In this document: piece after piece, positions 1-40,544 of the stretch
How positions within the stretch are numbered: the stretch's first letter is position 1
Layout: each line of letters starts with the position of its first letter
Source: an uncultured Chthonomonas sp.
GTDB taxonomy: Bacteria > Armatimonadota > Chthonomonadetes > Chthonomonadales > Chthonomonadaceae
Direction: 5' to 3'
DNA length: 40,544 nt
NCBI GenBank assembly: GCA_903919615.1
Contig: CAIXIX010000384.1
Location: forward strand, 1 to 40,544
The notes under the pieces: model-generated
Told to the model about the DNA's origin: nothing
Seen by the model: only the letters and a program-made list of their open reading frames with translations
The model's database searches: none
Program-made: the position numbers and the translations under genes

Positions 1-1358
1 CCATACCCGCGGGGAATAATTTCCGGGGCAGGGCAGGCAGCATTAATATCAAGTGCAGCCGGAGATATTGCCGAAAGCTTGTCGATAACAGCAATTGCGT
101 CCGAGATACTTTTGCTTGCTGCTTCGTGGGTTACCCACACTATTTCTGCCTGATCGGTGTGTGTTTCCTTCTGCACAACCGATTCAATCGAAATGTCGTG
201 ATCTCCAAGTACTGCGGCGATCGATGCAAGCGCCCTTGGTCGGTCTAGCACATGCATCCGCAGATAATGCCGGCTTACGACATCATCAATATGCATTACC
301 TTCCGCGTTTTCGCACAGGTGCATCCAACACGCCCTGTCGACCCCCCGCGCAAGTTACGGCAGCTATCCATGATGTCGCCTACAACGGCGCTGCCTGTGG
401 GTCCGGCGCCGGCGCCCCTGCCGTAGAACATAACATCCCCAACAGAATCGCCCTTAACCATGATCGCATTGTAGACATCGTTCGTGGAGGCAAGCGGATG
501 ATTGGCAGGCAAGAGCGCCGGGTGAACCCGAACCTGTACCTGCTCGGAATCAACCCGTCTTGCGATTCCAACGAGTTTTACGACGAAACCGAGCTCGGCT
601 GCGGCTTGAATATCTCGCCGTGCGATCTTAGTAATGCCTTCGACGTAGACATCGTTTACGTTAATTCTTGTTGTAAACGCGATTGAGGCAAGAATAGCTA
701 TTTTATATTGAGCATCGAACCCGCCAATATCGCTCGTCGGATTTGTTTCGGCATAGCCGTGCACTTGGGCCTCCGCAAGCACAGCATCAAAATCCGCTTT
801 TTCCCGCGACATTCGCGTGAGAATGTAGTTAGTGGTGCCATTAATAATCCCAAGTACTTCCCGCACCTGGTTGCCGGAAAGGGCATTCTTCATCGGTTGG
901 ATAACAGGGATACCGCCACCGACGCTGCCTTCGAACTGAAAGTCGAGCTTGCGTGCAGCCGCTTCCACCATCAGTTCATGGCCCTCTTTGGCGATCATCT
1001 CTTTATTGGCCGTAACGATCTGCTTACCGTTCTTAATGGCTCTGAGGATAAACTCCCTGGCTGGCTCGATACCACCGATCAATTCGCAGACAATGTCAAT
1101 ATCGGGGTCGTCAATAACTTCGGAAGCATTCGTAGTAAGCAGCGACCGATCAACTTGAACACCACGCTTCTTGTCTAGATTTCGTACGGCTATCTTCTTT
1201 ATATGGAAGGGACCGCCAATTTTCCGCTCGATCTCAGCCTTATTGTTCTGCAGAAGCGCAACTGTACCGGATCCCACTACCCCAAGGCCCAGAATACCAA
1301 TTTCAATGCGCGGCTTTTCCCACTTTTTGTCCTGCGGCTTCGCGGCAGCCTCGCTCAT
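1..1358 (-). CDS. hom: Homoserine dehydrogenase (3' end outside window)
   Basis: NAD(P)-dependent reduction of aspartate semialdehyde to homoserine, the branch point to threonine and methionine, in the cytoplasm. The reading frame is open from an ATG at 1358 to the window edge, 452 codons. An N-terminal Rossmann motif GLGVVG lies near residues 24-29. It is followed by the conserved catalytic stretches VTANKEMIA and GSVGGGIPVI, then GIINGTTNYI. A C-terminal ACT domain starts around residue 370 (YYLRMHVLDRP), as in the long, feedback-regulated form. Family members are about 430-450 residues, so the stop should lie just outside the window. A purine-rich site (AAGGGA) precedes the start. The start lies 122 bp downstream of the accB stop on the same strand, so the gene may have its own promoter; an AT-rich TATATTATAG lies in that gap. 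Confidence 0.95.
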   Translation of the reverse strand, partial: MSEAAAKPQDKKWEKPRIEIGILGLGVVGSGTVALLQNNKAEIERKIGGPFHIKKIAVRNLDKKRGVQVDRSLLTTNASEVIDDPDIDIVCELIGGIEPAREFILRAIKNGKQIVTANKEMIAKEGHELMVEAAARKLDFQFEGSVGGGIPVIQPMKNALSGNQVREVLGIINGTTNYILTRMSREKADFDAVLAEAQVHGYAETNPTSDIGGFDAQYKIAILASIAFTTRINVNDVYVEGITKIARRDIQAAAELGFVVKLVGIARRVDSEQVQVRVHPALLPANHPLASTNDVYNAIMVKGDSVGDVMFYGRGAGAGPTGSAVVGDIMDSCRNLRGGSTGRVGCTCAKTRKVMHIDDVVSRHYLRMHVLDRPRALASIAAVLGDHDISIESVVQKETHTDQAEIVWVTHEAASKSISDAIAVIDKLSAISPAALDINAACPAPEIIPRGY

Positions 1359-1480
1359 ACCAGATATCCCTTCGTGCAACTTGCTATCAGACCAAAGCAT
1401 CCTTTGCTCTAATCTAATCACTATAATATAAAGACTGTGTTCCAGGTGCGGCCCAATCGAGCGGTTGCTGAAACGTCAGA

Positions 1481-1960
1481 CTATTCACTTTGCAGAATTA
1501 CAAGTGTTGCGCCCGCGTGTACGAGTTGGCCATCTCCGGCCGGTACCGCGATTACCACACCAGCATGTTCTGCGAGAACTTCAGAAAAGATCTTCATCGC
1601 CTCGATTATTCCGATAACCTGTCCAACCGAGACATGCTGGCCCACCGTAACAAGTGGCGCTGCACCAGGCTTATCGGATCTGTAAAACATTCCCATCATT
1701 GGCGATGTGAGATGAATGCCTGCGGCGACAGGCGGATCCGGCGATGCTGAGGAAGGAGGAGGCAGTCGTCTGGGCGGCTCGGTTACTACGGCATGACGGT
1801 AGGACTGCTCTGCGGTCGCCTTAAGCTTTACTGTGGATCTTGGGCCACGAATACGGAGGTATCGGGAATCTTCATTAATAATGAACTCGTCCAGTCCGCT
1901 CTCTTCGAACAGCTGTACAAGTTTAACGATTTCATCCAGTTCGAAACCAAATAGGGCCAT
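1481..1960 (-). CDS. accB: Biotin carboxyl carrier protein of acetyl-CoA carboxylase
   Basis: Carries carboxybiotin between the biotin carboxylase and carboxyltransferase subunits in the first step of fatty-acid synthesis. The 159-residue protein has the normal AccB plan. The N-terminal helical region (FELDEIVKLVQLFEES) is followed by a Pro/Ser/Ala-rich linker at about residues 60-80. The biotinyl domain then runs from about 82 to the end, with the biotin attachment motif EAMKIF (Lys123). The ATG at 1960 begins the conserved N-terminal helix. No accC is next to it: downstream on the same strand is hom, and upstream is a long non-coding stretch with two plausible promoters. The usual accB-accC linkage is therefore broken here, at least on this side. 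Confidence 0.95.
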   Translation of the reverse strand: MALFGFELDEIVKLVQLFEESGLDEFIINEDSRYLRIRGPRSTVKLKATAEQSYRHAVVTEPPRRLPPPSSASPDPPVAAGIHLTSPMMGMFYRSDKPGAAPLVTVGQHVSVGQVIGIIEAMKIFSEVLAEHAGVVIAVPAGDGQLVHAGATLVILQSE

Positions 1961-2146
1961 TTGGGCAAATAATCCTGTAGCACGAGAGTTTTGGAGGCGG
2001 CCGCGCCGGGGTTCTGTCGGAGGTACGGCAGTCGGAATCTCGTCAATCTCGCAGTGCGCCTGAGCCTGCCGAACCAGATTCGGTGCCGATGCGTATTACA
2101 TATGAACGAGGCGTATAGTTTTGCCCCGCAAGTCTGGCCGGAATAC

Positions 2147-2222
2147 AAATTACGGGCGCACTTACTAAGTGTCAACCCATTCCTCACGTGGGAGTATACT
2201 CTCTGGCTAATACGTTTGTAAA
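2147..2222 (-). promoter_or_regulatory. Tandem promoter candidates for accB
   Basis: Two sigma-70-like promoters read toward accB on the minus strand. The distal one has TTTACA (2217-2222), an 18-bp spacer and TATACT (2193-2198). The proximal one has a perfect TTGACA (2170-2175), a 17-bp spacer and a weak TAATTT (2147-2152). Either would give a leader of about 180-230 nt before the accB ATG. The rest of 1961-2290 holds no gene I can support. Confidence 0.5.
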
Positions 2223-2275
2223 GAGCGAGACCGCCTTGGCAGAGCTCTGAGGACGATGCGAATCGCTGCTGAGCG

Positions 2276-2296
2276 TATAATCTCATATGGTATAAT
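2276..2296 (+). promoter_or_regulatory. Tandem -10 hexamers before the four-cysteine small gene
   Basis: Two perfect TATAAT hexamers lie 15 bp apart (2276-2281 and 2291-2296), the second 45 bp upstream of the ATG at 2341. I found no good -35 box for either, so the call rests on the -10 sequences and on their position between divergent genes. Confidence 0.45.
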
Positions 2297-2340
2297 CACT
2301 CTGTACGGTAGCCTTACAAGGGCATTTTCAGGAGACAAAA

Positions 2341-2523
2341 ATGGCAAAGAAAGATAGCGGCGCCAAGTCAAAAACGAACGTTACCGCCCGAGCAGCTGCG
2401 AAAGCAGAGCAGGCAGTTTGTCGGTTTTGCGGTGGAAAGCCCGAAGTTGTTCGTGTGCTAACCCCAGCTGGTAAGGCGCAGATGTACCGAAAGTGCTGCG
2501 CTGCAGCGGGTATCGCTGCCTAA
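2341..2523 (+). CDS. Small basic protein with a four-cysteine (zinc-ribbon-like) motif
   Basis: I do not recognise the family. The 60-residue protein has a Lys/Ala-rich basic N-terminus (about residues 1-24), then CRFC (Cys27 and Cys30) and a CC pair at 52-53, with no other cysteines. The CxxC-21-CC spacing could form a small zinc site. The gene looks real and well expressed. It has an AGGAGA ribosome-binding site 5 nt before the ATG, two TATAAT boxes upstream and its own intrinsic terminator 30 bp after the stop, so it is monocistronic. By size, charge and cysteine pattern it could be a ribosome-associated or nucleic-acid-binding protein. That is inference only. Confidence 0.75.
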   Translation: MAKKDSGAKSKTNVTARAAAKAEQAVCRFCGGKPEVVRVLTPAGKAQMYRKCCAAAGIAA

Positions 2524-2553
2524 CGCTGGTTACGCACAAACCGTTTTATATTG

Positions 2554-2592
2554 CGCCTTCGCATCATTTCTTGCATGCGGAGGCGTTTTTTT
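2554..2592 (+). terminator. Intrinsic terminator of the small four-cysteine gene
   Basis: An 11-bp stem pairs 2554-2564 with 2575-2585, with one G-T pair and a 10-nt loop. It is followed by seven T (2586-2592). Confidence 0.9.
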
Positions 2593-2623
2593 GTCTTGTA
2601 GATGCATTTTGAATGAATTCGGC

Positions 2624-2653
2624 TTGACTGAAAATATTGCATTATGCTATTCT
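2624..2653 (+). promoter_or_regulatory. Promoter of the SLH porin gene
   Basis: TTGACT (2624-2629), an 18-bp spacer and TATTCT (2648-2653), close to the sigma-70 consensus. Transcription would start near 2660, about 335 nt before the GTG start at 2995. Confidence 0.6.
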
Positions 2654-2659
2654 AAGCTT

Positions 2660-2994
2660 GAGTTGTGGTGAGAATCTTTACAACTGTGCAACTACGATAC
2701 GTTTAGTATCGTATTAACGGTGGTTCTCTTATACAGAACTCGACTACGGCGTGTGATGTTAGCCTGAACTCAGGAAAGATCTCAGCACTTACTGGCCCGC
2801 GATGATGCGGCAGCATAGAGAAGCAGGATACAAGGCAACTCTTCTCGGTGCACCCGCAATGCAGCGTGCGGTCATCAGGAGCGGAAGTTTTTCCAGGGTA
2901 TGGTTGGCGCGGGCGCCGGGAAACCGGGCGATCTGTCGGCACAATCGGCAGCCGCCACTACCTTAACCATCTATCATGATGGAGGAGTTCCGAA
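2660..2994 (+). other. Long structured 5' leader of the porin gene
   Basis: There is no convincing ORF in this stretch. It starts at the predicted transcription start and ends at a GGAGG site (2981-2985) 9 nt before the start codon. A perfect 7-bp hairpin, ACGATAC/GTATCGT, lies at 2694-2712 with a 5-nt loop. The GC-rich second half (about 2890-2950) could form further stems. I could not match it to a known riboswitch class. Confidence 0.45.
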
Positions 2995-4851
2995 GTGAAA
3001 AAGTTCCTGCCTTACATGGGCGCAGCCATCGCAACCCTTGCGATGACCTGGTCCGTACAGGCCAGCGCACAGGACATGTTCAAAGATGTCCCGAGCGACC
3101 ACTGGGCCTATTCTGCAATCAGCGATCTTCAGGCTAAGAAGATCCTGCTTGGCTACCCCAACGGTTATTTCCAGGGCAAGCGCGTTCTTACTCGCTACGA
3201 GTTCGCAGTCGCGCTAAAGCGCGCTCTCGATGCCATCCCCGCCGGTAAAGACGGCAAGCCTGGTGCAGACGGCGCTGCTGGCGCTGCTGGCAAAGACGGC
3301 GAAAACGGCAAAGATGGCGCACAGGGCGCACCTGGCATGACCCCGGAAGAGGTCACTGCCCTGCAGAAGCTGGCCGACACCTTCAAGGCTGAGCTGGCAA
3401 GCCTAGGCACCAATGTTAAGGCGATCAATGCTCGCCTCGACACGCTGTCCAAGCAGGTTACCGCTCTTGGCGAGAAGATCGACAAGCTGCCGATGATCCA
3501 CGGTGAGTTCTTCACCGGCTTCCGCAGCGATCTAGCCAGCGCTCCTTTCGTCGATCAGGCTGGCGTTGCACGACACGCGTCCAAGTCTCCGTTCACTGGT
3601 ATCGACAATCCCACCGACTTCCACCTGCAGGTAGGCGCAAATCTTGCCGGCGGCGTGAAGTTTGTTGGCGATCTCGTTGAGTCCAACTACCTTAACTATG
3701 CTCCGTTGAACAGCCAGGCGGTCGCACGACCGGCGATGGGTAACGGCGGCGCGTTCCAGACCAACGTCTACACCGCTGAGATCATTGTTCCGGTTAGCCA
3801 GTTCGGCAGCAAGACGACCCTTGAGCTTGGCCGATTCAAGAATAGCCTCAGCGACCTCGTCTACATGCGACCTGACACCGATCCTTACTTCAGCCTGCCG
3901 TGGTACGACGATGGCAAGTATGTGCAGGACGGTTTCAAACTGACCACCAAGCTTGGCAGCGTCTCCACTCAGCTGTTCGCCGGTTCCTACACGAACCTGA
4001 CCAGCTCCAATGGCGTCGCCCTGAACACCGTCAACCTCGCGGCCGGCACAGCCAGCCAGAGCGTTGGCCTCGACCTCAAGTTGCCTGTCAGCAAGATCGG
4101 CGAAGTTGGCTTCACCCTTCTTGACCTCTCCGGTTCCAGCGCTCAGGCGGTGGTTAACGGCAGCAACATCAACGAAGTCGTGTACGGTGCAAGCCTCAAG
4201 CTGAATCAGATGGGCAAGATCGGTATCAGCGGCGAGTTCGCAAAGTCGGTCGTGCAGTCAAGCATCACCAACGGCGCCAACGTTTCGAACGATGACAACA
4301 ATGCCTATAAGATCAACGCTGCTTTCAAGAGCGGCGCGGTTGGCATCAATGCAGGTTACCTGTACATCGATCCGAACTTCAGCGCTCCTGGTTCATGGCT
4401 GCAGGTTGGTTCTTACTACAACCCAACCAATCTCCAGGGTCCATACGCTGGACTTGATTACAAGTTCAGTGGCAAGCTGACTGGCTCTGCGACCGGCGCA
4501 TTCCTCGAGGGTGCACGCAACCGACCAGGTTCCTTCACCCAGGGTAGCAGCATCGGCAAGGTTACCACCGGCCTTAAGTACCACTTGAGCAAGGTTGTAC
4601 ACCTGTCGGCAGCGTATGAGGGCGACTTCTGGAACGTGTCTGCTGGCGCAGTTGGCGCACATGCTACCGCATGGCAGCAGTACATCACGCTTGGCGCTGG
4701 CCTGAACCTTGCGGGTAACACCACCCTCAAGTTCGGTTACCAGATCCTGGCGAACCAGGACAAGTCTGGTGTTACCGCTCTTACTGGTCAGGCTCTCGGA
4801 GCCACTCAGAACGCGAACGTCTTCACCACTCAGGTCAGCGTTCACTTCTAA
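2995..4851 (+). CDS. SLH-domain outer-membrane porin with a collagen-like segment
   Basis: An outer-membrane channel that probably tethers the membrane to the cell wall. The 618-residue protein starts at GTG, preceded by GGAGG at good spacing. Its parts in order are: a signal peptide (about 1-25, cleavage after ASA), one SLH domain (about 28-77; FKDVPSDHWAYSAI ... TRYEFAVALKRAL), ten Gly-X-Y collagen-like triplets (84-113), a predicted coiled coil (about 116-165), and a long Gly/Asn/Ser-rich beta-barrel (about 168-618) ending in the aromatic OMP signature VSVHF. SLH plus coiled coil plus barrel is the plan of Deinococcus SlpA, Veillonella OmpM and cyanobacterial SomA-type porins, where the SLH domain binds wall polymer. 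Codon choice is strongly biased to C-ending codons, consistent with very high expression. The gene is monocistronic. The substrate is unknown. Confidence 0.88.
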   Translation: MKKFLPYMGAAIATLAMTWSVQASAQDMFKDVPSDHWAYSAISDLQAKKILLGYPNGYFQGKRVLTRYEFAVALKRALDAIPAGKDGKPGADGAAGAAGKDGENGKDGAQGAPGMTPEEVTALQKLADTFKAELASLGTNVKAINARLDTLSKQVTALGEKIDKLPMIHGEFFTGFRSDLASAPFVDQAGVARHASKSPFTGIDNPTDFHLQVGANLAGGVKFVGDLVESNYLNYAPLNSQAVARPAMGNGGAFQTNVYTAEIIVPVSQFGSKTTLELGRFKNSLSDLVYMRPDTDPYFSLPWYDDGKYVQDGFKLTTKLGSVSTQLFAGSYTNLTSSNGVALNTVNLAAGTASQSVGLDLKLPVSKIGEVGFTLLDLSGSSAQAVVNGSNINEVVYGASLKLNQMGKIGISGEFAKSVVQSSITNGANVSNDDNNAYKINAAFKSGAVGINAGYLYIDPNFSAPGSWLQVGSYYNPTNLQGPYAGLDYKFSGKLTGSATGAFLEGARNRPGSFTQGSSIGKVTTGLKYHLSKVVHLSAAYEGDFWNVSAGAVGAHATAWQQYITLGAGLNLAGNTTLKFGYQILANQDKSGVTALTGQALGATQNANVFTTQVSVHF

Positions 4852-4862
4852 GTCCTGTCTAG

Positions 4863-4927
4863 CCCGACTCGTCGGGTAAGGCGAAATATAAACCACCCTC
4901 ACTTCAATTTGAAGTGAGGGTGGTTTT
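4863..4927 (+). terminator. Strong intrinsic terminator after the porin gene
   Basis: A perfect 15-bp stem pairs 4891-4905 with 4911-4925 around a 5-nt loop, ending in GGTTTT with flanking A and T runs. A smaller hairpin, CCCGAC/GTCGGG, precedes it at 4863-4876. Confidence 0.92.
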
Positions 4928-4963
4928 GTTATAACAACGCGCTGTTGAGCGTTTTCCTAAGCC

Positions 4964-4991
4964 GTCGAACTTTAAAAGCTTCTGGTATAAT
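4964..4991 (+). promoter_or_regulatory. Extended -10 promoter for the SMI1-like/TPR gene
   Basis: TGGTATAAT has a perfect -10 box (4986-4991) with the extended TGn element. The -35 box (GTCGAA, 4964-4969, 16-bp spacer) is weak. The predicted start near 4998 argues against an ATG at 5006 and for the starts at 5060 or 5075. Confidence 0.55.
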
Positions 4992-5074
4992 CCAGTTGAG
5001 ATTCTGTGCGCTGCTACGTGATAACGCCAGCCAGCAACTTGCAATTTAGATTCTCAGGGGTGAAAATACAACTG

Positions 5075-6217
5075 ATGAATCCTGATCGCAGTAACGAATC
5101 TTCCGAGCGGCACGATCCAATTCGTGCAGTTGAGCGATTCTGGGGAGCTCGTATTCCCGATCCTTTTAGAAACCTCTACCTTCACTACTCTACCCCCTAT
5201 ATCCCGCCCTGCGAATTCTTTACGCTCGAGGCTATTGCTGCAGGAGCCGGTCGTGCATACGGCCAGTTGCCTCAATTTCTGCCCTTCGGGCGATGCGTAG
5301 GCAATGGGGGAACATACGGATTCTACCTGTCGCCTGAAACGGAGCCAGGCTTTTGGCCCGTGCTCTACTGCGACGACGATGAACTTTTCTTCCGCCCGGT
5401 CTCCTCGAACTTCGAGTCGTTTTTAAGACATTGTATCGCCACCGGAAGGTACGAAACCACGGATCAGTACGAGTCAGAGCAAGACCGAGAATCGGCGCTC
5501 CATGAGCTACAGTTAACTTGTAACACGCTTCTATTAGATCCGGCCGGAAAATACGCAGAGCTGCTGTCTGGACGTGTGTCTCGAAATGAAGCGGAGCTAT
5601 ATCAACTCTTCGCGAATGCAGATCCAACCGATGGTTATAGCCTTTGCTGGCTGGGTTGCGCGCGACGGGGCCTCGGCGATTCTGATCGAGCTCTCGATTT
5701 TTTTCATAGAGCTGTTGAATCGGCACAGTGGTTTGGAGATGCCTCCTATCTTCTCGCAGATATGTATCGTGAACTGGGAAAACTAGACCGTGCAGTACAG
5801 GGGTGGTGGTCGGTCGTAAAATCCTTGTTGCCACTGTGTACTAGAACCTGGGAGTGGGATCTCGGAGCGGACCATCCGGAGGCAGAAATCTACGAAATCG
5901 CTGCTGATGCCCTGTCCCAGTTCAGCTCGTATGCGAGCCCAGAAATGCGTTCCAGCGCCCTATGGACGATTGCGACAACAGAAGACCCTTATAACCCATC
6001 CGCACGCGAGGATTACGGAAAGGCATTGATGGCAACCGGAAATCTGCGCGAAGCGGAACGTGAGCTGCTGAATGCTCTCTCGCTGTGTGCAGATGATAGA
6101 GGCAGACAGTCGGTGCGAATCTACGCACTACTTCAGGAACTCTACACGATCCAAAACCGCGACCGAGATCGTTCACTGGTTGTGTTCGATAGCTCACTCC
6201 CGCGGCCCAAACACTGA
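5075..6217 (+). CDS. SMI1/KNR4-like domain protein with C-terminal TPR repeats
   Basis: About 380 residues. From roughly residue 15 to 135 the sequence looks like a SMI1/KNR4 (SUKH) domain. It has a helix ending in FRNLYLHYS, a Leu/Pro-rich stretch leading to LPFGR and GNGGTYGFYL, then WPVLYCDDD. From about 180 to 365 there are TPR-like helical pairs (DRALDFFHRAVE; AREDYGKALMATGNLREAE). There is no signal peptide, so it is probably a cytoplasmic interaction protein. SUKH domains occur in bacterial toxin-immunity proteins and also in general scaffolds. No toxin gene is adjacent, so I do not call it immunity. In-frame starts exist at 5006 (ATG), 5060 (GTG) and 5075 (ATG). The promoter at 4986 rules against 5006, and an AGGGG lies at 5056-5060. 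Domain assignment is by pattern only. Confidence 0.75.
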   Translation: MNPDRSNESSERHDPIRAVERFWGARIPDPFRNLYLHYSTPYIPPCEFFTLEAIAAGAGRAYGQLPQFLPFGRCVGNGGTYGFYLSPETEPGFWPVLYCDDDELFFRPVSSNFESFLRHCIATGRYETTDQYESEQDRESALHELQLTCNTLLLDPAGKYAELLSGRVSRNEAELYQLFANADPTDGYSLCWLGCARRGLGDSDRALDFFHRAVESAQWFGDASYLLADMYRELGKLDRAVQGWWSVVKSLLPLCTRTWEWDLGADHPEAEIYEIAADALSQFSSYASPEMRSSALWTIATTEDPYNPSAREDYGKALMATGNLREAERELLNALSLCADDRGRQSVRIYALLQELYTIQNRDRDRSLVVFDSSLPRPKH

Positions 6218-6232
6218 ATTTTGGTTTTGATC

Positions 6233-6253
6233 GGGACAGTTATAGATTGTCCC
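6233..6253. promoter_or_regulatory. Perfect hexamer inverted repeat before the GAF gene
   Basis: GGGACA (6233-6238) and TGTCCC (6248-6253) form a perfect inverted repeat with a 9-bp AT-rich centre, 20 bp before the ATG at 6273. It lacks a T-tract, so it is more likely an operator or mRNA hairpin near the ribosome-binding site than a terminator. Confidence 0.4.
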
Positions 6254-6272
6254 AATTGATGGAGAACTACCC

Positions 6273-8441
6273 ATGTCCAGCGCTGCACAACAACGTGCGG
6301 CACTTAGACGCCTCACAGAGGCGTTAGCGGCAAATCGCCCGGCCGCAGAGGTGTTTCAGCTCGCAGTTCAACAAGTCATTCGGCTCACGGGAGCGGCACG
6401 TGCAGCGATTTGCCTGCTCACCCCTGGTCACGACATGCTCGATTATGTCGCGGTGGCAGGCGCTGATGCTGCCAATATCGCTGGCTTAAGAGTTCGTGTT
6501 GACGATTCGCTGGCCGAATCTGCTGTCCAAACCGGTAAATCCGTAGTACTGGATGGCAGAAATAATCCTACTACTGGCAGCTTGTTTCCAGATCTCTCTG
6601 GTTCAGACAGCGCTGTGTTCGATCCTCTGTCAGCTGCGGCGCCAGACAGTGCAGCAGATGCCGCCAGTGGTGATTCGACTGGCTCTTCCACAAGATCTAC
6701 AACTGCAATCGTTACTCCGCTAGTAAAAGATGGCGTTATCGTCGGCGCCCTGTCTGCGATGAATAGGACCGCTTCAGGTCAAGGTGCGTCAGTCGTACCG
6801 TTTGAAACAGAGGATCAGGATCTGTTAGAGCTGTTTGCTGAGATAATTGCACTTTCGATTAAGAACGATGAGAATGCGACTGCCGCGCGTGAAACTGGCA
6901 AACAGGCGGCAACACTGTTCGAAGCCGCACAAACAGTTGCAAGTACGCTCAATGTTCAAGAAGTAATGGAAAGTGTGCTCAACGCGATCTGTGCTAATCT
7001 TGAACACAACTCGGCGATTGTGTTCTTGCTGAACGACGAGCGGTCTCACCTCTTCATTGCAGCAGAGCGCGGTCTTTCGGAACCAGAGCGCGAAGTGCAA
7101 TTGGCGGTTAATGCAGGAGGTGCGCACACGGCCTGCCTTCTGAATGGTGAACCGATAATTGTTGATAATCTGGATTCTGAGTCAGGATTTGAGTATGTAG
7201 CAGAAAGCGCTCGAGCGCTTTCTGCAATGGTTGCGCCACTAAAGAGTCGAAATGAAACCCACGGGGTTATCGTAGTGACGAGCCTTCAGCGTAGCGCTTA
7301 CCAGACGGACGATTTGCGTTTACTTTCGGCGGTTGCGGTGCAGGCAGGGGTTGCGATCGATAACGCATTTCTATTCGATGAGACGCAGCGCCGTGCAGAG
7401 CAGGCGAATGCCCTCTTCGAACTATCCCAGAGGATGAACGCAACGCTCGATGTTGACCGTGCGCTCAACGTCGTTGCAGATAGCGTCATGCAACTGCTCC
7501 GGTCCGACAAAGTTGCGGTTCTACTGAACGATTCTGAAACCGGTCACCTGGTTCCCGCAGTGCAGCGAAACATCGAATCGGATCTTTTTGCAGCTTACAC
7601 CCCAGTTTCTGGTTCTGGGATACCAGGCTGGGTGTTTGAATGGCAAACCCCGCAAGCTATCGCCGATATCGCGGCGGATCAGCGAAATGAAGCTGCGTCT
7701 CTGTTAGCTTTTGGCGCCGCATCCGCATTATGCGTGCCAATGCACTATGGAGATGACGGCGTCGGCGTGCTGTTAGCGATGAGCGAACGTAGACGCATCT
7801 TTACGATTGCCGAGATGGAGCTGCTATACACAATCGCCTACCAGGCGGCTTCAGCCGTATCAAATGGCGCTATGTATAAACAGGCACGGGAGCGAAGCAG
7901 GGATGTAAGGAAATACTTCAACCGAATCGCACAGGCCATCGGTAACACACTAGAGGCAAATTCCCTCCCCAAGCTGCTAGCGGACCTGGCAAATGAGATT
8001 ATGCTCGCCAATAGGTGTGTCGTATATCGTGTTCTGCCAGATCGGGTTGAGGTCGAAGCCAGCAGCGGCTTCCGTTCTGGATCCGAGCCGGATCCATCGG
8101 CACAAATTGGGAATGGAATGGCGGGCTTAATCGCGCGTCGAGGGCGTCCAATTCAGATTAACGATCTTGACGACGACCTTCGAGCCAGTTTGCTGCCATG
8201 GGTGAGACGCGAACGGCTGAAATCGTACCTTGGCGTGCCTGTGCGATTCGGCCAGCGAGTTGTCGGCGTAGTCGAGGTTTACACGACAGATCGTCGAACA
8301 TTCAGCCGTGAAGACGTACGACTTTTCGGGGCATTCGTCCGTCGCGCCAGGGTTGCCGAGAAGCTGAGAGAATTGGAACTATCGGCCGAAAGTGTAGTCA
8401 GGCCCGCACCGCACGTAGATTCGGTACACTATAAGCCGTAA
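6273..8441 (+). CDS. Multi-GAF-domain protein without an output domain
   Basis: 722 residues, cytoplasmic, with no signal peptide or membrane segment. Four consecutive GAF-type sensor domains are visible: about 17-195 (with a low-complexity Ser/Ala/Asp insert near 110-145), 212-362, 377-533 and 545-695. Each has the typical helix, a hydrophobic strand such as AAICLLTP or AIVFLLND, and a closing strand such as VGALSAMNR, GVIVVTS, GVLLAMSE or VGVVEVYT. No histidine kinase, GGDEF, EAL, HD or DNA-binding domain follows. The protein probably binds a small ligand or partner and passes the signal to something encoded elsewhere. A GGAGAA site precedes the start at 6273. A gap of 55 bp separates it from the preceding gene and 44 bp from the following one, so the three may be partly co-transcribed. 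Confidence 0.85.
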   Translation: MSSAAQQRAALRRLTEALAANRPAAEVFQLAVQQVIRLTGAARAAICLLTPGHDMLDYVAVAGADAANIAGLRVRVDDSLAESAVQTGKSVVLDGRNNPTTGSLFPDLSGSDSAVFDPLSAAAPDSAADAASGDSTGSSTRSTTAIVTPLVKDGVIVGALSAMNRTASGQGASVVPFETEDQDLLELFAEIIALSIKNDENATAARETGKQAATLFEAAQTVASTLNVQEVMESVLNAICANLEHNSAIVFLLNDERSHLFIAAERGLSEPEREVQLAVNAGGAHTACLLNGEPIIVDNLDSESGFEYVAESARALSAMVAPLKSRNETHGVIVVTSLQRSAYQTDDLRLLSAVAVQAGVAIDNAFLFDETQRRAEQANALFELSQRMNATLDVDRALNVVADSVMQLLRSDKVAVLLNDSETGHLVPAVQRNIESDLFAAYTPVSGSGIPGWVFEWQTPQAIADIAADQRNEAASLLAFGAASALCVPMHYGDDGVGVLLAMSERRRIFTIAEMELLYTIAYQAASAVSNGAMYKQARERSRDVRKYFNRIAQAIGNTLEANSLPKLLADLANEIMLANRCVVYRVLPDRVEVEASSGFRSGSEPDPSAQIGNGMAGLIARRGRPIQINDLDDDLRASLLPWVRRERLKSYLGVPVRFGQRVVGVVEVYTTDRRTFSREDVRLFGAFVRRARVAEKLRELELSAESVVRPAPHVDSVHYKP

Positions 8442-8485
8442 CTCGGTCGAATTGGACCGGAAGAATTTAAGCGCGGAGGGCTGCA

Positions 8486-8761
8486 GTGGCAGAGGATCAA
8501 CAGACAGTTATTGCTAAGGGCGAGATAGCGCTTTGTGATATCATCGATGAGAAGAAGCGCAGAACAGGTGAGCAGATCGATGTTACCATCGTCGATGTTC
8601 GCCTCAATGGAGCGGTTCCACAGAGCTACCGCGTCTATTGTAAAACGGAGCGGGGTACGGATAAGTACATCTGGGTTCCAGCCGAGTTCATCCATTCCAA
8701 GCCCATCCCAACGGACGACGGCATCCCCGAAGAGCTGAGGGCAGAACTGGAACAGGCGTAA
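8486..8761 (+). CDS. Small conserved-looking protein of unknown function
   Basis: 91 residues, GTG start with a strong GGAGGG site 5 nt upstream. I do not recognise it. The sequence alternates charged and hydrophobic residues, suggesting a small beta-rich fold (VTIVDVRL, YRVYCKTE, KYIWVPAEF). It has an acidic, Pro-containing tail (IPEELRAELEQA), one or two Cys and no export signal. It lies 44 bp after the GAF protein and is followed by a hairpin at 8771-8810. It could therefore be the last gene of the same transcript, and might be a partner or modulator of the GAF protein. Confidence 0.7.
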   Translation: MAEDQQTVIAKGEIALCDIIDEKKRRTGEQIDVTIVDVRLNGAVPQSYRVYCKTERGTDKYIWVPAEFIHSKPIPTDDGIPEELRAELEQA

Positions 8762-8770
8762 GTTGCTAAC

Positions 8771-8810
8771 GACGCCCGCCCATTCTCAATTTAAAGAATC
8801 GGCGGGCGTC
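8771..8810. terminator. Hairpin between convergent genes
   Basis: A perfect 10-bp stem, GACGCCCGCC (8771-8780) with 8801-8810, has an inner ATTCT/AGAAT stem. There is no T-tract on either side, so termination is plausible but not certain. It lies between the convergent 91-residue gene and mgtA. Confidence 0.6.
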
Positions 8811-8824
8811 CGCATACGCATGCA

Positions 8825-8901
8825 CCAAACACCGAAAACCTAACACCAGGCATTCATCCGGCAGGCTCCAAATTACCTCTTTACCCCATTACCCCATTAC
8901 C
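8825..8901 (-). repeat. GGTAAnnn octamer tract plus GGTTTTCGGTGT element after mgtA
   Basis: Read on the minus strand, four consecutive octamers (GGTAATGG twice, GGTAAAGA, GGTAATTT; 8901-8870) start just after the mgtA stop. About 20 nt further on come GGTGTTAGG (8847-8839) and the overlapping 16-mer GGTTTTCGGTGTTTGG (8840-8825). The same order and orientation occur after the gene ending at 19107. Confidence 0.6.
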
Positions 8902-8904
8902 TAG

Positions 8905-11442
8905 TTACTTCTTCCCCCTATAGAAAAACCACTTTGCGACCTCGGCAACCATTATATAGAAGACCATGATCGCCGCGAGCGCGAGCAAAAACCATATTGG
9001 CACCGCAATCATTTTGAATACATGTGCGAGTGGTGTAAATGGCAGAGCAACGGCAGCTATAACCGTCGCAATCGTCGCGGCGATCAGGTAATTGCCCGGC
9101 CTGCTGCGCCAGAATGGTTTCTGAGTTCTAATTACAAGCACGATAAGTGCAGCCGTTACGATGTTTTCGATGAACCAGCCAGTGCGAAACTGTATCGGCG
9201 TTGCACGCATCCATTTCAACAGAACAAAGAACGTCAGGTAATCGCAAGCAGAGTTTGCGAGCCCGAATACGATCATAAAGCGGCGAATGAAGGCCATATC
9301 CCAACGGCGTGGTTTCTGCACCATCTCAGCATCAACGCTGTCGGTAGCGATCGTCATCTCGGGCAGATCGGTCATCAGATTACACAGAAGTATCTGCGTT
9401 GGCAGCAGCGGCAGGAATGGCAGAAACAGCGATGCACCAGCCATACTGAACATGTTTCCGAAGTTTGCGCTGGTCGCCATAAAGACGTACTTCAGAGTGT
9501 TAGCAAAGGTGATTCTGCCTTCACGAACGCCCTGTTCCAGCACGGCAAGGTCTTTTTCCAGCAGCACGATGTCCGCAGCCTCTTTCGCAACATCCACAGC
9601 ATTCGCAACAGAGATTCCAACATCAGCGACGTGCAGGGCCGAGGCATCGTTTATCCCATCACCTATATAGCCAACAACATGTCCAGCTTGCTTGAAAGCC
9701 ACTATCAGCCGCTCTTTTTGATTGGGCTCGATCTCGGCAAACACGGTCGTTTTACCAACACGGTGCTGTAGCGCCTGCTGGCTCATATCTCGCAGCTCAG
9801 GTCCAGTTAGCATGTTTTCGATGGATAGTCCAGCCTGCTTTCCAACGTGTGCCGCAACTAATCGGTTATCGCCAGTGATGACCTTTAGCCAAATGCCCAG
9901 CTTACGAAGCCTCTCGATCGTCTCGAGGGTGCCTGGCTTGATTGGATCAAATAGGGCAAGGAGACCGAGGAAGGTCATCGCGCTCTCATCGTCTTTGCCG
10001 ATGCTCGTTTGCGTTCCGAGATCTCTATACGAGACGCCAACAACGCGATATCCCTGTTCGCTGCATGCCTGAAACTGCTGCTGAATCAGGCCTCGCATGG
10101 TATCGAGTGGAACGACCTCTCCTTTTGCGTTCTCAGCGGCAGTACACACCTCCAGAATATTCGAAAGCGCACCCTTTGTTACCATCACATGCCCCGAATC
10201 TGCGGCCACGAGAACGCTGAGGCGCTTCCGTACGAAATCATAGGGGCGTTCATCCAACTTCTTATACTTGCCAAGATCCTCGGGTCTGCAGGCGACGATG
10301 GCAGCATCAATCGGATTGGTGTACCCGGTCTGGAAGAAAGCGTTCAGATGCGCGTAAAGCAGGGTCTTAGCGCTTGGATCACCGTTGACATTCACCGCAT
10401 TGTTAAGGACGACCTCGCCAATAGTGAGCGTACCGGTCTTATCCGAACACAGGACGTTCATGCTTCCGAAGTTTTCGATTGAGGAGAGCCGTTTAACGAT
10501 GACCTTTGCTGCCGCCATTCGCCTCGCGCCGTGAGATAAGTTTACGCTGATGATGGCAGGGAGCAGTTGCGGTGTGAGCCCGACGGCAAGGGCAAGCGAG
10601 AACAGAAATGACTCCACTACGGGCCGGTGCAGGTAGACGTTGATGGCGAAGATAGAGATCACAAGCAGCAGGGTAACCTCCATCAGCAGGTATCCAAATA
10701 GTCGTATTCCGCGCTCAAAATCAGTCTCCGGCGGACGAGCGCTCAACGAGGTCGAGACTTTGCCGAACTCCGTTAAAGCGCCTATCCGAACTGCCAGCGC
10801 TTTTCCCGTACCACTGACCGCATAAGTGCCTGTGAAGAGCGAATTGGATCGTTTATTGAGCGGTGTATCGGCGGGCAGTACGCCGAGGATTTTTTCGACC
10901 GGAAACGTCTCGCCGGTCAGGGCGGCCTCGTTCACAAACAGATTGTTCGATTCGATGAGCCTGCAGTCTGCGGGAATGACGTCGCCAGCGTTCAGCAGAA
11001 TGATGTCGCCCGGTACGATCATGTCGGTAGAAATGTCGACGGCTGCGCCATCGCGCATCACGCTTGCCTTAACCAGGATAATCGCGAGCAGTTTCTGCAC
11101 GGCATTCGCCGCGCCGCGCTCCTGCCAGAAACCGAGTAGGCCGCTGACGAGAACGATGATCAGGATAATGACGGCATTTACCCTGTCTCCGAGCGAAAAC
11201 GAGAGGCCAACAGCGAAGAGAAGGATGAGAATGATGGGGCTTTTGAACTGCGATATTAGGAGCGAAAAAGTGTGCGAGAAACCGTTGGGTTTGTGCATGT
11301 GAACGCCGCTATCCGCTAATCGACGGCGGGCATCTTCAGATTTCAGACCATCGGCAGAACTGTTAAGCTTCTTCAGCAGATCTGCGTCCGGTATGCTCCA
11401 GTGTGCTTCCAGAGGATCATTCAAATTCGCGTTATTCGCCAC
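8905..11442 (-). CDS. mgtA: Magnesium-translocating P-type ATPase (MgtA/MgtB type)
   Basis: Imports Mg2+ across the inner membrane using ATP. The 845 residues carry a cation-ATPase N-terminal segment, the actuator motif TGETFPVEK, the phosphorylation motif DKTGT (Asp334), the nucleotide-binding domain and the hinge GDGIND. These are followed by the C-terminal membrane segments. The sequences around DKTGT and the ALTGET/AAKVIVKRLSSIENFG stretch match the P3B (Mg2+) subgroup better than the Ca2+ or K+ pumps. It is slightly shorter than E. coli MgtA (about 898). The ATG at 11442 begins a typical polar N-terminus. It is transcribed alone. No recognisable M-box or mgtL-like leader lies upstream, but a direct repeat does (11589-11622). 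Confidence 0.9.
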   Translation of the reverse strand: MANNANLNDPLEAHWSIPDADLLKKLNSSADGLKSEDARRRLADSGVHMHKPNGFSHTFSLLISQFKSPIILILLFAVGLSFSLGDRVNAVIILIIVLVSGLLGFWQERGAANAVQKLLAIILVKASVMRDGAAVDISTDMIVPGDIILLNAGDVIPADCRLIESNNLFVNEAALTGETFPVEKILGVLPADTPLNKRSNSLFTGTYAVSGTGKALAVRIGALTEFGKVSTSLSARPPETDFERGIRLFGYLLMEVTLLLVISIFAINVYLHRPVVESFLFSLALAVGLTPQLLPAIISVNLSHGARRMAAAKVIVKRLSSIENFGSMNVLCSDKTGTLTIGEVVLNNAVNVNGDPSAKTLLYAHLNAFFQTGYTNPIDAAIVACRPEDLGKYKKLDERPYDFVRKRLSVLVAADSGHVMVTKGALSNILEVCTAAENAKGEVVPLDTMRGLIQQQFQACSEQGYRVVGVSYRDLGTQTSIGKDDESAMTFLGLLALFDPIKPGTLETIERLRKLGIWLKVITGDNRLVAAHVGKQAGLSIENMLTGPELRDMSQQALQHRVGKTTVFAEIEPNQKERLIVAFKQAGHVVGYIGDGINDASALHVADVGISVANAVDVAKEAADIVLLEKDLAVLEQGVREGRITFANTLKYVFMATSANFGNMFSMAGASLFLPFLPLLPTQILLCNLMTDLPEMTIATDSVDAEMVQKPRRWDMAFIRRFMIVFGLANSACDYLTFFVLLKWMRATPIQFRTGWFIENIVTAALIVLVIRTQKPFWRSRPGNYLIAATIATVIAAVALPFTPLAHVFKMIAVPIWFLLALAAIMVFYIMVAEVAKWFFYRGKK

Positions 11443-11588
11443 TTTACTGGATGCCTTATCGGGCTCGCTTTGAGCGCATTGAGCCTATCTGCGGACCGAG
11501 ACATACGCTCCGCTCCGCGAAGATAAAGACGGTGGAAACGAGCGAAGCGTTCCTTAAGTATCTGCAATAGCAAGTCTCAGCCGCGCCT

Positions 11589-11622
11589 TAAGGACCTCAC
11601 GAGTCTGCTAAGGGCCTCACGA
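11589..11622 (-). repeat. Direct repeat upstream of mgtA
   Basis: TAAGGACCTCACGA (11589-11602) and TAAGGGCCTCACGA (11609-11622) are 14-mers with one mismatch at a 20-bp period, about 150-180 bp upstream of the mgtA start. The two-turn spacing suits a dimeric or tandem regulator. The rest of 11443-11703 shows nothing I can name. Confidence 0.55.
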
Positions 11623-11703
11623 TATTCCTTTTAAATTGTAAGTAACGATTGTCTGACTGCTTCGACCGAAACCGTCCCGGCGGTCAATGAACTTTCATGT
11701 TAA

Positions 11704-12109
11704 CTATAGGCCTGAAAGAACCGATAAATCTGTGCTCCAACTGGCCTCTTCAGAATCACCAAAGTCGGGTCGTAACGATCGCAGTGTCTCGGCGCCGCCC
11801 TGCGGCAGCCAATTTCGTTCTACATCCGATAACGGCAGTGCGCCTTCATCAATATTTGTCGAGGGGGCCGCTTCGAATGCATTCAGGATCTCCTGTTCGT
11901 GGTTGCCCCGCAGGAACACTGTGTTCGGATGCAAATCCCGCAGCGATATGAGCGTCTCGATAACCTGCTTTGAATCAGGCCCTCGATCGATGTAATCTTC
12001 CCAGGAATACGAGCGTATCGTCCTCAAGCAATGGGACCTTAGTAATCTCGTCCAACAGATTGAAGAGGAGTTTGTGCTGTCCATGAATATCGCCGATTGC
12101 GTAAATCAT
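11704..12109 (-). pseudogene. Frameshifted and truncated metallophosphoesterase
   Basis: Remnant of a PPP/ApaH-type serine/threonine phosphatase-like enzyme. The start MIYAIGDIHG (ATG at 12109) carries the first metal motif GDIHG. The second motif, GDYIDRG, is split between two frames by one extra base near 11996-12003: one frame reads LVFLG and then nonsense, the other resumes at DYIDRGPDSKQV. The third motif, RGNHEQE, is intact in the second frame. The reading frame then stops at 11704 after GGAETLRSLRPDFG. The C-terminal half, which holds the remaining metal-binding histidines, is therefore missing. Two independent lesions make a pseudogene more likely than a sequencing error. No continuation is visible between 11443 and 11703. 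Confidence 0.82.
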
Positions 12110-12240
12110 ATTGGTTGTCGGGAATGAGGGTTGCACGGAATAGGGATCAGGGACGAGCGATGAGGCCTGGATAGATACAGGATAAGTGTACTTCATCGCG
12201 GAACAGTGAAGCAACGTACGGTTTGCGGATGGAGTAGATG

Positions 12241-14370
12241 ATGATTACCAGACAATTCCGGCCGGTGTTGTTAACCGTGTGTATGCTGGTATCAGTCGCA
12301 AAGTGCTTTGCAGATATCCCGAGAGACGTGGTGGCACAGGGCAAACGCGCCAGCGCTCTGGTCGAGACCGCAGCCGGAAGTGTCTTTGGCTCGGCATTTT
12401 GCATCAATCCATCTGGTTATTTCATTGCGTCCGCACATCTCCTACCAGCTCATGGTAAACCAGGCGTCACGCTGGTTTTGAATGCGGGAGAAAAGGACCA
12501 GGTGCGTCTCGACGCGACCATCGTTCGACGAGATTCTGAACTGGATCTTGCTCTCCTCAATGTAAAACCGCCTCGTCTGCTAACTGCTCTTCCATTGGGA
12601 GCTGCTGATGGCTTGTTGGAGGCACAGGGCACCGCTGCATTCGGCTTTCCAGTAGGTCGCGACCTTACGAGAGCGGAATTCACTTACTCTGGGATCAGCC
12701 TGAACACGGCACATATTGCTTCCCTGCGCAACGTTAACGGGGTCCTGGCCGCCTTTCAACTGGATGTTGCGCTGAAGCCGGGCAATTCAGGTGGTCCCGT
12801 CATCGATAGCAAGGGGAAGGTTATTGGCGTTGTTACCGTTGTTGCCGGCGCCAATGAAACCGGCGGCAGCTCTGTAATCCCTGTGAACGTCCTAAAACGC
12901 TTTCTCGATAGAGCCGATGTCATCCTTACGCCTCCGATCATCAATACCGCAAATGCGCATGTTCGTATGCGCTTCGCGATCCATGTGTCGACCTATCCGA
13001 CTGTTCAAAAGGGGCTGTCGGTGGAGTTTACCCTCAATTCAGGCCTATATAACGTTCGAACGGTCACTGCCAGTCGGGGAGAGAACGGGGAGTTCACCGC
13101 GGAAGCATCGCCCCTTCCTGCCTCGAACAGTCAGCATGAACTTCGGCTTACCGTAGTAGACTCACAATCAAAGGTGGCATGTACGGCGCCGGACCAGGCG
13201 ATTCTGGTCGGCGGTAAACGGGTCTATCTAAGCGCGCTTCGAACGATCGAACCGGGCAAAAAGGCAATAATTACTCTCGCGAACGGTAGTCGGCAGGAAG
13301 ATACCGTGGAAGGGCTGGAGGCTGTTGACACGCGTGTGCTAGGCGTGGTTACCCGCCAGAACCTGAGCCGAGCTAGTCGCATCACCATCGAAGACATGGA
13401 TTCTTTGACATCATCAGTGGCTTACCACATTGTGGTTCGTCAGGCTGGCAGGGAGATCGGAGAACTTCATGGCGAATTGATGATCTCCGGTTCGCATGCT
13501 CCGAGGGTGGTTAGCAAATGGGCAGACGACCTTGAAGTGCTAATCTGTTGCTATTTTTCCAACTCAGTAAAACGCTTTAACGCTCGTACTGGCGCCTTTA
13601 TCGACGACTATATCTCAGGACATGGGCTCAATGGCCCAACCGCGATCGCCGTTGGGCCGGACGGAAATCTGTATGTCACGGGCGGCGAGTCGCAGACTGT
13701 TCACAGGTTTGATGGCAGAACTGGGCAGTTTATGGACATCTTCGTCCCGAGAGATGCCACGAGCAGGATGAACGCGCCTAATGGAATGGATTTCGGACCA
13801 GATGGCAACCTGTATGTCGGCAGTTTCAACTCGCGTGAGGTCAAGCGATTCAACGGACAAACAGGCCAATTCATTGATACGTTTGTGCCTCCAGGCAGCG
13901 GCGGGTTGAATCAGCCAGGATATCTGATGTTTGCACCAGATGGAAATATGCTTATTGCCAGTGTCGCGGGCCGCGCCATTAAACACTACGATGGTAAAAC
14001 TGGCGCGTACCTGGGTGATTTTCTCAAGCTTGAAGGCAATACCAACCCAAATGCATTCTGTCTCGGCCCGGAAGGTCGATTTTATGTGTGCTGTTACAGA
14101 TCCAAATCGATTCAGCGCTTTGATGGCAAAACCGGAGCCTTTATCGATAACTTCATCGTAGCCGAAGGACTCCACAATAGAGAACCGGTAGGCATCGCTT
14201 TTGGTCCAGACGCAAATCTATACGTAAGCACGCGGGCCGACGAAGTGCTGCGCTTTAATGGAGAGACTGGCGAGTTTATGGATACGTTTCTCTCAGGAAG
14301 CGACATGCGGTTTCCACAATATATGATCTTCAGGCAAATACACAAGAGCAACGTAATTGGAGACCGGTGA
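12241..14370 (+). CDS. Exported trypsin-like serine protease fused to a beta-propeller
   Basis: About 709 residues with a signal peptide (about 1-25). Residues 35-225 form a DegP/trypsin-like protease domain. Counting from the first ATG, the triad is His67 in SAHLL, Asp103 in LDLALL and Ser184 in PGNSGGPV. A middle part (about 230-420) looks like beta-sandwich material without a name I can give. From about 425 to 700 there are about six repeats of roughly 45-50 residues with the pattern 'GPDGNLYV ... VKRFNGQTGQFIDTF', i.e. an NHL/SMP-30-type propeller. The PDZ domains normal for DegP are absent. ATGs at 12238 and 12241 are both possible; the second is better spaced from GGAG (12231-12234). 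Likely periplasmic or surface-exposed, with the propeller binding the target. The substrate is unknown. Confidence 0.82.
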   Translation: MITRQFRPVLLTVCMLVSVAKCFADIPRDVVAQGKRASALVETAAGSVFGSAFCINPSGYFIASAHLLPAHGKPGVTLVLNAGEKDQVRLDATIVRRDSELDLALLNVKPPRLLTALPLGAADGLLEAQGTAAFGFPVGRDLTRAEFTYSGISLNTAHIASLRNVNGVLAAFQLDVALKPGNSGGPVIDSKGKVIGVVTVVAGANETGGSSVIPVNVLKRFLDRADVILTPPIINTANAHVRMRFAIHVSTYPTVQKGLSVEFTLNSGLYNVRTVTASRGENGEFTAEASPLPASNSQHELRLTVVDSQSKVACTAPDQAILVGGKRVYLSALRTIEPGKKAIITLANGSRQEDTVEGLEAVDTRVLGVVTRQNLSRASRITIEDMDSLTSSVAYHIVVRQAGREIGELHGELMISGSHAPRVVSKWADDLEVLICCYFSNSVKRFNARTGAFIDDYISGHGLNGPTAIAVGPDGNLYVTGGESQTVHRFDGRTGQFMDIFVPRDATSRMNAPNGMDFGPDGNLYVGSFNSREVKRFNGQTGQFIDTFVPPGSGGLNQPGYLMFAPDGNMLIASVAGRAIKHYDGKTGAYLGDFLKLEGNTNPNAFCLGPEGRFYVCCYRSKSIQRFDGKTGAFIDNFIVAEGLHNREPVGIAFGPDANLYVSTRADEVLRFNGETGEFMDTFLSGSDMRFPQYMIFRQIHKSNVIGDR

Positions 14371-14508
14371 ATACGGCCGAAACGATCACAGATATCAACA
14401 ACCGGAGCGTTCAGGGTAATTTGGGCGGTTTGATTGGCCCGGTGAAGCACAATTAAGTCCGGGCCGGCTAGCATATTGAATGAGAAGTATTGACCACTCG
14501 TCCTGCTT

Positions 14509-14910
14509 CTACGGCGCCATTGCCGGCTCCGCTGAGCCGTGGTGGCACATAAAGCAGGAGGCTTTGCCTTCGAGCGTTTTCTGGCGCTTGCTTATCTCGC
14601 GCGTCATGATGATCATCTCTCTCGCCTTTTGCTTCTGCGGTTTCGTATCCAGGTCAAAACCGGAGTGATCGGCATTGATGACATGACAGTAGTCGCATTT
14701 TACGCCCAGCGCGGTATTAATCTTGTGCATCAACGGGCCTAGCTGATCGGCCGGTAAATCCTTCAACACTTTGATATTTTTATATTTCTGCGCGGATGTT
14801 TCGGCCTTCTTGGCGTCCTGAGCGAAGCTGAAAACTCCCAGCAACAACGCGGGAATAACCATCACGGTTGCCAGCCCTACGGTTCGAACTTTTCGATGGG
14901 ATAGATTCAT
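14509..14910 (-). CDS. Small exported c-type cytochrome with two CxxCH motifs
   Basis: 133 residues with a signal peptide (about 1-31, cleavage near SFAQD). The pattern 'KNIKVLKDLPADQLGPLMHKI ... LGVKCDYCHV ... KAREMIIMTREI ... CFMCHHG' matches the photosynthetic reaction-centre cytochrome-like family, which is common in non-photosynthetic Acidobacteriota and relatives. Haem motifs are C72-x2-C75-H76 and C119-x2-C122-H123. The ATG at 14910 is chosen over an in-frame ATG at 14982 because it starts a clean signal peptide and has AGAGAGG upstream. It sits between two large exported proteins and is divergent from the CBM9/propeller gene. Probably a periplasmic electron carrier. The donor and acceptor are unknown. 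Confidence 0.85.
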   Translation of the reverse strand: MNLSHRKVRTVGLATVMVIPALLLGVFSFAQDAKKAETSAQKYKNIKVLKDLPADQLGPLMHKINTALGVKCDYCHVINADHSGFDLDTKPQKQKAREMIIMTREISKRQKTLEGKASCFMCHHGSAEPAMAP

Positions 14911-15059
14911 AGTAATGCCTCTCTGGAAATGGATGCTGGTAATTTGCCAACATAGGACACTGAGTAGTGCGGAACTCGGCATCGTGTCCGCATATGTTGC
15001 GTTACAGTTACATAGTGTACCGATAAATTACAGGATCGGCGCAGGAAAGCAGGTCACAG

Positions 15060-15076
15060 GTTCTTCTGAGAAGAAC
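15060..15076. promoter_or_regulatory. Perfect palindrome upstream of the CBM9/propeller gene
   Basis: GTTCTTC-TGA-GAAGAAC is a perfect 7-bp inverted repeat with a 3-bp centre, 41 bp before the GTG at 15118, in the region between divergent genes. It could be an operator or an mRNA hairpin. Confidence 0.45.
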
Positions 15077-15117
15077 GGTAGAGGAGATCACGCGGTTACG
15101 AGAACGGGGGATTGATA

Positions 15118-18100
15118 GTGAATCCACTGCCTCGAATTAATAAGCTGCTCGTGAAGGCTCACCACTCACTTCTGCTCAATTTCAGACGAACGTTCGACAG
15201 GTGTTTGTCCGGATTGCCCTGCTCCCCAACGCATTTCTTCGAGACTTTGCGCCTTTGCGTGAGTCTGCTCGCATTGCTGCTGCTTCCCGGAATTGCGCTT
15301 GCTACGCAGACCGATAATCGTGGATTGCACGCCGTACCCGCGCCCGGGCCCGTAACGATTGATGGCAAGCTGACCGACTGGGATCTATCCGGTCAGACAA
15401 TGATGTGTTACGACCTCGAAACGCTCTCCGATATCTACTCTGCGCGCGTTGCTCTGATGTACGACCGCGCCAATCTCTACGTCGCCATCCATTGGAAAGA
15501 TCGCACTCCGATGGGCAACTCCCACAATCCTCGTTACCAGGCGAATAAGGCGTGGGCGGGCGACAGCGTTCAGTTACGCATCATGACAGACCGGATCTCG
15601 CATGTTACCGCCTGGTACTATGCCGCGGACAAGGAGCCGTCGATTCAGATCGATTACGGCAAGAGCCTCACAGATCCGTACGATGGCGGAAGCAAACAGC
15701 TGTTTCGAACAGATAGGTGGAAACTGCAGGAAGGTGCAGAGATGGCCTTTCTGCAGGATGCTGATGGCAAAGGCTATGTTCAGGAGATCAAATTACCATG
15801 GAAACTGATCACGCTTAGCAAGCAGTATCGCGCCGGCGAGAAGATTAACTGCGGTTTCGAGCTTCTCTGGGGCGAAGAGGATTGGCCTGTACATCGATAT
15901 TCGGACAATCTGATGCCCGGCACATCGAGTCGCGAGTTCTTCTGGACCGCCTATAATTCGTGGGGTGAGGTTTTGCTCGAGCCGAAAGGGAATCTGAAGC
16001 TGCCGGAACCCTTGTGGATGAAGTCGCTTCGACCTGCGCCAATGCAGGGACCGGTGGCAATACACTACAGGCTCCCCTACGATTCACGAGTAACGCTTGC
16101 CATCGAAGATGCGAAAACGGGCAAGCGGATTCGCAACCTGATCTCCTACCTTTCCCGCACTGCCGGAGCCAATACAGAGCGATGGGACGGGCTGGATGAT
16201 GAAGGCAAGCCTGTACAGCCCGGTACATATACCTACAAAGCGCTCTACCACAAAGGCATCCATGCGTCATGGCTGATGTCATTTGCAAATCCAGGCAACC
16301 CAACCTGGTCCACTGCCGATGGGCACGGCGCATTCTATGGTGACCATACCGCCCCACAAGCAGTAGCAGCAGCGGGCGACTACGTTGCCCTAGCATGCCC
16401 GATGGGTGAAGCGGGACAGCCAATTATTGGCTGCGATCTCAACGGACAGCGGCTATGGGGGCTTGCCAACCGAGCCGCCTTCGATGGCGGCCATATCTCG
16501 CTGGCCACAGATGGTAAAACGCTCTGGATAGCGAGCGAGGGCAAGCGATCCCTCATCTATCGAGCAGAAATGGCGACGGGCAAATACGCTCCATGGAATG
16601 CGCTTACCCGTGAGAGTGGATCAGATTTTCGTGTGTTGGATCTCCCCGTTTCGGATCTTCCCGGCTATGGAGCGGATCCGAAGCTTGGCGTTAACCTCTC
16701 TGCAATCGCATTGAACCGGGGAACCCTTGCCGTCTGCCTTACGCGTGAGAATAAGATCAAGCTGCTCGAGTCCGACACAGGTAGGGTGAAAGCGGAGCTG
16801 AATATAAATGCGCCGCGCGCGGTGGTATATCGGGCAAATGGTGAACTGATTGTTCTCTCCGGCAGCAGCCTGATAATTGTCTCTGCTGACGGTTCAACCC
16901 GTCCTTTTACCGATGGCAGCTTCCCTCAGGGCTACGGGCTTGCCATCGATGCAGAGCAGAATGTCTACCTTACGCTACGCGGGCAGGAGCAGAACGTACG
17001 CATCTTCACGCCAGAAGGGGCTCTCCGTGGCGAGATCGGCAGCAGAGGCGGCAGGCCGCTCAGTGGGCCGTACAGTGAAACCTCGATGCGAAATCCTGCT
17101 GGCATGGCGATCGACAGCAAAGGCAGGTTATGGGTAACCGAGGAGACCCTGAACCCGAAACGCACCTCCATCTGGAGCCTGGATGGCAAGCTACTTAAGG
17201 ATCTCGCAGGTACCACCAGTTACGCCGGGGCCGGCGCCATCAATCCGTTCGATTCCACAATGGCCTTCTCAGACAATACGGTCTACCAAATCGACTTAGA
17301 TAAGGGCACCTACCGTCCGGTCTACTCCTTTGCGAAAACCGATGATCCGGACGAGATCTTTCCGCTGCGCGTCGATAGCCATGTCCGCATTATTTCTCAC
17401 GCCGGGATCACGCACGTTTACTGCTCAAGCCGAACTTCCGAGGTCTCCTCGATCCTACTAAAGGATGGTAAGTGGCTTCCCGGCGCCAGTGTTGGCGTCT
17501 GCAAAGATCAGAACGATAGCGAGGTGCCGATAAACTTCGCGCACCCGTTCTTCAAAGGCCACAAGGATCAGATCTATTCGTGGGCAGATTCGAACGGCGA
17601 CGGCATCGTTCAGCCGGAGGAGCTCAAGTTCGCGACACCAGAGCTGGATGGCAAGCCCGTGCATCTCCAAAACTACTATTGGGGCAGCCTGCCCGATACC
17701 GATGGTACGATCACGTTTGTAGCTCGCGATTCGAATGCGCTTTTCAAGTATCCGATAACTGGATGGAATGCAGCAGGTGCTCCGACTTATGATGTCGCGA
17801 ATCCGCAGATAATTCGACTTCCAGCGGGCGCCACGGGCGGCAACGGTGAGGGGATGTCGATGGGTGGCAGTGAGGGACGCGTCTACCTAAACCAGGACCC
17901 TGTTATCTCGCTCGATCGCAATGGCAAGATTCTTGGCAGCTATCCCAGCCATTTCACCTCCGTGCATGGCTCGCACAATGCCCATGCATCTCGGCCTGGT
18001 TACCTAATTGGCCCCTCCTCCATTCTGGGCACAGCGCAGACAAGCGGCGAGGCGGGGGAAGTGTTCTATATGAACGGCAACCTGGGTGAGAACTACCTGT

Positions 18101-19107
18101 TCACTTCAGATGGTCTGCTAATTCAGTCACTGTTCAAGGACACTCGTGGTTGGTTTGAAACTCCAGCGCGAGCCGTTCGTGGCGTCTCTTTCGATGCCAC
18201 TACTGCCGGTGGGGAGTCGTTCGGCGGGAGCTTTACGCGCCTCAGCAATGGCAAATACGTTGTGACCCTCGGCGGCACCGATGCCCACGTCTTGGAGCTT
18301 ACGGGCATCGATTCCGTTAAGCGTTTCAAGGGCGAAATCACGTACTCGAAATCGCAATATCTGGACGCATTGCGACTTGCCCGTGCTCGAGCAGCCCAGA
18401 CGGAAAAACCGAAAACCTATTTGGTCGGCCGAATCGCAAGTCATGAGGTCACCGGTAAGCATGAAGGCTGGCCGCACTTAAGCGACGATTCAGCAAGTGT
18501 GATCGAGATTCAGGAGAGCTCACAGCAGCGATATGGACGTGTCGAAGCGCGTTATGACGACAACAATCTCTATCTGGCCTATCGCGTCTTCTCACCAAAC
18601 GGCGCCCCACATAACGGGGGGCAGAATGAGAAGCTATTGTTCAAGACCGGAGACTGCGTTGATCTGATGGTGGGTCCATCAAAACTACAGCAAGACGCTG
18701 GCTGCCTTCGCATGCTGATGACAATGATGGGCGGTAAGCCGATTGCAGTGCTTAACCAGAAGGCAGCGCCAGGTGCAAATCCGAAGGATCGATATGAGTT
18801 TTCGTCTCCCTGGCGCACCATCGCATTCGACCGTGTGGTCATTGCGCCCGATGTAAAGATAGCGTCATCGCCCATTCAAGGCGGTTACTTTGTGGAAGCT
18901 GCAATTCCATGGAAACGGATCGGTGTTGTGCCTCACCCCGGCTTGAAGCTGAAGGCCGATTTCGGCGTGCTCTTCGCAGATAGCAGCGGCGCGACCACCA
19001 TTGCTCGCCAGTATTGGAGTAATAAGGCGACAGGTCTCGTGAATGATGTGCCCGGCGAGGCCGATCTCGAGGCCGATCTCTGGGGGGAAATTGAGTTAGG
19101 TAAGTAG
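15118..19107 (+). CDS. Very large exported CBM9/DOMON and beta-propeller protein
   Basis: About 1329 residues. A hydrophobic export segment near 48-65 (SLLALLLLPGIALA) is preceded by an unusually long polar N-terminus. After it comes a CBM9-like domain at about 75-285 (VTIDGKLTDWDLS; LYVAIHWKDRTP; VQEIKLPWKLI). Next is a FlgD-like Ig fold at about 310-390 (RWDGLDDEGKPVQPGTYTYKALY). A long propeller region (about 395-1060) contains NHL-like strands and an EF-hand-like loop DSNGDGIVQPEEL. A second CBM9-like domain runs from about 1095 to the end (NNLYLAYRVFS; FVEAAIPWKRIG). CBM9 domains bind sugar ends or are structural in surface proteins. Starts TTG 15112 and GTG 15118 are both possible; GGGGG at 15106-15110 favours 15118. 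No catalytic domain was recognised. The gene lies 149 bp before a glycosidase-like gene on the same strand. Confidence 0.8.
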   Translation: MNPLPRINKLLVKAHHSLLLNFRRTFDRCLSGLPCSPTHFFETLRLCVSLLALLLLPGIALATQTDNRGLHAVPAPGPVTIDGKLTDWDLSGQTMMCYDLETLSDIYSARVALMYDRANLYVAIHWKDRTPMGNSHNPRYQANKAWAGDSVQLRIMTDRISHVTAWYYAADKEPSIQIDYGKSLTDPYDGGSKQLFRTDRWKLQEGAEMAFLQDADGKGYVQEIKLPWKLITLSKQYRAGEKINCGFELLWGEEDWPVHRYSDNLMPGTSSREFFWTAYNSWGEVLLEPKGNLKLPEPLWMKSLRPAPMQGPVAIHYRLPYDSRVTLAIEDAKTGKRIRNLISYLSRTAGANTERWDGLDDEGKPVQPGTYTYKALYHKGIHASWLMSFANPGNPTWSTADGHGAFYGDHTAPQAVAAAGDYVALACPMGEAGQPIIGCDLNGQRLWGLANRAAFDGGHISLATDGKTLWIASEGKRSLIYRAEMATGKYAPWNALTRESGSDFRVLDLPVSDLPGYGADPKLGVNLSAIALNRGTLAVCLTRENKIKLLESDTGRVKAELNINAPRAVVYRANGELIVLSGSSLIIVSADGSTRPFTDGSFPQGYGLAIDAEQNVYLTLRGQEQNVRIFTPEGALRGEIGSRGGRPLSGPYSETSMRNPAGMAIDSKGRLWVTEETLNPKRTSIWSLDGKLLKDLAGTTSYAGAGAINPFDSTMAFSDNTVYQIDLDKGTYRPVYSFAKTDDPDEIFPLRVDSHVRIISHAGITHVYCSSRTSEVSSILLKDGKWLPGASVGVCKDQNDSEVPINFAHPFFKGHKDQIYSWADSNGDGIVQPEELKFATPELDGKPVHLQNYYWGSLPDTDGTITFVARDSNALFKYPITGWNAAGAPTYDVANPQIIRLPAGATGGNGEGMSMGGSEGRVYLNQDPVISLDRNGKILGSYPSHFTSVHGSHNAHASRPGYLIGPSSILGTAQTSGEAGEVFYMNGNLGENYLFTSDGLLIQSLFKDTRGWFETPARAVRGVSFDATTAGGESFGGSFTRLSNGKYVVTLGGTDAHVLELTGIDSVKRFKGEITYSKSQYLDALRLARARAAQTEKPKTYLVGRIASHEVTGKHEGWPHLSDDSASVIEIQESSQQRYGRVEARYDDNNLYLAYRVFSPNGAPHNGGQNEKLLFKTGDCVDLMVGPSKLQQDAGCLRMLMTMMGGKPIAVLNQKAAPGANPKDRYEFSSPWRTIAFDRVVIAPDVKIASSPIQGGYFVEAAIPWKRIGVVPHPGLKLKADFGVLFADSSGATTIARQYWSNKATGLVNDVPGEADLEADLWGEIELGK

Positions 19108-19215
19108 GAAGATAGGTTAGTGGGTAAATGGGTAAGCAGGTAATCCCTAACCGCTCGACTCATTCTTCGGGCACGGGCTCCAAGAGAACACGGGAACCCG
19201 GTTTCTGGTGTAGGG
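19099..19215 (+). repeat. GGTAAnnn octamer tract plus GGTTTCTGGTGT element
   Basis: Six consecutive degenerate octamers run from 19099 to 19146 (GGTAAGTA, GGAAGATA, GGTTAGTG, GGTAAATG, GGTAAGCA, GGTAATCC). The first overlaps the stop codon of the CBM9/propeller gene. At 19194-19215 there is a 22-mer beginning GAACCCGGTTT that recurs with four mismatches at 22459-22480, on the other side of the next gene. Confidence 0.6.
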
Positions 19216-19256
19216 ACGGAGTTCGAGGGAAGTAATCTGTGTGCAGGGGTGAAGCG

Positions 19257-22200
19257 ATGCGCAATAGATGGGTGATGATCGCCGGGTTGCTGGTTGTGCT
19301 GGCCGGTACGGGAACGGCACAGATAAGAACATCGAAGATCGAGGCAGATTTTCACGGCGGAACAATCACCGCGCTGACGAACCGAATTACCGGCGAAGTG
19401 ATCGCGCCCCCCACACAATCCACAGTATCCGCATCTCTGTTGCGCTTCGGAATGAAAGACCTTCCAGCTAACGCGCAGTCACACAGTCCACACTTGAAGG
19501 GCGAACTGACCGCTACCTGGCATGGGGATGCAGGAGAACAGGCCACTTCACAGCTTTCAACGGAACCGACTAGCGGTGACATAACGCTGAAGCAGTCCGG
19601 GTCGGCGCCTGGCAAACATGTGCGCGGCATAAGTTGGCGGCTGCAAGATGTACCCGACAGCCTGGATGTGATTGTGCCGGGCAACAGCGGGCAGCGGCTC
19701 GACCATCAGTCTCCGATGGATCGGCGCGTTTTCGATTACCCGCTGAGCTGGGAAGTGCAGTTTGTTCTGCTGCAGGGCAAGCTGGGTGGCGTGCTTATCT
19801 ACTCGCAGGACCAGAATTTTCAGTTCAAATCAATCATCGTTGAGCACGTTCCGGGCAAATTCCATCTCATATTCATTTCATACGCAAACGCCCCATTCGC
19901 CACATGTGTCAGAATCGATGCCCCAACATGGAGACTGCACGCCTACTCCGGCGCCTGGCAGGCGGGAGTTAAGGCATATCAGAGCTGGGCAGTGCATCGT
20001 TTCCCGGCAGCGTTCCCTGCGATTCCACAGCCTGCGTGGACCTCCGACATCCACTTCGTCGTGCTGGTTGGCAACGACGCATCGGTGTTGGCCCCCCTTG
20101 CAAAGGAAGTGGATCCGAAACAGACCCTGCTCTACAACCCCTCGTGGCGCAAAAACGAGTATGACCGCATGTACCCAGATTACGAGGCTGCGCCTGAGTT
20201 TCCTGCCTTTATGCAGGAGGCGCACAGACTGGGATTCCGTGTGATGGTGCACGTTAACCACTTCGGCTGCGACCCGAAGAGCCCGCTGTTTGATTCGTTT
20301 AAAGGTCACCAGATGCGCGATGCCGATTCCGGCGATCTGCTCTGGTGGGACTGGAAATTGGCAACGCCACCGATCAAGTTTGCCTACATCAATACCGCCT
20401 ATCCTCCATGGCGGCAGCTCTTTATCGACCGCATGAAACAGGTCCGTGAGAAGTTTGGAGTCGATGCAATACACCTCGATCAGACGTTGTGCATGTATAA
20501 CGACCAAAATGGACCGATTGATGGTGTGAATTCGATGCAGGGCAACCTGACGCTGCACCGCGAACTTCGCGAGTCGCTGCCAGAATTGGCGCTCAGCGGG
20601 GAGGGGCTCGACGAGATCACCGCCCGCTATGAGGCGTTTGCGCAGCGGCACATCTCTGGTGTTGATTTCGTAAACGGCACCTGGGACGACGCGCTGCTTC
20701 GCCAGTCCCATCCCGTCAGCTCCATGGTGCTGCTGCCGCAGACCGCAATATATGGCTACCTCGGCATGGCGAATCCGGTGCAATCGCCTGGAACCTACTT
20801 CGCGTGCCGACGAGCCTACGAGAACTTTGGGGTGCTGCCGACCTACGCCTGGCCCGATGCAGCTCAGTTATCAGGAGACAACTCTGTGATCCGGCAGCTT
20901 CTAACCGAAGCGAAGGTCTGGACCACGTCAATGCCGAGACCAGATTTCGATACTCCATGGAAATCGGATGAGCTGTTTGTGTACCGTACTGCAGACGGAA
21001 ACCGTCTCTCCTACGTGCGCGACAACGGTGTTGCACTGCGGCTTGAGGGTGCAAATGGCGAGGCTAAAGTCTTTACGCGACGCATCGAGGGCGTGCGCGA
21101 AGCCGCGGTCCCCGGGTCGCTCACAAACTGGCCAGTTTACGATGCAAATCGCATTCTAGGGCTGGATCCTTCTGCATCCTACGCATGGAGTTCCGAGCCT
21201 CGCGACCTAACGCAGCTACACGTAGAGACACTTCCTGCAGGATTTGCCCTGATACGCGCCGGACGTCATGCCGATATGGCACGATTTGCTTTCTTTCCGG
21301 AGCCACCGGAACGACGCGCAGACATGATCAAGCTATGGCAGTTTAACGGTAATACGCGCTCCGGAGTGCGGCTTAAGGATGGCACGACGAGATCGTACCA
21401 GTCGGCAGGGTTTCTAGATGAAGAGAGCAATGGAAACGCGCATGTCATGGGTGAGGGGGTGTTTATTCATCCACCCTGGAAAGGCCCGAATTTGCCGGGT
21501 GCATCCTTCGTGGAGTACAAACTGCACGTGCCTACAGGCCCGAGGGTGATGTTTGCCTGTAAAATACATCTCAATGTGGGGGCGGAAGGGAAATCGGACG
21601 GAGTGGTTTTTCGCATTACTGCCGCCACTGAAGACCGAACACTTTCAGCATCGAAACTGTATGCCGGGGAGGCACAAAAGCCGCTTGAACTCGATCTTAC
21701 GCCGATCAGTGGAAAGGATGTCACTCTTACGCTTACAGCTGATACCGCTCCCACCGGTAACCCGGGATTCGACTGGAGCCTGTTCGAGAGACCCAGCATC
21801 TATGTCGAACACGAATCGGAGCCCGGCAAAGTGGTGGTTGCAGGTCTGGGCGCAGCAGACCATGTGCTGACGACGGCAGCCCCGTTCACTGGCGCGATTC
21901 GGGAGGGTAAAGCGACCGTCGATGTGGTTGCGCCAGGACAGATTCTGGTGATGAAGCAGCCGCCACTGAATGTTGATACGCTGCCCGCAGACCTATTGAA
22001 ACTCCCGTTTACGGTGCACTCCGCCACTCTGGATGGTATCGAGACCGGGCAGCCGCAGTATCCGACGGTGGTAGGAGATGCGCTATGCCTCGGCCAATCA
22101 ATGCCAGCGCTAAACGAGCATCCGCCGAATTTCGGCCGCACGTTTGTAGATTACTGGCTGCATCTGCCCAATTCGCCCATTAAGTTTGTATCCTCTTGCG

Positions 22201-22433
22201 GCCTCAGGGATGGATCCAGGTCGACTGGCGCAGCTTTTGAATTGGAAGTCAATGGCAAACGCCTGCTGCGCTATGAGACGATGCCGGGCAGGGAGTGGCA
22301 TCCCATCAGCGTAGATCTGGCGGAGTATGCCGGCAGAGACGTGCTGCTGACGCTCATCACAGACTCGATGGGCGAATTCAGCTTCGATTGGACGGTTTGG
22401 GGAAACCCAAAGCTGCGCTCCGCAGGGAAGTAA
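19257..22433 (+). CDS. Exported glycoside-hydrolase-like protein (DUF6259 type)
   Basis: 1058 residues from the ATG at 19257, which follows AGGGG and starts a normal signal peptide (about 1-22). The N-terminal part (about 25-255) is a beta-sandwich. Residues 260-560 look like a TIM barrel of the DUF6259 kind: FRVMVHVNHFGCD, then VDAIHLDQT (Asp408) and LALSGEGLDE (Glu449). The last two sit where a glycosidase nucleophile and acid/base pair would be. A beta-rich linker follows. There are then two related C-terminal domains (about 750-870 and 960-1055), each running from 'FVxYxLHxPxxP' to 'FDWxxxxxP'. These resemble NPCBM-type sugar-binding modules. The family assignment is by remembered pattern; activity and substrate are unknown. 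Probably polysaccharide breakdown together with the preceding CBM9 protein. Confidence 0.75.
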   Translation: MRNRWVMIAGLLVVLAGTGTAQIRTSKIEADFHGGTITALTNRITGEVIAPPTQSTVSASLLRFGMKDLPANAQSHSPHLKGELTATWHGDAGEQATSQLSTEPTSGDITLKQSGSAPGKHVRGISWRLQDVPDSLDVIVPGNSGQRLDHQSPMDRRVFDYPLSWEVQFVLLQGKLGGVLIYSQDQNFQFKSIIVEHVPGKFHLIFISYANAPFATCVRIDAPTWRLHAYSGAWQAGVKAYQSWAVHRFPAAFPAIPQPAWTSDIHFVVLVGNDASVLAPLAKEVDPKQTLLYNPSWRKNEYDRMYPDYEAAPEFPAFMQEAHRLGFRVMVHVNHFGCDPKSPLFDSFKGHQMRDADSGDLLWWDWKLATPPIKFAYINTAYPPWRQLFIDRMKQVREKFGVDAIHLDQTLCMYNDQNGPIDGVNSMQGNLTLHRELRESLPELALSGEGLDEITARYEAFAQRHISGVDFVNGTWDDALLRQSHPVSSMVLLPQTAIYGYLGMANPVQSPGTYFACRRAYENFGVLPTYAWPDAAQLSGDNSVIRQLLTEAKVWTTSMPRPDFDTPWKSDELFVYRTADGNRLSYVRDNGVALRLEGANGEAKVFTRRIEGVREAAVPGSLTNWPVYDANRILGLDPSASYAWSSEPRDLTQLHVETLPAGFALIRAGRHADMARFAFFPEPPERRADMIKLWQFNGNTRSGVRLKDGTTRSYQSAGFLDEESNGNAHVMGEGVFIHPPWKGPNLPGASFVEYKLHVPTGPRVMFACKIHLNVGAEGKSDGVVFRITAATEDRTLSASKLYAGEAQKPLELDLTPISGKDVTLTLTADTAPTGNPGFDWSLFERPSIYVEHESEPGKVVVAGLGAADHVLTTAAPFTGAIREGKATVDVVAPGQILVMKQPPLNVDTLPADLLKLPFTVHSATLDGIETGQPQYPTVVGDALCLGQSMPALNEHPPNFGRTFVDYWLHLPNSPIKFVSSCGLRDGSRSTGAAFELEVNGKRLLRYETMPGREWHPISVDLAEYAGRDVLLTLITDSMGEFSFDWTVWGNPKLRSAGK

Positions 22434-22458
22434 GTGCAAGCGCGAGGGAGCACACAGT

Positions 22459-22480
22459 GAACCCGGTTTTCGGTGTTAGG
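22459..22480 (+). repeat. GGTTTTCGGTGTTAGG element after the DUF6259-type gene
   Basis: Contains the 16-mer GGTTTTCGGTGTTAGG (22465-22480), 31 nt after the stop at 22433 and in the same orientation as the gene. There is no octamer tract here. Confidence 0.5.
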
Positions 22481-22526
22481 TCATTGGGCGGAAACGGCGC
22501 TTTCGGCTAACTAAATTCAGGCGCCA

Positions 22527-23948
22527 TCAAGCAAGAATACTGTGGACAACCTCTCCGTAGAGATCGGTGAGGCGCATGTCTCGTCCACTAAATCGGTAGG
22601 TTAGCCGCTTATGGTCCATCCCAAGCAGGTGCAGCATGGTTGCGTGCATATCGTGGACCGTAACCTTATTCTCGATGGCATAGTATCCGTAGTCATCGGT
22701 TGCACCGTATACTGTGCCGCCCTTGATGCCCCCGCCTGCCATCCACATGCTGAAGCCGAACGGGTTGTGGTCGCGCCCATTAGAGCCCTGTGCCATCGGC
22801 GTGCGCCCGAACTCGCCGGTCCACACGACAAGCGTTGAGTCCAGGAGTCCGCGAGACTTAAGATCTATGAGCAGGCCCGCGATTGGCACATCCACCGCTG
22901 CCGCATTCTTTTCGTGGCCCTCTTTCAGGTTGCCGTGCTGATCCCAGCGGTCCGCGCCAACTGCAGGGCAGAGAAGCTCAATAAACCGGACGCCGCGCTC
23001 CACCATCCGCCGCGCCACGAGACACTGCTGCCCGTAGATCTTCGTATGCTCCTGATCAAGGCCATACAGCTTCCGTGTGGCTTCCGATTCGCCTTTGATA
23101 TCGACCAATTCCGGTACCGCGGTTTGCATGCGGAATGCCAGTTCGTAGTTGGAGATGGAGGCTTCTAGTTTGTCCTCCGGCCCTGCCTTCGCCATCATGT
23201 GGCCGTCCAGGCCGCGCATCAGCCCCATCATCCTGCGCTGCCTCTCCGGCGTCACTTCACCGAGTTCGAGATCGGCAACGGGGCTGCGGCCAGCGCGAAA
23301 CAGCGAGCCCTGGAAGGTGGCCGGAAGGAAACCGCTTGTAAAGCAATCGACTCCGCCGGAGGGGATCATGCCGCTGTGAAGAACCACGAAGCCTGGCAGA
23401 TCTTGCGACACACTTCCTAATCCATAGGTTGCCCAGGCGCCCATGCTGGGACGCCCCTGCATGCCGAGCCCGGAGTGCATAAAGTAGTTCGCGTTGGTAT
23501 GCTCGGAGTGATCTGCCACCATGGAGCGGATGATGCACAAATCGTCGACACACTGCCCCACATTCGGGAATAGCTCGCTAACAGGAATACCGCTCTTGCC
23601 GTAGGGTTTAAACTCCCAGGGCGACTTTAGCACACTGCCAACGTTATCGAACTGGGTTGGCGGAACGTCCATCTTTATCTTCTGGCCGTTCTCCTTTGCG
23701 AGCCTTGGCTTCGGATCGAAAGTATCCACCTGTGAGGGGCCGCCATCCATAAAGAGGAAGATGACGCTCTTCGCCTTCGCCGGGAAGTGGCTGGGACGGG
23801 GACCCATGGGCGATTGGGACGCCGCTGCAGGAATCTGGTCGGCCCCAAAAGCGCGATCCTGCAGAAGGGCTGCAAGCGCAACAGCGCCAAATCCGTTGGC
23901 CGCCTGCGAGAGCATCTCACGCCTATTGATGGGTCTGGCTATCCGCAT
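22527..23948 (-). CDS. DUF1501 family exported protein
   Basis: 473 residues. A twin-arginine-like N-terminus (INRREMLSQAANGFGAVALAALL) suggests Tat export. The body has the DUF1501 pattern, an alkaline-phosphatase/sulfatase-like fold: VIFLFMDGGPSQVDTFDPKP near 60-80, then MVADHSEHTNANYFMHSG, the stretch VVWTGEFGRTPM, and GRDHNPFGFSMWMAGGGIKGG. The reaction is not established for the family. It starts 26 bp after the stop of the PSCyt/PSD1 gene on the same strand, the standard arrangement for these two families, so they form an operon. A second DUF1501 gene begins at 39997. Confidence 0.9.
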   Translation of the reverse strand: MRIARPINRREMLSQAANGFGAVALAALLQDRAFGADQIPAAASQSPMGPRPSHFPAKAKSVIFLFMDGGPSQVDTFDPKPRLAKENGQKIKMDVPPTQFDNVGSVLKSPWEFKPYGKSGIPVSELFPNVGQCVDDLCIIRSMVADHSEHTNANYFMHSGLGMQGRPSMGAWATYGLGSVSQDLPGFVVLHSGMIPSGGVDCFTSGFLPATFQGSLFRAGRSPVADLELGEVTPERQRRMMGLMRGLDGHMMAKAGPEDKLEASISNYELAFRMQTAVPELVDIKGESEATRKLYGLDQEHTKIYGQQCLVARRMVERGVRFIELLCPAVGADRWDQHGNLKEGHEKNAAAVDVPIAGLLIDLKSRGLLDSTLVVWTGEFGRTPMAQGSNGRDHNPFGFSMWMAGGGIKGGTVYGATDDYGYYAIENKVTVHDMHATMLHLLGMDHKRLTYRFSGRDMRLTDLYGEVVHSILA

Positions 23949-23974
23949 GGAAATCGAAGCTCCTCACTCCATAC

Positions 23975-26900
23975 CTAGTTCAGAAATAGAAACTCTTTAA
24001 CATTAAACAGCACATGGCACAGGTCGGTCCACGATTCCAGCGCGCCCGATCCGCCCGGCTGTTGAGCCAGAAATGCAGTCGCCTGCACCAGTTCGCTGCT
24101 GTCGGGCGGTCGCGAAAAGGCGGTCTGGTACATCTGCCGGATTCGCTCTTCGGTGGTCGCCTGTTTATCAGCAGTTATTCGCTTTGCCCACACCTCGGAC
24201 TGCTCTAGGATAAACGGATTGTTCATCATCGCCAGCGCTTGTGCGGGAACGTTCGATGTCGATCGTCTGCCAATGCAGGTGAATGGCACCGGATAGTCGA
24301 AGGCCAAGAGAAACAGCGGGATGAAGTTTCTGCGGATGTTGATGTAGACGCTGCGGCGACCGGCCCCATCCAGCGGACCGGATGTCCCCGGCCGACCTCG
24401 TCCCTCCATGTAGGGCGAGAGATACGGCATAACGCTGGGGCCATAAAGTGTGGTGTCAAGCCGGCCGCTCACTGCCAGCACAGCGTCACGAATCGCCTCG
24501 GCCTCCAGCCGTCGGACCGGCATGCGGTGTACGAATCTGTTCGTGGGATCGCTCTGCTCCGATTTGGGCTCAATCCTGCTCGACATGCGGTAGGTGTTGG
24601 AGAGCACCATGAGGCGATGCAGCTTCTTGAGCGACCAGCCGCAGGCATTAGAACTAAAAGCGGCGGCGGCGCCAGCCTTCACATTGGAGTTGGAAGGCGG
24701 ATTACTCGCTGAGATAAAGTTATCGGCGAGCCAGTCCAGAAGCTCCGGATGTGTCGGCTTTTGGCCCATAACTCCGAAGTCGTCTGGCGTGCGCACTATT
24801 CCCTCGCCGAAGTGGTGCAGCCAGAGCCGATTGACGATTACCCGGGGTACCAGAGGTGTTTGAGTTGGGGCAACCATGGCCCTTGCCAGCGCCAGCCTGC
24901 CGCTGCCATCATCTGGTCGGGCCACTGCAGGGCTGCCGAGCGCTTCGAGGAACCGTCGAGGCACCTCACTACCGAGAGACTTGTAGCTGCCTCTGATATG
25001 CACGCGGTCGTTCTCGCCGGTTCCATCGGCCATTGCCAGCCCGCGTGGTGGGTCCGAGAGAGACTTCTCCAGATCGAGACGCCGTGCATCCATCGCGTGA
25101 AGGTCTGCAACAGCTTCTGATGAGAGTTTTCGGCTCTCCTCAAAGTTCGCCAGCCGTGCGCCGGCTTCAGAAGGAGCATCCCCGTCCGAGAAGAGGATAC
25201 GATCGGCAAGCAGATGTCCGGGACCATTGTCCACCAGCTCAATGTAGGCGCGATACCCTATCCACTTGCTCACATCCTGGCTCACCCAGTGCAGGGCGTC
25301 TCCCCCACTTAAAGAGATTCGAAGCCCACCATAGATGGGATCCTGGATCAATTGAAGGCCGCTCACAATGAGGCGGATCTCCGTTCCGGTGCCAGCAACA
25401 TGGTACAGAATATGTCGATTTTTGATCGTAAAGGTGCGCGAGCGCAGGACTCCATGCAGACGATCCGAGAGGAAACCGCTATCCGCTGCGCCGGAATTCG
25501 TCACCGCCTCCACACGGAACGATGCTGCGGTTGGCACAGCACGGAGGGCTCCCTGGCGCGGTCCGGCACCAAACGCCTGGCCCGTGGCAGTCCAGCCCGC
25601 ATAGCTCTTTTTCGAGAAGTCCTCGAAGAGCGTTGCGCCGGACGGAATACTCGGAGCCGCATGCGCAGCTTGCGCTGGCAATGCACGCCGTAGCAGTTCA
25701 TCACGATCGTTGGCGAGCCGGTCGAGCGAGTCGATCGTCGCCTGCATCTGCTGGGGAGATTCGATAGGGGTCAACTGGTACCGAGAGCTGCGAAGGAAAC
25801 CTGCAATCGCGTAGTAGTCTCGGGTGGAGATCGCATCAAATTTGTGATCGTGGCATCGAGCGCATCCCATGGTGAGACCAAGAAACGCCTTGCCAAACAC
25901 ATCGATCTGGTTATCAAGCCGATCCGCCTCATCCTGCAGCAGGTCCACCGGAGAGTGGGTTCCCTCGCCGAGCCACCAGAAGCCGGTACCGAGGATCGAC
26001 TCATTAAACCCTTGCGCTGGATTGTGGCGTGGATTCGCGAGCAGATCACCAGCTACATGCTCCTGCACAAACTGGTTGTAGGGCACATCGGCGTTTAATG
26101 CGCGGATAACATAGTCCCGATACTGATAGGCGCCCGGCTTATCGTAGTCGCCCTCATGCCCGTAGGTTTCGGCATAACGCACCAGATCGAGCCAGTGGCG
26201 TCCCCACCGCTCCCCATAGTGCGGCGATGCCAGCAGTCTATCAACCACGCGCTCATAGGCGCCTGGGGCCGTGTCGTTAAGAAACGCATCCACCTCTGCG
26301 GTTGTGGGCGGCAGGCCAATCAGGTCGAAGGTCACGCGGCGGATGAGGGTGCGCCTATCGGCAGCAGGGGCCGGAGTTAGACTGTGCGCTTCCAGTCCCG
26401 AGAGGATGAAGGCATCGATGGGATTCTTCACCCAGGCACGATTCTTAACCTGGGGAACCGTGGGGTGGGAAATAGGCTTCCATACCCAGTGCTTGGACTT
26501 ACGATCCTGAAGGTTGAATGCTGCCTTTGGCGTGGAATGAACCGAACCGGTGACTGCCGGCCATGGCGCTCCACGCCGTATCCACTCTTCAATCAGGGCG
26601 ATCTTCTGCTCTGTGAGGCGGCCTTTTGGCGGCATATCAGGTGCGCCGTTGCGTCCGCGTAGCGCGGAGACAAGCAGGCTCTTCTCCGGGTGACCTGGCA
26701 CGATGGCGGCTCCGCGGCTGCCTCCGTGCAGGATGGCATTGCGCTCATCCAGCGCCAGTTCGGACTGAATCGGCTTACTCTTGACCGAGTGGCAGCTCAG
26801 GCACTCCTCTGCCAGCAGCGGACGGATCTTTGTTTCGAAGAACTCCAGGCCAACCTTATCCTGTATGGCATCAGCGCTGGCGTTTCCGCAGACGAATATT

Positions 26901-26986
26901 GCTGCGAGCAGCAGGGCCAGCTTAGGAACCGAGCCAACGATCTCGCTAATTGACCAATTCGTAAAATGCCGATTTGTGAGCCGCAT
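23975..26986 (-). CDS. Planctomycete-type cytochrome c PSCyt/PSD1 protein
   Basis: 1003 residues, exported. A signal peptide (about 1-39) follows the ATG at 26986, which has GGGG upstream. A longer in-frame extension would run into the neighbouring hydrolase gene and looks non-coding. Order of parts: PSCyt1 haem domain with C62-LS-C65-H66; PSCyt2 (DUF1549) at about 165-370 with 'RRVTFDLIGLPPT', 'HYGERWGRHWLDLVRYAET' and a second haem site GCARCHDHKFDAI; an inserted beta-sandwich-like segment (about 430-600); and PSD1 (DUF1553) from about 650 (RVIVNRLWLHHFGEGIVRTPDDFG) to the end. The family is tied to sulfated or complex polysaccharide use in Planctomycetota and relatives by co-occurrence. 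The redox role is inferred from the haem motifs. Operon with the DUF1501 gene. Confidence 0.92.
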   Translation of the reverse strand: MRLTNRHFTNWSISEIVGSVPKLALLLAAIFVCGNASADAIQDKVGLEFFETKIRPLLAEECLSCHSVKSKPIQSELALDERNAILHGGSRGAAIVPGHPEKSLLVSALRGRNGAPDMPPKGRLTEQKIALIEEWIRRGAPWPAVTGSVHSTPKAAFNLQDRKSKHWVWKPISHPTVPQVKNRAWVKNPIDAFILSGLEAHSLTPAPAADRRTLIRRVTFDLIGLPPTTAEVDAFLNDTAPGAYERVVDRLLASPHYGERWGRHWLDLVRYAETYGHEGDYDKPGAYQYRDYVIRALNADVPYNQFVQEHVAGDLLANPRHNPAQGFNESILGTGFWWLGEGTHSPVDLLQDEADRLDNQIDVFGKAFLGLTMGCARCHDHKFDAISTRDYYAIAGFLRSSRYQLTPIESPQQMQATIDSLDRLANDRDELLRRALPAQAAHAAPSIPSGATLFEDFSKKSYAGWTATGQAFGAGPRQGALRAVPTAASFRVEAVTNSGAADSGFLSDRLHGVLRSRTFTIKNRHILYHVAGTGTEIRLIVSGLQLIQDPIYGGLRISLSGGDALHWVSQDVSKWIGYRAYIELVDNGPGHLLADRILFSDGDAPSEAGARLANFEESRKLSSEAVADLHAMDARRLDLEKSLSDPPRGLAMADGTGENDRVHIRGSYKSLGSEVPRRFLEALGSPAVARPDDGSGRLALARAMVAPTQTPLVPRVIVNRLWLHHFGEGIVRTPDDFGVMGQKPTHPELLDWLADNFISASNPPSNSNVKAGAAAAFSSNACGWSLKKLHRLMVLSNTYRMSSRIEPKSEQSDPTNRFVHRMPVRRLEAEAIRDAVLAVSGRLDTTLYGPSVMPYLSPYMEGRGRPGTSGPLDGAGRRSVYINIRRNFIPLFLLAFDYPVPFTCIGRRSTSNVPAQALAMMNNPFILEQSEVWAKRITADKQATTEERIRQMYQTAFSRPPDSSELVQATAFLAQQPGGSGALESWTDLCHVLFNVKEFLFLN

Positions 26987-27197
26987 CGTTACCCCAACAC
27001 TCTGAAGTGTGTGTGAATTATACCTAGGTGCATACAATATAGTGGATCCTATAGATGCACCGGGCAGGGGAAAGAGGGAAATGGGACAAAGGATGGGCTG
27101 AAAAGCAAGTAACCTGGGGCAGAGCCCATAGAATGATCCGTAATTGAAGGGGTCCATGGACTGCGTCCCCGGATTTGCCTCCCCGTACGTTAACCAC

Positions 27198-28613
27198 TCA
27201 TTCGGGTTTGAGACCGACGCCCGCGATCTTATCGTCGCCATCGATGGTAAAGAACCCGTGAAATTTCGTTGCGCCAAGTACAACCCGATACTCGTAAGAT
27301 CTCGAACTGTCCTTAGTCGTAAATTTGACAAGTCCAAACTCATTAATCGGACCGAGTTTATTTACCTGGGCTGAAAGCTGCTTTAGTACATCCGGGAAAA
27401 GTACCTTGCGCATTCGTGCGTTGAAAAGCTCCGGCTCTGCCGTAGCATCGATCATCTTCTGCAGGAGAGTCTTCAGGCGCACTGTTGTTTTCGGATCCTT
27501 GTCCGGAATCGCCGTCTCTTTGTAGGCGGCAAGCGCAGGCGAGTAAAATGTCGCTATCTGTTTTGCGATGGGTTCAGGTTGGCCGTTCTCGGTATTGCAG
27601 AGCACGATGACGGTAAGGCGATCCTCGGGGAACCGAGAAATCATGCTGCGATGTGCTGCGGTGCCGCCATTGTGCCAGATATGTTTGCGGCCCCGATAGG
27701 TATCGATGACCCAGCCAAATCCGTAGGGATGGCTCTTACCGTCGTTCAGCTTCCCTGCTGTCCAGATCTGCTTGTAGCTCTCTGGTTTCAGCAGTTTTCC
27801 GCTCTCTAGAGCCACTGCCCAGTTCGCCATATCCAACACATTCGACTCAATAAACCCTGCGCCACCGGCTGCCGTGGGGTTGAGCGCGTCGTAGTTGCGG
27901 AATTTCGTCGAGTTCCAGCCATAGCCGGAGGCGCGATTGGGAATGATCGCTTTGGGGTCTGTCGTACAAGTCACGTTCATGCCCACTGGCCCGAAGATGC
28001 GGCCGTGTAGAAACTCTTCCAGCGGTTTTCCGGTGATACTTTCCACAATGAGACCTAGCAGGTAATAGTTCGTATTACAATAGACCCACTTCTCACCCGG
28101 CTGGAAATTGAGGGGTACAGCGGTAATCGAGTGCATAAGTTCGTCTGCGCTATGTTGTTCGCGAGCCATTTTGACGAAATCGTCGATCTCTGTGTAATCC
28201 TTGATGCCGGAGGTCTGGTTGAGCAAGTGGCGGATGGTCACTTTTGCCCATGTATCCGGCGCAAATTTGTAGTATTTGGATACCGGATCGTCCAGCCCGA
28301 TCTTGCCCTCTTCCACCAGCATCATGACGCCAGTCGCCGTGAACTGCTTGGTGATCGAGCCGATCTCATACATCGTCTCCTTGGTCGCTGGGGTATTGAC
28401 CTCCAGATTCGCCTTGCCGTAGCCCTTGGCAAAAACAAGCTTGTTGTCCTTTACCACGGCCACGGAGACCCCGGCGAGATGCTGGCTGGCGATCTGATCC
28501 AGTACAAAGGCATCGATCTTCTGATCGATTGCGGCGGGCTTTTGGGCCATCGCCACGGCTGGCAACACACCACTGGCCAGCAACAATAATAGGAATCCTC
28601 CACTCAATTGCAT
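27198..28613 (-). CDS. Exported serine hydrolase of the class C beta-lactamase family
   Basis: 471 residues, signal peptide about 1-24 (cleavage near VAMAQ). Counting from the upstream ATG at 28616, it has the penicillin-binding catalytic triad: S87-ITK-K90 (nucleophile Ser and general-base Lys), Y179-C-N181 and H315-NGG. The C-terminal 110 residues beyond the catalytic domain form an extra beta-rich domain seen in esterase/peptidase members of the family. The Tyr-Cys-Asn variant and the HNGG motif in place of KTG point to an esterase, a D-amino peptidase or another hydrolase, not a drug-resistance beta-lactamase. Two ATGs (28616 and 28613) compete. AGGAGG at 28618-28623 is 1 nt from the first and 4 nt from the second, so I take the second. 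Confidence 0.88.
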   Translation of the reverse strand: MQLSGGFLLLLLASGVLPAVAMAQKPAAIDQKIDAFVLDQIASQHLAGVSVAVVKDNKLVFAKGYGKANLEVNTPATKETMYEIGSITKQFTATGVMMLVEEGKIGLDDPVSKYYKFAPDTWAKVTIRHLLNQTSGIKDYTEIDDFVKMAREQHSADELMHSITAVPLNFQPGEKWVYCNTNYYLLGLIVESITGKPLEEFLHGRIFGPVGMNVTCTTDPKAIIPNRASGYGWNSTKFRNYDALNPTAAGGAGFIESNVLDMANWAVALESGKLLKPESYKQIWTAGKLNDGKSHPYGFGWVIDTYRGRKHIWHNGGTAAHRSMISRFPEDRLTVIVLCNTENGQPEPIAKQIATFYSPALAAYKETAIPDKDPKTTVRLKTLLQKMIDATAEPELFNARMRKVLFPDVLKQLSAQVNKLGPINEFGLVKFTTKDSSRSYEYRVVLGATKFHGFFTIDGDDKIAGVGLKPE

Positions 28614-28622
28614 CATGCCTCC

Positions 28623-28636
28623 TCAAACCTGTTTGA
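28623..28636. promoter_or_regulatory. Inverted repeat next to the hydrolase ribosome-binding site
   Basis: TCAAAC-CT-GTTTGA is a perfect 6-bp inverted repeat abutting the AGGAGG of the hydrolase gene. It could be an operator or could affect translation. The rest of 28637-28929 shows no gene I can support. Confidence 0.35.
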
Positions 28637-28929
28637 CATGAGGCTGTACGGTGCAGAGTGTCTGCCCGTTTCAGTGTGTAATTGCTGATGCAGCCAGACT
28701 GTCCTGATCACTATGTAAGGACTGTTGTGCGGTATGTGGATTCCGTCTCATCTCTTGGACATAATGGGAGAGAAAACTATGCAAACGGGCCGTGCAAGCG
28801 AGGGTGTGAAGCAATGGTTCGAATAACGCACCAAAGTCATAGTATTGTTGTGCAGAAAGGTGACCGCGCTACCCTCTTGTAATGAAGGTCTTGCATTATG
28901 TAACCCAACCAGTAACCGGGAAGGTGTCT

Positions 28930-29661
28930 ATGAAGCCAAAGTATGTCTTTGGGAGTGTCTTCGTGCTATCTATTTGTCTCGGCCTTTTAGTACTGTTCAA
29001 TCTCCATGAACGGCGCCAGATGCGGCACAAGCAAGAGCAGGCGCGATTGGCGCAAGCTAAAGCGCAGGCCAAAAAGCAACAACAGCATAGAGACATGATG
29101 GCAGCGTATTTGGAGGAACGGAGCCGTTTCGAAATGGATGCGCGAGTATTTTATGTTCCTGCCGTCAATGAGGCTGCTGTCAATGAGCAAACGGTTCAAA
29201 AGCGATTTGGCTCGGGCTATCTTGTGCGTGGGGAGAAAGCCAGCGATTCCGACCAGGATGTGGAGTTTCATCGCAAAAGCAATGGCAGATACTATCTAGA
29301 TCAGTCCCACTCAGTGACCCTGCATATCCGTTGCTCTGAGACCGGAGAACTGAATGAGATCGAATTCCAATCAGGTGTTCATCTGCCTGGGAAGCCCTCC
29401 GTCGAAATGCTCCGGCAGGCGACCACTTCCCGGCTTTCCGCCAGGGAACTGATCAGCGGTTCGTATTCCCTGGGCATGAGCTACAAGGCAATGGTTGCTC
29501 ACTGGGGCGGCAAGCCTGACTCCGATGTGCGAATGAGGCACATGCGGACAATACGTGACCATGCAATCACGGAGATAGGAGGCTATGATGAAGTATATCG
29601 CTTCCGAGACGACCATCTTGTCTACGCGCGCTTGCTTCGCTTTGATGAGCTTCACCCATGA
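28930..29661 (+). CDS. Membrane-anchored protein of unknown function
   Basis: 243 residues from the ATG at 28930, which has GGGAAGG upstream; an ATG at 28882 has no ribosome-binding site. One N-terminal membrane segment (about 5-25, FGSVFVLSICLGLLVLF) is followed by a strongly basic Ala/Gln/Lys helix (about 28-58), likely a coiled coil. A soluble domain of about 180 residues contains WGGKPDSDVRM and a C-terminal YDEVYRF. I do not recognise the family. It is followed at 45 bp by a small two-segment membrane protein and then a third orphan, so the three probably form a unit. Confidence 0.7.
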   Translation: MKPKYVFGSVFVLSICLGLLVLFNLHERRQMRHKQEQARLAQAKAQAKKQQQHRDMMAAYLEERSRFEMDARVFYVPAVNEAAVNEQTVQKRFGSGYLVRGEKASDSDQDVEFHRKSNGRYYLDQSHSVTLHIRCSETGELNEIEFQSGVHLPGKPSVEMLRQATTSRLSARELISGSYSLGMSYKAMVAHWGGKPDSDVRMRHMRTIRDHAITEIGGYDEVYRFRDDHLVYARLLRFDELHP

Positions 29662-29706
29662 AATGTGTTCTTGGCTTTGTCCCGAGCGCGCCGCTGGAGA
29701 ATGTGA

Positions 29707-30009
29707 ATGAAATCGCAAGGCGATAAACATAGCCCTGTTGAGTTGAAGCGTCGTGATAAGGTGCGACTTTGCGTAACAATCACGGGCGTCGTCCTCCCAC
29801 TGATAACCTGGATATATTGTCTGTACTCTCTGGGGGACGACATTGAAATGTTTGATAGGGCCACAAGCGCTAGGCTTGTCTTCTTATTCGCAACTCTGTT
29901 CGTGACGGAGATTGGTTGCCTTGTCGGATCGATCCGCTATCGCCGTACCAAAATGGCACGATGGACCGGCGCTACCGCGCTGAAATTCTCCGGCATTTCA
30001 TTTGCGTGA
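29707..30009 (+). CDS. Small membrane protein with two predicted segments
   Basis: 100 residues, ATG preceded by GGAGAATG. There are two hydrophobic segments at about 22-42 (VTITGVVLPLITWIYCLYSL) and 55-75 (ARLVFLFATLFVTEIGCLVG), with basic residues at both ends. Function unknown. Its TGA overlaps a GTG that would start the next reading frame (GTGA), suggesting translational coupling. Confidence 0.6.
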   Translation: MKSQGDKHSPVELKRRDKVRLCVTITGVVLPLITWIYCLYSLGDDIEMFDRATSARLVFLFATLFVTEIGCLVGSIRYRRTKMARWTGATALKFSGISFA

Positions 30010-30455
30010 AACTCGAAGTCGGATTTAATACCGCAATGAGCCCTGGCAATCGAGAGGCCGACGCGGAGCCGCTCAAGATCTGGCATGCATGCCATTACGA
30101 CTACATACGGGTCGTGTCTTGCAATAGATGGCTGCGCGACCGCACTGGGGCGGACACGAGCGAAAAACGAGAGTGGAAAGAGAGCCGAGAGGCATTTAAT
30201 CGCCTGTTTGACGAGCAGTTGGCGCTGCTGGCGTCAGGAAAAGAGATTATGCCTCCCTGGATCCTGTTTCCAGACCGGACGCGGTCCCCGCCATGCGATA
30301 TTTCCATCCTGACGTCTCACACCCAAAACCTGCATGTCTTGCATTCATTTAGTCCAGATGGAAGATCTCTTCGATCTGGTACAGGGCTTCGTCCGGGCGT
30401 CTGCCTTCTAGCTGTTCAAAGTACGGAACCATCGAAGCCTGCCAGCGCGTGTTGA
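30006..30455 (+). CDS. Possible orphan protein overlapping the rhaM 3' end
   Basis: 149 residues if it starts at the GTG at 30006, which overlaps the TGA of the preceding gene. The middle (LKIWHACHYDYIRVVSCNRWL, then FNRLFDEQLALLASGKEIMPPWILFP) looks protein-like. The last 35 or so residues run antisense into rhaM and look random. Either the true gene was truncated and reads through to a chance stop, or the whole frame is fortuitous. I do not recognise any family. Confidence 0.35.
   Translation: MKLEVGFNTAMSPGNREADAEPLKIWHACHYDYIRVVSCNRWLRDRTGADTSEKREWKESREAFNRLFDEQLALLASGKEIMPPWILFPDRTRSPPCDISILTSHTQNLHVLHSFSPDGRSLRSGTGLRPGVCLLAVQSTEPSKPASAC
30315..30330 (-). repeat. GGTTTTGGGTGTGAGA element after rhaM
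   Basis: This 16-mer on the minus strand lies 18 nt after the rhaM stop. ATGAATGC plus 9 nt plus AGGTTTTnGGTGT matches the arrangement after mgtA (ATGAATGC plus 8 nt plus AGGTTTTCGGTGT). Confidence 0.45.
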
Positions 30456-30669
30456 CATCCAGCCCGTCCATGGCTTCGAGAGACTTCTCGAAGTCCTCTG
30501 TCTCAAGGTAGCCAAAGAGCGTGCCGTCTTCCCGGGCGAACAGAGTGTAGTTCGTCCAGCCGGCATCGCGCAGCGCCTGCTGCATCTCCGGCCACACGTT
30601 CTTATGCGTGCCCTTATACTCTTCCAACAGCTCTTTCTTTACTTTCAGAATGAACCCTACTCGCTGCAT
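30349..30669 (-). CDS. rhaM: L-rhamnose mutarotase
   Basis: Interconverts the alpha and beta anomers of L-rhamnose. The 106-residue protein matches the RhaM/RhaU family in length and layout. Tyr18, His22 and Trp76 fall at the same numbers as the active-site residues of E. coli RhaM. Other family stretches are VGFILKVKKE, THKNVWPEM and FGYLETEDF. AAGGAGA lies at good spacing before the ATG at 30669. It is the last gene of the eight-gene minus-strand operon, 35 bp after the isomerase/epimerase gene. Its presence points to L-rhamnose, or possibly L-fucose or a related deoxy-sugar, as the operon substrate. Confidence 0.93.
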   Translation of the reverse strand: MQRVGFILKVKKELLEEYKGTHKNVWPEMQQALRDAGWTNYTLFAREDGTLFGYLETEDFEKSLEAMDGLDVNTRWQASMVPYFEQLEGRRPDEALYQIEEIFHLD

Positions 30670-30704
30670 CTTTACATCTCCTTATTTACCTGTTGCTAAG
30701 CCGC

Positions 30705-31547
30705 CTAACCGGTCAACAGCTTCCTGAAAAGGTCACGGTACAGTACGGTCTCCGAGAGGTTGTCGCACTCGTTGCAGTGCTCCCAGTCTATCCAGACATA
30801 CTCGATGCCAACCCATCCTTTGTAATCCGCCGCTTTCATTCCTGCCGCTACCTGCGCATAGTCGATGGTGTTGTTAGCCAGCGAGGTCTGCAGCCTGCCT
30901 TTACTCGCCCCACGCACATGGAAGTGGCTCGCGTATTGAAGCAGCGGTGCGATCTCTGCGTCCGGGATGCCGGCTCGTGTGAAGTGCGTGTAGTCCAGAG
31001 TCAGCGTTAAGCCTGGCACACTGTTCACAAGCTGTTCCGCCTGCTTCGGCGTCGGCGCAATTGAGCCGACATGCGCTTCGACACCGAACACGATCCCACA
31101 CCGTTGGGCCTCGACAACCCTCCAGCTAAGCTCGTCGAAGCAGCGAGCAAGCGAATCGGAAATCGGCTCCTCCACGAAGTGGATGCCGGGCAGCGTGGTG
31201 ACATGATGGCACCCTGTTTGCGAGGCGTACTCGAGAGCTGATGAAAACCAATCCCGCGCTTTCCTGCGCCGCAATGCGTCTGGGTGGTTAATGGCAAGAG
31301 GCTCAAAATCGGGAGCGACCTGCAGAAAGATATCTGCCGCCTTCAAGCCCAGATCATCCAGCTTCTGTTTGAGAAGACCGGCCGACTTCTTGATGTTTGC
31401 AAACTCGCGAGAGGGCCAGAGATGCGATCGCTCTTCGAACAGCCCGATATCCACGCCTTCAAAGCCCAGCATGGCGATCAGTGTTAGTGCATTCTGATGC
31501 GATAGAAGCGGAAACGTGAAATCAGCGCAGGCGAGCCTGTTTGTCAT
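30705..31547 (-). CDS. Sugar phosphate isomerase/epimerase-like TIM-barrel protein
   Basis: 280 residues of the xylose-isomerase-like TIM-barrel (AP endonuclease 2) superfamily. The start ACADFTFPLLSHQNALTLIAMLGFEGVDIG has the typical first strand. GVEAHVGS supplies a metal-binding Glu/His near 150, LTLDYTHFTRAGI an Asp/His pair near 185-190, HVRGASKGR a later His, and WVGIEYVWID a Glu near 258. Such proteins isomerise or epimerise keto-sugars. The exact substrate cannot be read from sequence. AAGGAGAACGT precedes the ATG. It lies between the SDR and rhaM in the same operon. Confidence 0.85.
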   Translation of the reverse strand: MTNRLACADFTFPLLSHQNALTLIAMLGFEGVDIGLFEERSHLWPSREFANIKKSAGLLKQKLDDLGLKAADIFLQVAPDFEPLAINHPDALRRRKARDWFSSALEYASQTGCHHVTTLPGIHFVEEPISDSLARCFDELSWRVVEAQRCGIVFGVEAHVGSIAPTPKQAEQLVNSVPGLTLTLDYTHFTRAGIPDAEIAPLLQYASHFHVRGASKGRLQTSLANNTIDYAQVAAGMKAADYKGWVGIEYVWIDWEHCNECDNLSETVLYRDLFRKLLTG

Positions 31548-31583
31548 ACGTTCTCCTTATTCACCGTCCAGGGTGCTGTAAGC

Positions 31584-32378
31584 CTAAATCTGCCTGTTGT
31601 CCCACTCTGCCGCCGCCAGATATCCGGCATCCACAAGATGCGCGATGCCGGTTATCCCGGAGGAATCGTCGGTGGAGAGGTAGAGCGCCGCCTTCGCAAT
31701 ATCACGCGGAGTGAGAAACCGCCCTAGCGGCACGCGAGCAGCACGGCTCTCCAGAGTAGCTTTCGGGTTCGCTGTTTTACTGACATGGAAACGGAAAAGC
31801 GGCGTATCGGTGATGCCGGGACAGATGCAGTTGACACGAATGCCGGCCCGCGCATAGTCCAATGCGAGCGCTTTGGTGAGCATCATAACTGCGCCCTTTG
31901 ACGCCACGTAAGAGGGAGTATGCCCCTGACCAACGAAGCTGGAGACAGATCCGATGTTTACGATCGTTGCGTTTGCCGATTGTTTCAGCAGCCGTATGGT
32001 GTGTTTGACGGTGAGAAAGATGGATTTGAGGTTCACAGCCATCACCTGGTCCCACTCCGCTTCGGTACACTCCTCAAGCGGTTTGACGAGTACGATACCG
32101 GCGTTGTTTACCAGATGATCTATCCCGCCATAAGCTCCGACAATAGCGTCAACGGCGCCGCGCACCTCGGCTTCAACAGAGACATCCGCCCGGATGAACA
32201 GCGCCTCACCGCCGGCATCCCGTATGCGGGCTGCAGTCAGAAGACCTTTTGCCTCATCCAGATCGAGAAGCGCGACGCGAGCGCCCTCTGCAGCAAAGAG
32301 CTCTGCGATCCCTTGCCCTATACCGGAGCCTGCGCCGGTAATTAGCGCTGTGCGTCCCTGTAACCGTTTAGCGGACAT
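31584..32378 (-). CDS. Short-chain dehydrogenase/reductase
   Basis: 264 residues, classical SDR fold. The cofactor motif TGAGSGIG is at 14-21, and Asp near 40 (LLDLDE) favours NAD. NNAG is at 91-94, and the catalytic triad is Ser144, Tyr157 and Lys161. In context it could be the L-rhamnose (or fucose) 1-dehydrogenase, or act later on a 3-deoxy-2-keto acid. Family membership alone does not decide. In-frame starts are TTG 32408, ATG 32393 and ATG 32378. The last has GGAG 9 nt upstream and gives the usual N-terminal length. If the TTG is used, it overlaps the stop of the preceding gene. Confidence 0.88.
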   Translation of the reverse strand: MSAKRLQGRTALITGAGSGIGQGIAELFAAEGARVALLDLDEAKGLLTAARIRDAGGEALFIRADVSVEAEVRGAVDAIVGAYGGIDHLVNNAGIVLVKPLEECTEAEWDQVMAVNLKSIFLTVKHTIRLLKQSANATIVNIGSVSSFVGQGHTPSYVASKGAVMMLTKALALDYARAGIRVNCICPGITDTPLFRFHVSKTANPKATLESRAARVPLGRFLTPRDIAKAALYLSTDDSSGITGIAHLVDAGYLAAAEWDNRQI

Positions 32379-32404
32379 CCTGCGTGTCTCCATCTCCAAT
32401 GCTG

Positions 32405-33487
32405 TCAACCCAAAATTCTCGCCCGCATCGCGTCGCGTTTTGCAATAAAACTGGGGCTATCCAGAACCTCGGGATTCAGCAGGCCAATCGGCCGCTCGCC
32501 ATGTATTACCGATAGAATGGATCGAACGGCGGATTCACCGATCGCCTGGAAGCATGCCTCGGTCCAGCAGATGGAGTGTGGCGCGAGAATAACATTGTCC
32601 ATTTTGAGGAGCGGGTTATCGAGGTTCGGCGGCTCCGTCTCAAACACATCAAGCCCGGCGCCTGCTATCTTCCCGCTCTCAAGTGCGGCGATGAGGTCCG
32701 TCTCATTCACAATCGGTCCACGCGCGGCATTAATGAAATAGACAGACGGCTTCATTAGATCGAATAGGTCTCTTTTTATAAGCCCCTTGGTCTGCTCGTT
32801 CAGCAGGCAATGGACCGATATATAATCCGACTGCGAACACAGATCCTCGAGTGATGTTGCTCGCTCCACGCCGCGTTCTGCCAGCACGCCGTCCGCCACG
32901 AATGGATCGTAGACGAGCACGCGCATGCCGAAAGGTTCAACAAGGCGGCGCAGTTCGCGGCCGGCTCCGCCGAACCCGATAATCCCAAGCACCGCGCCCG
33001 ATATCTCCGTGCCCTGGTAATTCGCCCGATCGTTCCAGCGACCTGTTCGCACCAGCCTATCTTTTATGAACATGCGCCGGCTCAATCCCAGCATCATCGC
33101 GAGAACCCCGCCTGCTACGGGCAGATCCGTCGCACCCGGCGTGATGGTTAGGAGAACATCGTTTGCGGTCAGCGCTGCCACGTCGCACATATCATAACCC
33201 ACGCCGAAGCGGGCGACAATCATCAACCTCTCCGCCCCGGCGGCAAGCGTCTCTGCTTTCCAGCCCGGCGTTAACGAGAGCACGGCATCGACATAGGCAA
33301 TCTGCGCCGGCTGCACCGGATTGTGATGCGTCTCAAAGAACTTATGTGTGCACTGCGGTTCGGCCGCAAGCAGACCAAGGCCGATGTCCTTATACGTTAG
33401 CTGGCCGCTGTCTGAGATAAAATCCCGCGTAATCCCAACTGTAAACGGGTCTCTCACGACCGTCGTTCCGGCGTCTCTCAAAACCAT
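32405..33487 (-). CDS. D-isomer-specific 2-hydroxyacid dehydrogenase
   Basis: 360 residues. The NAD-binding motif GFGGAG is at about 171-176, with the catalytic Arg256 (NAARGP), Glu285 (VFETEP) and His304 (LAPHS) of the family. It resembles the phosphoglycerate dehydrogenase/C-terminal-binding-protein branch. It reduces or oxidises a 2-keto/2-hydroxy acid; the acid is unknown, though pyruvate/lactate or a sugar-derived keto acid would fit the operon. The ATG at 33487 overlaps the stop of the aldolase gene by 10 bp, indicating coupled translation. Confidence 0.88.
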   Translation of the reverse strand: MVLRDAGTTVVRDPFTVGITRDFISDSGQLTYKDIGLGLLAAEPQCTHKFFETHHNPVQPAQIAYVDAVLSLTPGWKAETLAAGAERLMIVARFGVGYDMCDVAALTANDVLLTITPGATDLPVAGGVLAMMLGLSRRMFIKDRLVRTGRWNDRANYQGTEISGAVLGIIGFGGAGRELRRLVEPFGMRVLVYDPFVADGVLAERGVERATSLEDLCSQSDYISVHCLLNEQTKGLIKRDLFDLMKPSVYFINAARGPIVNETDLIAALESGKIAGAGLDVFETEPPNLDNPLLKMDNVILAPHSICWTEACFQAIGESAVRSILSVIHGERPIGLLNPEVLDSPSFIAKRDAMRARILG

Positions 33488-34257
33488 AGGTCTAACGTCT
33501 CCTTGCGGTCGAGCGCTTCGAGGTTCTCGCGGATTGCCCGGATAAGCAGCGACATATCCGCTCCGAGGCCAACCATACTGAATCCCTCGTCGCGACGCTG
33601 TAGCGAGTCTGCAATGCTGCGCGCCATAACACCAGTGGAGATTCCCTTCGCCTCAGCCTTCGCGCGTACATCCAGAATGCGATTCGCCACACCAGGTCCC
33701 TCCCACTGCCCAAGATATCCGTAAGAGGCGGACATATCGGCCGGGCCGAAGAAGATAGCTTCGACGTTTGGGACGGCGAGAATTGCATCGATATCTTCCA
33801 CAGCGAGGCGCGTTTCAATGAGCGGTATCACGAGCGTCTCCTCATCTCCGCATGATAGGTAGTCTTGAAACCCGAGGCCCCACTTCACGCACCTGTCGCC
33901 GGCCACGCCTCGAACGCCGTTGGGAGGGTATTTCCCGTAGCGGATGGCGGTCTCCACATCCTCGTGGCTCAGCACATACGGAACAATCACTCCGTGCGCT
34001 CCCATATCCAGCGCGCGCTTGATGGAGCTCATCTCAATCCCGGGAACACGCACCAGAGCAGCGGTCTCGGATCCACGCACCACCCTCAGGTGGTTCATCA
34101 CTTCGTGAAAATCCTGATGTCCATGCTCCATGTCGATACACACCCAATCGAGGCCAAGCGTCACCGCAACTTCGGTAATCGTCGGGCTTTCCGTGGTAAT
34201 CCAGAGACCATAGGCCGTCTGCCTCTCCTGGAAACGCTGACGCAAACGATTCCTCAT
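33478..34257 (-). CDS. HpcH/HpaI-family aldolase (2-keto-3-deoxy acid type)
   Basis: 259 residues, class II pyruvate aldolase. The catalytic base lies in DMEHGHQD (His45), the pyruvate-binding Arg70 is in LVRVPG, and the metal ligands are Glu in PLIETR and Asp in FFGPADMSAS. Members cleave 2-keto-3-deoxy-L-rhamnonate (RhmA/YfaU) or related acids into pyruvate and an aldehyde such as L-lactaldehyde. With rhaM and an aldehyde dehydrogenase in the operon, that role is likely. The ATG at 34257 was chosen because GGGAG precedes it and the family start aligns. An open frame extends further upstream to 34416 but runs into the VOC gene. Confidence 0.88.
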   Translation of the reverse strand: MRNRLRQRFQERQTAYGLWITTESPTITEVAVTLGLDWVCIDMEHGHQDFHEVMNHLRVVRGSETAALVRVPGIEMSSIKRALDMGAHGVIVPYVLSHEDVETAIRYGKYPPNGVRGVAGDRCVKWGLGFQDYLSCGDEETLVIPLIETRLAVEDIDAILAVPNVEAIFFGPADMSASYGYLGQWEGPGVANRILDVRAKAEAKGISTGVMARSIADSLQRRDEGFSMVGLGADMSLLIRAIRENLEALDRKETLDLWF

Positions 34258-34270
34258 CCTCGTCTCCCTG

Positions 34271-34669
34271 CTACTGACCGGTAATCTCCATCTGCACGCC
34301 GCCGGTGGAGCTCTTAGCCAGGAACGCCGCCTTTTTGCCCTGCGTTCCCTGATGAGGTTTCGATTGGGCCAGCTCGATGCCGCGCTCTGCAGCCGCAGCC
34401 ATAGCGCCCTCGACATCGTCTACGGCAAAGCAGATGTGATGCAAGCCTTCGCCCTTTGCGCGCAATTGCGCGAACAGAGGATGCGCTTCATCGAGCGGTT
34501 CCACGAGCTGAAGCTGCGTATTTCCCACATCCAGATGCGTCAGGCGGATGGCGCCATTATTGACGACTTCGCTGAGCAGAACCGGCAGTCCCAGGCGATC
34601 CCGGTAAACCTTCAGCGCCTCTTCAGTATTGGCAACAAGGATCGCTACATGATCCAGACCCGTAAACAT
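34271..34669 (-). CDS. VOC-family epimerase (methylmalonyl-CoA epimerase-like)
   Basis: 132 residues, glyoxalase/VOC fold. The metal ligands of methylmalonyl-CoA epimerase are at matching places: His7 (GLDHVAI), Gln in LQLVEP near 54, His77/78 (LHHICF) and Glu128 (VQMEITG). The family also includes other epimerases and isomerases. Its place in a sugar operon, without mutase genes, leaves open that it acts on a sugar-acid intermediate. It lies 13 bp before the aldolase gene. Confidence 0.85.
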   Translation of the reverse strand: MFTGLDHVAILVANTEEALKVYRDRLGLPVLLSEVVNNGAIRLTHLDVGNTQLQLVEPLDEAHPLFAQLRAKGEGLHHICFAVDDVEGAMAAAAERGIELAQSKPHQGTQGKKAAFLAKSSTGGVQMEITGQ

Positions 34670-34678
34670 AGGTGATCC

Positions 34679-35725
34679 TCACGCCTTTCCGGCATCGCGC
34701 CGGCTCGCGATCTCTGCAAGTAGCTGCTCATATCCCGCAATGAAGTTGTTCCTGAAGAGTTGGACTGGCCCATAGCTTTCAAATTCCCCGATCTGCATCG
34801 CTCCCTCATTGAAAGCGCGCGCAAAATCCGGGAGTTTCGCGGACAGCTCTTCCGCAATCTCTGGCGGCGTGGTCGTTTCGATGCGCGAAACAATGGGTTC
34901 ATCGGTGGCGATCAGCTCCTGCGCCGTACTCCAGTTGATGGTGATGTGCAGATCACCGCCCACATAATCTGTGAAGTGGTGGGTCGACCGCGCGCCCCCG
35001 CCAAGCATCTGGCCGGGATAGCCGCGATCTTTGATCAGCCTATACTCTTTTCTCCCGACGGCGCTCGCCGCCCAAAAGAGCGTGTCGGGCGAAAAATCTA
35101 ACCCATCGTGCGCAGTGATTTTGCCCAGGTACTCGTCGAAGATCCCCGCGATATGCGTGACGTAGAAGGCAGGGCGCATTCCAGTCTTCTCGGAGGTCCT
35201 CCGGTACAGCTCGCAGACGGCTACTGCCTGATCAATGGCGAAGACCTCGGTGGCGCAGATCGGCAGATTCTCGCCAATCAGGTATTCAATAGCCTGCAGT
35301 CCTGCTGTTGTGACAGGGATCTTCGTCATGAAGTTGGGGCCAACAGAACGGAACCGCAGCGCAGCCCGTATCAGTTCATTTGCGTTCTCGTCACTCCTTG
35401 GATCGCTCTGCAGCGTAACGAACCCCTGTGATCCCATACTCTGTTTGAACAACGGCAGGAACATCGAGGCCAAACGCGCAGTTATCTCGTGGCAGACCAT
35501 CTCTGCCGCAGCATCGTCATTGTCAGCGTTGTCAATCGCACGGTCGATTACGCCATGGATGTATTCCGGTTCGGACTTGAGGAGCTTCGCGCCGTAGGTA
35601 GGGTTGGTTGTGCAGCTTATCGCTCCGGCGGCAAGCGACAGCAACACCTCATCGTGCGAGGGGTTGTTAATCCAGAACCGGGTCGGCGTCTCCTCCGTCA
35701 CGCGATGGAAGTACCCTGGTGCCAT
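34679..35725 (-). CDS. Transaldolase-family protein
   Basis: 348 residues. It has an N-terminal SCTTNPTY strand and MTKIPVTTAGLQAIEYL, in which Lys135 is the likely Schiff-base lysine, plus later ATEVFAIDQAVAV. It is longer than fructose-6-phosphate aldolases (about 220) and close to classical transaldolases (about 320-350), but without their usual C-terminal motif. It may transfer a three-carbon unit or act as an aldolase. It starts after AGAAGGA and ends 9 bp before the VOC gene. A transaldolase in an apparently non-phosphorylative deoxy-sugar operon is unexpected. Confidence 0.82.
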   Translation of the reverse strand: MAPGYFHRVTEETPTRFWINNPSHDEVLLSLAAGAISCTTNPTYGAKLLKSEPEYIHGVIDRAIDNADNDDAAAEMVCHEITARLASMFLPLFKQSMGSQGFVTLQSDPRSDENANELIRAALRFRSVGPNFMTKIPVTTAGLQAIEYLIGENLPICATEVFAIDQAVAVCELYRRTSEKTGMRPAFYVTHIAGIFDEYLGKITAHDGLDFSPDTLFWAASAVGRKEYRLIKDRGYPGQMLGGGARSTHHFTDYVGGDLHITINWSTAQELIATDEPIVSRIETTTPPEIAEELSAKLPDFARAFNEGAMQIGEFESYGPVQLFRNNFIAGYEQLLAEIASRRDAGKA

Positions 35726-35746
35726 TCCTTCTGCCTTTCGAAGAGA

Positions 35747-35777
35747 CGGTCACCGCAGTCCAATACCGCGGTGACCG
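35747..35777 (-). promoter_or_regulatory. Intercistronic hairpin between the aldehyde dehydrogenase and transaldolase genes
   Basis: CGGTCACCGC (35747-35756) pairs perfectly with GCGGTGACCG (35768-35777) around an 11-nt loop in the 62-bp gap between the two genes. There is no T-tract. It may be an mRNA processing or stability element that sets different levels of the first gene and the rest of the operon. Confidence 0.55.
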
Positions 35778-35787
35778 CCCTTATCTA

Positions 35788-37275
35788 TTAGCCCAACGGT
35801 CGCACGATCGACTGCGGACGCAGATAGTCAAAGAAGGTGTCCGGCCCCAGAACGCCGCCTCCCATACCGCTCAGATTGCATCCGGCATAGGGGATGCCGT
35901 GCACAAACACATTGTGTGCGTTGATCCAGCTATTGCCGGCAACCATCGCTTCCGCAACGCGGTTGGCCCTTTCTAAATCCGCCGTCCAAACGCTGTTTGC
36001 CAAACCATAGTTTGAACGGTTTACCAGATCGATCGCTTCATCCTCATCCGAGAACGGCATGACAAACGCAAACGGGCCGAAGACCTCTTCACGGGCGCAT
36101 ACATTGTCCGGGCTGCCGCCCAGAAGGCTCGGTCTGACGTAGTAACCGCCGTCGAATTCGAGAGAATCGGGCACGCCTCCACGCAGCAGCACGTTAGCGC
36201 CTTCCTGCTCGCCGCGTTCGATGTAGCCCAGAACACGCTTGCGCTGCTTCTCACTAATAACGGGGCCCATCTGCGTGCTCGCATCGAGCCCATGGCCGAT
36301 TGCCACCTGAGAAAGAACGGACGTAGCGCTGTCGACAAATCGATCCATGATGCTCTCGTGAACAATCCAGCGGGTTGCCGTGCAGCAAACCTGGCCGGAG
36401 TTCAGCGTGATTGCGCCCGAAAGTGCGGTCGCTGCGGCCGAAACATCGATGTCGTTGAACAGAATCGCCGCGCCTTTGCCGCCAAGTTCCAGCTTCACAG
36501 GGACCAGGTTGCGCCCGCACGATTCGGCAATAAGGCGTCCGACCTCCGGCGATCCGGTGAACGACATGCGATTGATGCCGGGATGCTCTGCAAGCGCAGC
36601 GCCGGCCTCTTCACCGTAGCCGGTAACGACGTTGATCACGCCATCCGGCACGCCGGCCTCTTTCGCAAGTTTGCAGAAGTAGAGGGCCGTTAGCGAGGCA
36701 TCTTCCGGCGGCTTGATGACGACCGTATTGCCTGCGGCAAGTGCGGGGGAGACGCCCCAGCCAACAAGAAGTATCGGGAAGTTCCACGGGATGATAAACG
36801 CACAGACTCCGTATGGGACGCGGATGGAGCGTGCCTCATAACCCGAAACAGCGATCGGCTCTGCGCGGCGTGTGTGGACCGAGAGATCCGTATAGTAGCG
36901 CAGGGTTTGTGAAACGTTGGGGACATCGCCAAATTGAGCCTGCGCGAGCGGTTTACCGACATCCAGGCTTTCCAACTGAGCGAGCGGCTCGACATGTTTG
37001 TCGATAAGGTCGGCGAGCCGGTGGAGAATCACGGCCCGGTCGTTCACGGGCATGGTCGCCCATCCGCTCTTGCGGAACGCCGTTCTTGCCGCCGCAACGG
37101 CGCTGTCGACATCCGTGGCATCACCTGCCGCTATCCGAGTGATCTCTTTACCACTACCGGGATCGTTGACGGGAATGGTCTTACCACTCTGCGCCCCAAC
37201 CCACTCGCCACCAATGAAGTGTCGTTGCGCCTCCGAGGAGAGCATCGCTTGTACTGCTTCGTGCAAGGTTTGCAT
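35788..37275 (-). CDS. NAD(P)-dependent aldehyde dehydrogenase
   Basis: 495 residues, full length for the ALDH superfamily. Catalytic Asn165 is in PWNFP, Glu263 in KLELGGK and Cys297 in GQVCCTA. The cofactor loop is FTGSPEVG, and the C-terminal motif is EEVFGPF. In the operon it probably oxidises L-lactaldehyde to L-lactate, or another aldehyde made by the aldolase; betaine-aldehyde-type enzymes look similar. AAGGAAA precedes the ATG at 37275. It is the first gene of the eight-gene minus-strand operon, divergent from a PSCyt/PSD1 gene. The 322-bp gap (37276-37597) must hold both promoters, but I could not pick convincing boxes. Confidence 0.92.
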   Translation of the reverse strand: MQTLHEAVQAMLSSEAQRHFIGGEWVGAQSGKTIPVNDPGSGKEITRIAAGDATDVDSAVAAARTAFRKSGWATMPVNDRAVILHRLADLIDKHVEPLAQLESLDVGKPLAQAQFGDVPNVSQTLRYYTDLSVHTRRAEPIAVSGYEARSIRVPYGVCAFIIPWNFPILLVGWGVSPALAAGNTVVIKPPEDASLTALYFCKLAKEAGVPDGVINVVTGYGEEAGAALAEHPGINRMSFTGSPEVGRLIAESCGRNLVPVKLELGGKGAAILFNDIDVSAAATALSGAITLNSGQVCCTATRWIVHESIMDRFVDSATSVLSQVAIGHGLDASTQMGPVISEKQRKRVLGYIERGEQEGANVLLRGGVPDSLEFDGGYYVRPSLLGGSPDNVCAREEVFGPFAFVMPFSDEDEAIDLVNRSNYGLANSVWTADLERANRVAEAMVAGNSWINAHNVFVHGIPYAGCNLSGMGGGVLGPDTFFDYLRPQSIVRPLG

Positions 37276-37597
37276 CGTGTTTCCTTTTAACCTGAATTCG
37301 AACCGGCGAAAAGAGGCTGCAGAACAGTAAACATACCGCTATCTGCACACATTATCCTGTCGAGTAGAGCCAACCATACGTGCGGCCGGAGCAACGCAGT
37401 GCATCTCCATTCAGCGCAGTAAAGTCCAAAACCTTCTTGCGCCCGAAGGTAGGTATGCGCCGTCTGCAACTCGTTATGCATCAACGACGTAAACAGGCGA
37501 TAAAGCAGGACTTCTGCAGGCGTTACAAGAATTGAGCGCAATAGTCGTACTGGTCAAATCCTTCCTACCCGTCTCACCCGTTATCTTTAGGAGATGC

Positions 37598-39964
37598 ATG
37601 CTGGGCCATATTGCACACAGATTACTCTCAGCGCTAATAGTGCTTCCCGCCCTCTGGTGCGGTGCCGCACGGGCTCAAAAGCCGGCCATCCACTACGTCG
37701 TAGATTACGACAAGATGATCAAGCCACTCCTTACCAGCCGCTGTTATGCCTGCCATGGCAACGGCACAAAGCTCGGCGGCCTGAGGCTGGACAGCCGCGC
37801 CGACGTGCTTAAGGGCGGCGCATCGGGTCCGGCGGTGGTGGTTGGGCACGGCTCCGAGAGCCTCCTCATAAAGCTGGTCTCGGGTGCACAGCCGGGGCGC
37901 ATCATGCCGGCGCGCGGCGCGCGCCTCACCGCATCGGAGATTACGCTGCTGCGCAACTGGATCGATACCGGGACTACATTCGGCGCCTCTGGCGCTCAGG
38001 CCGCCTGGTCGGCGCCGCTTCTGCCGAGGCGCCCTACGATTCCCGCTGCAAAACCCTCATCCGGCCTCGTCAATCCGATAGACCTGCTTCTCCAGCCGTA
38101 CTTTGCCGCGCATAAGGTCGCGCCGAAGCCCGTCGTGGATGATGCTGCCTATTGCCGCCGCGTCTCGCTGGATACTATCGGCCTGCTGCCCTCGCCCGAG
38201 GAGTTCGATGCCTTCGTTGCAGATCGCCGGCCGGATAAGCGGGCGCTCCTGGCTGCCCGGCTGCTCGGACAAAATCGAAGTTATGCGGAGCACTGGATCA
38301 CCTTTTGGAACGACATGCTGCGTAACGATTACGTCGGCACCGGCTACATTGACGGCGGACGCACGCAGATCACAGACTGGCTGTACGATTCCCTGGCTTC
38401 TAATAAGCCTTTCGACAAGTTTTGTACGGAGCTGATAGACCCGGGTCCGGAATCGGCGGGCTTTATCCAGGGCATCGTCTGGCGCGGTGTGGTAAACGCG
38501 AGCCAAACGACCGAAATGCAGGCTGCCCAGAACGTATCTCAGGTTTTTATGGGCGTCAACCTCAAATGCGCCTCGTGCCACAACAGCTTCATTAGCACAT
38601 GGAAACTGGCGGACGCCTACGGAATGGCCGGCATATTCTCGGATCGCGAGTTGGAGATGGTGCGGTGCGATCGCCCGACCGGCAAGACGGCGAACATCAA
38701 GTTTCTCTACCCGGAACTGGGATCGATCGATAGTTCTGCGCCTCGCGCTCAAAGGCAGCAACGGCTGGCGGCGATTCTTACCTCGAAGACTAATGGCAGG
38801 CTCGCGCGCACCTTTGTAAATCGCCTGTGGGGCAAGCTGATGGGCCGCGGTCTGGTTGAGCCGACGGATGAGATGGACAACCGCCCCTGGAACCCTGATG
38901 TGCTGGATTGGCTTTCGGCAGACTTCGCAGATCATAACTATGATGTGCGCCGCACAATCCTTCAGATCGTCTCCTCTCGCGCATACCAGTTGCCGGCGGT
39001 TGGCTTGAGAACCGAACGCTCGCCGAATTTCACCTTTGCCGGCCCCGTCGTCAAACGGATGTCCGCAGAGCAGTTCGTGGACGCGGTCTCTACCCTCACC
39101 GGCGTTTGGCCGCGCCCTGCCAGCGGCATGCGGATAGAGAGAGGCAAGCCAGTCGTTCCCAATGGCGGATCGATTGTATTCTCGAGCGGACCGCTTAAGT
39201 CCGGCTCCGTAGATATAGATATAGACATCTCGGGAGCGGAGGTGCTTTCGCTTATCGTCGCCTCCACACGCGATAAGATAGATCTGGATTGGGCGGATTG
39301 GGCGGAGCCGCGTATAACCGGCCCGAGTGGCGAGACAAAGCTTACCGAAATGAAGTGGTTTGCCGCAAGCACCGGCTACGGGCAGGTGCAGATAAATAAG
39401 AGCGTGGTGGAGAAGCCGATCCGGATCGACGGCAAGGTCTTTCCTAACGGACTGGGGACGCATGCGAACTCGGTCATCACATACCTGCTTCCTCCGGGCT
39501 CAACGCGGTTTCGGGCTACCGTTGGTCCCGATACTGGCGCCACGGAGCAGGCCAAATCGCCCACCTCCGTCGCCTTCTACGTCGTCACCGGCGAAAGGTC
39601 GCTCGTGCAGGCGCGAGCATCCATGACCCTGGCAGACCCGCTGATGCGCGCGATGGATCGCCCTAACCGCGAGCAGGTGGTATCGCAGCGATCGACCGTG
39701 GCAACCACGCTGCAGGCGCTCGAACTAACGAATGGGCAGACGCTCTCGCAGATACTTACCCAGGGCGCGGACAGATGGGCGGCGACAACCGGCTCACCGA
39801 CCCAGTTGGTGCGTGCGCTCTACAGCAAGGCGCTTGGCCGCTGGCCTTCCGCCGCAGAGGCACAGGCCGCGAACAACCTGCTCGGCCCGAAAGTAACCCG
39901 CGAGGGCACCGAAGATCTGATCTGGAGCCTGGTAATGCAGCCGGAGTTCCAACTGATATATTGA
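37598..39964 (+). CDS. Second planctomycete-type cytochrome c PSCyt/PSD1 protein, with an NPCBM-like insert
   Basis: 788 residues, exported (signal peptide about 1-26; ARAQKP). The ATG at 37598 follows AGGAG; an upstream in-frame extension has no ribosome-binding site. Haem motif C49-YA-C52-H53 is in PSCyt1. PSCyt2/DUF1549 follows from about 150 with a second motif KCASCHNSF near 337. PSD1/DUF1553 begins near 410 (ARTFVNRLWGKLMGRGLVEPTDEMD). Between about 520 and 680 it carries a beta-sandwich resembling the NPCBM sugar-binding domain (IDGKVFPNGLGTHANSVITY). It ends with LYSKALGRWPSAAEAQ. It is only distantly like the copy at 23975-26986. A DUF1501 gene follows at once. Confidence 0.9.
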   Translation: MLGHIAHRLLSALIVLPALWCGAARAQKPAIHYVVDYDKMIKPLLTSRCYACHGNGTKLGGLRLDSRADVLKGGASGPAVVVGHGSESLLIKLVSGAQPGRIMPARGARLTASEITLLRNWIDTGTTFGASGAQAAWSAPLLPRRPTIPAAKPSSGLVNPIDLLLQPYFAAHKVAPKPVVDDAAYCRRVSLDTIGLLPSPEEFDAFVADRRPDKRALLAARLLGQNRSYAEHWITFWNDMLRNDYVGTGYIDGGRTQITDWLYDSLASNKPFDKFCTELIDPGPESAGFIQGIVWRGVVNASQTTEMQAAQNVSQVFMGVNLKCASCHNSFISTWKLADAYGMAGIFSDRELEMVRCDRPTGKTANIKFLYPELGSIDSSAPRAQRQQRLAAILTSKTNGRLARTFVNRLWGKLMGRGLVEPTDEMDNRPWNPDVLDWLSADFADHNYDVRRTILQIVSSRAYQLPAVGLRTERSPNFTFAGPVVKRMSAEQFVDAVSTLTGVWPRPASGMRIERGKPVVPNGGSIVFSSGPLKSGSVDIDIDISGAEVLSLIVASTRDKIDLDWADWAEPRITGPSGETKLTEMKWFAASTGYGQVQINKSVVEKPIRIDGKVFPNGLGTHANSVITYLLPPGSTRFRATVGPDTGATEQAKSPTSVAFYVVTGERSLVQARASMTLADPLMRAMDRPNREQVVSQRSTVATTLQALELTNGQTLSQILTQGADRWAATTGSPTQLVRALYSKALGRWPSAAEAQAANNLLGPKVTREGTEDLIWSLVMQPEFQLIY

Positions 39965-39996
39965 GCAGGATGAAACGGATTGTGGAAGATTACAGC

Positions 39997-40544
39997 ATGC
40001 AGAGCATAAATCGGCGCGATTTTCTGAAGACAGCAAGTGCGGCGACCTTATCGGCCCTGGCCGCGGGATACGCTACACCTTCGTGGGCTGGTAAGAACGG
40101 ACAGACGGCTAAAAAGCCGCTGCAGACTGCCGACACGGTGATCATACTGTGGATGGGTGGTGGGATGGCGCACACGGAGACATTCGACCCGAAGCGCTAC
40201 ACGCCGTACGAGACAGGCCTGCCCTCCAACCGCGTGCTGAGCACCTTCCCGGCGATCGACACGAAGGTCGATAACATCAAACTATCTCAGGGGCTGGAGA
40301 ACATCGCCTCGGTGATGGACCGCGGCACGCTTATCCGCACCTATACGGCTGCCGATCTGGGCTTCATCCTGCACGCTCGCCACCAGTACCAGTGGCACAC
40401 CGGCTATGCGCCGCCGCAGACGGTTGCCTGCCCGCACATCGGCGCGGTGATCGCGCGCACTCTGGGGCCGCGTAACGACGCTATGCCACCGTTCATAAAC
40501 ATCGGCCAGCGTTTCGACGTAGGCGAGGGCGAGGAGCTGAAGGC
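39997..40544 (+). CDS. DUF1501 family exported protein (3' end outside window)
   Basis: About 182 codons before the window ends. The Tat-type start MQSINRRDFLKTASAATLSALAAGYA, with twin Arg, is followed by VIILWMGGGMAHTETFDPKRY and a conserved His-rich stretch LHARHQYQWHTGY. The ATG at 39997 is preferred because it opens the signal peptide and has GGAAG 9 nt upstream. An in-frame ATG at 39970, 5 nt after the PSD1 stop, is also possible. It is the partner of the preceding PSCyt/PSD1 gene, mirroring the pair at 22527-26986. Confidence 0.88.
   Translation, partial: MQSINRRDFLKTASAATLSALAAGYATPSWAGKNGQTAKKPLQTADTVIILWMGGGMAHTETFDPKRYTPYETGLPSNRVLSTFPAIDTKVDNIKLSQGLENIASVMDRGTLIRTYTAADLGFILHARHQYQWHTGYAPPQTVACPHIGAVIARTLGPRNDAMPPFINIGQRFDVGEGEELK

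Follow-up and report, generated by a model that had tools for sequence, protein, structure and literature searches.

Short tandem arrays of the octamer GGTAANNN, in which a GGTAA core is followed by three variable bases, form a genome-wide family in the draft genome analyzed here. The arrays are often anchored at stop codons with a bias in reading frame, they favor one type of last unit, and the variable triplets of neighboring units are nearly independent of each other. The window, a stretch of 40,544 nucleotides that constitutes contig C384 of this 7.42-Mb, 614-contig assembly, carries two of the arrays (Table 1). The original prediction was made on the window: its observation of phased octamer tracts is partly confirmed, and its interpretation, that such tracts begin at stop codons, is supported in part.

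A genome-wide family of octamer arrays

Tracts of three or more units, which the original prediction expected to recur beyond the window, do occur elsewhere in the genome. Three consecutive GGTAANNN units gave 130 overlapping matches in the 7.42 Mb, versus 2 for the reversed control, and the four-unit pattern gave 57; together, the two counts correspond to about 73 separate exact runs. Two-unit GGTAA runs also exist, and for this reason three units were dropped as the minimum size of the array. Outside this genome, the three-unit pattern was found in none of 40 genomes searched as relatives, one of them from the same genus, and a de novo word scan of 1.0 Mb of congener sequence, part of it masked as N, revealed no such family.

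The sample used below consists of the window and 60 further stretches of the same genome, comprising 883,350 bases and 571 genes, which were called with our own codon-pair caller rather than taken from a standard annotation. A tract was defined as three or more exact cores, with one degenerate unit tolerated between cores. This yielded 74 tracts from the matches listed, so that the genome holds at least 74; since the stretches were picked for holding tracts, densities in them are not genome averages. To name no core beforehand, all 5-mers at periods of 6 to 12 were scanned de novo across the 883 kb. GGTAA at period 8 was the sole large short-period family, in 70 bins, a density raised by the choice of stretches. 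GTAAT, in 17 bins, represents the same tracts read in overlap, and unrelated words reached at most 4.

When at most one mismatch was allowed, three consecutive units gave 5 matches in the window and none in any of 100 dinucleotide shuffles. The plus-strand tract had been described as six octamers in strict 8-bp phase that share GGTAA; the phase holds for all six, but the core is exact in only four, units 2 and 3 being GGAAGATA and GGTTAGTG. The gene upstream ends GGT AAG TAG, which places the TAA of unit 1 out of frame. The minus-strand tract does contain the four exact units ascribed to it, in the order GGTAATGG GGTAATGG GGTAAAGA GGTAATTT, and these are preceded by an additional in-phase unit, AGTAACTA, with one mismatch in the core. 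A scan of the window for RNA families gave 0 hits at gathering scores.

Table 1. Features of the two window tracts and of their surroundings (positions in the window)
Feature	Position	Strand	Basis
P-type cation ATPase gene, upstream of minus tract	8905..11442	-	gene call, Pfam scan
TAA stop of P-type ATPase gene, lying in degenerate unit, 8-bp phase shared with tract	8905..8907	-	
Minus tract, four exact octamers (8901-8870) and degenerate unit AGTAACTA (8909-8902)	8870..8909	-	
Tail module GGAGCCTGCCGGATG, directly 3' of last minus-tract unit	8855..8869	-	
Four heptamers after minus tract, GGTGTTA GGTTTTC GGTGTTT GGTGCAT	8820..8847	-	
Gene with CBM9-like and FlgD Ig-like domains, upstream of plus tract	15112..19107	+	gene call, Pfam scan
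Plus tract, six octamers in phase, four with exact GGTAA core	19099..19146	+	
TAG stop of gene 15112-19107, across units 1 and 2 of plus tract	19105..19107	+	
Weak heptamer-like GGTTTCTGGTGTAGGG, after plus tract	19200..19215	+	by eye
Heptamers GGTTTTC GGTGTTA GGTCATT, no octamers, 31 nt past stop of gene 19239-22433	22465..22485	+	

At its 3' side, an array tends to close with a particular kind of unit: TTG, TTT or TTA is the variable triplet of the last unit in 40 of 73 distinct tracts, compared with 19 of 214 among the other units. At the opposite edge, the octamer that immediately precedes the first exact core has a tendency toward GG-N-R-R. A tail module, GCCTNCCGGATG, was found at 18 of the 74 tracts by a profile that 16 of them had served to build, and 12 times elsewhere; it resembles one half of a REP element. 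At locus L203, two copies 258 bp apart match by eye along a 58-nt segment that opens with the first GGTAA and reaches into the tail, with 4 differences. Strings of units are otherwise not shared between tracts beyond expectation: pairs with two triplets in common numbered 61 versus 56.1 in shuffles, and those with three 1 versus 1.6. Copying of unit strings between tracts was accordingly rejected, with the L203 pair as the sole exception.

The original prediction also placed a GGTTTT..GGTGT element after both tracts. The element is clear after the minus tract and weak after the plus tract, and it occurs without octamers at a third place in the window (Table 1). It belongs to a second family, with the heptamer GGTKTTN, which has 135 genome matches versus 16 for the control when three mismatches are allowed. 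Of the 14 heptamer tracts in the stretches, 11 follow a sense gene, with 5 of these close to the stop of that gene. Just past the minus-strand heptamers, between two convergent genes, a GC-rich inverted repeat (gacgcccgcc..ggcgggcgtc, window 8773-8812) is visible by eye.

Position and register at gene ends

The 5' edge of the tract lies between -12 and +20 nt from the stop of the same-strand upstream gene in 30 of the 74 tracts. When tracts were re-placed at random in the same gaps and on a random strand, a mean of 6.9 fell near a stop, with a maximum of 15 in 300 runs; re-placement over all gaps gave 3.2, with a maximum of 9. More precisely, 15 tracts supply the gene stop with the TAA of their first GGTAA (0.2 on random re-placement, at most 2). 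When the threshold of the gene caller was set to 8, 20 and 40, the number near a stop was 31, 29 and 23 and the number exactly on it 15, 14 and 13. Three further tracts begin 13 to 21 nt inside the gene, so that 33 are at a stop. The claim that tracts sit at stop codons thus stands as an enrichment but is not supported as a general rule: 41 of the 74 are not at a called sense stop, and those away from stops are mostly in intergenic spacers. There they have no sense bias. Tandem gene pairs hold 21 sense and 11 antisense tracts in all (P = 0.11), and 5 sense versus 11 antisense once the stop-located tracts are removed. Three tracts start near an antisense start, three end near an antisense stop, and none of the 74 ends within 20 nt of a sense start; for 10, no upstream gene was called on the stretch.

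Since TAA is part of the repeated word, one can count in which register the word stands to the reading frame. The array TAA that serves as the stop belongs to unit 1, 2 or 3 in 15, 2 and 1 cases, respectively; were the frames equal, at least 15 of 18 would be expected with P = 1.9e-5. The count omits L048, where the tract begins at -9 and the stop is a TAG formed at the end of a unit. Among 537 gene ends, GG precedes 35 of 187 TAA stops, compared with 13 of 188 TAG and 11 of 162 TGA, and codons ending in GG are 4.3% of all codons. In 19 of the 35 GGTAA stops, the next GGTAA follows exactly 8 nt on.

A Pfam scan covered 32 of the 33 proteins at stops (L064 was left out); nine had no match at E 0.001. 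For six of the 15 exactly anchored genes, the family profile runs almost to its own end close to the C-terminus: an amidase (profile 523/529 at residue 538/541), a 2-hydroxyacid dehydrogenase (133/134 at 318/319), a GxGYxYP protein (241/242 at 505/512), and the proteins of L032 (60/62 at 500/515), L043 (375/375 at 310/321) and L062 (306/318 at 304/310). The remaining nine have no match or a profile that stops short of the end. Six tract genes have a congener counterpart. The C-terminal difference, congener minus own, is 0, 0, +1 and -5 residues for the four that are exactly anchored, and 0 and +8 for the two with an earlier stop; for tract-free genes it is 0 in 24 of 48. The amidase ends TTT GGG TAA here and TTT GCC TGA in the congener, and the dehydrogenase GTG GGG TAA and GTA AAC TAA. 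Judged from these alignments, the exactly anchored proteins look full length where this could be checked, with three of four within one codon of the congener end; the tract accordingly lies at or near the native stop.

Inward-facing pairs of tracts within 250 nt were found at 2 places among the 74 tracts. A 23S_rRNA_IVP gene (four-helix bundle; G000:C402:8711-9278) sits between two inward-facing GGTAA tracts. Genes of this family were considered as carriers and rejected as too few, with 6 genome matches (5 over the cut-off), of which only the C402 gene lies between tracts. Y1 transposases (RAYT) are associated with REP elements; the genome has two Y1 transposase (Y1_Tnp) genes, and one of them (C406:6187-6531) is about 280 nt from a two-unit GGTAA run (C406:5895). 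A hairpin word, GGTTCTGGCTNNGCCAGGTT, occurs six times, in L035 and L196 (contig ends C71 and C509), L043, L065, L066 and L068; several copies are at contig ends, and some lie just upstream of GGTAA tracts.

Possible origins: dispersal, selection or slippage

It is quite possible, and we propose it tentatively, that each tract is a copy of one dispersed repeat element, expanded in this species, with the array as its left end and a TAA of the array taking over as the stop. Such an element would begin with GGTAANNN units, usually closed by GGTAATT and then G, T or A, and in a minority of copies the GCCTNCCGGATG module would follow. Most copies would lie between genes. Where a copy fell on the coding strand at the 3' end of a gene, its first TAA would often become the stop, roughly where the native one was, and the remaining units would supply stops in all three frames, since 8 is not a multiple of 3. 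The array would spread as one unit, and it would do so by matching at existing xGG-TAA or TAA stops, which would account for the frame bias. Recognition, whether by an enzyme that copies the array or by a protein that binds RNA or DNA, may be what preserves the five-base core and its 8-nt phase.

This proposal draws on the excess over the reversed control and the absence of the pattern from the 40 relatives, on the stop anchoring with its frame count and the congener gene ends, and on the distinct last unit and the L203 copy pair. Against it stand the 41 tracts away from called sense stops, the absence of excess string sharing, with block copying in one pair only, and a tail that is recognizable at a minority of the tracts and is also present without arrays. 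Moreover, no mobilizing enzyme could be tied to the tracts. Alignment of spacers with the congener offered no empty sites, as none was alignable and the spacers are too diverged. An unlikely elaboration is that the repeat spreads by finding stops, entering in register at an existing xGG-TAA or TAA and swapping the native stop for a three-frame array. If this were true, invading a gene end would be harmless by construction.

A regulatory role offers a different account, in which tandem GGUAA spaced 8 nt apart would be a selected site at mRNA 3' ends, bound by an RNA-binding protein or acting as a roadblock on the DNA, with an effect on the termination, stability or translation of the upstream gene. 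A constant core in constant phase, with free triplets, does resemble a row of binding sites; the orientation at stops is sense, and the heptamers also tend to follow sense stops. However, over half of the tracts lie away from any called stop and are without sense bias there, the family is missing from the congener and the other relatives searched, and no binding protein was identified. Nor do the two window tracts, the only ones folded in this way, have structure beyond that of shuffles (z of -0.77 and -0.61). We consider selection of this kind somewhat unlikely.

Selection might instead maintain the array as a fail-safe stop that catches read-through or slipped ribosomes, which appears rather improbable. 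The 8-nt phase does place TAA in all frames, as in the TAACTGA heptamers in the published passages on them (PMC4679880), and the sense orientation and position at stops fit. Altered interior cores are not clearly kept as stops, however: of 158, 6 have TAG, 0 TGA, and 8 a non-stop. In addition, the GG, the favored T at position 6, the last unit and the off-stop tracts would be left unexplained.

Ordinary microsatellites, generated by local slippage and kept where harmless, are also an improbable source. As originally noted, the units vary mostly in the last three bases, unlike the product of slippage of one unit. The core is exact in 139 of 157 interior units, a figure biased by detection, and 49 of the 64 possible triplets occur, T being preferred at position 6. 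Among tracts no longer than five units, 10 of 119 neighboring pairs have identical triplets, slightly over the 5.0 of shuffles (P = 0.025); the figure of 25 of 157 over all tracts arises because a few long tracts (L195, L039, L034) are homogeneous. Those few show the hallmark of slippage, neighbors alike at all positions, and the two-unit runs would also suit it. Most tracts, in contrast, combine differing neighbor triplets with a constant core, so near-independence of neighbors means that recent slippage does not explain them. A single core dominant at dispersed sites, the distinct last unit and the exact register with stops are also at odds with slippage. Finally, a G-rich quadruplex-forming repeat is very improbable: GG runs are regularly spaced in octamers and heptamers, and the closest published relatives form quadruplexes according to the sections on them (PMC4692102), but here GG alone is present, with 6-nt loops, the best fold is predicted to include a quadruplex for 4 of 74 tracts versus 1 of 74 shuffled ones, and the constant TAA would be left unexplained.

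Published repeats and other genomes

Dispersed short tandem repeats with heptamer units are known from cyanobacteria as STRR. In the sections of one report that treat repeats, (GGGANTN)n of Xanthomonas and GGGGA(C/T)T of Nostoc/Anabaena are dispersed and mostly intergenic, and their units join variable positions to a conserved core; arrays of four units are commonest, and there is coding-strand enrichment within 50 bp of stops, with some arrays overlapping the stop (PMC4692102). Short arrays near stops are thus already known, and on those sections (GGGANTN)n of Xanthomonas, on the coding strand at stop codons, is the closest published relative (PMC4692102). The arrays described here share its strand and its position near or over the stop, but their unit is 8 rather than 7 and has GG in place of the GGG or GGGG runs that fold into quadruplexes, and the same sections contain no report of a unit that supplies the stop in register (PMC4692102). 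The passages on TAACTGA heptamers of marine Beggiatoaceae describe short direct repeats in 169 sets of 2 to 6 copies (PMC4679880). These carry stops in three frames in one orientation, as do three or more units here, with TAA every 8 nt; the TAACTGA unit, however, is an exact 7-bp word mostly just upstream of starts (PMC4679880), where no tract of ours ends. Tandem octamers with degenerate positions are shared with Geobacter metallireducens, in which four units of consensus GTTGCTYN at about 48 places are predicted regulator sites in the published passages on them (PMC2700814). Those sites are paired on opposite strands (PMC2700814), whereas our inward pairs are confined to the two places mentioned. 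REP elements are palindromes, whereas the two window tracts fold no better than shuffles and their tail module is infrequent in the family; the relevant part of a further source describes REPs as dispersed, with some copies no more than 15 nt from a stop (PMC12306157).

A literature search, with most subscription journals outside it, found no paper on GGTAANNN arrays or on stop-in-register units. Among short-unit repeats at gene ends, which are poorly understood as a class, the family is an additional clear case. Since its register can be counted, the loose notion of proximity to a stop becomes a question open to test, that of why arrays begin on stops; a second question is what recognizes a constant core of five bases repeated at 8-nt intervals.

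Similar patterns recur at a distance. A survey of 290 other genomes of the phylum found the four-unit pattern in one (G044), with 4 matches. The reversed control AATGGNNN, at four units, has 70 matches in G044, which may have an octamer family of its own. In a public genome collection, the four-unit pattern occurs in many phyla among the matches listed, often as one unit repeated, and in one Anaerolineales genome at no fewer than seven contigs among those matches. In other genomes, 15 of the 106 tracts considered lay close to a sense stop, by simple ORF calls with limits of -30 to +20 and with at least one place counted twice. Heterogeneous GGTAANNN arrays with similar triplets were seen in single contigs of other phyla, namely L082, L102, L130 (KSB1) and L084, L117, L134, L149 (Acidobacteria). 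In the KSB1 contig L130 the tract is preceded by CTGGCTTGTCCAG, similar to GGTTCTGGCTNNGCCAGGTT and present also in L082. Among viral contigs, 41 stretches carry the four-unit pattern.
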